Shown here: positions 1 to 64,000 of the stretch, one piece after another
Layout of the letters: each line of letters opens with the position of its first letter
Position numbering within the stretch: position 1 is the first letter of the stretch
NCBI GenBank assembly: GCA_027604705.1
Contig: JADHYV010000016.1
Span: forward strand, 124,001-188,000
DNA from: Allomyces arbusculus
Taxonomy: Eukaryota; Blastocladiomycota; Blastocladiomycetes; Blastocladiales; Blastocladiaceae
Direction of reading: 5' to 3'
DNA: 64,000 nucleotides
The notes under the pieces: model-generated
What the model was told of the DNA's origin: nothing
Databases searched by the model: none
The model's input: the letters and a program-made list of their open reading frames with translations, nothing else
Translations under genes and position numbers: made by a program

Positions 1-2974
1 TCCGGCGGCGGCGTCGCCGCCGAGCCGTGCAGCCGGCGCATGAACGCCCACGCGCGGTACTTGGACGCAGGCCGTACGGGGGACGTGGCCGGGGACCGTA
101 CGCGGCGCCGCGTCGACTCGTCGTAGGGACACTCGTCCGAATCCGCAGCTGCAGCAGAAGCGGTGGTCGGGACGGGTGGCGGTGGGGCGATCAGGGCCTC
201 GAGTTCGTCCGGCACAGCACGGGCCGCATCGAGCGGGAGCTCCTCCTCGTTGGGCGCCGTCGGTGGGGGTGGCGGAACCACCGCATCCGGATCCGTCGTC
301 GCGTCCGGTGCAACCGTCGACACTGCCGCCGCCGCAGGTGCCGCGGCCGCATGCTGTTTCTGCTGCTGAGCCCACTGCCGCCCGGAAAACCACGCGGCGA
401 TCCGCAACGCCGCCTCCATCCCGGACCCAGTCGCATCCTTGTCGTCCACCGGCACCGGATCCGCAGCGTGCCGCGCAGGCGACCGCGTGCGCCACCGTGT
501 CCGGCTTGACCCGCGCCGCCGCGTGGTCGACGCAGTCCGTGACGCCGGCGCCGCCGGTTGTGCTGCTGGCGACGGCTCACGCGTTGTCGGTGCGCGTGAC
601 GGCGGCGGCGGTGGGATCGCGATTGACGGCGGCGGGGTCACGGTAGCGAGTGCGTTCGGGTCATCAAAGCTCACTTCCGACTCGGCCGGGCGGAAGTAGT
701 GTTCCGCGGCCAGTTCCGCGGGAGCATCGGCCGCCTGTGCGCCGGGCGCATCGACGAGCGGGCCGAGATGGCTGTGACCCGTACTTGACCGGCGCGACGC
801 GGCGGGCGACGGAGCCGCCGATCCGGACGGGGTGCGCCAATTGCCGAGCAGCGGGGGCAGCGGCGCCGACCGTTTTGCGAGCGCGAGGGATGACTCGAGC
901 GCGTTGGCTTCCGGGTCGTCGTTGGACCGCAGGAGACCGTGCGGGCTGGTCATGAGCCCCGCTGCAAGTGGCGGCCGCTCCGACTTAATCCGGCGGTCAG
1001 CCGATGCAGAGCCCGCGACAGGATTCGGTTTCGACGACGTCCCGCGACGCCCCGGTGGTGGGCGGGAAATCCGGCGCCGGATTCGGCTCGCGCTCCGGGC
1101 GCGCGCAGCAGCGGAAATGGTGGGTTCGTGATCGTGCTCCTCGTCGTCGGACGGGGACGCGTCCATGATGCGCGTCAGGATCGTGGATATGTAGAGCTGC
1201 AGCGCCTTGACTTCCGAATTGAGCACGGCAATTTGCGCGTCGTTTTCGGAATTGAGCGCGGCGCGCGCGAGCTCGGATTCGAGCGAGTCAGCGGGGCATC
1301 GAGGCCGTGGGGACGTGGGGCCCGGTGCCGGGTCCCTCAAAGCAGCGGCGACGGCTGTGGCGGTTGCGACGGGAGCGGTGGGCTCGGTTGCTTGCGTCGT
1401 CGCAGGCGCGTCGCTGGGTGGTGCCGGACTCGATGACCGCCCGAAAAACGCGCCGAGCGATTCGCCGACGGGCGCGGTCTCGTCGGGCGCATTGCCGCCG
1501 AAAAAGGCGCCAAGCGATTCGCCCACAACTTCTCCCTCCGTGGCACCCCACTGCTCCATCGGGTCGTCATGATCGGGTACGTCCCCCTCGTCAATGCCCA
1601 ATGTATCCTCGGCGCCGTGGTCCACCACCTCCTCGTGCCGCACGACATGCCGGTCCACAGCGACCGCCAACCGCGCATTCCGCGCGTGTTCCGCCCAATC
1701 GTCCACGTGCCACTCGCCATTCAGGGTCTTCTCCTCGAGCAGCAGCTTGTACCCCTCGTTCTGCTCGCGCAACGACTCGAGCGACCGCTGCATTTCGAGC
1801 ACGTCCGACCGCGCCGCCGCCGCTTCACGCGCACGATCAAACGCGGTGGATTCGGCATTATGCAATGCGGCCTGCGCGAGCGTCAGGTTCAGTGCCGTCT
1901 CGTGCAATTTACGCTCGAGTGCGCGATTCGCGTCGGTCAGTGCGGCAACGCGCGGGTCCGGGAACGACGCCTGCGTGCCGCGCGCGCGCGAGGTCGGCTT
2001 CGACGGGTACCCTGCCGAGGGGGACCTGCGTGGCGGACTTGCGCTGCGCAGGTGGTGGTAGTGCGCAGGGTGCGGCGGGGGTGTGCCAGTGGGAAGCGGC
2101 GGAACGGGCGGGGGGGTGCCGTTCGCCCACGTCGTGTCGCCGTCGGAGGGCGGTTCCGGTGTGGTCGTATTCGCGCGTGACATGCGCCCATCATCGCTGC
2201 CGTCAGCGTCAATCGGCGACGCCGACGTGGCGGTCGTCCATCCAGACGACGAGTAACCGGCATCATCATTCACGGGCGACGCGTCGCGGTTCAAATGGAT
2301 CCCGCCGTGCAAGCGGCGGCACCGGTCACGTAAGGTCGCGAGATCGTGGTCGAGTGCGGCGCGTTCCTGCGCGTGGACCTTTTCGTTCGAGACGAGTTTA
2401 GCGTGGAGCGCCTTGAGCGTGCGTTTCGAGGCCTTGAGCGCGTGGTCGAGCCCTGCGGCGTGCTCGTGCTGATCGTCGAGCTGCACGGTCAGCTGCCTTA
2501 TCGTATCGTCGCGCGCAGCGAGTTCCTGGTGAATAATCAGGGGAGGGATGGTGAGGAATGGCGATGGGATGGCGATTGCGCTCAAATCACAAATCACAAA
2601 TCACAAGGCGGGCGGACGTTGCCACGGCGCACTTCCCCGCACTGCGAAACGCGGGCAAGGTCCGGACCGCTGCCCCTGCCGCGTCAGCACCCGCTTGCGG
2701 TTCATCCGAAGCAAGCGGCACACGGCGCACCGAGGTGCTTGGGCAACGCCGCTGCAGGGACGGACGGCCAAGAGGAGGCAAGAGACGTACACGCTTGAGG
2801 ATGCCGTTGGTGGCAATCAGCTCTTGCAAGTACTCGGCGAGCTATTCGGGAATTTCTGTCAGCCGTCTCAAGTCCATTGGCAAATATGACCAGCGAGTGC
2901 TGCAGAGACGCGCAGTCGGAAAATACCTGGTGCACGTCGACCGACTCGAGCACGGCATCGCCGAGCGCGGCCAT
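1..2974 (-). CDS. Large coiled-coil, low-complexity protein (5' part; runs off the left edge)
   Basis: Exons by inspection: 2974-2927, 2841-2791 and 2525 to beyond base 1; all junctions keep frame. The first two exons encode only 16 and 17 residues (MAALGDAVLESVDVHQ, then LAEYLQELIATNGILKR) and start at an ATG in good context (ACCATGG). The third exon is open from 2525 to the window edge without a stop, so more than 870 residues are present and the C-terminus is missing. The protein alternates heptad-like helices (residues ~30-95, then a helix ending in EGYKLLLEEKTLNGE) with long Pro/Ser/Ala-rich linkers and a repeated GESLGAFFG motif. The EGYKLLLEEKTLNGE stretch reminds me of fungal septation-linked coiled-coil proteins (Uds1-like), but I could not test that. 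Function is unknown; a scaffold or cytoskeletal role is inference from the architecture only. Confidence 0.6.
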
Positions 2975-3799
2975 GGTCGTGACGGGTACAGGGTGCGGTT
3001 ATCGCGCGCAATCAATGGATGCGGGGGGCCGCAGCGGCCAGGCAGTGGTGGTCAACGATGGACACGGCAGTCTCGAGCGTGAGCCGCTTGTTGGTACGGG
3101 CGTTGGGAGGTCGGGAGGATGCGTGAGCACAGTGGTCGGTATGGTCACCAGTGGTCGCAAGGGTCGTTGATGTTGTTGCTGAAAGATGGTCGTGTTGCTT
3201 GTTGGCGTGTCACTGGCCGGTGGATGGGAGGTCTGGGCGCGTGGGCAGGCGCGGGTGTCAAGGTCGCGTGGGAGCGTTCCTCCGTGGTTCGTGCGAGCAA
3301 TGCGCGGGGTTGGGTGCACTTGCGCACGGTCGCACTCCCGAGGGACTTGTTCGCGCGCGAAGTGGTTGTCGTGATCAGCGTCGGTGCCTTGTTGGTTGGT
3401 GGTGGTGGTGGGATGGTGGTGGAGGTCGTTGGCCATTCTGTTTGCACGTTGCGCCAGCGCCCACACAACACAACACAACAAAGCACACGAGTCACAACAG
3501 CCTTTCCGTGGCGAAACGGGCCCAGAGAGTTCGGCAACAAAGCCAGAGCCGGTGCGCCGCCTGCTCATTCCTCGGCGTGATCCTTCCATGGTCAACCTGC
3601 CCACCGCGACTGGCGACGAGCCCGATTGTGGCGGCAGCAGCACCGCCAACGCTCAGCGGCGGGTCTGCGCGCGGCGGTTGGTTAAGGAGGAGTGTATGTG
3701 GGGCGTGTAGGAGCTCGCCGTGCCGACTGCATGCGCCGCGAGATTCGGCGACGGTCGGGCACAATGCATGGAGGTCTTCTGCTCATGCCGCTGCCCTTT
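2975..3799. other. Intergenic, GC-rich, no gene seen
   Basis: This stretch lies upstream of the minus-strand coiled-coil gene. It contains short GT-rich runs near 3400 (tggtggtggtggtgg) and an ACAAC-rich run near 3465. Open frames on both strands are short, mutually overlapping and compositionally biased, and I recognise no protein in them. It probably includes the promoter of the coiled-coil gene. Confidence 0.4.
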
Positions 3800-4990
3800 G
3801 ATTTGGTCCCTGGCAACGCGCAACGTGCTCTCGCGTGACTATCGCGCGCTCTGAGCTGCAGGTGTTCACCGCACGCCCCAAGCACGAAATTTACGCTCAG
3901 ATTCCACCCACCAAGCACGATGTGCTCCAACGCCACTACCACCAAGCTCTTGTTGCCACTGTTCGTGGAGAAGATGTTGATCTTATGACACCAAGGAGCC
4001 AACTGGCAGCGGCTGCTTCAGTCCCACCCCTGCAAGTCTCCAGTTCCCTCATTCTGTCCCTTCTGTTTGCATCTTTCTCACCTGGCAAGCACTTCAAGAC
4101 TGGCAAGCACACATTGCAGTTGCTTGGCAAGCACCTCAAGGTTTGCTGGCATGTGTCAGCAGTCTTGCTTGTCAAGGTTGGCAGCATCCAAAAGTTGTCA
4201 TGGGCAAGGACAGCCATACACAGGGAGTGTGGCTGTGCCTGGTGGTAGTCAGTTCCAAGCACAACACCATTCTTGTCCTCTCTTTGATGTATGTTTGGGC
4301 CAATGACTTGTTTGAAATGAGCCAAGCAGTTGGATGACATGACAATCCCAAGAACTGACTTGGTTGTCTCCTTGTTTTGTTTAGATTTGGACTGTGCATC
4401 TGCATGTGTCACCTTGTTGTGTCAATGTGTTCCCTGCTCTTTTCTGTCTCAGGTCCATGGCAGGGCTCAAGTGGTGACAATCCAGTCACAGTTTGTGCTC
4501 AATGCATGGACCAAACACAGCAGCTGATTCTATCAAGATGGCCATTTTGCTTGTGTGTGCAAGGTATTTGGCAGGTCCAAGCACAAGATGGCAATCAGCA
4601 TGGTATCAGTGCTGCTGTTGAGCTGCCAAGTTGCAAGCATTTCCAGGTCCATGGTCTAGGGCATGGGGGTCATCATGGCATGGACAGCAAGTAGCCACAG
4701 TTGCTTGTGATCGTGTGTGTGTGCAACTTGGCCAAGGTGTTCTGGCTGCTGGGTTCTTGCACAAGCTCATGCTCATTGAGTCAATTTTCCTCAACCAGTC
4801 CTTTGCCAAGATAAACCCTGCATTCGTGTCCTCGTCCTTCACCCATTTTTCCATCATCCAAGAAGTCACAAGACCTGTGATCTAGCCCCTACTTCATTGA
4901 AGAGTTGGTGGTCATTCAAGGCAGCAATCACTTGACTAGACTGTGTGTCGTGGTGCACTGCAGAGCAACATGACCTGGCGTGCACAAGGG
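3800..4990. repeat. AT-richer island with repeated tggcaagcac words
   Basis: Base composition and word use change sharply here against the GC-rich surroundings. The decamer tggcaagcac occurs at 4083, 4101 and 4125, and related words (ccaagcac, cttggcaa, ggtccatgg) recur through the island. Small open frames exist on both strands but none resembles a protein family I know. It could be an eroded transposable element or a species-specific noncoding repeat. Similar AT-richer stretches appear near 10.5-11.0, 32.1-32.5 and 49.3-50.6 kb. Confidence 0.4.
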
Positions 4991-6758
4991 CCTCCATGTG
5001 CGCAGGTTAGCGGGGAGTGTGCTGTTTTTGAAAGCGGTCTTTTGTCGTTCAGGGCAGATTGAAGCGTGCATTTGTTATGAGCATGGATGTCCCTCAGTAT
5101 TTGACGCCTCAAGCCGCCTGCTCATTTCGCGTTCCGATTCTCGGCCCGCTGTTTGCGCACCGATTCTACGCAACGCTGTGAAGCCGCCCGTCATTGGCGC
5201 GCTGATCGTGACGCTGCCGATGGTTCGCTCGCCTTTGCTTCAGCAAACCCGGCACCTCGACCGCGGAACGCGATCGGAAGGGCTGGGGTGAACTGTGCCG
5301 ATGCTGTGGGTCCGGGATCTGACCTTCTGTGCACGATGGGATGAACGTGAACAACCGCAACTGCGGGCGCTCCAGATCGATCGCGAGAGCCCGCAGTCCA
5401 CCTCCACCCTCACTCAACGAAACTCGTCGTGAACAAGGACCGCCATGGCCCCAACGGCGGCGAACAGCAAGGGCAACCCCTGTGCCGCTGCTGCCATGCG
5501 CGCACGGCGGCCGTCTGACGAGCCCCGCCGAGTGCAACGGCACACGCGATGGCAGGTCGCACCAGCTCGCCCTTGTCAACTCTGGGCGAGCTAATTGGTC
5601 CCGGCCCGCCAAGTATGCCAGCTGGTTCGCCAACGGCGCGCTCGCGTGCAAGCATCGGCCGACTGCACCCCCGTCGCCCTTGTTGGTTGCATGGAGTTGC
5701 ACCGTTGCTCACTCAGCCCGCTGTCGACCAACACGCTGCGTTCGGCCACAGTGCCTGCAACGAACGGTTCGAAACAATGACGAGCGCACACTGCGCCACG
5801 GTGACGCGCGTGAGGTGGTCCAGCCAACACGCCTCGATCGCGGCGCGAGTGAATGGCCAACGCGACCCATCGTGCATGAATCGCACCGCCAGGCACATCG
5901 ACCTGCGCGGCGTAGCACGGTACGGTGACCAACCCGACGTTCAGCCGGGTGGTGACCGGACCCACCACGCGCGGGCGCGATCAATATGGGCCAACCAACG
6001 TCGATGCCAGTTCGCGGACGGCCACATCCACCACCCCGGTCGTGGTCGCGCCACAGTCGCGCGTGCGTCGACGGCGACCGGTCTCGGTGACGATCATTAC
6101 GGCGCGAGGGCCAGCCGGGCGCAGTACCTCCTCGTCGTGTTCGCTCGCTTTGTCCTCTCACCCACAGTGCTATAAGAACACTGCGCCCGACGTCGTTGAC
6201 ATGCGCGTCCTTGTCCCACCACCACCACGACGGACCTCTTGCACGACCACCCCCACCACGAACCGACCACGAACCGCTGCCCAGTCCGTGCGATCCCACG
6301 CGGCTCCCACAGATCTTACGTACAACGGAACGAACGAACGGAACGAGCGAGCGTGCACTGCCCGCCGTTCTTGCAGCCCTTCCACATCCGCGATCGACCA
6401 CAGGCCGGTCGGCTTTCCTGTTTCCGAGCCGTAATTGTTTGGGCGGCGTGCTGCCGTGGACGTTCTGCCGGAGCGCCACCCTTTCCTGGCCTGCTTGCTC
6501 CACGTCCCCACCCGCTCCCACTCGCTGTCCCTTCCGCGCTTGCGTGTACCGCCCAGGCAACCCACGACGACGACGGTGCCGGCCGGCTGCACCCCGCACC
6601 TGCTCTGCGCCCATCCTCCTTCTTGAGCGCGCGCCGCCCCCGCTGCTGCAGCTGCACGCTTGCTCTCGCTCGCTCGACAGCGATAACGACAACGACCGCA
6701 AGAAAGCGGCTGCTTCTCGCTGCTATCCGCCTTCGTGTCTGCACGACAGGCCGACATT
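4991..6758. other. Intergenic, no supported gene
   Basis: Long open frames on both strands (for example minus 5709-6701) are out-of-phase readings of GC-rich DNA rich in Arg, His, Pro and Ser with no recognisable domain. The final few hundred bases presumably hold the promoter and 5' UTR of the gene starting at 6759. Confidence 0.35.
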
Positions 6759-8882
6759 ATGTCCGCCCCGTCCACTTCATCGCGTTCCGCCAACATGCCG
6801 GCGGCACCGACGCCGCTCCCAGTGCTGCTGCCGACCACCGCCGCCGCGCCGCCGACCACGACGCCCGGGTTCGAGTCGCGCCGCCGCCGCCGCCCGCGCT
6901 TTGAGCGCATCCACGCCGACGACCGCGCCGACCCAGACGCACTCGCTGACCGGCTCGCGTTGCTCTGGACCAAGTACGTCTCGGACGTGCTCCTGCACAA
7001 CTACGCCGTCCTGCCCGCCGACGTGGTGCAGGGGCTCGAGGCCGTCGAGCCCGTCCTGCGCGGGTCCAGCACTCCGGGATGTCATCGTGAGGAAGCGATC
7101 GCCAGTTTGGGTGGCGCCAGCAGCTGCTGCGGTGCTTCTCGACTGGCCCACGCCCTGCACCACGACCACCGCCACGCCGACGACCATGACGACGATCTCG
7201 CGTCAACCGCGGCCGTCTGGCCAACGTTGCGCTCCCCACGGCCCGCCGCACTCGCGCTCGGCGCACATTCAGTGCGGCTCACGCGCAAGCCATCCACGTC
7301 GAGCAGCCGGCGGGCCGCGGCGCCCCCCGGCACGCCGCGACCGCTCCACCGTGCCGCCTCACCGGCCCTCTCCGCCGTGCCGACGCGCCACCCTGCCCCG
7401 ACCGACCACCCCCATCTCCCCGCCGCACGCATCTGCCGCGCGTCCCCCGCACCGCGCCGCAGTATTGTTGGTGGCGGGATCCGGGACGCGGCCGCTGTCG
7501 CGGGCGGTGCACGGCTCGCGCGACGCGGTGGTGATCCGGCCTACCACGCGACGTTGCGGCTCGCGCAACTGCGGCTCAAGCACTTGGTGGCCGCGATTGT
7601 CGCACCGCTACTCGTCAAGCTCGAGCACATGGACCCGGCGTCGCGCCCGCTCTTGCGCATTCTCCTCGCGCGGCACCGCGACCAGATCCCGGTCCTTCTC
7701 CTCGAACCCGTCGCGCGGCGCATGCGCCGGACCTCACTCCTGTCGGCGACCGAATCGGTGCGGTCGTCGACGAGTTCGTGGTCCCTGGATGAGGACGAGG
7801 AAAAGGAGGTGATGCACGTCTCTGCAACACTCGACTTGGCCGCGAGCCCGCTCGAAAAGCTGGCCGTACTCTTGCGGCACGAAATGGATACGGCCGCGCG
7901 GGCACTACACGCGGCGTTGCTCGGCGCGCGGCTGGCCGCACCGCCGCTGCAGGCGTCGTACGACCTGGTCGTGCGTTCCGTACGGCTGTTTGCGTATATC
8001 CAGCGCGCCGACCCGACGCTCAAGTGGGTCCTGTCGGATCCGGGCACGTCTGTCGACGCGCGCGCCATGGACACAGTCACGGATCCGTGCGACCATGCCC
8101 GTTCCGCACATCAGGACGCGGTGGTGCTGTTCTCGGTTGGCCCGGGGCTCGTGCGCGAGGACGAGACGGGCGCGATCGTCGCCGTGATCCGGCGCGAGCG
8201 GGTCGTGATTGGCCGTCGGCTCCCGGCCTCGTGTTGCGGGACGTCGCTCTCCTCGACCACCTCCGACTCCTGGGTCGACGACGAGACCGACTCGGAACTC
8301 ACCTGGTCCGACCGGTCGCGGTCCTCGTCGGCCGCGCCAAGCCCCGCACCGTCCTCCTCATCTCCGCGGCTGCACCGCTCAATCGCGACCCCCGGCAGCC
8401 CGGGCACCCTGTGCCTGCCCTCCCTGCGCGACACAGCACGCACGCGTCCCACATCGGCGCCCGGCGGCAGTCCACGGCTCGTTCTCGCGTCGCTCGCGCG
8501 AATCGCGTCGGTCCCGTCGCTCCGTGGCGGCGACGTCTCGGGCGCGCAGCTGCTGCGGCACACGCAGTCGACGCCGGCTATGGCGCACCGCACGTCGGCA
8601 CTCGTGCACTTGCTGCGCGGCGAGGGCGCGTCCCCCGTGACCTCGGCATTCGGACTCGTGTCGCCGCCAGCGACGCCGCCGCAGGTCGGGTCGCCGCTGC
8701 GCAGTGGTGGCGCGAGTCCGCAGATCGCAGCGCGGCATCGCCGGAACCCGTCGAACGGGAGCAGTTTGCTCGCGGGCGCGGCATTTGTGCCGCACGAGGA
8801 TGAGGTAGGGATGGCGGCGCCGCCGCGCCGGCAGGCAAAAGTGTCGTCAGTGTGCGCGGTGCTCGATATGCCGCTCGAGTGA
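6759..8882 (+). CDS. Unrecognised Ser/Ala/Arg-rich protein
   Basis: Open frame of 707 codons from the ATG at 6759 to the TGA at 8880-8882; an in-frame GTG eight codons upstream is not a plausible eukaryotic start. Two regions look folded: residues ~55-100 (ALLWTKYVSDVLLHNYAVLP) and ~260-425, a helix-rich block with LRLAQLRLKHLVAAIVAPLL and LRHEMDTAARALHAALLGA. The region between them (about 7065-7530) is rich in His, Arg and Pro, is open in a second frame too, and may conceal an intron or two. The C-terminal third is Ser/Pro-rich and looks disordered. I do not recognise the family. It ends convergent with TFIIF-beta. Confidence 0.5.
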   Translation: MSAPSTSSRSANMPAAPTPLPVLLPTTAAAPPTTTPGFESRRRRRPRFERIHADDRADPDALADRLALLWTKYVSDVLLHNYAVLPADVVQGLEAVEPVLRGSSTPGCHREEAIASLGGASSCCGASRLAHALHHDHRHADDHDDDLASTAAVWPTLRSPRPAALALGAHSVRLTRKPSTSSSRRAAAPPGTPRPLHRAASPALSAVPTRHPAPTDHPHLPAARICRASPAPRRSIVGGGIRDAAAVAGGARLARRGGDPAYHATLRLAQLRLKHLVAAIVAPLLVKLEHMDPASRPLLRILLARHRDQIPVLLLEPVARRMRRTSLLSATESVRSSTSSWSLDEDEEKEVMHVSATLDLAASPLEKLAVLLRHEMDTAARALHAALLGARLAAPPLQASYDLVVRSVRLFAYIQRADPTLKWVLSDPGTSVDARAMDTVTDPCDHARSAHQDAVVLFSVGPGLVREDETGAIVAVIRRERVVIGRRLPASCCGTSLSSTTSDSWVDDETDSELTWSDRSRSSSAAPSPAPSSSSPRLHRSIATPGSPGTLCLPSLRDTARTRPTSAPGGSPRLVLASLARIASVPSLRGGDVSGAQLLRHTQSTPAMAHRTSALVHLLRGEGASPVTSAFGLVSPPATPPQVGSPLRSGGASPQIAARHRRNPSNGSSLLAGAAFVPHEDEVGMAAPPRRQAKVSSVCAVLDMPLE

Positions 8883-9001
8883 TTTGTGTTTTGGTTTGGT
8901 TTCTGCGCGTGATTGTGCATTTTGTTGGCGCGTCCTCAATTGCATTCCTTTCGTTCGTTCCTCGTTCCCTCAAGACCCGTTCCAGACTGTACCCTCGTGA
9001 T

Positions 9002-9015
9002 CCCCCCCCCCCCCC
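9002..9015. repeat. Poly-C tract (14 C)
   Basis: A run of 14 C followed by CT-rich sequence lies about 120 bp downstream of the stop codon at 8882, in the region between two convergent genes. It is probably within a 3' UTR. Confidence 0.8.
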
Positions 9016-9340
9016 TCCCTCTATCCTCTCCTCCATTCATTCATTCGTAGTTTGTGCTGGTGGTGAAGACATTTTGGAGATGAAAAAGTTTGCTAGATGA
9101 TGGATCCTGTCCACGCGTTATCGTTTTACAACCTCGTCCCACTCCCGTCTCCATTTTGGATTTCGGTTTCGCACCCGACGCCGTCGCCCCACTCCACCGG
9201 AGACCCGCGCGATCGCTCAACGCACGCGGCCCTGGAGCCCGTGTCTCGCCCGCGGCGCGTTCCGTCCCAACGACCATTGACACACCCGTTCCTTGATTGA
9301 TCTGCACGTACCGGTCGTCCTCCACCCCGTACCGACCCGA

Positions 9341-10365
9341 TTACTGCATCTCCCCCGCCGCCGTTGCGCCGTCGACCGCACTCGACCCGGCCACCAAAGC
9401 CGGGTCGCCGCCGCCCTCGCCCATGTCGAGGTCCACGTTATCCTCGGACCCTTGCTTGAACTCGGGTTTCAGCGAGTAAGTCCCGGCGTAGGGCCCACGC
9501 TTGTTGAGCATCGCGACGGTTGGCAAGACCTCGCGCAAAAACTGTTCGGGCTGCTTGGTCTGGTCCTTGAGCGCCTTCATTGGCCAGTACTTGAACCCGC
9601 GGAAGAGCGTGAGCAAAAGCTCGATCAGGTCGGCTTTCGGCATGCGTTCGCGCCGGTTGTCGTGCGTGGGCTTGGCCTTCATCTACATCCACGGATCAGC
9701 GCGTCAGGTCGGGAACGAAGAACGGCGAGGTGGGGAAGTGACTGTCGCGTACGTATTTGCTCTGGAACAGCGTCTCGGTCGTGACCGCGCCCGCGGCGAG
9801 CCCTTTACTCCGCGCCAGCTCGGCGTGCTCGACCGTCTTGGTCTGGTGCGCCGGCACGAGCGCCTGCTCTGTCTGCCGCTTCTTCATCGCGCGGTACTCG
9901 TCATTGACGACCGGCACCATCGTCGCCTCGTCCGTGACCGTGCCGACCAGCGCCGTCGCATCTAGACCCCACCCGCGTCAGTCCACACACCCCAAACCGT
10001 GCGCGCGCAACGGCCGCCCACGTACACCCCTTGCCCACATCATTAAACAACACCGTATTCCCAACCTTCTCCCTTGCGCGCCGCAAGATCAGCGACTTTG
10101 GCACGCCTGCGTCGCGCGGCAAACCGACTTGAAATTCCGTGCGCGATGCGTTGCCATACATCATGCCGAGATTCGCGCCGTCCGGCTGCGATTTCCAGTA
10201 TGCGGCAACCCATTTCGGGACCTTGACGAGCCAGACACCGCGTGGGAGCGCGTCGAGTCGCACGGGCGGGCGGCGGGTGGCCGCGGCCGCGGGGAGCTTG
10301 CGTGCAGGTGGAGCGGCGCCGGGAGTGGTGCCAGTGGCGGAGGCGGGGGGTTGCGGCGTCGACAT
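9341..10365 (-). CDS. TFG2: Transcription initiation factor IIF, beta subunit (RAP30/Tfg2)
   Basis: Exons 10365-10026, 9961-9753 and 9682-9341 join in frame to 296 residues. The first exon carries the hallmark GVWLVKVPKW followed by the dimerisation-barrel region; the second carries ALVGTVTDEATMVPVVNDEYR, equivalent to the RAP30 segment that ends in a conserved tyrosine. The third carries the C-terminal winged helix: RMPKADLIELL, then KALKDQTKQPEQFLREVLP and GTYSLKPEF, matching the LKDLVDITKQPVVYLKEIL and TWELKPEY blocks of human GTF2F2. TFIIF binds RNA polymerase II and helps deliver it to the promoter; this subunit pairs with TFIIF-alpha in the nucleus. The N-terminus has a short Pro/Ala leader. 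Donors are GTACGT and GTACGC. Family assignment is firm; the start is the only ATG in frame. Confidence 0.92.
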
Positions 10366-11104
10366 GGTTCGTGCGCGTGGAGGGAGGGAAGTGCGAGTGG
10401 TTGGGCGGTGCTGGATCAAGGTGGTGGTGCGCCGCAGAGGTGCGCGGGCCGCCGGATGGAGGAACGAGGAGAACAGCGCGAGGGAGTCGAAAGGAACATG
10501 TGTGAGTGCGTCATACGAACCACGTCAGACTGTTTCGGATCCGTCAAGGTGCGATGTTGGCTCAGATTCAGCACCGACGAGCAGCGAAAGCGTGCCGACC
10601 CCTCATTGGATTTAGGCACCACGGGGTCACTGGTTTGATCCAGTTGTCGCGACAAACGACTTCCATACTTGCAAATGTTGACGAAAGGCATCACGCACTT
10701 TCTTGTGAGTGCCAGGTTTTGCCAGTAAGGCCACTGGTGGGCATTTTTGAATGGATCTCAATTTCATGCATGGTGGTCGCTGAAGGTCAGTCAGACAGCG
10801 TGTATTCTGTAGTCACCACTCTTGTTCTCTTGATTTGATTGCCCCCTTGGTGGCATGTATGGCCTGGACCGCGTCTTTTAAGTTCCGCTTTTTGCGGCAA
10901 GAGAGTGGAGCTTTTTTCAATGGATCTTGTGAATTGGGATCGGGGGCAAGACACTGATCAGATGCAACAACTGCACTCTTGAAGCTGACAACAAAATGTG
11001 ATGTGGCCATTGGATCAGGTCTGCTGGCCCAATACCGCTTGCCCCGCTTGCTCCCGCATACTCAACTAATGCTCGAAAACCAGTACCGAGGATTCAAGAA
11101 TTCA
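10366..11104. other. Intergenic, AT-richer, no gene seen
   Basis: This lies upstream of the minus-strand TFIIF-beta gene and downstream of the next minus-strand gene. From about 10500 the composition becomes AT-richer, like the 3.8-5.0 kb island. No open frame of interest. Confidence 0.4.
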
Positions 11105-12398
11105 TCAAAACCGCACTCCATGATCATCATCGCTCTCTGAGAAATACGCGGAGCTCTCGCCACCCTCGTCGCGCCCAAGATCCAGCCCGTCGTCGAGATC
11201 ATCGTCGGACACGTCAAAGGAGGACTCGTTATCATCATCATCGTCCTCGTCCTGATACCTGGCGTTGTGCGGGACCGGGCGCGTCGTCGCCGACGTGGAC
11301 GCGGTTGGTCGGTAGGGCGAGATGGGACCGGGCGACGCACGTGGGCTGAGCGTCGACGACGAGGATGCGGACGACGCGGCGTGCAACTGCTGCAGGTGCA
11401 TGTTCCTGGTCCCGCGTCGGAGCCGTTCGATCTGTTCTTGGATTTTGCGTTGCTAGACGAATGGAAGGGACGACCGATCAGTTGGGAGATCCGAAAATTA
11501 TATGAGGGTGGAGAGGGCGGACCTGGTTGGCCTTGCGCATTTCCTCGGCGTACACGAGCGTCTCCTCGGCGGATAGCGCCGCAACCTTGGCCGGCTGCTG
11601 TAACAGGCTGGTCAGACAAAGTCGGCCACGCACATGCGCGCGCTCGTGATCGTCAATTCAAACGGACCATTTTCCATTTCGGCGGTGACCTGGCCATTGA
11701 GGCCGCCGACGCCGTAGGTGCGTCCAACACCACCACGTCGCGCTCTTGCCCATCCACCGGCACAGCCGCGGTCGCGGACGGATCCAGCCTCGCCGACGCG
11801 AGCTTGTACGCTAGGTCGTCGACCCCACGGCGTTCGGCCAGGACCACGTCAAGCGCGGCAATAGTCGCGACCACGCGTGCCCCACCGTCGGGCGGCGTGA
11901 TGATTTTGCGCTCGCTATGGACGCCGCACGGTCAGCGCACTGGGTGGAGATTCGAGGAATGAGGGTCGGGTACATTTTCTCGTGCAGTTGACGCTGTGCA
12001 GCCAGTCGCTTTTCGAGCTCGGCTGTCGGTAATTGCCGAAGCCGAACGGTCATGTCGTCGGCGGTGCGTGCGGTCGGCATGGCGCCGCCACGAGCGGCGT
12101 TGCGGTGCACGGGTAGTGTTGACAGGTAGCCGTCAAGCATGCGCGTCAGGTCAGCTTGCAGGCCGCCGTCGGCGCTGGCACGAGAGTTCCTTGCGGCCAT
12201 GCTCTGAGGGTGCGTCGGATCACGGTTCCAGCGCTGGGTCGCGGTGGGTTGCTGCTGCTTGCGGCGTGAACGCGGTGGTGCTGGTGCTGCCAGTCGTGTT
12301 GGTTGACGTTGAGCGGGGACCGTGGGCGGCGAGGACGGCAACGTTTTGCGCAAGTCAGCAAGGGCGCGTTCAGCCAAACCGTTCAAGTCGTGAAAGCT
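11105..12398 (-). CDS. Hypothetical multi-exon protein with acidic tail; exon structure only partly resolved
   Basis: Well-supported pieces are 12398-11974 (begins at a likely acceptor; ends LEKRLAAQRQLHEK), 11914 onward (ERKIITPPDGGARVVATIAALDVVL), 11597-11523 (KVAALSAEETLVYAEEMRKAN) and 11452-11105 (QRKIQEQIERLRRGTRNMHLQQ, then a very acidic C-terminus DEDDDDDNESSFDVSDDD). The helices and charged patterns look real, and junctions 11974/11914 and 11523/11452 keep frame. Between about 11720 and 11597 the likely frame changes twice in ways I cannot explain with ordinary introns, and the first coding exon upstream of 12398 was not found. It may be divergent from PRP16, sharing the short interval before 12536. 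I do not recognise the family. Confidence 0.4.
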
Positions 12399-12535
12399 CT
12401 GACTCAAATCAGCATGTGGCGTGGCAAGCCGAAGGCCTCGTCAAGTTGGACCTCAGCTGGCCTTTCGCGGACCAAGGTTCCAACCGCTTTAAGCGCCTTA
12501 ACGACCTGCAACTAGCTGCAACGAGCTGCAATATC

Positions 12536-15500
12536 ATGGATTCGCCAGCGGGTCTGATCTTTCGCCGAAAACGCGGCGGTGGGGCCGCGGGCAGCTCGGC
12601 ATCGCCCTCTCCAACGCCGCGTCCAGGGTCGCGACTTGGTCTCGACCGGCTCGCCGAGCAACGCCGACGTGAGCGCGAAGGGTCCGCGGGCAGTGACACC
12701 AGGTCAACCAGCTCGGCACCGCGCACGAGTGCCATCAAACGGTCGTGGGACGACGAAGGTGTGTGCTGCCGTCTCGTTCGCGCTTTCGAAGCACGACGGC
12801 TCACGAATTACAATTTCTAGATGGTGGCGAAGGTCCCGCTCTGAACATGGTTCGCGCTACCAAGCGGTCCTCGCACGCAGGTTCGCATTCCACACGCGCG
12901 CGCATTCGTGGCGTGGCCACCAGGCGTACCACCGTCCACCACTCATCCAGTGCTCTGACACGTTTGGTAGGCTCGAGCAGTCGTAAGCGCGACATGACCG
13001 AGTTTGAGCGCGACCCGTCGTCTGGCATGGACACCCCGACCGGCCGCACCGGCGGACTCGTGCATCGCAAAGGTTCGACCCTTTCGGTAATTTGATTGAT
13101 TCCCGTAAATCACTCGCTAACATGTGTTCATTGCTTCCATAGACTACCGCCCTCCGCCACCACCGTCGTCCGATTCGGGCATCACGACTTCGACCTCGCG
13201 GCGGCCGCAGTTCACGATCGAGGACGAAATGGAGGACGCCGGGTACAGGTCGTGGGAGGAGGATGCGACCAAACTCGACCGCGACTGGTACGATGTCGAG
13301 GAGGGCATGGTGCGTATTCCGCTTCCCTCGGCTCCCCACAAACGGCCACTGACCGCCCGCCTCCTCTCACCCAGATTCTCGGCCAAGACCACAACCCGTT
13401 CGAAGGATACGAGGCCGAAGAAGCCGCTGCCGCCACCACCTCGTCGGCCGCACCTGTACCCGCGGCCAAGCGCACGCGCATGTCGGCCAAGTTCATGCAG
13501 CACACGCGCGACACGGAAAAGTGGGAATCGAACCGGCTGCTCACATCGGGTGTCGTGCAACGCGCCGAGGCCGAGAACGAGGATCTCGAGGACCAAGAGC
13601 GCGTGCATATCATGGTGCACGACATCAAGCCGCCGTTTCTTGACGGCCGGCAAGTGTTCACCAAGCAGCTCGAGACGGTCCAGATTGTGCGCGACCCGAC
13701 GTCCGACTTGGCCCGGTTTGCGCGGCAGGGGTCCGAGTTAGTCCGTCGCGAACGACAGGAGCGCGAGCGTCGGCGCGCCACGCAGCAGCGCGTTGATTTG
13801 GCGGGGACCGCGCTCGGTAATGTCATGGGCGTGCAGCACCAGGAGGACCAGGAGCAGCCCGACGAGGGACCCGTGGCCAAGGAGCTTGGTACCGCGGTGC
13901 TCGCGGATGGCGACGCTAGCAGCGACGCGCCAGGGCCTGTCGACGGTCCAAGCGCTGCCGAACCCGAACCCGCGGAGAGTCAGGCCGTGAGCCAGTTTGC
14001 CAAGACCAAGTCGATTAAGGAGCAGCGCGAATTTTTGCCCGTGTTTTCCGTGCGCGAGGACCTGCTCACGACGATTCGCGAGAACCAAATTGTCATTGTC
14101 GTGGGTGCGACCGGGTCGGGCAAGACGACGCAGCTCACGCAGTACCTCTACGAGGACGGGTTTGGATCGCTCGGTCTGATTGCGTGCACGCAGCCGCGTC
14201 GTGTCGCGGCCATGTCGGTCGCCAAGCGCGTGAGTGAGGAAATGGGCGTCGAGTGCGGGACCAAGGTCGGATACACGATTCGGTTCGAGGACTGCACAAG
14301 CGCCGACACGGTCATCAAGTACATGACCGACGGTGTGTTGCTGCGCGAACTGCTGCTCGACCCGGACCTCGACAAGTACTCGTGCATTATTATGGACGAG
14401 GCGCACGAGCGTGCATTGAACACGGACGTGCTCATGGGCACGCTCAAGCGCGTGATTGCGCGCCGCCGCGACTTGAAGCTGATTGTGACCTCGGCGACCA
14501 TGAACGCCGAGCGGTTCTCGACGTTTTTCGGCAACGTGCCCATCTTTGATATTCCAGGCCGCACGTTCCCGGTCGACATCATGTTTGCCAAGTCGCCCGC
14601 CGAGGACTATGTCGAGGCGTGCGTCAAGCAGGCGCTCAACATCCACTTGACGCACCCGCCGGGCGACATGCTCATTTTTATGACGGGCCAAGAGGATATC
14701 GAGGCCACGTGCGCGGCTCTCGAGCACCGGCTTGCCGATATGCACAACCCGCCGCCGTTGCTCGTGCTACCTATCTACTCGCAAATGCCCGCCGACTTGC
14801 AGGCCAAGATTTTTAACCCGAGCAAGATGCGCAAGTGCATTGTCGCGACCAACATTGCCGAGACCTCGCTGACGATTGACGGCATCATATACGTGATCGA
14901 CTCGGGATTTTGCAAGTTCAAGTTTTACAACCCCAAGATCGGCATGGACGCCCTGCAGGTCACGCCCATCTCACAGGCCAATGCCAACCAGCGGTCGGGT
15001 CGTGCCGGTCGTACGGGTCCGGGTCGCGCGTATCGCATGTACACGGAGGCGGCCTACAAGGACGAGCTCTATCCGAACACGATCCCGGAAATCCAGCGCA
15101 CCAACTTGGCCAACGTGATTTTGCTGCTCAAGTCGATGGGCGTAGCCAACTTGCTCGCCTTTGACTTCATGGACCCGCCACCGCAGGACACGATGCTCAA
15201 CTCCATGTACCAGCTGTGGCTGCTGGGCGCGCTCTCGAACACGGGCGCACTGACGCCGCTCGGCGGCAAAATGGTCACGTTCCCGCTCGACCCGTCGCTG
15301 TCCAAAATGCTGCTCATGTCGACCGAATTGGCGTGCTCGGCGGAAATGGTCACGATCGTGTCGATGCTCTCGGTCCCGACCGTCTTCCACCGGCCCAAAG
15401 AGCGCGCCGACGAGGCCGATGCCGCGCGCGAGCGGTTCTACGTGCCCGAGTCGGACCACTTGACGCTGTTGCACCTCTACCTGCAGTGGAAGGGTAACGG

Positions 15501-16107
15501 GATGCGTGAGTCGTGGTGCGCCAAGAACTTTGTGCAGTCGAAGGCCATGCGCCGCGCCGACGAAGTGCGTCGGCAATTGCTCGATTTGATGAAGCACCAA
15601 GGCATGCCCGTCGTATCGTGCGGGTCCGACTGGGATGTTTTGCGCAAGTGCATTTGCGCGGCGTACTTCCACCAGGCCGCGCGGCTGAAAAAGATTGGCG
15701 AGTACGTGAATTTGCGGTCGGGGCTCGCGTGCCACCTGCACCCGACGTCGGCGCTCTACGGGCTCGGGTATACGCCCGACTATATCGTCTACCACGAACT
15801 CGTGCTCACCGCCAAGGAGTACGTGAATTGCGTAACGGCTGTCGACCCGTTTTGGCTCGCTGAGCTCGGGCCCATGTTCTTCTCGGTGCGCGATCGCGCG
15901 CACGGGCACCGCGAGCGGCGCCAGCTCGAGCAACTCGAGCGGAAACACATGGAGTGGGAAGCGCAGATCGAGGAGGAGCGCAATGCGTTTGAGGCCGAGT
16001 TGGCGGCGCGGAGCGGGATTGGGAGTTTCGCAGCTTCGTCGTCGTCATCGTCATCAAAGAGCAAGATTGTCGGGATTGGGAGGCCGACACGGTCGCGGCG
16101 GCGATGA
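12536..16107 (+). CDS. PRP16: DEAH-box splicing ATPase Prp16 (DHX38)
   Basis: Exons 12536-12758, 12821-13072, 13143-13309 and 13375-16107 join in frame to 1124 residues. The N-terminus has the [15 protein letters not shown] block and a [10 protein letters not shown] segment seen in Prp16/DHX38; then [26 protein letters not shown] and [15 protein letters not shown]. The helicase core shows [10 protein letters not shown] (about 458), DEAH (about 555), SAT (about 587) and QRSGRAGR (about 753), followed by the ratchet and OB-fold regions ([14 protein letters not shown]-like, [13 protein letters not shown]). Prp16 remodels the spliceosome between the two catalytic steps and proofreads branch-site use, in the nucleus. 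The close match to DHX38 outside the motor separates it from Prp2 and Prp22. Start is the ATG at 12536; an upstream TTG-initiated reading near 13096 is spurious. Confidence 0.96.
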
Positions 16108-16350
16108 TGGATTACGAAACAGCTCGCGGGTGGTGGAGATGATCAATTTTGCCTTTGTTGTACCTGACTGTCTACTGAAACCAACATGATGCGCCAAGCG
16201 AGAGAGGTGCAAGACGCAACACTCACAGCGGCACACGTAAAGAACAAGCATCAATTAAATCTATTCGGACGAGGCAAGCGTGGAGGTGGGGCAACGCTAA
16301 GCGAAAAAAAAAACAATGCTGAGTAGCCGTGCAAACTGGAGACAGGGGTT

Positions 16351-16669
16351 TCACTGTGGCGGGATCGGCGCGTTCGGGTGCTTGGCTATTCGCGAAAGAA
16401 ACAGGGTGGAGAAGGTCAGGAACGCATCGGCAAAACTAGTTCGGAGCACTTCAGGGCGGTACGTGCCCTCCATGTGCTGCTTCATGACGTTGTAGTTGGC
16501 GCACGGTGTCTTGCAGACCGGGCACGTGTGCGTCATCGCCTAGTGAAGAAATCGACCATCAGGATCGGTGGAGAAAGGGGAGGAAACGTTGCATTCCTCG
16601 TGAGCGAACCTTCTCGCGGTCCTTGAGCTGCGACTTGGCCTCCTTAGGCTTGTTCTTGTCGGCACGCAT
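16351..16669 (-). CDS. ZNF706-like mini C2H2 zinc-finger protein (55 aa)
   Basis: Exons 16669-16610, 16539-16467 and 16385-16351 give 55 residues: a Lys-rich N-terminus (MRADKNKPKEAKSQLKDREK) and one zinc finger, HTCPVCKTPCANYNVMKQHMEAKHP, with two Cys and two His ligands. Human ZNF706 and plant relatives share this layout, a basic 4F5-like head and a finger ending in ExKHPxxPxPP. The second intron must be GC-AG (donor G|GCACGT) to recover the family spacing KQHMEAKHP. That intron length is a multiple of three and has no in-frame stop, so retention would only insert residues. The role of the family is poorly defined. A further upstream exon cannot be excluded because CAG precedes the ATG. Confidence 0.75.
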
Positions 16670-17376
16670 GCTGGATGAGGGGAGCAGCGGTTTGGCGATC
16701 TGTCAGATAGTGTTCGCGGGTTGCAATCGCCACTCTCCAGTGGCTCACGAGCAGGCCATGGTCGAGACCACTGCGACGACGACGACCGAAATCATGGCCT
16801 GAGCAATGAAGTACGTGTTGGTTACCATCCAGTCGATCTTGAGCGTGCGATCCGAGACTTGGTGGTTGATTTACGCACCGATCCTTGTCCAGGCGATGCC
16901 GCGAGCCCTGAACCAACGGTTTCAAGGTCCCAAGCGCAGGTTATGATGCCCGGTACACCACGGTGGGCTTCGATAACGATTTTTTCGGGCCATGGCTCGC
17001 TTGTCGTCATTGTCATGCAGTTGACATCGGCGGTCTCTGGCCGTGCGGGCCTCTGCAGGTCCAATGACGGGCAAGACCCTTACCGCGCATCTTCCTTTTG
17101 CTTGCCGCGGGCCATTGCTGTTCGTTGCTGCTGGTTGCGAGCGTATTTGACGGCAGGATCGGGGGTAGATTTGCTGTTGTTCGCCAGCGATGGAGGCTGC
17201 AAAGTGTCGGTGATCAACCTGCTGTACGAGGCACGTGATCGGTCCCTGTTCAAATGTTGGTTGAATCAGCCGGCCGCGTTTTTTGCCATTGCTTGCCAAC
17301 TAACCAAAACGACTGGCCACAATCACTCCTTGCTCCCCGCAGACCAGATTCTATCTCATCGAGCCATAACAGCAAC
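16670..17376. other. Intergenic (divergent promoters), no gene seen
   Basis: This separates the minus-strand mini zinc finger from the plus-strand alcohol dehydrogenase, so it should hold both promoters. Open frames on both strands lack recognisable domains. Confidence 0.4.
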
Positions 17377-19191
<1,815 letters not shown>

Positions 19192-19468
19192 GCGCGCCCG
19201 CGCGAGCGCGAGAAGGCCGTGCGCGGCCCACATGAGCGTAGAGGGATGTGTTGGTTTTGTGTTGCCGTTGGGCGCTCGGCCGGGGTTGGCCAGAGAAGAA
19301 AAGTGTCGTGATGTTTTCGCTCTTCGTTTTTCGACGCGTCTCTTCGGCTTGTTGCGAGAGTCGCGGCAGGCTCAGTGATCGAACCCCGCTGTGAACCAGT
19401 TGGGAGACAACACCTCGTGCCGTCCGTTCCCTTTCACGACCATTGCCCGTGGAGCGGAGCGCTCCACA

Positions 19469-20885
19469 ATGCTGGCCGCACGACTGCTCTCGCGTCTGCT
19501 CCCCTCGCGCGCTCGCCACACCATCGCACCGCACCTCGTCAACCTTCCGTCGGAGGTTATTGGAGGTTCTTGTCCTGATTGTGCGCGAAATCGTGTCCAG
19601 TGCATCACTCTCGCCGAAGTCGCTGACCGCGACGGCCTAGTTCTGGTTGGCGAGAATGCTCATTCCGACGAACCGTTGCCGATCGCGTCGCCCCTCCTGG
19701 CACTTCGGCGCTGCTGCAAGACAACGCGAGCTGTAATTGATGGATTCATCAAGTTCAGAATGATCTTGGCGGTCATGACGCAAGTGCGAACCTGACCACC
19801 AGAAGACGATGTGCACGGCCAGTTGGGACAGAGACGTGGCCGTCCGAGTGTCCAGCTTGCCGCGGCTCTCGCATCTCAATCTGTCCATTGTGCATCCATC
19901 TGCGACCGGCTACGACGACGAATTGGTCGTGAGCGGCACGATTCGTACGCTCCCCCAGGCGCCGCAGCTGCGACACTTGCGCGCCTCTGCACCCACGATC
20001 CACACCGATCTCATGCGCATGGATGTTGCGCGCGTCGCAGAATCACTGGTCCGGCTTGAGCTCGGCCGAGGGCGACTTGGTCGACGACCCGGGCCATCCC
20101 TCCCCTGACGGCTGCATCATGGTCCCGTCTTCCGCAAAGTCCGGATCGGGATCGGCGGCGATGCACTGATGCAGTACCTCGTCCACACGCTCACGGCGCC
20201 TGTCCTGGCCCATCTCGAGTTCACTGTTTGTGCCCACTCGATCATTCTTGACCTGCCGTGGCCGTTGCTCACGGCCGTTGCCATTTATGCCGCCGACGGC
20301 CCCATCGTGATACGTGGCGGCGCGTCCGACTCGCTCCCGCACCTCGAGACCCACCAGCTCTTGCCTGACGTCGAGTGAATTAACCACCGCGCTCCCACGC
20401 TCTCGTCGCTGACGCCACTGACCGCCCCTGGCACGACCATTCTAACGCTTGACCCGCCGCAACTACGATCGGTGACTTTGTCTCCCAACAGCACGACCCC
20501 ACTCACCACGACCCCGCCGGGCGTGCGGCACGTTGACGTGCACATTGTGTCGCCCTCTCTCGTTGAACAAATCTCTTGCACCACAACGGTCGATTCCGTC
20601 GCAGTTGGTAGAATTGGCACGGTTCACGACGTCCACGACAGCCCAGCACCCGATCCGCCCCTCGTGCTCTCGCTCGAGTACGCGCCGCGGCATGTCATCT
20701 GGACGGCGTTGCCGGGCGTCCTGTCCCGGCATTCGATCGCAGACCACCTGGCCGTGCACGCCGCGCGCGTCAACGATGTGAACGAGACCGTTCGCGAGAT
20801 TGGCGCCGTCGCGGCGTGGTGGCGCGCGGCCGACATCGCGCGCGGTCCTGATCGATGCCGAGGCGGACGCGATGGACGTGATTGA
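19469..20885 (+). pseudogene. Decayed F-box / leucine-rich-repeat-like gene
   Basis: From the ATG at 19469 the frame gives a leader, then LPSEVI and, after a probable intron, PLLALRRCCKTTRAVIDGF, together spelling a plausible F-box. Downstream, segments such as SLPRLSHLNLSIV, TLPQAPQLRHLRASAP and LTLDPPQLRSVTL resemble leucine-rich repeats. An in-frame TGA at 20376-20378 interrupts an otherwise continuous frame from 20169 to 20885, and other joins need frame changes with no good splice sites. I read it as an eroded host F-box/LRR gene (substrate receptor of an SCF ubiquitin ligase), although an unrecognised intron or sequence errors could explain part of the damage. Confidence 0.4.
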
Positions 20886-21300
20886 GCGTCACCGTCCTCG
20901 CTGCTTTGGTGAAGCAGATGTTTGCGGTCTTTGGCCTGGAGTCCCATTTCGGCGTGCGCAATTGCTCGCCGAGCCCCAAGTCGCGCAGCGTGCCTCGCGT
21001 CCTGCGCTCTCGCGCGATGCGTGCTCGCGCAGCCGCGGCCGCGGCTGCGCCGTGCACATGCGCAGCGACATTCCTGGCGTCTGCTGCTGATTCTACGCCG
21101 CCGATGCTGCTTCCTGGACGTCTGCACTGCCGACGAGCACTCGTCGCCGTGACCAATGACGGGCACCAACGACAGGCACCAACGCGGTTCCATGGTGTAC
21201 GCCACCCGACTCGCCGATGATAATGGCCGCGCGTGTGCGTGCGGACCACGTCTCCCACCCGTGCTGGGAGACCGGCGTGATACACACATGATCCGCGGCG

Positions 21301-22059
21301 ATGCCTGTGGCAGGCGCAGCGCTCCACGCGGCCCCAGCACGAAAGACCAAGTCGGCCGAGTCGCCAACCACCAAGTCGCTGTCGCCACGTTGCGCACGCC
21401 GGCCTGTTGCACCACCGCCACCACCACCAACACACCACAGCAGCCCAGCAGCAGCAGCAGCAGCAGCAGCACCACCACCACCACCACCACCACCACCACC
21501 ACCACCACCACCAGCAGCAGCAGCAGCAGCAGCAGCCGACTTCAAGACCACGCCCGGCCCTTGCACGCGCATAGACCGACCGACCGCCGCAGCCGGACTT
21601 GGCCGTTGATCCGCGCGCGCGGCTCGGCCCAAGGAACCTGCCACGCTGGGCGCCACCGCCTCGGCCCCGCTCCTGCCGGCCGCCGCCGACGACCCGACCT
21701 GCGCGGCCGGCCCCGCGCCCTCTGCCGACGCAGCTGCTGCCGGTGCGCCGCCGCTCGTGCCGCCGCCGTCAACCGTCGCTGCGCCGGACCCCGTCGTCGT
21801 CGTGCCGCGCCGTCGTGCCGACTCGCTAGTCGGCGCTACGCGGCCGGCTCTCGCAGGTACATTCTTGGTGCTGGTGGTTGCTTTGGGCGGTCACATTGCG
21901 GTCGTCGGCGCCGTCTTCGTCGTCATGATTGCTGGCTGCTGGCGCTGGCGCGTGCGTGGTGGACGCGGTGGAGAACGGCGACGGGGAGCCGTGGACTCGG
22001 TGGGCGGAAAGGTCGAAGTGGACGTGGCCGTTCATGCACACTGCGTGACGGCGGCGTGA
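21301..22059 (+). CDS. Possible single-pass membrane protein; structure unresolved
   Basis: The frame starting at ATG 21301 reads through an Ala8-Pro14-Ala8 run, meets a TGA at 21607-21609, then continues open in the same frame to 22059. The second part has an Ala/Pro-rich stretch and a strong hydrophobic segment (GTFLVLVVALGGHIAVVGAVF, split by glycines) followed by basic residues, as in a single-pass membrane protein with a cytosolic RWRVRGGRGG tail. No GT-AG intron clearly removes the TGA and the second part has no suitable ATG, so it may be a gene with an unseen intron or a broken one. No family is recognised. Confidence 0.25.
21446..21535. repeat. Symmetric triplet microsatellite (CAG)8(CAC)14(CAG)8
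   Basis: Eight CAG units at 21446-21469, fourteen CAC units at 21470-21511 and eight CAG units at 21512-21535, all uninterrupted and in one phase. Depending on frame this would encode Ala-Pro-Ala, Gln-His-Gln or Ser-Thr-Ser blocks. It lies inside an uncertain coding region. Confidence 0.95.
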
Positions 22060-22410
22060 TGCCGTCCCCGCGCGACAACTGCGGGACTTGCCCGTACGCG
22101 CCTGTCTGCCCCGAGTCCGCGCGCATCTCGTCCTGTTCTTCCCGCCAAACCACCACGGCTTGCGGCCACGCGACCACCTTGTTGCTACCGCCGCCCTTTC
22201 GTCCTGTGTCGCTCCTCCTCACCTGCCTGGCCTGCCTGGCACGCGCCCGTTGCTCCGCTGCGGTCCTTTGCCTCCCTAGACTTGGCACCTGTGCGCTCGG
22301 CCAGTCTCGCTGCTCTCACGCCCGCCGCTGCGCCGTCCTCGCCCTCGTCGTCGAGTACCGGCCCTTCTCCACCCTCCCCGCTCCCGCCCTCGTCATCCGA
22401 CCCGCTTGCT

Positions 22411-25182
22411 ATGCGTCTCGACACGACACCGGGCACGCCCACGTCTGGCAACCAGCTCGCTGTGGTCCTGGCGCCGCGAGCGCTGCCCAAGCAAGACAAC
22501 GATGGCGCCGGTTTACCTGAAGTGCGGATCGTGCCCGAGCACTACGTTCCACTCGACCAGCTCGCCCTGCTCAAGCCTGCCGAGCAGGTCGCGCACTTGG
22601 CCGGCTCGCCCGTCGTCTCGCACCGCGTCTACCTCGGCCGTATGCTCGGCGACCTCCTCCCCGGCATCCACCGCGCCGCAACGCTGCTCGACGCACTCCC
22701 GTCGCTGTTCAAGCTCGTCACCGACCCGGACGACGGCGTGCGGCTCGCGTGCGCGAGCAGTCTCGCGAAACTCGTTGCCGGGTACCAGGAAACGGCTGAC
22801 CATGTGCCGCTCGCCGACCAACTCGACGCGGCCACGCTCGCAGCGCCTTCGGTCGCCGCGCCGGGCGCGACAGCAATGCCGGAGTGGACGCCCGAGACGT
22901 GTTTGGCCATGATTCGCGCGCTCGACCCGACCGCGACTGCTATCGTGCCTGGCGGGATCCCGGCGTGCGTCGCCAACGTGATCCTGCTCCCACTTCTCGT
23001 CGACCCGCAAGACCGTGTCGCGCACCTCGCCAAAGATCAGCTCCTCGACGCTCTCCACCAGCACCCGCGCGCGGCCTCGCCTATTCTGTTCTGGGCTGCA
23101 CGGCTTGCGCACCTGTCGCCTGACATGGCCCTCGCGCTGCTGCGGTGGCGTGCGCCTGCTCCTGCGTCCGAAAACGGCGAGGCCGAGACCGGTTCCGACG
23201 CCACGGCCGCGACCACGACCACCCCGACTATCGACCCAACACTCGTCAGCGTGCAGTTTGTGCTCACGCAGTCGGGACCGCACGACATGTACGCGTCGGC
23301 GTGGGGTCGTGCAACGCCCGCGATGACTGAGACTCCGCGGCAGCGCCTCGACCACCTCCACCTCGCAGCGTTAAACCTGCTCGCAGATCCGCTCGTTCAT
23401 GGCGCGTGCGACGCGCATGACCGCGCCGCGCTCGCGGCCCTCCTCCCCGCCCACCGCACCTCGGCTAACCACCACATTCGCGCCGCGTGTGCTGCAGCGT
23501 GTGCCGCCGCAGCGGGCGTTTCCGCGACCGTGCTCGCAACGACCGTCCTCCCAACACTCGTGTCGCTCGCGGGCGACCGGCTCTACATTGTGCGTCGGCG
23601 CGTCGCCGAGGCCGTCCCGCCCCTGCTCGAGAAAATGCCGACGCGGCAGCGTCGGTCGCTCGGGCGGGAACTCGTCGACCAGTTGCTAGCTGACGCGTCC
23701 AAGGCCGTGCGCGACACCATGTATGCCGGGCTCGCACGCGTTTTGATTGCGCTCGCTGCGGGCGAGCCCGAGAAAGTCATTGATGACTGGGGCTACCCGG
23801 ACGGGCTCGCGATGGTCGTTGACGGCGGTACCGGTAGCTGCGGTGAGAAACACTTGTCCGAGACGGGATCAACCGCAAGTGCGCCGACGCCCGTCGGGGC
23901 CGCGAGCGGTGGCGAGACCGAGCCTGAGTCCGACTCGGACCGCGCGCGCGACTCGGTCGTGATTGACGACGCCGACATTGAGCTCGACGAGTCGACCGCG
24001 GCCCTACCGGTCGTGACGCACCCGCTCCTCGCGTACCCGCCCATCCCCGTGGTCCCGCCGCGCGCGCCGTTCCCGGCCCACGTTCCCGCGCACTTGTTGC
24101 AGACCTTCTGCCTGCACAAGTTGCGCTGGAAGGACCCGGACCGCGTCGCCAAGTGCGCGTATACGTTCCCGGCGCTCGCCGCGACCATGCCGCGCGCCTG
24201 GTGGCGCGCGTGGTTCCGGCCGCTCTTCACGCAACTCGCCACCGATGCGGCCGTCCGTGCCCCGCTCGTCGCCGCCGTGCCCGTGCTCGCACAAGTGATT
24301 CCACCGACAGCGGTCGCGGACGACCTCCTCCCGGCCCTCGCAGGCTGGATGGCGCTCACGCACGTGCCCGCGGTCCTCGCGCGCGCGCCGGCGCCGTCCT
24401 CGCCCGAGGCGACTCGCGCGGCGGAAACCCTGATCCGCGCGCCGCTCGACCGCGCGAGTGACGCAGCGTGGGGCACGCGCGAAGCAATCGCGAAAGCAAT
24501 TCCGAGCTACCTCGCGCTCTACGCACTCCCGCATGTGCAGGACCGGTGGGGGCACGTCGTGTTCAGCAATGCGCCCCCCACCACCGCCGGTGCGGTCTTG
24601 ACCCCGCCGGCGTCCCCGACGCCGGCGACCGACCCTGCCGCGGAACTCGCGCACGACACGGGCGTCTTCGACGACACCCCGTCGTCGTCCCCGCCGCTCC
24701 CAACGCCGCCCGCGGAACCCGCCGAGCGGGACCCGTCGCACGCGGCAGCACGCGCATGGGCGGTCCTCGCGCCGGTGCTCGCGACCTTGCTCGCGGACCG
24801 CGCGCACGCCGTGCGCACCGCCGCGGCCACGTCCGCCGCAGTCATCGCGACCCACTTCCCGTGCGCGCGCGCCGACATTCTCGCGCGCGTCGCCGTGTTG
24901 GCGGATGGCGAGGGCCACGCGCCCGCGGCGGCCGCGCGGGTCCTCGCGGGCCTCGTCGACTTGGGCGACGATGTGGATGCCGTGGAGGTCGCGGTCGGGA
25001 AACTCGCGCGAAGTGGGGTCGTCGGGGTGCGGCTGGCGGCGGCGGACGCGGTGGCCAATTTGGAACACCGGCATGGCGCGTTTTTGCGGGAGGCGAGGGA
25101 GCTACTGGAGGGGGATGCGGTGCCAGCGGTCAGGGAGAGGGTGATGGCGCGGGCCGCGGAGGAGGTGGCGATGGAGGAGTGA
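22411..25182 (+). CDS. HEAT-repeat protein resembling protein phosphatase 4 regulatory subunit 1
   Basis: Single long frame of 923 residues from the ATG at 22411; the frame is also open upstream to a possible acceptor (CCTAG) near 22280, so an extra 5' exon is possible. The protein is built of amphipathic HEAT-type helix pairs, for example DALPSLFKLVTDPDDGVRLA, LLVDPQDRVAHLAKDQLLDAL and DRAHAVRTAAATSAAVIATH. The segment VAKCAYTFPALAATMPRAWW followed by LFTQLATDAAVRAPLVAAVP parallels the IARHCAYSLPGVALTLG block of human PPP4R1. That family binds the PP4 catalytic subunit and tunes its substrate choice. An acidic Ser-rich insert lies around residues 475-530. HEAT architecture is clear; the PP4R1 assignment rests on one good block plus overall order. 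Confidence 0.7.
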   Translation: MRLDTTPGTPTSGNQLAVVLAPRALPKQDNDGAGLPEVRIVPEHYVPLDQLALLKPAEQVAHLAGSPVVSHRVYLGRMLGDLLPGIHRAATLLDALPSLFKLVTDPDDGVRLACASSLAKLVAGYQETADHVPLADQLDAATLAAPSVAAPGATAMPEWTPETCLAMIRALDPTATAIVPGGIPACVANVILLPLLVDPQDRVAHLAKDQLLDALHQHPRAASPILFWAARLAHLSPDMALALLRWRAPAPASENGEAETGSDATAATTTTPTIDPTLVSVQFVLTQSGPHDMYASAWGRATPAMTETPRQRLDHLHLAALNLLADPLVHGACDAHDRAALAALLPAHRTSANHHIRAACAAACAAAAGVSATVLATTVLPTLVSLAGDRLYIVRRRVAEAVPPLLEKMPTRQRRSLGRELVDQLLADASKAVRDTMYAGLARVLIALAAGEPEKVIDDWGYPDGLAMVVDGGTGSCGEKHLSETGSTASAPTPVGAASGGETEPESDSDRARDSVVIDDADIELDESTAALPVVTHPLLAYPPIPVVPPRAPFPAHVPAHLLQTFCLHKLRWKDPDRVAKCAYTFPALAATMPRAWWRAWFRPLFTQLATDAAVRAPLVAAVPVLAQVIPPTAVADDLLPALAGWMALTHVPAVLARAPAPSSPEATRAAETLIRAPLDRASDAAWGTREAIAKAIPSYLALYALPHVQDRWGHVVFSNAPPTTAGAVLTPPASPTPATDPAAELAHDTGVFDDTPSSSPPLPTPPAEPAERDPSHAAARAWAVLAPVLATLLADRAHAVRTAAATSAAVIATHFPCARADILARVAVLADGEGHAPAAAARVLAGLVDLGDDVDAVEVAVGKLARSGVVGVRLAAADAVANLEHRHGAFLREARELLEGDAVPAVRERVMARAAEEVAMEE

Positions 25183-25489
25183 GAGGGGTGGAGTGTGTGT
25201 CGGTTGGTTTTTGAAGGGATGAATGGTTTTGGGAAATTTTTGTTTTCATTGTTGGTTTCTGGTTTGGTTTTGGCTTCTGGTTCGCCTCGTTCCTTTGTAT
25301 GTAGGGAATGCGCAGGCGCGGCGAAGGAGAGGGCCGCGCGGGAGAATGTTGGAGCGCGTTGTATGATAAAGATATACACGGGATCTCGCTGTGAATGGTG
25401 TGCGTCGCAAGTCGTGGAGGACGGGGGAGGGCAGAAGCACCAGGAGTGGCAGTAAAGAGTCGGCCTCTCACGGCCAGGCCCATGGCATT

Positions 25490-26408
25490 CGGCTTGCTTG
25501 CAAGACGCGTCGTGCCACATGGCCATTTCCCATCCACCCGTGGAGCTCGTCGTTTTTGGCAGCGTGGTCACGGAGGAATTGCTCCTGATCGTGACTGCGC
25601 TGGCCGTCAACGAATCGGCGGTGCTGGTGATTGTGTTGGCGGATGGCGAATCGGCGGGACTGGCCGCGCCGCTGGTGGTCAACGAAACGGCCGACGTGCT
25701 GGCCGTGGTGGCCGCCATTACCGTGGACGACTTGCCGAGGTCCTCGGTGAGCTGGTCAGCGTGCTCACCGGCTCGGACAAGGTCGTGGTTTCCAGCGTCG
25801 TCGTGTTGACGGCGGTTTACTGTACCGGAAAATCAAACGAAATGGGACCGATCCTCGATGCTGATTGCGAGTTCAACCCAATGAAGCCCAACATCTTGAC
25901 AAACTGCACACTCGTACCGCCAAACCACAGGGACCGAGGAACGAGGAATGACCCAGCAGATCGACGGTACTCGGCGAGATGGCGCACGTTTGATGAGAAA
26001 AAGGTCCTAGGCCGAGCTAGGCCGTCGTTGCATTTGGCCAGCGTATTGAACCATTTGAGGCAGCACCAAGTTGGCCACAGTTGCCGCCGCGTACTGGAAC
26101 GTGAACAGCAAACCCGAAAATGCCGTCACATCGACACACGGCAGGTCTTTGCGGAAAAAGCCTGTACTTGCAGGCACCTCGGCGTGGTTGTTGGCGACGG
26201 GGCGCCTGAAACGAGGATGTTGCTGTGCGAAAAGTCGTCAATGAGCAGCGGCGTGCACGTATCCGCAGGCGCGAGCACCGGCGCCGCTTGCAGCGCATAA
26301 CAGCAGCGTTGCAACGAAGACAACCAACGGTGCGGCGGCCTGACGAAGCTGTTGTGCCGGCGCACCAGGTCTGGCGGACCAGGAGCGCTGACGGGCAATC
26401 ATCCTCAT
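25490..26408 (-). pseudogene. Decayed paralogue of the neighbouring secreted mucin-like gene
   Basis: The ATG at 26408 opens a good signal peptide (QLRQAAAPLVVFVATLLLCA). One base out of frame follows DTCTPLLIDDFSHSNI, then KDLPCVDVTAFSGLLFTFQY and, around 25980-25810, GSFLVPRSLWFGGTSVQFVK, each matching the intact gene at 27162-29117 (DDFSHGNV, ENLPCVDVTASTGVSFTF, GSFFIPRSAWFGGRDVQFLK). A stop follows FDFPVQ before a Ser/Thr-rich tail (TTSGAASPADSPSANTITS) that is also broken from the domain. About 20 residues present in the paralogue between DDF and the LPCVDV block are missing. At least three disruptions make this a pseudogene of a host gene rather than a gene with introns. Confidence 0.65.
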
Positions 26409-27161
26409 GATGGAAATAGCGATGTCAGCCTCTATGTATTCGACAACAATTAAACTACAACGGGCAGATTCCAAGGTAAGCTCGAGAGAATGAACGGGTT
26501 GGGAAGCTTGGAAGATCCTGGGAGGGGAGGCCAGATCTTGAGATGAGCGAGCAAGTTCCTCTTGTCCCAGTCCTCTGTGGCGTTGAGGCACGGCCGGGCC
26601 GCCGGCTGGCCGGCGATATTTTGCGCAAATGGCGCCTGGTTGTACCCATGTGTCCGCGCCGCCCAGGGGCTTTGATGAGACCCTCTTGCAGGCTGCAGGC
26701 TGATGCTGAAACCTCATCGAGGGGATCAGGATTTACTTCAAACCGAAACTTCGAGGGAGGTGGAGATCAAGCTTTGGAGAGCCATGTCATTCCGACGGCG
26801 CGTCTCACAGCCGTCTCGCATCCACCACGGCGCACTGCTTGTCGGTGACCCGCATGTGTCTGATGCGAGCCTTCCAGAGGTGCGCGTCCACGCCCGCTGC
26901 GGGGTCCGAAAGCCGGTGCAAGACCGGCCATCCGGGCAAGGAAAATGCTCTTCTTTTCCGGCGTCACCTGATCGATCAAGACCGGATTATCGTGAAGCAA
27001 ACAATAATGGAGCATGTTGGAAATGAGCGACGGCTCCGAAGCGACGATGAACGAAAAACATAAACCAAGATCAGATGACGGAACAACAGAAAGCCATCAA
27101 CCCTACCCACCAAGCGCAACCACGACGTCCCCTCGGCGCAACTTCCCCGCTTCGCGGGCGT

Positions 27162-29117
27162 CTACTTCGCGACCACTGTGGTCTCAGCATCCATTCGGGT
27201 GCCCGACGCGGCGACCATGCCATACCCGGCCTCGCCCGCACGCAGATTCGCCGACCCGTTTCGACGGCGACGCTGCACGACGACCGCTGCCGCGACGGCA
27301 GCGCCCACCACCGCAACCGCAATGGCGGCAGGTACGGCCGGATCAAATGAAGCAGTCGTTGCCATTTCTGGTGCGCTCGGGAGACTGACAGCGGCAGCAG
27401 TAATATCCACATCGTACTTGACGAGCGCCCGCGCAGGACGCGGACGGTCGGACTGCACCGTGACGAGCGGCACGGCGACAGGCGCGACCACGACGACTGG
27501 GGACTGGAACGCCGTGACAGTCTTGGTCGACATGGAGAGTGTGAAACCCGGAGCCACGGGTGGGGCCGAGAGCGTGATGGTCATGGGCCAAGCTGGCGGC
27601 ACCAAAGCGCGAGGCGCGGATGTCGTCGCTGGGCTGGAAGGCGGGACGCTGGGTCGCGCTGGCGTGGACCAGAATGGGTGCAACGACGGAAGAGTGAGCG
27701 GATGTGTGGGCTCATGGTGGTGGACCGAATCGCCCGGATGCGCTGGATGGTCTGGGTGGGCCGGATGGTCCGGGTGCATCGGACGGTCTGGGCGCGTCGG
27801 GTGGTCGGGCACGATCAAAGTCGGCTTCGACTGGCAAGGCCTCGTGTCGGTCTTGACAGTCGTCGAGGTCAGTAACAGGCTGGCCGTAGCCGGTGCGCGC
27901 GTCGAGGTCGTAGAAGTCCCAAACGAGGTGGTCGTGTTGGCCGACGCGCGGATGGTCGTTGTCGAGTACGCCGACACGGTCGTGGATGCCGTGACAAGAA
28001 CAGCAGCGGAACTCGTTTGTGCCGTTCCCGTCGTCGCAGTCGTTCCAGGTGCCGTCGAGAGATAGGAAACCGTCGTCGAGGCCAACGAACCTGAAACCGC
28101 CGCGGTAGCACTCGTGGCCGACGAGTTGGTCGGCAAGACGGTTGCGCTGGGCACGGGAAAACTGGTGGAGAGCGTGGAGCTCATCGTCGACAAGTCAGCC
28201 GTCGTGCTTGTCGTGTCGGTCGACGACGCCGTGAGCAAATCGGCGGTGGACAATACGGTGCTGCTTGTTTCCGATACCGTGTTCGAGGTGCTGGCCGCAG
28301 TCGACGAATCGGTGGTACCGGTCGTGCTGCTTGTCGTCAACAAATCGGTTTTCGTGCTCGTAGTGGTAGCCGCCGATTCCGTACTGGACAAAGCCGAGTT
28401 CGCCGTCGACGAGGTGGTCAGGGTGGTCAACGACTCGGATGACGTCGTGGCCGAGAGCGTTGTCGTCGTATTCACGGCTTGTTGCTCCGAGCACTCAAAC
28501 CAAATCGGCCCCACGACGGCTGGTGAATACGCATCGAAGTAGAGAGCCATCATCTTGAGGAACTGCACGTCCCGTCCCCCAAACCACGCAGACCGAGGAA
28601 TGAAGAATGACCCATCGGATTGGCGGTAATTGGAAAGATTATTCAGGGTCAGTGAGATCCCAGGTTGTGTCGAACCCCCGTTGCAGCTGGCGAGATCGCT
28701 GTAACCGGTCTGTATCAGTCGGTTCGGCGCAAGGATGGATGTCGTTGCCATCGTGGGCTTGAACGTGAAGGACACGCCCGTAGAAGCCGTCACGTCCACG
28801 CACGGAAGATTTTCGCGCAAATAACTCCAAGAGCTCGTCGAAGGGACTTGGAGATGGTTGTCTGCAACGGGGCACACAGTATTTGACAAAGCGGTGCCAC
28901 CAACCGAGTTGGGTGTCCAGGGCGCCGAGTTGAGAACGTTCCCGTGGGAAAAATCATCAATCAAGACCGGTGTGCACGTTTCCGGTGCAGCGAGGGTAAG
29001 CGGGAGCATTGCGTCCAAGGCCACCACGGCCAGAACGACGAGGATCACGGCCAGTGCAGGTCGAGGATGCTGCTGCGCGGGGGGGGCGGCGGCCGGCCCG
29101 AGGCGTGCGGCTTTCAT
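27162..29117 (-). CDS. Secreted or surface mucin-like Ser/Thr-rich protein with N-terminal cysteine domain
   Basis: Intronless frame of 651 residues from the ATG at 29117. A basic leader precedes a signal sequence (ALAVILVVLAVVALDAML). The N-terminal globular domain (about residues 45-210) has paired cysteines and the pattern CTPVLIDDFSHGNV ... LPCVDVTASTGVSFTF ... FECS, suggesting a beta-sandwich, possibly carbohydrate-binding (inference). A long Ser/Thr-rich stalk follows, likely O-glycosylated, then a Pro/His segment with HPDHPAHPDHPAHPGD repeats, and a C-terminal hydrophobic segment (AAIAVAVVGAAVAAAVVV) followed by QRRRR, which fits a membrane anchor with a short cytosolic tail. It looks like a wall or surface adhesin. 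A broken paralogue lies immediately downstream on the same strand. Confidence 0.8.
   Translation of the reverse strand: MKAARLGPAAAPPAQQHPRPALAVILVVLAVVALDAMLPLTLAAPETCTPVLIDDFSHGNVLNSAPWTPNSVGGTALSNTVCPVADNHLQVPSTSSWSYLRENLPCVDVTASTGVSFTFKPTMATTSILAPNRLIQTGYSDLASCNGGSTQPGISLTLNNLSNYRQSDGSFFIPRSAWFGGRDVQFLKMMALYFDAYSPAVVGPIWFECSEQQAVNTTTTLSATTSSESLTTLTTSSTANSALSSTESAATTTSTKTDLLTTSSTTGTTDSSTAASTSNTVSETSSTVLSTADLLTASSTDTTSTTADLSTMSSTLSTSFPVPSATVLPTNSSATSATAAVSGSLASTTVSYLSTAPGTTATTGTAQTSSAAVLVTASTTVSAYSTTTIRASANTTTSFGTSTTSTRAPATASLLLTSTTVKTDTRPCQSKPTLIVPDHPTRPDRPMHPDHPAHPDHPAHPGDSVHHHEPTHPLTLPSLHPFWSTPARPSVPPSSPATTSAPRALVPPAWPMTITLSAPPVAPGFTLSMSTKTVTAFQSPVVVVAPVAVPLVTVQSDRPRPARALVKYDVDITAAAVSLPSAPEMATTASFDPAVPAAIAVAVVGAAVAAAVVVQRRRRNGSANLRAGEAGYGMVAASGTRMDAETTVVAK
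27735..27815. repeat. Short tandem repeat encoding His-Pro-Asp units
   Basis: The minus strand encodes repeated (R/H)P(D/M)(R/H)P and HPDHPAHP units inside the mucin-like protein. The DNA repeats are imperfect copies of an approximately 9-15 bp ggatg/gtccgg unit. Confidence 0.6.
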
Positions 29118-29906
29118 CGTAGTGTGGGCCAAAATGGCCGGTTTCTACCACAGATCAACGAATCACGAATCACGGTTAGTCGAAAGTCGAGCCCAGCTTG
29201 CAAGGTCCTTCGAGTGCGAACCGCGGACCACGGTGCGGTGTGTGATGAGGCGAGCGAACCGATGAAGTTGCCGACGGAGAGCGTGAACGAAAATTGGAGG
29301 AGAGGGGGATGAAGAGGAAGCGCGCGCACACGCCGCTCTGCTCTGTACGAGATTATTGGTGCCGCTTTTGAGAGGAAATGAGGTCCAACGATCAGCCTCC
29401 GCGGGACCGCGCGGCGGTTGCAATTGGCAATCAGCGCGCGGTATGCAGCCACTCTGCGCAATACGAGTCGCGCAATACCGCTGTGCTGTCCTCAACGCAG
29501 GCATATACGTTTTCCTTCCTCTCGCTGCTAGAGGTTGATTTGTTGCCCATGGTGCGCTGCAATCTCAATCACCCGAGGCCCTGTTCGACTTGGTGAGGAC
29601 CAAAACCGACGGCCACGGACACATCAATCATGCTCGCAATCAGAGCACAGGACGGAGAAACATGGCCCTGTTTCTGCTGGCACTGTTTCTGCTGGTCGTT
29701 TCTGCCCCAGAGCTGCAGGCTGAGCCTCGGAGAAGCAAGGCAAGGACGAGTGTACGCGCTCGGTGAAGGCGTTCGGCGCGAGCGAACCCGCCAGCTCATG
29801 ACGGAGCGATCCTGTCAGGGCCATGGTTGATACAACAGCGATCCCCTCACCTACGTCAATCGACGCCAAGCCGTTTCCTTGACCAGATTCGTGTCTATTT
29901 CCAATA
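29118..29906. other. Intergenic, no gene seen
   Basis: This lies between the 5' end of the mucin-like gene and the 3' end of UBA2, both on the minus strand. Open frames are short and unremarkable; the part near 29118 should carry the mucin-like gene promoter. Confidence 0.4.
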
Positions 29907-32074
29907 TCAACCCAAGGCGATCACGCCGTCCGCATCCTCCTTGGGCTTCGTCGACGTCTCCGTCGTGCCATTGTCCGCACCGCACTCGGTCATGATAATA
30001 TCCTCATCGTCGTCATCCACGGCCATGACCACCTCACCGTCCGACTCGTCGCCACCCGCCACTGGCACGTCCTGCACCTTGGGTGGTGCCGGCTTGGTCC
30101 ACAAATGCGGCACGTCGCCGAGAATCGCGACCCCGTTGCCGCCCTTCCCCACGGGCTTTTGGATATAGACCGACAGCGGCTGCACGAGCTGGTCGTCCTG
30201 GTCGTAGGCGTCGATGAGCAAGAACGCGTGGTGTGGCGGCACGTTCAGGTCGGCCAGCGTGCGGCCCAAGTTATCGTCGAAATCCGGGTCGTACAGCATG
30301 CGCGCGCCCTCGAGCACCGTGACATTATCCACAGGCAAATCCGAGAACGTCTCGGCAATCGCCTCGAGTAAGTCGCCCAGCGTCGTACTCGCCGTTTCGA
30401 CAGCCACCTGCACATAGGCGCGTGCACAGATCGCGCACGAGCTCAGCGGCGGGAACAGCTTGTCGCGCGCGAGGACTTGGTTGGGCCGGGAGACGAGGTG
30501 CTGCGCGGCCGGTGGGGCGGTGAGCGGGTCGGTGGTCTCGGCCATGACGCGGCCCTCAAAGACTTGCAGTGCGTGCAGGACCATGAGGCCGGCGATGACT
30601 CCGTTGGTGGTCGCGACGATTGGGACAATGTTGCCGGCCATCGACTTGATTTCGAAAAACGTCTTGAGCGCGATTTGGTAGACGTGGCACCGCAGGTTCG
30701 CGGCGGCCGAGACAAAGAACATGGCCGCGTCGTCGTCCTTGTCAAAGGATTGAGGGCCGGACGCGGCATACCGCTTGGCGAGCGCGGCCGTGCTATCCGA
30801 ACAGGATGTGGGTCAGTTGGTGGCAATGAAGCGCGGAGCTAAAGCGCCCACGAACCTTTGCAGGAATACCTTGATCGTCTCCTCGAGCGTCATGACACGG
30901 CGGTGCGCCATTTCGTCGGCAAGCGGGTCGCGCAATGCGTTTGCGGCCGCGATGAGCGCGTCAACGTCGAGCGGCACGGGCTTTTGCCGCATCTGCCACA
31001 GACCCTCCATGCCAAGCAGTCGCTCAATGTCGTGCCGGTAGATCTTGACTAACACGCGCTCGGCGAACCCGGGCAAACCGGCCGACTGCTTGAGCTCTCG
31101 CAGCGCCTGCGCCTCACGGGCCAGTTCCTGCACTTGCTTGGCTGTTGGTCACCACGAGGAGATCAAAATCGAGAACTCGCGTGGTCGGGATAAAAGGTCA
31201 AAGTACCGTTGGTCGTGTCGTTGACCTGGTTCGCATCGCCCTCGTCCTCGTCCTCGCCAAAGAGCTGCCTACAACCAGACCGTACCGTCAGCACCATTCG
31301 CAACGAGCTGAAAACGGGTGGAGACGCACGGGAACAGAAAGTTCTTGGCCCAGACAATGCAATGAATCGGTGCAGACGGCGTACTGCGGATCGTGCACAC
31401 CGGGAACGTCTTGGGCGTCGGCTTCGGGTGGCAGTCGTAGCACTCGGTGATTCCAGGTTGGATGATCGTCGACTGGCCCGAGTAACCCGCAGTGCCGGCG
31501 TCAATGAGCGGCACCTTGCCGGCAACACACATCAGGTTCACGTGGCGGCGCGCATCTGCAGGGAGACAATCGTCAAATCGAATTCGGCGCGGAGATGCGG
31601 AAGGCGGGCAAAGGAAGCGCACCCAAGTTGTCGAGCGCGTTGAAGACCACGTCAAACGACTTGAACCAGGCCAGATCAAACTGCGGGTCCTTGATATTGC
31701 CGTGGTGCGAGATGATCGCGATGTTGGGGTTGAACCGCAGCGCGCTTTCGCGGGCGACCTGCAGCGAATTTCAGGCACCAGGGTCAGCACAACCCCGACC
31801 AGATCCAAATTCGCCGTGTCGATCTTGCCCAACGACGTACGTGCGCCTTGGACTGCGAGACATGTTGGCGCTGGAACAAAAACTGGCGGTTCAGGTTGGT
31901 CACGTCGATCGTGTCGAGATCGACAAGCTCAATGTGGCCGAATCCGAGCATGGCCAGGTTCTTGAGCAGCTCGCAGCCGATGCCGCCGGCGCCGACCATC
32001 AAGACGCGTGCATTCTCGACTTGTGCAAAGAGTTGGGTGCCCAACAGGGCGCGCGACGGCGCGTGGCGGTCCAT
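29907..32074 (-). CDS. UBA2: SUMO-activating enzyme subunit 2 (UBA2)
   Basis: Six exons: 32074-31841, 31758-31623, 31555-31330, 31268-31207, 31141-30856 and 30792-29907, joining in frame to 609 residues. The adenylation domain shows [34 protein letters not shown] and the metal-binding CYDCHPKP cysteine. The catalytic cysteine is in [13 protein letters not shown] (about Cys177), followed by [12 protein letters not shown]. The C-terminal part has [34 protein letters not shown], a CxxC pair ([11 protein letters not shown]) and a ubiquitin-like domain (residues ~430-530). With AOS1 it activates SUMO and passes it to Ubc9 in the nucleus. All key residues seem present. The tail is acidic rather than showing an obvious basic nuclear signal. 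Confidence 0.96.
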
Positions 32075-32301
32075 AGTCGTTGATCGCAGGGGTGCCTGGA
32101 GGACTTGGCTGCAGCGAGTGAACTTGCAGTCAGCACTGGCAGTCTGCGTCAGAGCTGTGACTCAGATCCGTGCCGCTGCCCTGATCAGGACCTTCGTGAA
32201 GCCACAGAGTCGCCAGCTTGCTGTGCTGGCAGTGTCAGAGCAGCGATCACACCGCGAGCAATCAACTTGTCGATTCTCAAGCAACTTGCTGCAATTAGTT
32301 G

Positions 32302-33909
32302 ATGACGAACATGGAGGACCCGACAATTCAGCGGCTGCTCGACTGGTGGCGGGAAAATGGTGCTCCAGAGCCTGTTATGGAGGTTCGAGACGTACCAGGT
32401 GCTGCATCACGCAACTAGCAAGTTCAATTGCTCGAGACATGTTGACTCAAGTGATCAAGCGGCGCTCGAGCGCTGTTTTCAATAATGACGAAGAACGGCC
32501 GCAACCGGTCGCTTTTCGTCACGGCAAAGACTGATTGTCCTTGGTTGGTGCTTGCAGGCGCGGGTCGGGGCATGTTTGCGGTTCGGGATATCGAGGTAAA
32601 CTAAATCCACTCTTTCATGATTTTCAATTCGATGATTTCACGCCGAGAACACCACCACCTGCCAGCTTGACCGCCCTTTACCACTCCTCTGTTAGCCCAA
32701 GGAGCCGATTGTCCAAGTTCCGCGCAAGTTACTCGTCTCGCGAACGGCCGTCCTGTCCAAGTGGTGCCCAGTCCTGACCAAGTCGCCGCGTGCCGCTCGG
32801 CTCTCGGAGCACTGCGTGCTCGCCGCGTTTCTGGTCCTGCTCAAGCTCCAAGCGCCATGCGTCGAGCCAAACGTCCACGAGTTTTGGGCGCCATACTTGG
32901 CCACGGTACCGGCGCAGTTCACGAACCTGTTTTTCGATGGCGCCATGCACGATTGCGAGTTTATGCCGCAGGATACCAAGAGTGCGCTTCTCCGTGTGCT
33001 TCGCTCGCATCCAAGTCTTGCGAATTCTAACGGCGGAGGATGGCACTAGGGCGACTCGACACGCAGATCCGCACCGTGCGCACCGACTTGGCCGCTTTCA
33101 CCTCCGTCCTGCACGACCTCGTCGACCAGCACCTCCTCCCCTCCTCCCTCGCCGTCGCACCCGAAACGTTCAACTGGGCGTGGTTTGCCGTCAACTCGCG
33201 GTGCGTGTCGCTGCAAATGCTCCCCACCCCCGGCGGCCGCCGCACCGCTGCGTCCAAATCAGCGGACACGATGGCGCTCGCGCCGTTCCTTGACATGATC
33301 AACCACTCGCCCACAACCACCGTCACCGTTGTTGCGCCGCCCACCTCGCCGTACTACGCGATGCATACTGGTCAATCGTGGTTGCGCGGAACCGAAGTGT
33401 TCATCCACTACGGCGACCACGCGCCGTGGGACCTGTACGTCGAGTACGGGTTCGCCGTCCCCGCCAGCAACCACCCCGTCTCGGTGCGCACCTTCGTGGA
33501 GCGATCGTTCCCAGAGTCCGACGACCGGTTTGCGTGGCGGTGGGGGGCGTTGCGCGATGTGGGCCTGTTGGGCGGCATGCACGACGACCAGTTGCTCGTG
33601 CTGCCGGTCTCATTTGTGCTCGAGTTGGTCTTGCGGTTGATGTTCTTGCCGGACAAGATGTGCCGCGGCGGAATCGCGTCGCCGGGGTACCGCGCGTGGA
33701 CGAAGCGGTATTATGAGGGGGACGAGGGGCAGCCGGTTGCCGACGAGGAGCCACTGGTGCGGAAGTGGATTGCCGCGGCACGGAGGAAGGCGTTGGTGCA
33801 GCGTGAGGCGTACCTCGCGGAGGTGAAGAAGGGGGAGGGGGTGATCCCGGAGACGTTGAGGGTGATTTTGGACGATGAGGTGAACGTGTTGCGGTCAAGT
33901 GTGGAATAG
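32302..33909 (+). CDS. SET-domain lysine methyltransferase (SETD3/SETD4/RKM-like)
   Basis: Exons 32302-32398, 32558-32595, 32696-32981 and 33050-33909 join in frame to 426 residues. An N-terminal LLDWWRENGA helix leads to the SET start GAGRGMFAVRDIE (the glycine-rich cofactor loop, split by an intron after GAC GTA CCA G). The core has WFAVNSRCV and DMINHS, the hallmark NHS cofactor-binding motif of this class, then FIHYGDHAPWDLYVEYGF, the conserved Tyr region. A helical Rubisco-LSMT-like substrate-binding domain follows (residues ~290-426). Such enzymes methylate lysines or histidines of ribosomal or other non-histone proteins; the substrate here cannot be told. The second exon is only 38 nt. 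Confidence 0.88.
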
Positions 33910-34349
33910 ATTTCGGATTTTGGTGGCAAGTGCAAGGCCAGAACAAGCGGCGAGAACAGGACTGCGATGGTTCTCGCCTGCATCAGCTGATCGCGTCGGG
34001 TTTGGGCAGGGCTTGCCGCGATCAACGTTTTCCACTGCAATGTGGGCGTCGTGGGCACCTTCACCACGCACCGACGCGTCGCCCTCGACAAGTGCAACTT
34101 GGCGCATTTCCAGCAGGACCAACCACTCACCTCGTCCGATTGGTCCAGCAGGTTGCGCCGGCCGGCCCTGCTCACCAAGAACCGACCCAAGTACAATACC
34201 GCGTCGCGTGTGTCCAAATCCAGCACAGTGCATGTACTGATATTCACGAATCGGCGTTCCGCTAGCCTCTCGTGTCAAGCACCGATCCGCTACCGCATCG
34301 AGGACCGACTCACGGCCGCAGCTCCAAGCACCGACGCCCATTCTCAACC
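33910..34349. other. Intergenic, no supported gene
   Basis: A minus-strand open frame (34247 toward 33940) and a plus-strand frame from 34042 both read protein-like for stretches, but they overlap each other antisense and match nothing I know. It probably holds the 3' end of the SET gene and the promoter of the small secreted protein. Confidence 0.35.
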
Positions 34350-34736
34350 ATGGCCGCTGCAACAAGGATACACGCTCGCGCCCCCGTCCCCAACACCCTT
34401 CTCGCACTCTTCGCGCTCCTCTTCGTCATCTTCGCCACCTCCCCACCCCGCGCTGCGCTCATCCGCGCCGTCCACGCCGTCCCCGCGACCAACGCGATCG
34501 AAGTCGACGTGTGCGCCGTCCTCGAAGACCCGGACGAGCACCCGGAGTGCCGCAACATGACGTGCGCGATGCTCGTGCCGGGCAGCAGTGAGCACTGGAC
34601 GTGTTTGCAGGAATTGCGGCGCGCCGAGGCAAAGCGCGCGGCCCCGGGCGAGGTCGGGAGCGATATGAAGTATGAGAGCGCGGTGCTCGTGGGGCGGAGC
34701 CAGGCGGAAGTGTTCGGTGCGCAGCTTGTCGGGTGA
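34350..34736 (+). CDS. Small secreted cysteine-containing protein (128 aa)
   Basis: ATG at 34350 opens a 128-residue frame; an in-frame GTG upstream is not a plausible start. A signal peptide is clear: a basic start (RIHARAPVPN), a hydrophobic core (TLLALFALLFVIFATSP), then small residues. The mature part is short and has four cysteines in the order CAVLEDPDEHPEC, NMTC, HWTC, enough for two disulphides, and one N-glycosylation sequon (NMT). The C-terminus is charged. No family is recognised. A secreted role is supported only by the signal peptide and cysteines. Confidence 0.6.
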   Translation: MAAATRIHARAPVPNTLLALFALLFVIFATSPPRAALIRAVHAVPATNAIEVDVCAVLEDPDEHPECRNMTCAMLVPGSSEHWTCLQELRRAEAKRAAPGEVGSDMKYESAVLVGRSQAEVFGAQLVG

Positions 34737-35194
34737 CGGGCTGCTGTTAAGGTCGGGTGGAGAGGAGGCGCGGCGCGCGACGGCGATGGGAGGGAGACGA
34801 GGGCGCGTTGTGTGTAGGAGGAGGGCAGACTTGGACGACAATGGATGAGGATTGTCTTGTGTTGGTTTGTGGTCATGCCGCTGCAAGGTGCGCGTCGGGC
34901 GCGGCAACAGCTGCAACAAGTCGTCCTGCCCTCGGCCGTCGTCGCGGTGGGGCAGGTCGGCCCGTCGCGAACGACCAGAGCGTACGGATGACCCACGAGC
35001 TGGAAGCCAAACGGCTAGCAACATGAGCGGGAGCGACAAAAGGGAGCGCGTCCACGCATTGGTCAGCGTGGCATCTGTCACTGACTCATCCAGCCAGAAC
35101 ACGCCGTCGTCAGCTTGCTCGGCACCACTCCTCCTCCTCGATTCTTTTCGAGCACAATCTCCTCACGGCCAGCTGCCATCAAACCAGCAACAGT
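34737..35194. other. Intergenic, no gene seen
   Basis: The region between the small secreted protein and MGMT, both on the plus strand, has no convincing open frame. The last 100 bp or so should hold the MGMT promoter. Confidence 0.4.
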
Positions 35195-35906
35195 ATGCCC
35201 AAAACGCAGCGCACTCGCCGCGGCACTGCTGTGCGCGACCAAGCGGATCCCAAGGCGCGATCCAGTGACGCCGTGGGGGTGACGGAGCCCACGGTGAGCA
35301 CGGATCCGGCACCGTACCCGGTCACCGAGGCCGACCGTGCAGCGGCCATGGCGGCAGGTCGCGGGAAGCGAGTGACGGCGTTTCAGTTTCGTGTCTACGA
35401 CGCGCTGCTCAAGGTGCAGTCCAGGCGCAAGGCCTCATGAGGCCCAAGTCGCGCATGACCCTGACAGCGATTCGGACACGTAGGTACCCAAGGGCCGCAT
35501 CACGACTTACAAGCACCTGGCGGAGCACTTGGGGACGGCGCCGCGCGCGGTCGGGCAGGCGTTGCGGGTACGTTTCCCTTTTTTTATGGATTGGCGCAGG
35601 ACGAGACTGACCCCATGACGCAACGGTGTTGCCCAGAACAACCCGTACGCGCCGTACGTACCGTGCCACCGCGTCGTGGCCGCGTCGTTTGCGCTGGGCG
35701 GGTTCATGGGGTCGCAGGACCCGGCGGGGGCGGCGATTGGGCGCAAGCGCGCGCTGCTCGCCGAGGAAGGCGTGGCTGTCGAGGACGAGGCCGGTGGGTG
35801 GGCGATCGCCCAGGCGGTGCGCGAGTCGGTGGTGCATGCGTTCGTTGCGGGCGACGACGTGGGCGTCGTCGAGAAGGAGGACACGGCGCACGATCTTGAA
35901 TTATGA
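35195..35906 (+). CDS. MGT1: Methylated-DNA-[protein]-cysteine S-methyltransferase (MGMT)
   Basis: Exons 35195-35413, 35484-35567 and 35637-35906 join in frame to 190 residues. The helix-turn-helix reads FQFRVYDALLKVPKGRITTY, and the arginine-finger/recognition helix APRAVGQALRNNP precedes the active-site motif PCHRVV (Cys111) and ALGGFMG. The protein flips O6-alkylguanine out of DNA and moves the alkyl group to its own cysteine in a one-off suicidal repair. An N-terminal Ala/Asp-rich extension of about 50 residues replaces the usual N-terminal domain, as in short MGMT forms. The C-terminal extension (residues ~140-190) is acidic and unusual in length. Confidence 0.93.
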
Positions 35907-36384
35907 AGTCAGCATCGCTGGGTTAGTTGGGGCAGGTTGGGTTGGTTGGGTGGTGTGTCGATGACGTGCGGCCGGACGCCGGAAGGCCCGGTGGTCCACG
36001 GGATCCGCCCACGGGGTGCGTGCAGCTGCAGGGGCACGTGGCGTGCAGGAGTCTATCTTGCATCGCGGAATCTGCCTGGCCGCAGGGCCACCGCCGACCT
36101 GGAAGGAACACCACCACACCTGCTTGGCAACCGACACTGAAAAACAACCGCCACTGCTCTGCTCCACCACCACTGCCGCGAACGACCCCAGCAGCACCGA
36201 CTGCACACGGCGGCGGCAGCAGCAGCGACGCCGAGCCCCAAGCTGCACGAGCACGCGAGCCCACCGAGCGCTTCAGCGCGCCCGCCCTCGCCCGCTCCCG
36301 CTGCGCTCAAGTCGCGGCCGTCTCCACCGCACCTCTCTCTCAAGCGCAAGCATCAACGCCAGGCGTACTCGACAGTCGACACCC
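35907..36384. other. Intergenic, no gene seen
   Basis: The gap between MGMT and the kinase holds no recognisable coding sequence; it should contain the kinase promoter and 5' UTR. The frame upstream of 36385 stays open but has no ATG before it. Confidence 0.4.
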
Positions 36385-39100
36385 ATGACCACCTCTGCCG
36401 CCGCGTCGCCAGATACGGCCGCGGGCCTGCCGGCGCAGCCCGTCTCGCCGCCGTCGTCGCCGCCCGTCGCGCGTGCGCGCAAGCTGTCGACACCCAACGC
36501 TGTTGCGCCTGCTACCTCTGCCGCTACCGCCAGTCGCGCTGATCTCGCACCTGCACCCGTGGCCCCGGCCCTGCCGACCCCCTCCATGACCCCGCCGCTG
36601 CTGGCCTCGCCGAAACTGCCCCCCGCGCTTGTCGTCGGGCCCGCGACCCCACCTGCGCCCGTGCCCGTCACGCTCCCCTCCGCCCCGCCGTCCCCCCCCG
36701 CGCCCGTGCCCGTGCCCGTGCCCGTCGAGCGCCGCTCATCGTTCAAGGAGATGCTGCTGTCCATGAAGAACCGCACGCAATCGCTCGGCCGGTCCAAGTC
36801 GTCGGAAACGCTCGTCGACGCCTTCCAGCCGCTCATTTCCACGCCGCAGCAGCAGCGCAAGTCGGACGCGGCCGCGACCAAGGCGGCTGCGGCCACGGCA
36901 GCTGGGGGATCGTCGGCTAACGACCGCGGCAAGCTCACGGAAAAGTACGGCGTCCCGATCAAGGGCGTGATTGGCAAGGGCGCGACCGCGCAGGTGCGAC
37001 TCGTCGCGAAACCCGACGAGTTGGCGCCCGATGGCCCCACTAAGATTTACGCCGTCAAGGAGTTTCGCAAGCGCCGCAAGAACGAGACGGAAAAGGTGTG
37101 TTGGTAATGCTTTCTATCGTCGAAACACGCCCTCGCACCGCCTGCGTCGTGTCCTTCCGTGTCCGCGTCGGCTCACTGTTCTTTGCGCTCGTCTTCGCCA
37201 GCAACACATGCGCAAGCTCACGGCCGAATTCTGCATTTCGAGCTCGCTGCACCACATCAACGTCGTGGAGACCATTGACCTTATTCAGGACGAGAACGAG
37301 CACTGGTGCGAGGTCATGGAATACTGCGCCGGCGGCGACCTCTACTCGATCATCAAGACGGGCCAAATGGACCAGAACGAGATTGATTGCTGCTTCAAGC
37401 AGCTCGTTATGGGCGTGCATTACCTGTACGTATTCTGCGCTCACGTCATTCGGACAGCGGATCGGAACGGGTCACTGATCGCACTTGTTGCACCTCCATA
37501 GTCACGCGCACGGCATCGGGTACGTTTCTCCCGTCCGCGCGATCACATCGGCTTGCCGATGCGTTCGTGAAGACATCGAATGCTTACGATTTGTGCGCTT
37601 GCCCTTCCCTCGCTTCCCTCGTGTGCGTGAAACAACTTGTTGGCCCTCAGCCATCGCGATATCAAGCCCGAGGTGCGTGCCGGTGGTCGATGACCTTGCC
37701 GAATTGGGCATCTTTACTGCCCACCACCCGTCGTCGTTGCCTGCCCTCTTCTCTACTTCCCATGATGACCGCTCACGATCAGCGCGAATGGCGTGTCGAT
37801 TGTTGTGCGCGCGCGCGTCGGGTGACCCCCACTCATTGCTGTTTTTTGGAATCGCCCTCTTTCTCGCTATTGCCGCACGCGACCGGCAATTGTTTGAAGC
37901 AGGAGACTAAAGAACCTGGTCCCGGCATCGTGGTGATCTAGAATCTGCTCTTGAACACGGAGGGACACTTGAAGATCACTGACTTTGGGTGCGTTTTCCT
38001 CTTTTCTTGCACCGTGTCGTCGCAAACGGGATCTGACTTTGGCTTGCGGCAATTTGTTTAGCGTCTCGGAGGTGTTCAAGATGTGCTGGGAGTCGGAGCC
38101 GCACTTGAGCAAGGGCATTTGCGGTTCGGGTGCGTGCTACTGAGCGCTCCTGCGCACCAATTTCTCGCGCAAACAACTGACGCGAGCGCACTTGGAATTG
38201 CAGAACCGTACATTGCCCCCGAGGAGTTTGCCGGCGGCGAGTATGACGCGCGACAAGTCGACGTCTGGTACGCCCGCGCCATCTCCACCCGCCCAGCCAC
38301 CGCAATGCGATCCTCGCCACTCACCACGCGCCCCTCCCCATCTCAAATCCAGGGCCGTCGGCGTCGTCTACTACGCCATGACTTACCGCGGCATCCCCTG
38401 GAAACAGGCGACCAAAGCCGACCCGAACTACGCCTACTACCTGTCAAACCGCAAGCGCAACTTCGAGGCGCTCGACCGGTTACCCAACGGATGCCGCGAA
38501 CTCATGTACAAGATCCTCGAACCCGACCCGAAAAAGCGCATCACCATCGACGACGTGTTGGCCGACGAGTGGTTCAAATCGATTCAAGTCTGCTTCCACT
38601 GCCCGGAATACGACCATCCGGCGGACCCGCTCGCCAATGTCAACCACGCCCCGCCCACCCCACGGTCCGACGCCAACCATATTCATCATATTAATGTCGC
38701 GCCATTGCCGCCGATACCCGTCACGCCCACCGCTGCGGCGCACCAGGCGACGCGGTCGCGGTCCAACTCGGCCACGTCGGCACACCTCGACGCAATGCTT
38801 CCGCCACAAGCTGCTGCCGCTGCCGCATCGCCACCACGGCGCACGCGGTCGAGGTCCCGGTCGATCACGGCCGCCGTTCTCGGTCGCCCGCCGGCACCGC
38901 AACCCGCGATGCCCGCGATCCCGTCTGACGCGGACGTGGCACTGGCCGATTCGCGGTCGCCGCAACGCAAGTCGAGTGGCCCGTCGCGCGCGACGTCCCC
39001 GACGGGGTCAACGGGGAGTAAGGGCAGCGACGGGAAGCGCAAGAAACGGCCGAGTTTGTCGCGAATCGAGGCGGCGGTCAAGGATTTACTCAACTTCTAG
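36385..39100 (+). CDS. Ser/Thr protein kinase of the HAL/NPR1 fungal family
   Basis: Eight exons: 36385-37095, 37202-37425, 37502-37519, 37651-37672, 37942-37988, 38062-38129, 38204-38267 and 38353-39100, joining in frame to 633 residues. A Pro/Ala/Ser-rich N-terminus (about 190 residues) precedes the kinase domain: glycine loop GKGATAQVRLV, lysine in YAVKEF (about 225), HRDIKPE (about 319), DFG (about 339), and CGSEPYIAPEEF. VSEVFKMCWESE between DFG and APE is typical of the yeast Hal4/Hal5/Npr1 kinases, which regulate plasma-membrane transporters. Exons 3 and 4 are only 18 and 22 nt and encode the catalytic loop. The C-terminal tail is Ser/Arg-rich and probably phosphorylated. Confidence 0.93.
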
Positions 39101-39968
39101 TCGCATCGGCAAGCGCATCTTGATATGCGCTGCGCCCTTATGCGTTTTTGCTCTAGTTTTTTCTTTTCTTTTCTTTTCCTGCGTTTCGGTATTGTAGTCG
39201 TCCTCTTTTTGTCGCCCCATACTGTTTTTGTTGGCCTTGGCTTTGTCCCGTTTTGCTCATTCGTCTTGCAGCTCCCCCTCTTTTTGCAGTTCGTTAGTAC
39301 TTGCATTCCCATTTCGATTTGCTCCTTTCCTTCCTTTGTTTTGCTGGCCGTTCTTGCACGCAAACATCGACCGGTTCGCTTGTCTGTGTGCCTCGACTCT
39401 CTTCCGTTCGGCTGGCTCCTGTTTCCATGAGCTGCCTGCGCTTCACCTGCCCGCTCTCTCGCTCTCGCTCCCGCACCATCTCCCCGCCCTCGTGTCCGAC
39501 GCAGCTCCGCCGTAGCTCGAGCTAGACACGAGGGTCCATATTTGTAAACAGAAATTGGGAATATCGAGATGAAGGTTGCTGGTGCATGACTTGGTATAAT
39601 TTGGTTTGGTCTCTTTGCTGCAGCGGCGGCGGGCGGGTCGACGATTGCGGGCGTGATGAAGGAACTGGGCCAGGACACAAAGAAGAAATCCGGTGCATTG
39701 AAGGAAAAGGCATGCCAAAAAACGAAAGGAAAAAGGAAATCAAAAAAGTCGTGGGTACTGCAAGGTCGGACGAGCTTACTGGCCGGAGGTTGGAGCGCGC
39801 AGGGAAGTGAGCGCTGGTTCGGCCGTAGGGTCGGTCGTCCGGCGGCCGGCAGTGGTCGTCGACGACGGCGCGCGTTATGCGCGCGCGGAACTGGGCGCGG
39901 CACGCAGAGCAGACGGGTGTCGCGCAGGTGTACGCGGCCAGCGGGAGGGCAGATCGGTCGCGGTATCT
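39101..39968. other. Intergenic between convergent genes, T-rich, no gene seen
   Basis: Starts with a T-rich stretch after the kinase stop (ttttttcttttcttttctttt around 39157), probably 3' UTR. Open frames here are shadows of the flanking sequence. Confidence 0.45.
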
Positions 39969-42900
39969 TCACGACGTCGCGACGGCCGCGGCAGGCGGAG
40001 CCGCGCCGCGATCACCGCCCCCAGCACCGCCGCCACCGCCACCACCGCGTCCACCCCGGCCGCGGCGACGCTGGCCTTCGCCGGCACCACCATTTCCACC
40101 AGCGGAAGCTGACCCACTTGCACTTGCGCGCGGCGGTCGGCCGCCGTGATCGCCATCGGCGGCGGCACCCTCCCCACCACGTCCCTGCCGCGCACCAGCG
40201 CCGCCACGCGGGCGCCGGCGACGGCCTTCGTCTGACGCGTTATCGCCCGCGGGCCGCGGGGCGCGGTCGCGGTCGCGGCGGTCGCCACCGCGGTTGCCAC
40301 GCTCCCCACCGCGTTCACCGCGAGGTCCACGCTCGGCGCGCTCACCGGTCCGTTCTGGCCGACTACCAGTGCGTTCACCCTGCTCGCCGCCGCGCGGCGG
40401 GCGTCCACCACGGTCTCCACCACGGTCTCCACCACGGTCCCCACCTCGGCGCGGCTGATCACCTCCGCCTGCACCCGCCTCCCCCGCGGGGGCAGTGTCC
40501 GCCGGATCGCGTCCCTCGCCACCGCCGCCGCGGCCACCACGCCGCCGTGCGTTCCCACGCGGCCCGCGCGCACCCGTATCGTCACTATTCCCATCACGCG
40601 CCGGGGCCTGATCAGTATTCGCGCGCGAGCGTCGCGGGCGGTTATCGCGGTCGATCGTCGCGGCCGATGACGTGTCGTCGCCGATCGCGTCAGACCGGCG
40701 CCGGGAGCGGTGGTCGTTACCGCCGATTGGGCGATCGCCACGGTCGCCGCGCTCGCCGCGCCGGCGACCGTCGCGCGGTTGCGGCTGTTGCTGCTGCTGC
40801 GCTTGCGTCGGGTCACTCGGCCCGTGCTTGCCATGATCCTGCGCGGCGTCTCCACCGCCGGCTGCATGCGCGCGGCGCGCACATCCACCGCGCGCGCGTC
40901 TCTTGCGGGGCTCGCCCGCATTCGCCGACTCCGCCACTTCCGCTACCGCCGCTTGCGGCGGGATCGGCGTCGCCGCGACCGCGGCCCAGGACGACTTGGC
41001 CGATCCTTGCGCCGCTGATGCCTCTACCTCCACCTCTCCCGCTTTACTCCCCCCGGCAACCCCCTCCTCATTATCCTCGGCCAAGTCGGCCATCACCACG
41101 GCAATATCCACACCGGGCACGTCCTCGTCCTCCTCGCCCAGCACATGCTTGACCGAATTCCGCGCGGGCGGTGCGGTCGCGTTTGCGTCGACTGGCGCGG
41201 CCCACAGCACGTGCCGCGCATCGTCCGAGTCGTCGTGCGCCGCGACTGACGACGACGATCGGCGCCGGCCCGGATCGGGGACCGCGTCGTCAGTGGGGCC
41301 GGTCAGGTCGTGGTGCCCGCCGACAGGCGATGTCGGCGCTGAGGCGGCGACCGACGCCGAGGCCGAGGTAAGTACCGGCGCAGGCGCGCCGGGAGCGGCG
41401 GCCGCGGGCTGGATGTCGGTTGGGGTCGTGAACGTGTGCTTGATGCGTTCGAGGACCGAGTCTAGCCGATCCACTGCCGCCGTGTTGGGTGGACCGGGTG
41501 GCGCGGGACACGGCGGCGCGGCATCGTTTCGCGCAGGAGGTGCCGATGCGGGCGCGGGCGCAAAACCGAGCTGCGGCGGTCCGGTCGATGCGGCCACGGC
41601 GTTGGGCGCGGGCGGCACGTAGCTGCCCTGCGGGCTCATGAGCGGCGGCGGCGGCGGGGGCGGCATGTACTGGTGGTGGTGATGGTGATGGGGGTGGATC
41701 GGGAGCGGCGGGGGCGGCGGGGTCGCGTGCATCGCCGCGTGGTGCGGGTGCACGGGGCCCGCGGTGGGGCCGTAGTGGTGTGCGGCCGCGTACGGCGAGA
41801 GTGGGCCCATTCCGCGCGGACCTTGGCCGGGGAACCCGGGTTGCGGCTGTTGCGGCGGTTGCTGCTGCTGTTGCTGCTGCTGGACGTGCGCCGGCGGCGA
41901 CGGCTGGTGGTGCGGGTGATGGTGGGCAAGCTGCGTGTGGTGCGACTGATGGTGATGGTGCCCGTGGTGCGGATGCGCGCCCGGATGGTGGTGGTGGTGC
42001 AGCATCCCCGTGAACCCACCTGTTCCTTGATGTGGCACGCCGTAAGGCCCCGCTGCCGGTCCATAATTCGGCTGCTGCGGTTGCGGTTGCGGCTGCGGCT
42101 GCGACGGCTGCTGCGGGATCCGTCCCGTGGGCAGCGGCATCCCGAGCGTCGGCGGCCCCGTGTACGACGGCGTGCCCGGATGACTGTACCGGAACGCCTG
42201 CTGCTGCTGCTGTTGCTGCTGGTTCGCGTAAGCGTGCCGCGCCATCGCGTACGGGTCGGTCGCGAGATGATCGTCGAGTCCGCCAGCAAGGGACGGTTCC
42301 GGTGCCGGGCCGAGCTTGGTCGTGTGGCCCGACCGCGACAGGAGCATCATCGACATGGGCGCGGAAGACGACGTGGGCGCGGGAGTGGGAGCCGGTGGGG
42401 TGGGGACGGGCGCAGGAGCCGCGCGTGGAGCGGTCGCGCCGTGAGGAACCGTACGGATGCCCGCGTCGAGACTGGGTCGGCGCGGTCCCGGCGCGATCGT
42501 GGGGTCCGTCGAGAGTGATGGCCGGCGCAGGATCTGCACGGGCGCGGCGGGCGCCAGCGTGGGCGATCGCAGAGACGGCTGAGCCGCGGGGACAGGAGCG
42601 GGCCGATTCACGGGCAATGTCGGCGGACGCGTGGGTTCCGCGGCCTCCTGCTGCTGCGGTTGCTGCGGCTGCTGCGACTGCACCTGCACGGGCGCCGCTG
42701 CGGGAGCACCGCCTCGAGGACTCGCCGTGCGCGGCGGTTGCGGTTGAGGCGATGCGGCACGCTCCACCACCGGCGCGGACGGCGCTGCGGCAGCTGCCGC
42801 TTCAGCCTGCGCCTCGGCCTCGGCTGCTGCTGCTGCTGCCGCCTTGGCCGCTGCCGCCGCCGCCTTTTTTTTAGCGGCCTCGGCCTTTTTCGCGGCCTTG

Positions 42901-44437
42901 AGCTGGTCGCGCTCTTCCTGCTGCTTGAGCTTATTCGCAATGAACTTGGACAAATCAACCCCACGGGGCGGCGGCGACGGCGGGCGCAACTCGTCAAAGA
43001 GCGGGTCGTCCTCGTCGAGATCGGCCCACGCCGAGTCGAGCGATTCCATCCCGGATTGACGCAGCAGGTCATTGAGCGTTACGGGCGAGGTTGCGCTGGC
43101 GCGAACGGGTGGGACGTCTGTTGGGCGAGGAAGGGGGAGGATCAGACCCCGTCGAAACGGTGGAGAGGGGGACAGAGAACACAAGACGCACCATCCTCGT
43201 TCTCGTGGTCCACGAATCTGCTGCCAGCGGCACCCACCGGGACCGCAGGAGCCGCGTTAGATTGCCGCCGCTGCGGCGACCGCGACCGCGTCCGCGACCG
43301 GCTGCGCTTGGGCGACGCCGGTCGGCGCGGACCCTGGACGCTCGCGGGCGGTGGCGGCGCAGACCGGTCGCGCGGCGGTTGTCCACGGCCCGGGGGACCC
43401 ACGTGCGCCGATCCCTGCGGCGGACCACGCACGTCCTCGTCGATCAGATCCACGTCGTACGGGCCCTGAATCGGTCTCCCGCCACGTCCGCCGCGCACGG
43501 GACCGCCGCCACCGCGGTACGGTGGGTGCGGGTGCGGCGCGTACTCGTCGCCGCGGTACTCGTCGTAATCGTACGGCCCCATGGGCGGGCCACCGCGGCG
43601 GCCTGCGGACCGGCCACGCGGGCCCGGTGGTCCAGGAGGCGACGCGAACCCGTCGTCCCAGTCGGGTTGGTCGAGATCGTACGGTCCACGCGGCGGGCCA
43701 TGCCGCCCGCGCGACGGTGGGCCCGGTGGACCGGTGGCGAAGCGGGCATCGCCGCGCGGCGGGGCATCGTATGCAAACCGAGCGTCGCCGCCGGAGATGC
43801 GTGGGGGAGCGTCATGTGCGAATCGCGCATCGCCGCGAGGTGGCCCGTCATGCGCGAATCGCGCGTCGCCGCCGGAGATCCGCGGTGGACCGAACCGCGC
43901 GTCCTGGCTCGATCGCGCGTCCTGCGGCGGGAACCCGCCGCCGCGCGCGCCACCAGACGGGGGTAGTTTCCATGGCGATGCGCCGGAGGGGTTGGGTTTG
44001 GGGACGGGCGCCCACGGGCTCCCCGTGGATGCAGGTGTGGGTGCTGTAACCGGTGCAGAAGGCGCAGCGGGCTTGGAGTCGGCGGTGCCAGCCGCGGCAG
44101 CCGGGGTGAGGACCGGTGAGGGGGCGTCACGAGCTGTTGTTGTTCCAGCTGCAGCAGCATCGTGGTGGTCGTCTTCGGCAGCAGTGTGGGGCGACGTGGT
44201 CCCGGCGCCAGACGTCGTCGACGTGGCTGTGCCTGCGGCATGCGACGTGCGCACGACGGCAATCTTGGCGACGGTCGCGCCCTTGGCGGCCGTTTGGTCA
44301 GACCGTTTCGAGGGTAGCTGGATCGGGCGCGGCGCCGTCACGGTGGAGGCACGACCGAAAGCGGCGTGCGCGCCGGTCCCGGCCCCACGGCCTTTCCCGC
44401 CCTTGGCCCCGCCGGCGGGCGAGTACCGCGTGGCCAT
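39969..44437 (-). CDS. Giant low-complexity RGG/poly-Q/poly-H protein (1464 aa)
   Basis: Exons 44437-43192 and 43117-39969 join in frame (phase 1) across a 74-nt intron with donor GTGCGT. The first exon gives a Lys/Arg/Ala-rich start, a SPWAPVPKPNPSGASPWKLPP segment and tandem DARFAxDxPPR units, then Gly/Arg/Tyr-rich sequence and an RS-like patch (KRSRSRTRSRSPQ). The second exon has a short ordered region (TLNDLLRQSGMESLDSAWADL; GVDLSKFIANKLKQQEERDQL), long Ala, Gln, His and Pro runs, an acidic segment, and a C-terminal third of RGG/GDRGG repeats. This composition is typical of RNA-binding proteins of mRNP granules. No RRM or other named domain is visible, so RNA binding is inference. It is transcribed away from the chitin synthase. 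Confidence 0.75.
43725..43915. repeat. Tandem repeat encoding DARFA-x-D-x-PPR units
   Basis: The minus strand encodes at least five copies of a roughly 10-15 residue unit containing DARFA and ending in PPR, with ISGG inserts in alternate copies. The DNA copies are imperfect, so the repeat is not very recent. Confidence 0.7.
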
Positions 44438-44748
44438 AAGTTGGGAATGCGGTCGGGCGCGTGCGATCAGCGGCGGGCGGGTCGGTTGACGGGGGGCGCA
44501 AACAGATGTGTCTGGGGGTGGAGAGCGCGCAGGACCTCCGACCGGACAGGACAACGCGGTGTGGTCGCGCGAGGTCGCCCACTCGTCGCGGCTGCAGTCG
44601 TGGTCGGTCGCACGGGCTGGTCGGGAGTGGACGGCAGTCTGGCCCTGAATGCGCGGCGGCAGGGATGCGGCGCGACTGGCAACTGCGCTCAGGGCGGGCG
44701 GCGTGGAGTGCGGCCGGTGAAAGGGCGGCGGCGTGTCGTGGCACGTCG

Positions 44749-44779
<31 letters not shown>

Positions 44780-45873
44780 GCTGGACGCCGGCGTCGCGGT
44801 CGGTCGCGGTCGTCCTGGTGGTGGTCGCAGCCAACGGTGCGAGCGGTCGGCGGTCGCGGTGGCGCGCCCTGAGCGCGACGCGCGTGAGATCGCGTGCTGT
44901 CGACGTGCGGAACACGGGATCGCGCACTGTTTCAGAATGCGAGACGCGGTCTGACGTGCGAGACGCGCACACCCAGGCAGGCTGCCGGGCCACGTCACCC
45001 GCCTCGCGAAAGTGCGCGCACGCTTTGCCTTACTTACGCCGTCGCTCGTGCTGGCGGTTCGCCGCAGCGAAACATCCCTCGCGCGCACAGTCGACAACCA
45101 CCTGTTGAGTGTTGACCCACCAGCAAAGCAACGCCTCTCTCGACCGGCCGCAAAACCTTTTGCCAGCGCGCGGCAGGACAGCTGGCAAACTCTTCCTCGA
45201 CCGCCCAACGACCCTGCCCCGCGGTCGTCGTGATCCGTGTCCCTACAACTCTCGTGGGTCCTTGACTTGCCTAGCCGTGCCGTGCCCTCGATCAATCGTG
45301 CCCTCCGCTCCAGCGCGCCGCTTCTCTCCCGCCGGCGCTCTCCAAGTACTCTTGACCCCGACGGCGCCCCGTGCCTGTCCCGGCTCTTCTCTCTCACACA
45401 CTCCGCACTCTCTCCTCCGCACGCGCGCCAACTTGCCCGCGAACCACTCTCGGATCCGTGCCCGGACCAACGATCGTGTCCGGCCAACGCATCACTCCTA
45501 CCACCCACGGCAAGACCCGGCTGGTAACGCGTGCGAGTCCTGTCCTCTGATCGCGGCGTCGCACCGCGTTTTGGTTGCCTGCCCGCGCATCGCGAGTACG
45601 CGCCTTCTCGGCGTTTCGCTGGCTCCACTTGCCATTCTCGGCTCGACCCTTCGGCGCGCCGGTCCGTAGCGGCACTTGCCTGCCCGCTCGCCCCCCGCAC
45701 CGAGCCGAGACCAACCACGTCGGTCCTCCTTGACCTCGCAGTCGTCCTCGCCGTCGAGCCGCAGGCCTTGACCGCGCTTGTCCCACGCGCCGACCCGCTG
45801 CCGCTCCCGTCGCCAACTTGCACCTCGACCTGATCTCGGCGCGCAGCCCACATCAGCAGCACTGCGACCGACC
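44438..45873. other. 1.4-kb divergent intergenic region
   Basis: It separates the minus-strand RGG protein from the plus-strand chitin synthase and should carry both promoters and long 5' UTRs. A (CGT)n run lies at 44744-44772 and CT-rich stretches occur nearer the chitin synthase. Noncoding 5' exons of either gene could lie here. No open frame is convincing. Confidence 0.4.
44744..44772. repeat. (CGT)n microsatellite
   Basis: About nine to ten CGT units, continuing imperfectly into cgttgtcgtg, in the divergent intergenic region. Confidence 0.8.
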
Positions 45874-48800
45874 ATGTCGTTCTCGGCGCACAACCGCGGC
45901 TACGCGCCGCCGCCGCAGCAAATGTACCCGTCGCAGGCCGCGCCCAACGCCTACGCGCCCGCGCCGCCAATGGCCTCGTCGTCGTCGGGCTACGAAATGC
46001 ACCATTACGCGCACCAGCAACAGCAACAGCAGCAGCAGTACTACTCGCCGCCGCAACCGCCACCCAACATGCCGCCGCAAATGCCTGGCGCGTACGGCGG
46101 CAACGGCAATGGCATGAAGACGATTCGCCGCGCCGTGGCCGTGCGCGACGGGAAACTCGTCGTCGACTTGGACGTGTCGCCCGAACTGGTCGACGCGACC
46201 AAGGTCAAGTACACGGTCGGCGAAGAGTTTACCAAGTTGCGTTACACGGCGGCCACGTGCGACCCAAACGATTTTGCTTCGCAGGGTTACCAGCTACGGC
46301 AGTCTCTCTACGGGCGCAAGACTGAGCTGTACGTTTTGTTCTTGGTGTTGATGGTGTGGCGGCGGCTGCGGTGGATCCGGTGCGAAACTGACATTGGTTG
46401 ATGTGGTAGCTTGTACGTATCTGAACTCGACACACTTCTCTCTTTCTTGCCCGATTCGCAATGGCTGACGGTGTCCCAAACATCTCCACCCGTTCCTTTC
46501 GCGCCCTTGCAGCATGTACGTCCCGTCTCTTCCTTTGATCGCGCTCATCCGGCCAACCCGCTCACGACCCGATCCGCTTCGTAGCGTCATCACGATGTAC
46601 AACGAAGACTCGATCCTGTTCACGCGCACGATGCAGGCCATCAACAAGAACATTCAGCACATGTGCAATAAGAAGCAGGGTCCCTTTGCCGGCGAAGACG
46701 GGTGGCAAAAGATTGTCGTGTGCATTGTCTCGGACGGCCGGCAAAAGATCAACAAGGACGTGCTCACGGTGCTCTCGACCATGGGCTGCTACCAAGAAGG
46801 CGTGTGCGTGCCGAAATTTATGAACAAGGACACGTCGGCGCACATTTTCGAGTTTACGACGCAGATGGCCGTCACCGACAAGATGGAGATCAAGACGCAC
46901 CGCGACGGCGGCGTCGTGCCCGTGCAGATCTTGTTTTGTCTCAAGGAGAAGAACGCCAAGGTCCGGCTCGAGTTTGTGTCGGTGTTTGCGTGAGTCGCGC
47001 GCTAACGTGTTCAGCCGCCGGTGTCCAGAAAATTAACTCGCACCGGTGGTTCTTTAACGCATTTGGGCCTGTGCTCAACCCGGGTGTCTGCGTCCTCGTC
47101 GATGTCGGGACCAAACCGCGCCGCGAGGCCATCTACCGGTTCGTCTGCCCCCCGTTCAATATCCCTCACCGACTCCCAAATTTGACCGCTCTTCACCCGC
47201 TCCCCACCCAGTCTCTGGCGCACATTCGACACAAACCCGCAAGTTGGCGGCGCGTGCGGTGAAATTGCCGTCGAGTACGACTCGATCTTCCACTTGATCA
47301 AGCCCATCATCGCCGCGCAAAACTTCGAGTACAAGATGTCGAACATTCTCGACAAGCCGCTCGAGTCGTGGGCCGGGTACATTTCCGTGTTGCCGGGCGC
47401 ATTCTCGGCGTACCGGTACCGCGCGCTGCAGGGGCGCCCGCTCGAGCAGTACTTCAAGGGCGAGAAACTGCACGACTCGGGCGACGTGTTTGCGGCCAAC
47501 ATGTACCTGGCCGAGGACCGCATCTTGTGCTTTGAGCTCGTGGCGAAGAAGAACGAGGGATGGGTGCTCTAGTATGTGCGCTTTGGTGGCCTCGCGGTTT
47601 TTGGTTATGACACTCACCTCCGATCCTCTCCTCGCGTCCCAGCTACGAAAAGGACTCTCAGGCCATTACGGATGTGCCAGACAACTTCCCCGAGTTCATC
47701 TCGCAGCGTCGTCGCTGGCTCAACGGGTCCACGTTTGCCCTGCTCTATGCGCTCGGCAACGTGCTGCAAATCTATACGTCGGGCCAGTCGTTCTTGCGCA
47801 TGCTCGTGTTCTCGCTCGAGTATCTGTACATGTTTTTGAATTTCGGTGTGTTTTTGATTTCCTGATGCGCTTGGAAACCGTCCTGGGGTCCGTGGGACTG
47901 ATTTCCATCGTCGTTCACAGTCTTTTCGTACTTTTCGCTCGCCAACTTTTACCTGGCCTACCAGCATGTATTCCCTCGTGCCTCCGCGTGTTGTGGAGGT
48001 CGAAAGACTAACGCTCAACGCGCTGGCGTGCTTTTTGCGGGCTGTTTTTTCTAGCTTCGTATGTGTTTTCTTGTTTTTCTGCGTGCTTCAAGCCTCATGA
48101 GACTAACGCATGCCGCGTCCCCTCCGTTATCTAGCTCGTCGACGACTTCACCACGCTCATCAGCACGCCTGTCCTCGACTTGCAGCCGACCGTGGTCATC
48201 TGGGGCGTGCCGCACTCGCAGACCATCCGGACCGTCCTCTCATCGATCCTGGCCGTCTTCCGCTCGGTCTACATTCTCTCGCTGTGCACGACGTTTATTG
48301 CCGCGCTCGGCAACCGCCCGCAGGCCGCCAAGTACATTTACCTGTTTGCGATCAACCTCTTTTCGTGCGTGACCATCTTCATGCTCTACATGATCATCGT
48401 CTCGCTCGCCGCCGACTGGCCGGCATTACGCGAGGGCATGCAGGACCCGCTCGGCTCGGCCGCGGGGCTCCGGTTCCTGCAAACGTCGATCGCGTTGGGG
48501 TCGACGTACGGCATGTACATTGTCTCGTCGGTGCTCTACCGCGAGCCGTGGCACATGATTACGTGTTTCGTGCAGTACTTGCTTCTGCTGCCGTCTTACG
48601 TCAACGGTATGACCCTCGTTTCCGTCGTGTCCGCCGCCCGCAACTGACAATTCACCGCGCGACCGTAGTCCTGCAAATCTACGCCTACTGCAACATTTCT
48701 GATGTGACGTGGGGCACCAAGGGCGACAACGGCCCGGCCACGGGAGCTGGGGTGACCGTCAAGAAGGGTGAGGACGGGCAAGAAATTGCCGACCTCGAGC

Positions 48801-49242
48801 TTCCGTCGCAGCACCCGGCCGACGTGCAGCTCGCCTACCAGCAGCGGTACACGGCCCTGCAGAACCTGAAACTCGCGCTCGACCGCGGCGAGGCCAAGGC
48901 CAAGCAGAACTTGTCGTCGGACGATTTGTTCCGCCAGTTCCGCACGATTTGGCTGTTGATTTGGATCGTCTTGGTACATTTCAACGCGCGGTGCTTGCAC
49001 TGAGGGTGATTGGAACTGACCGATCTGCGTGTGTGATGTAGAACGGTGGTTTGGTCTCGATCCTGATCTCGCCCGCGGCCGTCGGCGTCGAGGACGGTGC
49101 GTCGTTGCGCAAGACGTACCTGACGGGCCTCTTTATTGCCGTGGCCGCGTTCTCGCTGATTCGGTTTGCCGGGTCCGTCGGGTACCTCGTCTCGCGCGGG
49201 CTGTGCGCGCCGTTCAAGTCGCGCGGGAATGCCGGGCAATAG
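45874..49242 (+). CDS. CHS: Chitin synthase (division 1 type)
   Basis: Preferred exons: 45874-46328, 46410-46412, 46513-46515, 46585-46960, 47029-47138, 47212-47571, 47643-47845, 47921-47963, 48055-48058, 48135-48606, 48669-48973 and 49042-49242, giving 844 residues. The Gln/Pro-rich N-terminus is followed by [16 protein letters not shown] (start of the GT2 domain), [42 protein letters not shown] and the signature QRRRWLNGS (about 457-465), then several membrane segments and a C-terminal pair. The enzyme polymerises UDP-GlcNAc into chitin at the plasma membrane. FI in TELFIV is supplied by two separate 3-nt exons. The 4-nt exon at 48055 with a GC donor is an alternative to one GT-AG intron 47968-48134, which would give YQHLVDD instead of YHFLVDD. 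Confidence 0.95.
46410..46412 (+). other. 3-nt microexon A (CTT) of chitin synthase
   Basis: Flanked by ...TGTGGTAG| and |GTACGTATC. The preceding intron (46329-46409, 81 nt) has a CTGAC branch-like motif about 20 nt before the acceptor. Joining CT|CTT|C gives Leu-Phe. Confidence 0.8.
46513..46515 (+). other. 3-nt microexon B (CAT) of chitin synthase
   Basis: Flanked by ...CCCTTGCAG| and |GTACGTCCC. The preceding intron (46413-46512, 100 nt) contains CTGAC; the following one (46516-46584, 69 nt) ends CTTCGTAG. With microexon A it restores Phe-Ile in [13 protein letters not shown]. Confidence 0.8.
48055..48058 (+). other. Candidate 4-nt microexon (CTTC) of chitin synthase
   Basis: Flanked by TTTTTTCTAG| and |GTATGTGTTT, with ACTAAC branch motifs before this acceptor and before the next one at 48134. 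It only keeps frame if the upstream donor is GC (CA|GCATGT at 47964); skipping it with donor GTATTC at 47968 also keeps frame. Confidence 0.45.
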
Positions 49243-50669
49243 GGTGGAGAAGCGGGAGGAGATGTTGTTTGATTCTTTGGTTGTGTCTTTTGTTGGGTGA
49301 GGGGGGTATTCTTTAGATCGGTTGATGGTTGCTGGGTCGTGCGTCGCTGGTGCGCTTGCTGTGAATTCTGTGCTTGCTTTGGTTGCCCCCGGACGGAGTG
49401 GCGTATTCGCTCTTGATGGCTGCGCGTGATAAAAATGGAAATTCGTCTTTGGCTGCCTGGTTGGTTGGCAAGTTGGCCGGGCATTTCGTTGGAGAGGGAG
49501 TGGGGATTGGCAACCAGGAGGTTGATGGACACGAACAGTATCGATTTGCAACGGCGCAAGAACAGACGACATGAAATAACACCGACTACTCAGGCTGGCC
49601 GCCCCTTTGTTCCTTGCTGCACGTCATGGCCGGCGATTGATTGACCCAGATGGGTGGACTGCCACCACCGACCCACTCGAACGCATGGGACTGAATCTTC
49701 TACACCCACTCAACCCGGGAAATCAGTCCGGCTGGCGGCGCCATTTGAGACTCATCTCACCACTATGGATGCGACGCGGCAAAGGATGGCTGGGTCCAGG
49801 CTGCCAACCAGGAATATCACACAGGAGGATGACGAGAAATGATAAGCCATCGCCAACCCATTTTTGTTTTTCTGGGTCGAGAACAAGGCAAGCCAAACAT
49901 TAAGGATCATGAAGCAGGGTTGGCGGATAGAGAGAAGAGGTGGGGAAGGAATGGAAGGACACCCGAAGAAAGACATCAATCGCAATCAAAAGCACAGCTA
50001 GCCAATGGCAGACCCACGGTATGGCGCGACGACCAAGATCCAACGAGGGTGCAAAACAGCGTCCGAGTTGCGTCCATGGGCGTACGGCGCCGAGTGGAGG
50101 GCGGCGGCCAGTTGAACGGGGGGGGGGGGGGGGGAACTGGTGGCGCTTGTTGCACCGACGCCAACTTCCGAATCTAGAGTGCCTATGGAACGCGTTTCCA
50201 CGCGCCCTCTGGGACCTCCACTCACCAGGCTGCACGCGCACAACTGACGCGCTTTCGCCCGGCCGGTTTGAGAAAGTGCGAATATTTGCGCGGCACTGGC
50301 ATGTTGCGAAAGTGGTGATCATTCAACTTTGACTGCTGCTTCACGTCACCAGAATGTCGACACGCCCGACGTCGGTTGGACGACATGGTTTCCGGCTACC
50401 GCCAAGCATTGAATCAAATGCGGCTTGTGACCACGTCAAACAAAATCACATTCGTAGCACGCCTTCACAGCGCGCTGTGCTATTGCACACGCATTCGGAA
50501 ATTAATCTTTCACCATTTCACGTCCTTCGCGCGCTCAATTGTGGTCCAACTTGCCGCAACCCGTCCTTGAAGCGCGATTAATCCCCGTCGCGCTTGCGAA
50601 GCGCGTACTCAATACCAGGAGCGCTCCTGTCGACGTGCTGGCCGCCGATCTTCGATCCCTCTGCGCGCT
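49243..50669. other. 1.4-kb intergenic region, AT-richer, no gene seen
   Basis: It lies between the chitin synthase stop and the WDR7 homologue. Composition is closer to the AT-richer islands. Small open frames are unremarkable, and the region includes a 17-G tract at 50118. Confidence 0.4.
50118..50134. repeat. Poly-G tract (17 G)
   Basis: An uninterrupted run of 17 G in the intergenic region upstream of the WDR7 homologue. Confidence 0.85.
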
Positions 50670-53600
50670 ATGACTACGTTCCTGCTGCCGCTCGTGCACT
50701 GGCGGCCTCACCCACTGGAAAATGACGTGACCTGCCTGGCGCTGGCGCCTGCGCCGACCGGGGTAGACCCGGCAGAGTCGGTCCTGCACCGCCCTGGCCA
50801 CTTGGTCGTTGCTGGAACCGAGCGAGGGAACGTGTGGGTGTTCCGCGTGCGCGACGGTGACGATGCTGTGCCCTGTGTACGCGATGCACGCTTGAACGCG
50901 TCGGATCACAAGCAAACGGTCGGCTGATTGAGGGTGTCGGGTATCTAGCTCGCTCCGCATTTTGTCCTGACAGGTCATACGACACCCGTGACGTGCATTG
51001 CGTTTGCACGGCAGACGGCCGACGTCGGCGCGGCAGGCGAAGAGCGTGTCGTCTTGACGGCGAGCGAGGACGGGTATGGACTGTTCGGTTCGGCGTCTTG
51101 CCATGCAGCTGGACACTGATGGACAAGTTGCGCGTTGGATGTAGGCTAATGTGTTTATGGGACCTGAGCGACGGCCACTGCCTGAATACAGCATCGACGG
51201 GATTTCCGGGCACGCCACGCGCACTCTCCGTGAGCCCGTGCGGGACCGTCGCTTTTCTCGGCGGCGAGGGCGCGCGGCTACTTGTCTTGGACGGGCAGAC
51301 GCTCGAGGTGCGCCTATCTCTCTCGATCGCGCGTGCTTGAAAGGAACACATGCATGCTCATTCGGGCCGCACACGTAGGTCTTGGCCAGCTCGTCTGAGG
51401 GTAACGACTGGACCGTGCAGGTCCATTGCCTCTCGCAGGCCGCCGACCAAAAAGTTTACCTGCTGGTTTTGACGCCAACGTGTCTTTCGCAGCTCGTCTA
51501 CGACGTGACGCAACAGACGATTGTGCCCGTCTTTATGATGCCGGTCGCCGAGCAGGTAGATGATCCGGCGGCCGAGGGCGGGTGGCTCGAAATGAGCGTC
51601 AGTGCCGACAAGATTGCGGTTGTTGGGAGGAAGGCGGTCATGGTACGCCGGGCATTTGCTTTTCTCGCGTTTTTTATGGCGACAACTGACGCGCGCTGGT
51701 TTGGCAGCTGTTCGACTGGTCGATTGGCAAGATTCAGCGCGTTGGGACCATCTACGTGCCCAAGGGCGAGGCCGAGTGGGCGTCGGGCCAGTTCTTGTCG
51801 GACGATATCTTGGTCTTGTCGTCAAGGGTGCGTGCGCTTTTATGACCGGCTTCTGCTGGTGGCGATGCTTGCTGACGGTGTTTACTTTAGTTCAACAATC
51901 ACTACTTCTACGACATCCGCACATCACTGAATGCACCTCTTTCCAAAAGCGAATCGCAACGTATGTACTAAGTGGTGAAGCGTGTCTGATCTCACTCTTT
52001 CCACTTTTTTTCGCCGCATCCTAACATTCATTTGTGTCAATTCCAGTGAACCATGCTGCTCTCACAATCGCTGTCGGGAATCGTCTCCTCTCGTCCTTCC
52101 GCGAAGACTTTGAAGTCGTCAAGTGGACACGAAACGACCAAGAACCGCCCTCTGTCTCCCCGACCACGTGCTTCTCCTTCACTGATTTCTGGCCAACCTG
52201 CACCGACGACTCACCACCGTCCGCCACTGACGTGACCCCAAACGCCGGACCCAATCCGACCGCAAAAGACCCCTTCACCTGCCAGCTCCTCGTGAGCGGA
52301 CGGATCGTGCTGGCCGGCACGAGCGCCGGCTACTTGCAGTGGCACCCGCTCGACCAAATCCTCACGTCCGCATCCACCCCGACCCCACCCGCGCGAATTC
52401 ACGCGCACCACGGGCCCGTGACGTGTCTCGCCGCCGTGCCCATCGCGGGCGGCGGCGCGTCGCAAGTCGTCGCAACGGGCGGGCACGACACGACCGTGCG
52501 CCTGTGGGCCGTGGCCGATACCGACTCCGGGTCGTTCACGCTCACCGCGCTGCACACGTTCCGGCACGGGATCGCGCCCGTCGTGCGGATCGTGCCCGGG
52601 CCTGACCCTGGGTCCATCGTGACGATCGCTGCCGACCACGCCGTGGCCGTGCTTGACGTCGCGTCGCGCGCACTCGTCCTGCATTTGCCCGGTCCCGCGG
52701 CGCCGCCGGGGGCCTGCGCACCGTCGCATATCGCGTGGCGCGACGAGTACGTGCTCGTTGTCTACGCGGCTGCAGGGCTCATTTATGTCTGGGACCGAGT
52801 CGCCGGCGCGCTCGAGCGTGTGCTAAGGGCCGCGCAGGTTGGGGATCTCGTTGAGTGGGCTGCGGCGTGCGATAAGTGGCTGGATTTGGCGAGTGCTGGT
52901 GCGAGTGGCGAGTTCGGGAATGCGCCGACGGCGACGGTGCCTGCGGCCAAGTTACCCGCCGTCTCGCTGCGATCGCTCGAGTCAAGCCATGTGCTGGTCG
53001 TGAACCTGAAGCGCGTCGTTGCGGAGGGGGCAAGGGATATGCCGCTTGCGCGCGCGCTCGTGAACGTACTGCTGCAGCGTGGGGTCGTGCCGGAGCTAGA
53101 TGCGCTGATTGCCGGTGACGCCAACGGGAACAGTGGGAGCAATGACGATATCGTGGCGGTTGTGGTCAAGGAGGGGGTGACGCTCGGCGTCCGTGGGTAC
53201 GCTTTTCTGACCAACCTCGCTGGTACCCTCGAAGACTCTGAATTGACAAGGCCATAATAGGGCTAATGGGAACCTGTCGCTCATGACGCCGCGTCAGCAG
53301 GGCGGGTACGCTGTGTCCCCGACTGTCACGTCGATGCGTCTTCTCGCGCTCTACCTAGTGACGCGCGCCGTGCTGCCCACACCGCCGTCGGTGTCCGTAA
53401 CCGCGTCCATGGATCGTTTGGCGCCCACACCGCCAGAAACTGCTCCCGCTGTGACCCCAACTGATCCTTCCCCGGGTACATCGCCGGACACGCCGCGCGG
53501 CACGCGTCGCAGCCAACTGGGTCCGGCCGTCGACGACGACCCGGCACACCAACTGCTCGCGCGGTACTTGCACTCATTGCCTGACGCAGTTGGTCCCGCC

Positions 53601-55070
53601 TACTGCCCACCTTCCCTCGCGTTCCTCGCACGGTACTGGCGCGACTCTCTCCCGGCGCTGCAGCAAGGCGCGCGGCGCCTGCTCGTCTGGTCGGTGCAAA
53701 ACATGCCGCGCGAACGGCAAGCCGCGGTCGTGCACTACTGGCACAGCCAGCTGCCCGTTGTGAGTGCCGGTACAGGACTCACCAAGACGCACGCGCGCGC
53801 GACTGTCATTTCGGCGGTGCTCGCGTGCGACGTGCCGCAGGTTGTCTCGCTCGCCATGGCCAAGGACGTGGCGCTCTCTTTGGTCCTGTGGATGGGCGAG
53901 GACGAAGGTGCTGGCGTCATGTACCGCCAGAGCGCGATCGAGCTGCTTGGCCGCGGGTTCGCGCGGTGGGAGCCGCACTTGAATGCGGGCGCCGTCGTGC
54001 GCACGCTGATTTGGCTCGGGATGCAGTTGCCTCCCGCAGGGCTCGCGCAGGGGGCGCCGCCTGCTGCAGCTGTTGCGTCGGCGAGTACGACAACAACGCA
54101 CGCGAGTGCTTCGTCGGCGACTCCGGCGCCCGGTGGGGCTAATCTGGCGGTCGCGGCGGTCGCTCGCCAGACGCTGCTTGCGATCGCGCACCATAACCTG
54201 GCGCTCGTCGTGCAGACGATTGTCACGGAACTCGAGCACACGTTCCAGCGCGCAGCACCGACGGCTGCGCACATCCCGCCGGGCGCGACGGCGGCCGCGG
54301 CGGCCATGGGCGGAGCAGTGGCCGGGGGTCTCGCGAATGCCGCGGCCGTAGCCACCGCTAACGTGCCCGGTCCCGGCGGGAAACCGTCGGTCTTGCCCGC
54401 GGGCGCCGGATCGGCCGCAGGGATGGCAGCGGCCGTCGCTGATAAGATTCTCGTGCTCCGGTTTGTCTCGTACCTGGTCTACAAGGCGGCCGCGGCGCTC
54501 GCGGCCACGGGGCTTGCCGCGCGGCTCGCGGAAGCGGTCGTGCACGTGCTTGATCCGGCGACGCCGTTGCGCGAGGCCCTGACGACGCCTGCGACGGCGA
54601 CGCTGTACGACTTGGTGCGGCGGTTCCCGGGGATCGCGTTTCACGGCGCGCAGCAGCGGTTGGCAGTCGGTGGGCCTGACGGCCGATTGGTGGTGTGGGA
54701 CTTGCGCACGGCGGCAAGGATTCATGTTGTCGACGCGGCGCACCCGCCGGCATGCCCCGTCACGGCCGTCGCGTTCTCGATTGACGGCAAGGCCGTCGTG
54801 TCGTACTCGCTCGCCGATCACGCCGTCAAAGTCTGGCAAGCGCCGTCGGGGCTGTTGTTCCTAATGGGCGCTGCCGTCTCGCAACTCGGTGTGGGCGGCG
54901 GGGGTGGGGGTGGCGGGCACTCGGGCGCGGCGATGCGCACGACCAAGTTGATTGGGCACCCTGTGCCAGCCGAGACGAGACCGCTTGCCGTGCGGCTTGC
55001 GGTCGTCGAGCAGGGGCCGAGCATCGAGGTGGGTACGGAGGGCGGGAAGGTGACGCGGTATCCGCTGTGA
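50670..55070 (+). CDS. WDR7 / rabconnectin-3 beta-like WD40 protein
   Basis: Exons: 50670 to 50922 (or 50856), 50974-51073, 51145-51307, 51379-51642, 51708-51827, 51891-51960, 52047-53196 and 53261-55070; about 1309 residues. N-terminal WD repeats include GHTTPVTCIAF and MCLWDLSDGHC, close to MCLWDVSDGRC in human WDR7; a second propeller includes VATGGHDTTVRLW. The helical middle has LSLMTPRQQ and YRQSAIELLGRGFARWEP, matching the WDR7 block RRTAIDLIGRGFTVWEP, and the C-terminus closes with RLAVGGPDGRLVVWDLRTA. WDR7 partners DMXL/Rav1 proteins and regulates assembly of the V-ATPase on endosomes and vacuoles. The first intron is uncertain: frame requires either a GC donor at 50923 or a GT donor at 50857. 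Ala-rich linkers are lineage-specific. Confidence 0.85.
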
Positions 55071-55389
55071 GCATGGGTCTGTGTGGAGCGTTTTGGGGTT
55101 GAATACGGACCAGCATCGCTTCTGGACTGTGATCCTTGCTCGTTTGCTGAGAGGAATGCGCGTCTCGCACACGTCTCTCGCCGGGCCTGATTGAGGGCGC
55201 GGCGATCGCCAGCTGAACATGTCGGCCGGTGCAGCACAGTGCACCGCCAACAGGTCACCATCCCCTTTGGCCAACAAAAACTTGCAGTTCTCGGCCGAGC
55301 ACGCCATCAAGTGCAAGTCGTTGCATTCTCCTGCACTCTCGCGAAAGCCCAACGCCCACCTCCACCCGACGTATTGGCCAGCGAGCACC

Positions 55390-57159
55390 ATGCCACCCGC
55401 GACGACCAACCTCGCGCGCAACGTCTTGATGTGGTTCCGCCGCGACCTACGTCTTCATGACAATCCGGCCCTGCTATCGGCGCTTGCCCAACCTGACCGT
55501 ACCCCGGCCGCGCAGCAATTGTATCCTGGTACGTCAACAGCAGCGCATGCTTCACAAGCGAGTGCAGGATGAAGGTGACAAGTTCATTTCCGACTGTAAG
55601 TTTACTGCCTCGAAGTCCCAACGAAAAAGAAGTGCGGGAACCGTCGCTGGATCTTTCTGCTCGAATGCTTGCACGACCTTGATGCGAGCCTGCGCAAGCT
55701 CGGATCACGACTGTTTGTCGTGCGCGGGTTCGCGCACGACGTCCTCCCGCTGCTCGTGCAGCACTGGAACGTGTCGGAGCTCGCCGTCGGCGAGTGCCAC
55801 GAGCCGTTTGCCGTCGCGCGCGACGCAGATGTTGCGCAACGTATCGCGCCACTCGGCTGCGACTTCAAGGCGTTTCCGGGCCGCACGCTGTTCCACCCAC
55901 AGGACGTGCTCGCGCGCACAGGGAACGGCAAGGCACCGTTGACCATGGCCGCTTTTTCCAAGATTGTCGAACGGCTACCCGTTCCAGCACCCGTTGATGC
56001 GCCAACGTCGCTCCCATCCGTGGGCGGCGATGCCATTGCCGCCCTTCGGAATGGGCTCGACCCGGCCACGTTTGATGCCCTGGCCGGCCCGCAGGGCGAT
56101 TTTTCGGTCCCCACCATTGAACCCGACGGCACCGTGCCCGAGCTCCACCTGACGACACCGATCCCGGCCGACGAGCAGTCGCCGCACCGCGGCGGCGAGA
56201 CCGAGGCGCTGCGTCGGCTCGGCACTTACCTGAGCGACCACGCGCGCGTCACGCAATTTGAAAAGCCGAAAACAAGCCCGGCCGCGTTCTACCCCAACGC
56301 CGATACGACAATCCTGTCGCCTTACACGACTTACGGCGCGCTGTCGGTGCGCACGTTCCGCGCGGGCATCGACCGCGTGTATCGCGCGGCCAAGGGCAAG
56401 CATTCGAAACCGCCCGTCTCGCTCCTGGCGCAGCTGTACTGGCGCGAGTTTTTCATGACGGCCGGCGCGACCACGCCTAATTTCGAGCAAATGCGGGGGA
56501 ACCCGATTTGCTTGCAGGCCGAGTGGAAGTGCATTCCGGGCGAGACGTCTCACGAGTCGCACCCGGACGACTATGCGATGCTCGACGCATGGGCACAGGG
56601 CCGGACGGGGTACCCGTGGATTGATGCGATCATGGTGCAGTTGCGGCTCGAAGGATGGATGCATCATCTCGCGCGGCACAGCGTCGCGTGCTTTTTGACG
56701 CGTGGCGACCTATATATCTCGTGGGAGCGCGGCGCCGAAGTGTTCGAGGACCTGTTGCTCGACCACGAGTGGGCGCTAAATCGCGGCAATTGGATGTGGT
56801 TGTCGGCGTCGGCGTTCTTTCACCAGTACTTTCGCGTCTACTCGCCCGTCAAGTGGGGGCAGTCGTGGGACCCGGAGGGGGCGTTCATTCGTAAGTACTT
56901 GCCGGTCCTGCGCCAAATGCCCAAGCAGTATATTTACGAGCCGTGGAAGGCGCCGATCGCGGTTCAACGCGCGGCCGGGTGTGTCGTGGGCGTCGATTAC
57001 CCAAAGCGCATTGTCGACCACGATATAGTGGTCAAGGTCAACATGGCCAAGATGAAGGCGAGCCATGCCGCGCAGCGCGAGCAGGCGGCGATGAAGGATG
57101 GCGATAATGATGGCGGTCGCGATGGGACTCGGGGAAGAAGCCGAAACATGCGCGATTGA
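55390..57159 (+). CDS. Cryptochrome / (6-4) photolyase, animal type
   Basis: Preferred exons 55390-55528, 55575-55595 and 55616-57159 give 567 residues; an in-frame ATG at 55219 could add 57 residues. The N-terminal Rossmann domain starts LMWFRRDLRLHDNPALL; then CGNRRWIFLLECLHDLDASL and SRLFVVRG. The FAD domain has GGETEALRRL, LYWREFFMTA, TGYPWIDAIMVQLR, EGWMHHLARHSVACFLTRGD, DLYISWERG and WALNRGNWMWLSASAFFHQYF, all hallmarks of the animal CRY/(6-4) photolyase clade rather than CPD photolyase or CRY-DASH. The Asn in ALNRGN suits a photolyase-like flavin site. Repair of UV (6-4) products or light sensing are both possible. The exon 1-3 junctions need an unusually short (20-nt) intron. Confidence 0.9.
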
Positions 57160-57720
57160 CCTATGCAAACGATTATTTGATGATCAGATGCAACAGCAAC
57201 ATCTTCCGTGAACCGTTCATCTCCTGCATTCATCATAATTGCGCTCATTCTTACTTGTGGTAACTTGAATCCCCCAATCCGAATAGATGAGGAAGCCGGT
57301 CAACAGGGCTCATATTGAATAACTCGTCTGTTTTCATCTCTCGTGTTCATACTTTGTCGCTTTCACGCTTTTATGCTCTCTTCGCCCTCGTGCGCGCGAA
57401 CGGAATCACTTCCGCGTTGGGATGGAATACGTCAATTATGCTATTCGGGCAGCCTTCGACGGGAGGCGCGGGTACTTCCACCTATTGATGCGCCTGGAAG
57501 CAATCGTCAGCCAGTCGCCGACGCGTCGTGCTGGCACTCGCGACAGCCCCAGCGTGGGGGCCGGTTGGTTGTATAAACCAGAGCCGCCCCGGTCTTGAAA
57601 TTATCGCCCTCCACCCGTATTGACTTGTCAAAATTCGCAGCCAGAAATGTCGGCCGTCGCTGTGCTTCACGTCAACCCGCGTTGCTGCCCTCGAGCTGCA
57701 TTGACACTGATGTTACGCAA
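57160..57720. other. Intergenic, no gene before 57721
   Basis: AT-richer stretch after the photolyase stop, then the probable promoter of the next gene, with a TATA-like element near 57572. Confidence 0.4.
57572..57578 (+). promoter_or_regulatory. TATA-like element (tataaac)
   Basis: Lies about 145 bp upstream of the ATG at 57721 in a GC-rich context. Sequence match and position only. Confidence 0.25.
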
Positions 57721-58531
57721 ATGCCGGCGGGCGTCACGTCCATGGAAGATGTACTTGCCGCGCATGTGGCGGTCATTCAAGCCGCCAAGAACGGCTACGA
57801 GGTGGACAAGGTCGCGCTGAACAAGCTCATTTCCATCACCGGCGAGCGGACCGCCAACATCGTGTCTCGCGATACGACACGATGTTTGCACACATTCCTG
57901 CTTGCCACATTCCAGCACAAGGTGCGCGACAGCAAGAACAAGGCCAATGACCTGTGCGTGTGCTCTGTGATTTCGTCGTTGAATCATCTCCGTCTTTGAA
58001 GCTTAGTCTCGTCTGATTGTTTCTGGCCAGAGCATTCATATGCTCGGCCGAGACGCGCTGTCTCGCGTTCATGGACGCGCTCGCCAACGCCGTCAACATG
58101 GACACGTCGCTGGTAAGGAGCCCGCCGCTCCCGCCGCTTGACGTTGCGCTCATCTCGCCTAGTTCGTATCTTATGGGTCTTTTCTCATTCAATGAAAACT
58201 TTGGCTGATGCTGAAGTGATTTGTTTCCTTTTTCCATCAGGCCAAGGCGCACGTGCTGCACGGACGATTGTTGGGCGCTTGCTTTCAGAACCGAGTAATT
58301 GTCCCATTTCATATTCGATTGTGCACGTCATTCCTTGACTCTTGTCAAGAGTGCGGCAATGTAAGGACAATTGCGTCCGTTCGCCATTTCGTTGGTTCAT
58401 GGTTCCCCCTCCCTACCCCCCACGTCCGGCCATTTGCTTCCTCTCCTCTATGCTCTCGTTCTCGTCGGAAAGTTCGGTGTAATTTGAATCAAATCAGCCA
58501 CTATTTTGATAGCGGCAAATGTTGGATCTGA
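57721..58531 (+). CDS. Small helical hypothetical protein, four exons
   Basis: Exons 57721-57861, 57916-57953, 58031-58112 and 58241-58531 join in frame to 183 residues. The first three exons give a helix-rich sequence (SMEDVLAAHVAVIQAAKNG, KVALNKLISITGERTANI, KVRDSKNKANDLAFICSAET, AFMDALANAVNMDTSLAKAH) that looks like a small all-alpha protein. After about residue 105 the reading becomes Cys/Phe/Ser-rich and less convincing, so a further intron near 58290 is likely. I do not recognise the family. It is convergent with the WD40 gene whose stop is at 58855. Confidence 0.5.
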
Positions 58532-58854
58532 GCACATGCTGGTGTGGGTGTGGCAGTCCTGAGGTCGCCCAGCTTCTTGAGATGAATAGGCCATCATGAG
58601 CACTCGCGTGAGGAAGCGCGACAAAAGCTAACATGGTGCTCCTTTGTCTTTTTGTGTGATCCAGAATTGCGTCGAAAAGTTCTCTGCAGCGTCACTTCTG
58701 TCGAGCTCACAATTCTTTTTGACCAATCCGCGCCAGGATCTGGAGCCACGGGATTTCCGCACCAGGCAAAACGGGCAACAGCTGAAGCATCGTTGGAAGC
58801 CCATTCTGTGTGTTTGATACCCCCCCCCCCCCCCCCCGTCCCCAGTCATCAATC
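58532..58854. other. Intergenic between convergent genes
   Basis: No gene seen. It contains the 18-C tract at 58820, close to the WD40 gene stop. Confidence 0.5.
58820..58837. repeat. Poly-C tract (18 C)
   Basis: Uninterrupted 18-C run about 17 bp beyond the minus-strand WD40 stop codon, so it would be poly-G in that transcript's 3' UTR. Confidence 0.85.
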
Positions 58855-61800
58855 CTACGGCGTCTCTGCCGCTGCAACGTCAGTTCGCAAGTACATCTCA
58901 TCCATCTTCCCCAACGCCGACGCGAGCCCCTGCCGTGCGGCCGCGGCTGAGTGTACAGCCCTTTGCCGTGGCGGCACGTCGGCCTTCTCGCCACCTTGCT
59001 TGGCTTGCGCCCGCGCTTGTCGACCCGCCGTGGCCGAGGACCCGGACGAGTCGACCGAGTCAAGCCCCAGCGTCGGCACTTGGTACATGTCCGCGTCGAA
59101 TCCACGGCGGGCGCGCTTGACGCCGCTGTGCGCGTTCCAGATGCGGATCGTGCCGTCCCATGACGACGAGACGTACTAGCAATGAGTTTTGTCCGTGTGA
59201 GTACAGGATCGCGTTGTGAATCCGAGTGAAAGAGATGCACCTGCTTGCGACTCGGAATGTGCGCAACGGCACGCACCTCGTCCGTGTGCCCAATATTGCG
59301 CTGCAGGAGCCGCTCGCCATCAAATGTGCGGATGCAGTGGTCACGGCTACCTGTCACGACGAGGCCCGCCGGGTCGATGCACATGGCCGTGACGGGGCTC
59401 TCATTGTTGACGACGAGCGTGCACTGGAACGTATACGGATCCCAGAATCTACGGGCACGGTCAAACTTGATCAGTGTCTCATCAACAGGCCCCATTGCCA
59501 ACGAATGCATCCACACGTACCGAATCGTCTTGTCCTCGGACCCCGTCACCCACTGCATCCTTGCCGCATTCCAATGAATGAGCATCACCTCGGCCTCGTG
59601 GCCCTGCAAGACACCGCGCAGCGGCATGCGATCGCCGCGCGGCGCCGTAAATGCGCGAACGTACGCCAACTTATCGGCGCTCGCATACGCAAACTGGACC
59701 CCAGGCTCGTCAGCGACGGCGGCCGGGGTCTTGATGGGCCGCGACGCGGCAACGGTCGCAGCCGAAGCGCCGACCGAGAGGTCGAGAATTGGCGCGTCGG
59801 CAGCGAGCTCGGATTCGATGCGTGACGTGGCCGTCAAGGAGTTGGCAATGTCGCGGAAAACATCGACGACCGTGCCGAGCGTGAGGTCGTAGATGTAGAT
59901 GCGGCGGTCCCAGCCGCTCGAAAGCTAGTGATGTCGAACTGTGAGCCTTCTCCACCCGGAAACAAGAGGTCAAAATAGTCAGAAGCGCACCGTACCAGGT
60001 AATGCGATCCTTGGAACGCGACCACGCCCAAACTCGTCACGGCATCGCGGTGCGTATCAAACTGGTACCGCAGCGACAAGCCGCTGATGCGGTTAGCCAT
60101 GCCGCCGCCCACGACCGACGACTCGCGTGTCGACAAGTCCCAGCCCATTTCGGCGAGCACAGATCCCGGCAAGTCGTCGCCCGCGTCGGCCTGGTACCCC
60201 CAGACCATAATGCACTTCTCCTCGAACCCGACAATCAAGAGATCGAGCGGGTCATAGTACATCATGCGCGTCGCCGTCAGTTTCCGCGGCGCACTCGATT
60301 TAGTCGCGGAGGCAACAGGCGCTGCCGACCCGCGTCCTGGTGGCCGCAATCCGGGCCCCGCCGACCTATGCCTGTTCACGGGCATCGACGCACGCCGCCC
60401 TTGGGCACCGCCGCCACCACCGCTGCCGCGCGTCGGCATCGGTGCGTGCATGGCAATCGTCTCGCGCGAATACATGAACGTGTTGAGCTGCGTGCGCTCC
60501 CACTGCACGAGGTGCGCGCCGCCCGAAAAGATCAGGATCGGGTCCTTGAGCGTGAGGGTCATGGCGTCGACGGCGTCGCTCTCGAGCGTCGTGACGGGCG
60601 CCGACGGGTTGTGTCGCCACGTTACAAGCTGCCGCCGCACCGTGAAGGCGACGACTTCTTGCGTGTCGGCCAAGTAGTGCACCTGCTTGAACTTGGACGC
60701 GCCCTTGTCGTGCACTTTTTCGTTGTCGGCCTTGACAAAGTCGGAGATCTGGAACGGGTGGTGAGTGATTTCGCGCAAAATTCAAGGACCAGCGTCGCAC
60801 GCCATACGTTGAGCCCAGATCGCGGATCGAGAAACACGGGGAAGAGCGAGTTGCACGCAATCCACAGCGTCGAGACGGGCGGGACGTACGCGAGCCCCGT
60901 AATTGAGTCCAAGAACCCATCGAACCGCTGCAAGCAATTGCCGTCAAGAGACCAGAGCTTGACGGTGCGATCAAACGACCCGGTAATGATCCACGCATTC
61001 TCGGCGTCTTTCGCGTACTCCATACACGTGATCCCGGCATCGTGCGCGTCGTTGACCATGACCAAGACCTGCACTTGCAGCCCGTGCGGCATTGACTCGT
61101 AAATGATGAGCCGGCGGTCGAACCCACCCGAGTAGAACCGCGCCTCGCACGACATCAGGCAGCTGACGAGGTCCGTATGCGACGCACCCGCGGTCCCGGA
61201 GAGGTAGAGATCCTTGGTGTCGAACATGAGGTCGCCCACGAGCCCGCCTGGTCCACTGGACCCGCCAGTGGCGCTCGTGCCTGCCATGGAAGTGGACGTG
61301 GACGTGGCCGATAAGCCGGTCGGGCCGCTTGATGCTGCCGACGTGGCCGTCGTGTTTAAAACGTGCACGTCGTCCTTGGCCTGGAAAATGCGCACGCCGC
61401 CCTTTTGCCCGCACATGAGCTGGTTCCGACGCGAGTTCCAGGCCATGCAGTAGACGGGCCCGCCGGCCTAGAAAGAGTAAGGGGGTATGAATCGTCAGGA
61501 GAACACCGTCTGAACAGTAAAAACAGCGAAAATTGATCGTTACGTGAAGTCGCTGCAGGATCTTGCCATTGTTGGACCAAATCAGCACGGTGCCGTCTTG
61601 CGACGCCGACGCCATGCACTTGATTTCCTTGCTATCTTTCGCCGACCAGCAGTCAGCAACAGCGGCTCCTCGCGAGTATGGCCTTGCTCTCGGCTTCAAC
61701 AAGCGGTCACACGGACCAGAACACGAGCGCCGTGACCCACCCAGCGTGGCCGTCCATGGTCGACGTCAAGCGGCCCGAATCCGTGTCCCATGCCCGAATA

Positions 61801-61907
61801 AGCGCGTCCTCAGACCCGGTCCACACTTCGCGGCGCGCCAAGTTGTGTGCAACGCATGTGATGGGCTTTGGGTGCGCGTCCTGCGACACGAATGCCTTGA
61901 GCTCCAT
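58855..61907 (-). CDS. Large WD40-repeat protein (898 aa)
   Basis: Exons 61907-61717, 61631-61544, 61467-60808, 60748-59996, 59924-59241 and 59175-58855 join in frame to 898 residues. WD40 blades are spread through the whole length: REVWTGSEDALIRAWDTDSG, MASASQDGTVLIWSNNG, WIITGSFDRTVKLWSLDG, LLIVGFEEKCIMVWGY, WVTGSEDKTIRYVWMH, LVVTGSRDHCIRTFDGE and VSSSWDGTIRIWNAHSG. This suggests two propellers, with a Gly/Pro/Ser-rich insert near residues 385-440 and a charged Ala-rich tail. It is a scaffold by architecture. I cannot name the family; repeat order did not match WDR7, POC1 or other WD proteins I know. Confidence 0.85.
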
Positions 61908-62617
61908 GATGAAGAGCCGTTATGTGCCGCTATCAACTTTGAAGCTTGCGTGATGTTGCCGCGTGGTCGAGCGGATTGCAAAATGTGTTGACGATCAGGC
62001 AGCGCTTGTCGAGACCGAACGTCAGGGCAAAGGAAACGAACATGATGCTTGTTGTTTCTCTTTGCGGCTCACCGCAAAGGTCAGCGTCAGGTGACCGCGA
62101 TGGAGCAGGTGCTGCTTCTCTTCTCGGGCGATTTCAGCCCACTTTAGCCAACAGGTCATGATTGTGATGCGGGCCCCATGAACGAGCATCGACCACTCCA
62201 ATAATGGACGTCCAGAGAGCCGAAGCAGCCTGAACTTGCTGCAAATGTGCTTAATCCGCGTTCGGACATGATTCTGCGACAGTGCTGATGGGTTGGAGGC
62301 CGACTTCGGACCCGACAAACCGCATTGGGATGGCAACACCTGAGCGAACACGAGCATCGCAGTGGGCATGGTCAGTCGGGAGGGAGCAGGCACGGAGGAG
62401 AGGTGATATCGAAGACGTTCCTTGCGGTGGTGTTACGAGGATGACGACGCCGCTCTCGTAGTCCTTGCTCTTGCTGCAACGCTCCTTTCACTGCACGCTG
62501 CTCGTGGGCCCATTCGATTGACCCTCTCCCACACTCGCTCAACGCCCGACGACGATCCCCAAGCTGTTTTCGAGACCAAGGAACCGCTATTGCTTTGCCT
62601 GTGATCGTTCGCCCAGG
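61908..62617. other. Intergenic (divergent promoters), no gene seen
   Basis: It separates the minus-strand WD40 gene from the plus-strand protease. Open frames on both strands are short or low-quality. Confidence 0.45.
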
Positions 62618-64000
62618 ATGAAGCAGTGGCGCACGATCTTCGTCGTGCCATTGATCCTGCTGCTGTGGAAGCCATTTGCACGAGCGGCCGTCACATCCGA
62701 TCCACGACCCAGAGTCAACTTGCTCGCGTTCGAGGAGCTGCTCTCCGACCTCAATTCGCGGTACCCGACAACGCGCGCGGCAGCAGCAAGGAGCGCTACA
62801 ACGCATGGGCATGCACTCGTCGAGATTGACAGGACCAGCGCGGCCCCATACTATCCAGCACCGAGCAATGCATCAGCGATCGTGCACGAGTTTATTGTGG
62901 CCCTGGATCCCGCGTGCGCGAGTACCTTCCCGTCGGTCCCTGACAAGATGCGCGCCATCCTGTCCTCACTCGCGGCCACCGTCTCGTATGAGTACTCGGC
63001 CGCGCTCAACGCATACCGTGCGCGCTACACTCCGTCGCCGTCGTTTCCCGAGTTTCCGTACGCTATGCTCGCGCGCGTACCGTGCATTCGCTACATTGAG
63101 CAGTTGCAAACGATGCGGATTACAGCGGCGCCTCCGCAAGTTGAAGCACTACCCGCCACGAACGCCGTTCCGGGTATTGCCAATGCGTCAGTCGCCAACC
63201 TTGCAGGGGCATTGTGGGGGCTCGATCGACTGGACACGCCCATCACGCCCACCCCACCGGCGCTCGTCGACGGTCGCTATTCGTTTGACTTGACGGGCCG
63301 CGGCGTCCACATTTACGTGATTGATTCGGGCATCTCGTCAGCGCACCCTGAATACTCAGGGCGCGCCGAATTGGCCTACACGGTCTCGTCCATTTCGACC
63401 GCGAGCCGCAGCGCTGGGCCCGATTGCACGGGCCATGGATCAAATGTTGCTGCGATTGCGGCGGGATTGAACGTTGGCGTGGCAAAGGCGGCTGCGGTTC
63501 ACGCAGGTTCATTTCTCCTTCATGAGCTGTCGCAGTTCCTTGGCGCCCGGCCTGACCCAACCGTCGCTTTATATAGTACGCGTCCTGGGATGCGAGGAAA
63601 CGACCAACGCTGATGTTGTCGAGGTACATTCCAACCATGTCCACCCCCTTTGGCCGTCCCTGACCCTCGTTCCTTTCATATCCAACAGGCGATTGACTGG
63701 GTCGTCACCCACCACCAACGCCCGGCCGTCATCAACCTCTCCCTCGGCCCACAACCCAACGATACCGGCCGATACTCGCGCGTGCGCTCCATCGACGACT
63801 CGATTGCCCGCGCCATTGCGTCCGGAATTACCGTCGTCGTCGCCGCCGGCAACGACCAGCTTGACTGCTGCGGCGGCAGTCCCGCGGGCGCTGACGGCGC
63901 GATCGTCGTTGGTGCCACGACCCTGAACCCCGACAACAAGCGCGACATTCGCGCCACCTTTTCCAATTTCGGCCCTTGTGTCACACTGTCGGCGCCTGGC
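62618..64000 (+). CDS. Secreted subtilisin-like serine protease (peptidase S8), 3' end missing
   Basis: Exons 62618-63506, 63577-63623 and 63689 to beyond the right edge, all in phase. A signal peptide (FVVPLILLLWKPFARA) is followed by an I9-type propeptide (HEFIVALDP ... YEYSAALNAYRARY) and the proteinase-K-like domain: HIYVIDSG carries the catalytic Asp, GHGSNVAAIAAG the catalytic His, and VVVAAGND the oxyanion-hole region. The catalytic Ser lies beyond the window. The usual GHGTHVAG is GHGSNVAAIAAG here, with Ser-Asn in place of Thr-His. A cysteine-rich loop (DQLDCCGGSPAG) is present. It is likely a vacuolar or secreted endoprotease, made as a zymogen. Confidence 0.93.

Follow-up and report, generated by a model that had tools for sequence, protein, structure and literature searches.

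A class-2 chitin synthase gene of Allomyces very probably contains two successive coding exons of three nucleotides

An Allomyces class-2 chitin synthase gene very probably carries two successive coding exons of only 3 nt each, CTT and CAT, which are flanked and separated by three phase-2 introns of ordinary size (Table 1). The gene was found in the window, i.e., the 64,000-nt stretch of A. arbusculus DNA that was analysed, which is part of a 431,275-base contig (C16) in a 25.9-Mb assembly from the phylum Blastocladiomycota. The original prediction had named the end of exon 1, a gap of 256 nt (46329-46584) before the exon encoding TMYNED, the two tiny exons, their GTACGT donors, and the sizes of the three introns, and all of these are where it placed them. 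The branch-like motifs are also as predicted: CTGAC is found at -22 in intron 1 and at -48 in intron 2, while intron 3 of the window gene has no CTRAY and instead has CTCAC at -24. Read across the junctions, CT-CTT-CAT-C gives Leu-Phe-Ile. Both exons are internal, lie between two introns with canonical GT-AG ends, and are far below the limit of about 30 nt used for microexons; their inclusion adds residues in frame, restoring the enzyme's motif in the window gene and TELFIVVTMYNED in a paralog.

Table 1. Predicted structure of the window gene around the sites discussed (positions are those of the window).
Feature	Position	Strand	Details
Class-2 chitin synthase gene	45874..49242	+	from start to stop codon; 12 exons within the aligned region
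Exon 1	45874..46328	+	ends ACT GAG CT
Intron 1	46329..46409	+	81 nt, phase 2, GTACGT..TAG
Microexon 1, CTT	46410..46412	+	AG/CTT/GTACGT; Phe codon split with neighbours, C/TT..
Intron 2	46413..46512	+	100 nt, phase 2, GTACGT..CAG
Microexon 2, CAT	46513..46515	+	AG/CAT/GTACGT
Intron 3	46516..46584	+	69 nt, phase 2, GTACGT..TAG
Exon with VITMYNED	46585..46960	+	starts C GTC ATC ACG; has ATC ACG ATG TAC AAC GAA GAC
GC-AG intron	47964..48054	+	91 nt, GCATGT..TAG, CTAAC motif
Likely third microexon, CTTC (4 nt)	48055..48058	+	spliced alignment, 15.6 bits
Intron after CTTC	48059..48134	+	76 nt, GTATGT..TAG, CTAAC motif

Assignment of the gene to the class-2 chitin synthases follows from a PF01644 match (C16:170595-170960, equivalent to window 46595-46960; E = 3.9e-44), from homologs that are called class 2, and from the motif TEL-4 residues-TMYNED, which the window gene has only when the microexons are included. 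The gene start was taken as the first ATG, together with the start of the deposited model P0001, and the spliced alignment covers 46117 onward. The homolog set consisted of the best 120 of 6,331 homologs (7,998 candidates scored), the closest being P0001 and P0002, at 98% and 82% identity and each bearing the name “Chitin synthase, class 2 [Allomyces javanicus]”, and then Blastocladiella. The motif is absent from five of these best 120 (P0006, P0008, P0009, P0021, and P0046). The spacing between TE[LIVM] and TMYNE is four residues in 113 of the 115 that bear the motif and two residues in just two of them, P0001 and P0002 of Allomyces. The solved chitin synthase 7xs6 reads TELMLVVTMYNED at this motif, with four residues between TEL and TMYNED, and a second solved chitin synthase, 7stl, also has four. 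As had been predicted, a direct join of exon 1 to the TMYNED exon therefore falls short by two residues that nearly all motif-bearing homologs keep.

We enumerated the splice chains that could bridge the window gap, requiring introns of at least 30 nt and allowing either GT-AG sites with one to three introns or GT/GC-AG sites with one to four. GT-AG sites alone yielded 339 chains (48 single-intron, 171 two-intron, and 120 three-intron chains; no four-intron chain), one of which has the right length and residues. When GC donors were admitted, the number of chains rose to 2647 (93, 735, 1273, and 546 with one to four introns), five of them of the right length and one fitting the motif. The single fitting chain is, in both enumerations, the proposed CTT/CAT chain; a different pair of junctions supplying the missing residues, named beforehand as an outcome that would contradict the microexons, is not found among the GT-AG or GC-AG chains of the window. 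Single 6-nt exons, shifted outer sites, and GC donors were all covered by the 2647 chains and none fits, and a narrower enumeration, allowing no more than one internal exon, gave no motif-restoring chain in the window gap.

Shuffled gaps, in which dinucleotides were preserved, the outer sites were fixed, and introns had to be at least 40 nt, gave a measure of how often such solutions arise by chance. With GT donors only, 353 of 20,000 window shuffles had a residue-compatible 6-nt solution, which in 9 shuffles took the form of two 3-nt exons; the corresponding counts for the paralog were 695 and 50 of 20,000. With GC donors admitted, there were 176 residue-compatible 6-nt solutions and 10 cases of two 3-nt exons among 5,000 window shuffles, and 584 and 59 among 5,000 shuffles of the paralog. 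The arrangement of CTT and CAT in the window is more than chance.

The same exons were recovered by spliced alignment. We used a profile-to-DNA aligner, written for this analysis, that allows exons of any length, with a profile of 118 homologs from which the Allomyces models P0001 and P0002 had been left out. Both 3-nt exons were called in the window gene and in the paralog at six of six intron penalties. Blocking the CTT acceptor of the window gene cost 17.7 bits, blocking the CAT acceptor 17.4 bits, and blocking both 28.1 bits; in the paralog, the loss of one acceptor cost 15.5 or 17.3 bits and the loss of both 23.0 bits. The real score was reached in none of 400 shuffles for either gene, and the best shuffled scores lay 12.9 bits (window) and 12.3 bits (paralog) below it. 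As a control, at least one exon no longer than 12 nt was called in 137/400 shuffled window gaps and 259/400 shuffled paralog gaps, so a single tiny-exon call by the aligner is weak evidence.

Comparison of intron positions in related chitin synthases, suggested along with the original prediction, revealed two matching 3-nt exons in a second class-2 gene of the same genome. This paralog, on contig C183, has TTT and CAT at the same codons and in the same phase, and reads GAGCT/gtgcgt..tcgtctctag/TTT/gtacga..cggtttgtag/CAT/gtatgt..tcatttttag/CGTCGTCACCATG, with introns of 77, 200, and 90 nt. The difference between CTT and TTT is silent, as CT-CTT-CAT-C and CT-TTT-CAT-C both encode Leu-Phe-Ile. 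Intron 1 of the paralog has no CTRAY motif, and in intron 2 CTRAY lies 48 nt from the end; like the missing or distant CTRAY in introns 3 and 2 of the window gene, these features count against the two-exon reading. Over 761 aligned residues the two proteins share 87% identity, and their genes differ at 123 of 317 fourfold sites (39%; distance about 0.55). Compared with shuffles, intron pairs 1, 2, and 3 of the two genes gave z values of -1.06, 2.92, and 1.66: pairs 1 and 3 have nothing clear in common, while pair 2 is weakly similar, such that the genes are not fully independent witnesses at intron 2. Within each of the two genes, similarities among introns 1-3 are weak (z 0.08 to 2.55), and we rejected the idea that these introns are recent copies of each other. 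Conservation of the two exons was thus found in the C183 paralog, and in A. macrogynus by protein model only.

That A. macrogynus model, AMAG_17738, was found by a search with only exon 1 of the window gene. It has 102 residues and ends GRKTELLYVSELERDFLFFFPNP; its end, TELLYVSELERDFLFFFPNP, is close to the 19 residues obtained by reading through the window sequence from CTT into intron 2. AMAG_17738 reads as if a gene predictor had taken intron 1 and the CTT acceptor and then overlooked the donor that follows 3 nt downstream. With exon 1 of the C183 gene as query, a search gave 11 matches, among which AMAG_17738 appeared again and no other named Allomyces fragments were present. With a unique splice chain in the window, the same exons in the paralog, and a consistent A. 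macrogynus model, the predicted restoration of TEL-4 residues-TMYNED by CTT and CAT is strongly supported. The deposited P0001 and P0002 correspond to the direct join and are two residues short, and public annotation appears to have missed the CTT and CAT exons. Two further models, P0009 (Catenaria) and P0008 (Coelomomyces), start exactly at MYNED, which fits a predictor unable to bridge the site; P0009 is, however, annotated as partial, and P0008 may owe its truncation to the 2,794-base contig on which it sits. Across the public Allomyces chitin synthase models P0001, P0002, and P0121, the protein is either two residues short or truncated at the microexon site.

If instead the gap were one 256-nt intron, Allomyces class-2 chitin synthases would truly lack the two residues, just as P0001 and P0002 were deposited, and its end sites, GTACGT and TAG, are of good quality. 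We nevertheless consider this improbable: it requires an identical two-residue loss from a near-invariant strand in both genes, it needs residue-compatible pairs of 3-nt exons to have arisen by chance in both (9 and 50 per 20,000 shuffles, as above), and it leaves the A. macrogynus model unexplained. The original prediction had gone further in the opposite direction, proposing that both exons are real and that skipping of either or both could give four protein forms differing in a core strand. Part of this stands, in that exons of 3 nt between phase-2 introns keep the frame in all combinations; regulated skipping itself is unsupported, the splice sites being ordinary for the genome and the residues being near-invariant (kept in 113/115), such that skipped forms would probably be impaired, and we give it as little credence as the single intron. 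The least probable reading, that the residues come from other splicing (through one exon of 6 nt, a displaced outer site, nesting of introns, or non-canonical sites), can point to the one 6-nt chain, TACACG, that the C183 gap also permits, but the residues of TACACG are outside the allowed set, none of the other window chains enumerated from GT-AG or GC-AG sites fits, and a nested intron would leave zero exon bases. A stwintron (nested twin intron) was rejected on the same ground, six exon bases being needed for the motif, and so was a zero-length recursive splice site, in which AG directly precedes GT, as 3 nt separate AG from GT at both places.

Taking CTT and CAT as two separate exons, we propose that both would be present in most or all of the mRNA, because they supply the near-invariant Phe and Ile of TELFIV, a stretch next to TMYNED that we take to be a core strand of the enzyme. 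Each intron would be recognised separately, across the intron, and such recognition should suffice because the sizes and sites match those of other introns in these genes. The 43 introns counted over six genes have a median of 78 nt, and their commonest donor is GTACGT (14/43); another 18 of 61 introns were excluded from the counts because they fell in poorly conserved parts with unreliable tiny exons. For instance, exons of 2, 4, and 5 nt called by the aligner in the N-terminal parts of the loci L014, L016, and L017 were rejected for this reason. Owing to the size of the splicing complex, an acceptor and a donor 3 nt apart should be too close for simultaneous binding; the introns would therefore be removed stepwise, one after another, with each removal fusing a 3-nt exon to a longer neighbour. 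A model in which both exons are included constitutively, through stepwise splicing, is more likely than one with four regulated isoforms. Splicing errors that skipped CTT or CAT would keep the frame and yield an enzyme one or two residues short in its core strand.

The surrounding stretch also differs among related genes. In the class-1 loci L015 and L016, an intron lies two bases beyond the third intron of the window gene (ATTG/gt..ag/TCGTG), and in L014 and L017 the region of the TELFIV strand has no intron; the stretch is therefore a hot spot for intron positions. The tiny exons may have originated through repeated gain or shifting of introns within this one small stretch of the gene family. 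Should mRNA confirm the structure, three introns would lie within three neighbouring codons, near the smallest imaginable layout of serial coding exons. Such a gene would be a natural model for the ordered removal of stacked introns where no exon is long enough for recognition, and would account for the public Allomyces models of this enzyme that are two residues short or broken.

A third microexon, CTTC, which the original prediction did not mention, is likely in the same gene, although its support is weaker than that for CTT and CAT. Its inclusion changes YLAYQHLVDDF, as in P0001, to YLAYHFLVDDF, and among seven relatives outside Allomyces the site reads HFL in five and has F in all seven. 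The real score was reached in 0/400 shuffles, although the best of them fell just 3 bits short, and some tiny exon was called in 93/400. The C183 paralog has one GC-AG intron at this site, after CACTTT, that aligns to the GC-AG intron of the window gene (z 4.57), as though, in the window gene, four bases of the exon had ended up on its downstream side. A 10-nt exon, ACTGCAACAT, encoding part of AYCNIS, is present in the class-1 paralog L017 (C87:61500-66500; reverse complement, 4366-4375).

It is possible, and we suggest it only tentatively, that serial exons of 3-4 nt are a general and largely hidden feature of Allomyces, perhaps of all Blastocladiomycota, in which stacked introns would be removed in order and single-codon exons joined faithfully, and that many gene models of the phylum would miss one or two residues, or be broken, at such exons. 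A motif scan of 559,004 bases (C42, the window, and three chitin synthase loci, each on both strands) gave no exons of 1-12 nt with a filter so strict that it missed the known pair as well. PRP8 was considered as a survey gene and dropped, its long open frames suggesting few introns. By eye, the PRP8 open frame in L040 (C7:82001-91500; 3636-7112) contains an insert running from CFGACQTLL to VVHN, before SGFEGS; the insert is presumably an intein.

There are precedents for single 3-nt exons and for runs of short exons; the tandem 3-nt pair would be the new element relative to the published work drawn on here. A 3-nt coding exon between introns is described in mouse Ncam and Drosophila TnT (PMC8042270) and in Drosophila homothorax (PMC7392893); these are single exons of animals, alternatively spliced in TnT and homothorax, whereas the Allomyces exons are two in a row, fungal, and probably constitutive. 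Human RPS24 also has a 3-nt exon among consecutive microexons (3, 18, and 22 bp), but its neighbours are longer and the exons are alternatively spliced, transcripts with the 3-bp exon reportedly lacking the 18-bp one (PMC12686416). Plant microexons, among them exons of 1 nt in APC11 and VPS55 and neighbouring exons of 5 and 12 nt in rice, resemble those of Allomyces in being conserved, tiny, overlooked by annotation, and in some cases adjacent; the cited cases do not include two serial 3-nt exons (PMC8831610). The 4-bp microexon of MPC1, said to be constitutively included (PMC9929638), is comparable in size to CTTC but is single and has a different neighbourhood. Series of short exons likewise characterise the micro-exon genes of Schistosoma (mostly multiples of three; PMC10526429), which differ in having long introns, secreted products, and exons mostly of 15 bp, with a range given as 6-81 bp in the body of the paper and 3-81 bp in its abstract. 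Among fungi, whose microexons have been called little studied, Trichoderma Xlr2 has one that was similarly overlooked by annotation but is 20 nt long, single, and glucose-regulated (PMC11121469). Stwintrons are fungal introns that lie close together and are excised in successive reactions (PMC9024468, PMC12403724, PMC5639578), as we suggest for the Allomyces introns; they are nested and leave zero exon bases, whereas in Allomyces 3 nt would remain each time. Among the matches listed for microexons and 3-nt exons, a scope outside which subscription papers and preprints fall, no title or abstract opening describes a tandem pair of 3-nt exons.

Elsewhere in the window, two open frames on the + strand were recognised by eye: one at 17678-19156 resembles a class III alcohol dehydrogenase, and one at 52025-57156 resembles a cryptochrome or photolyase.
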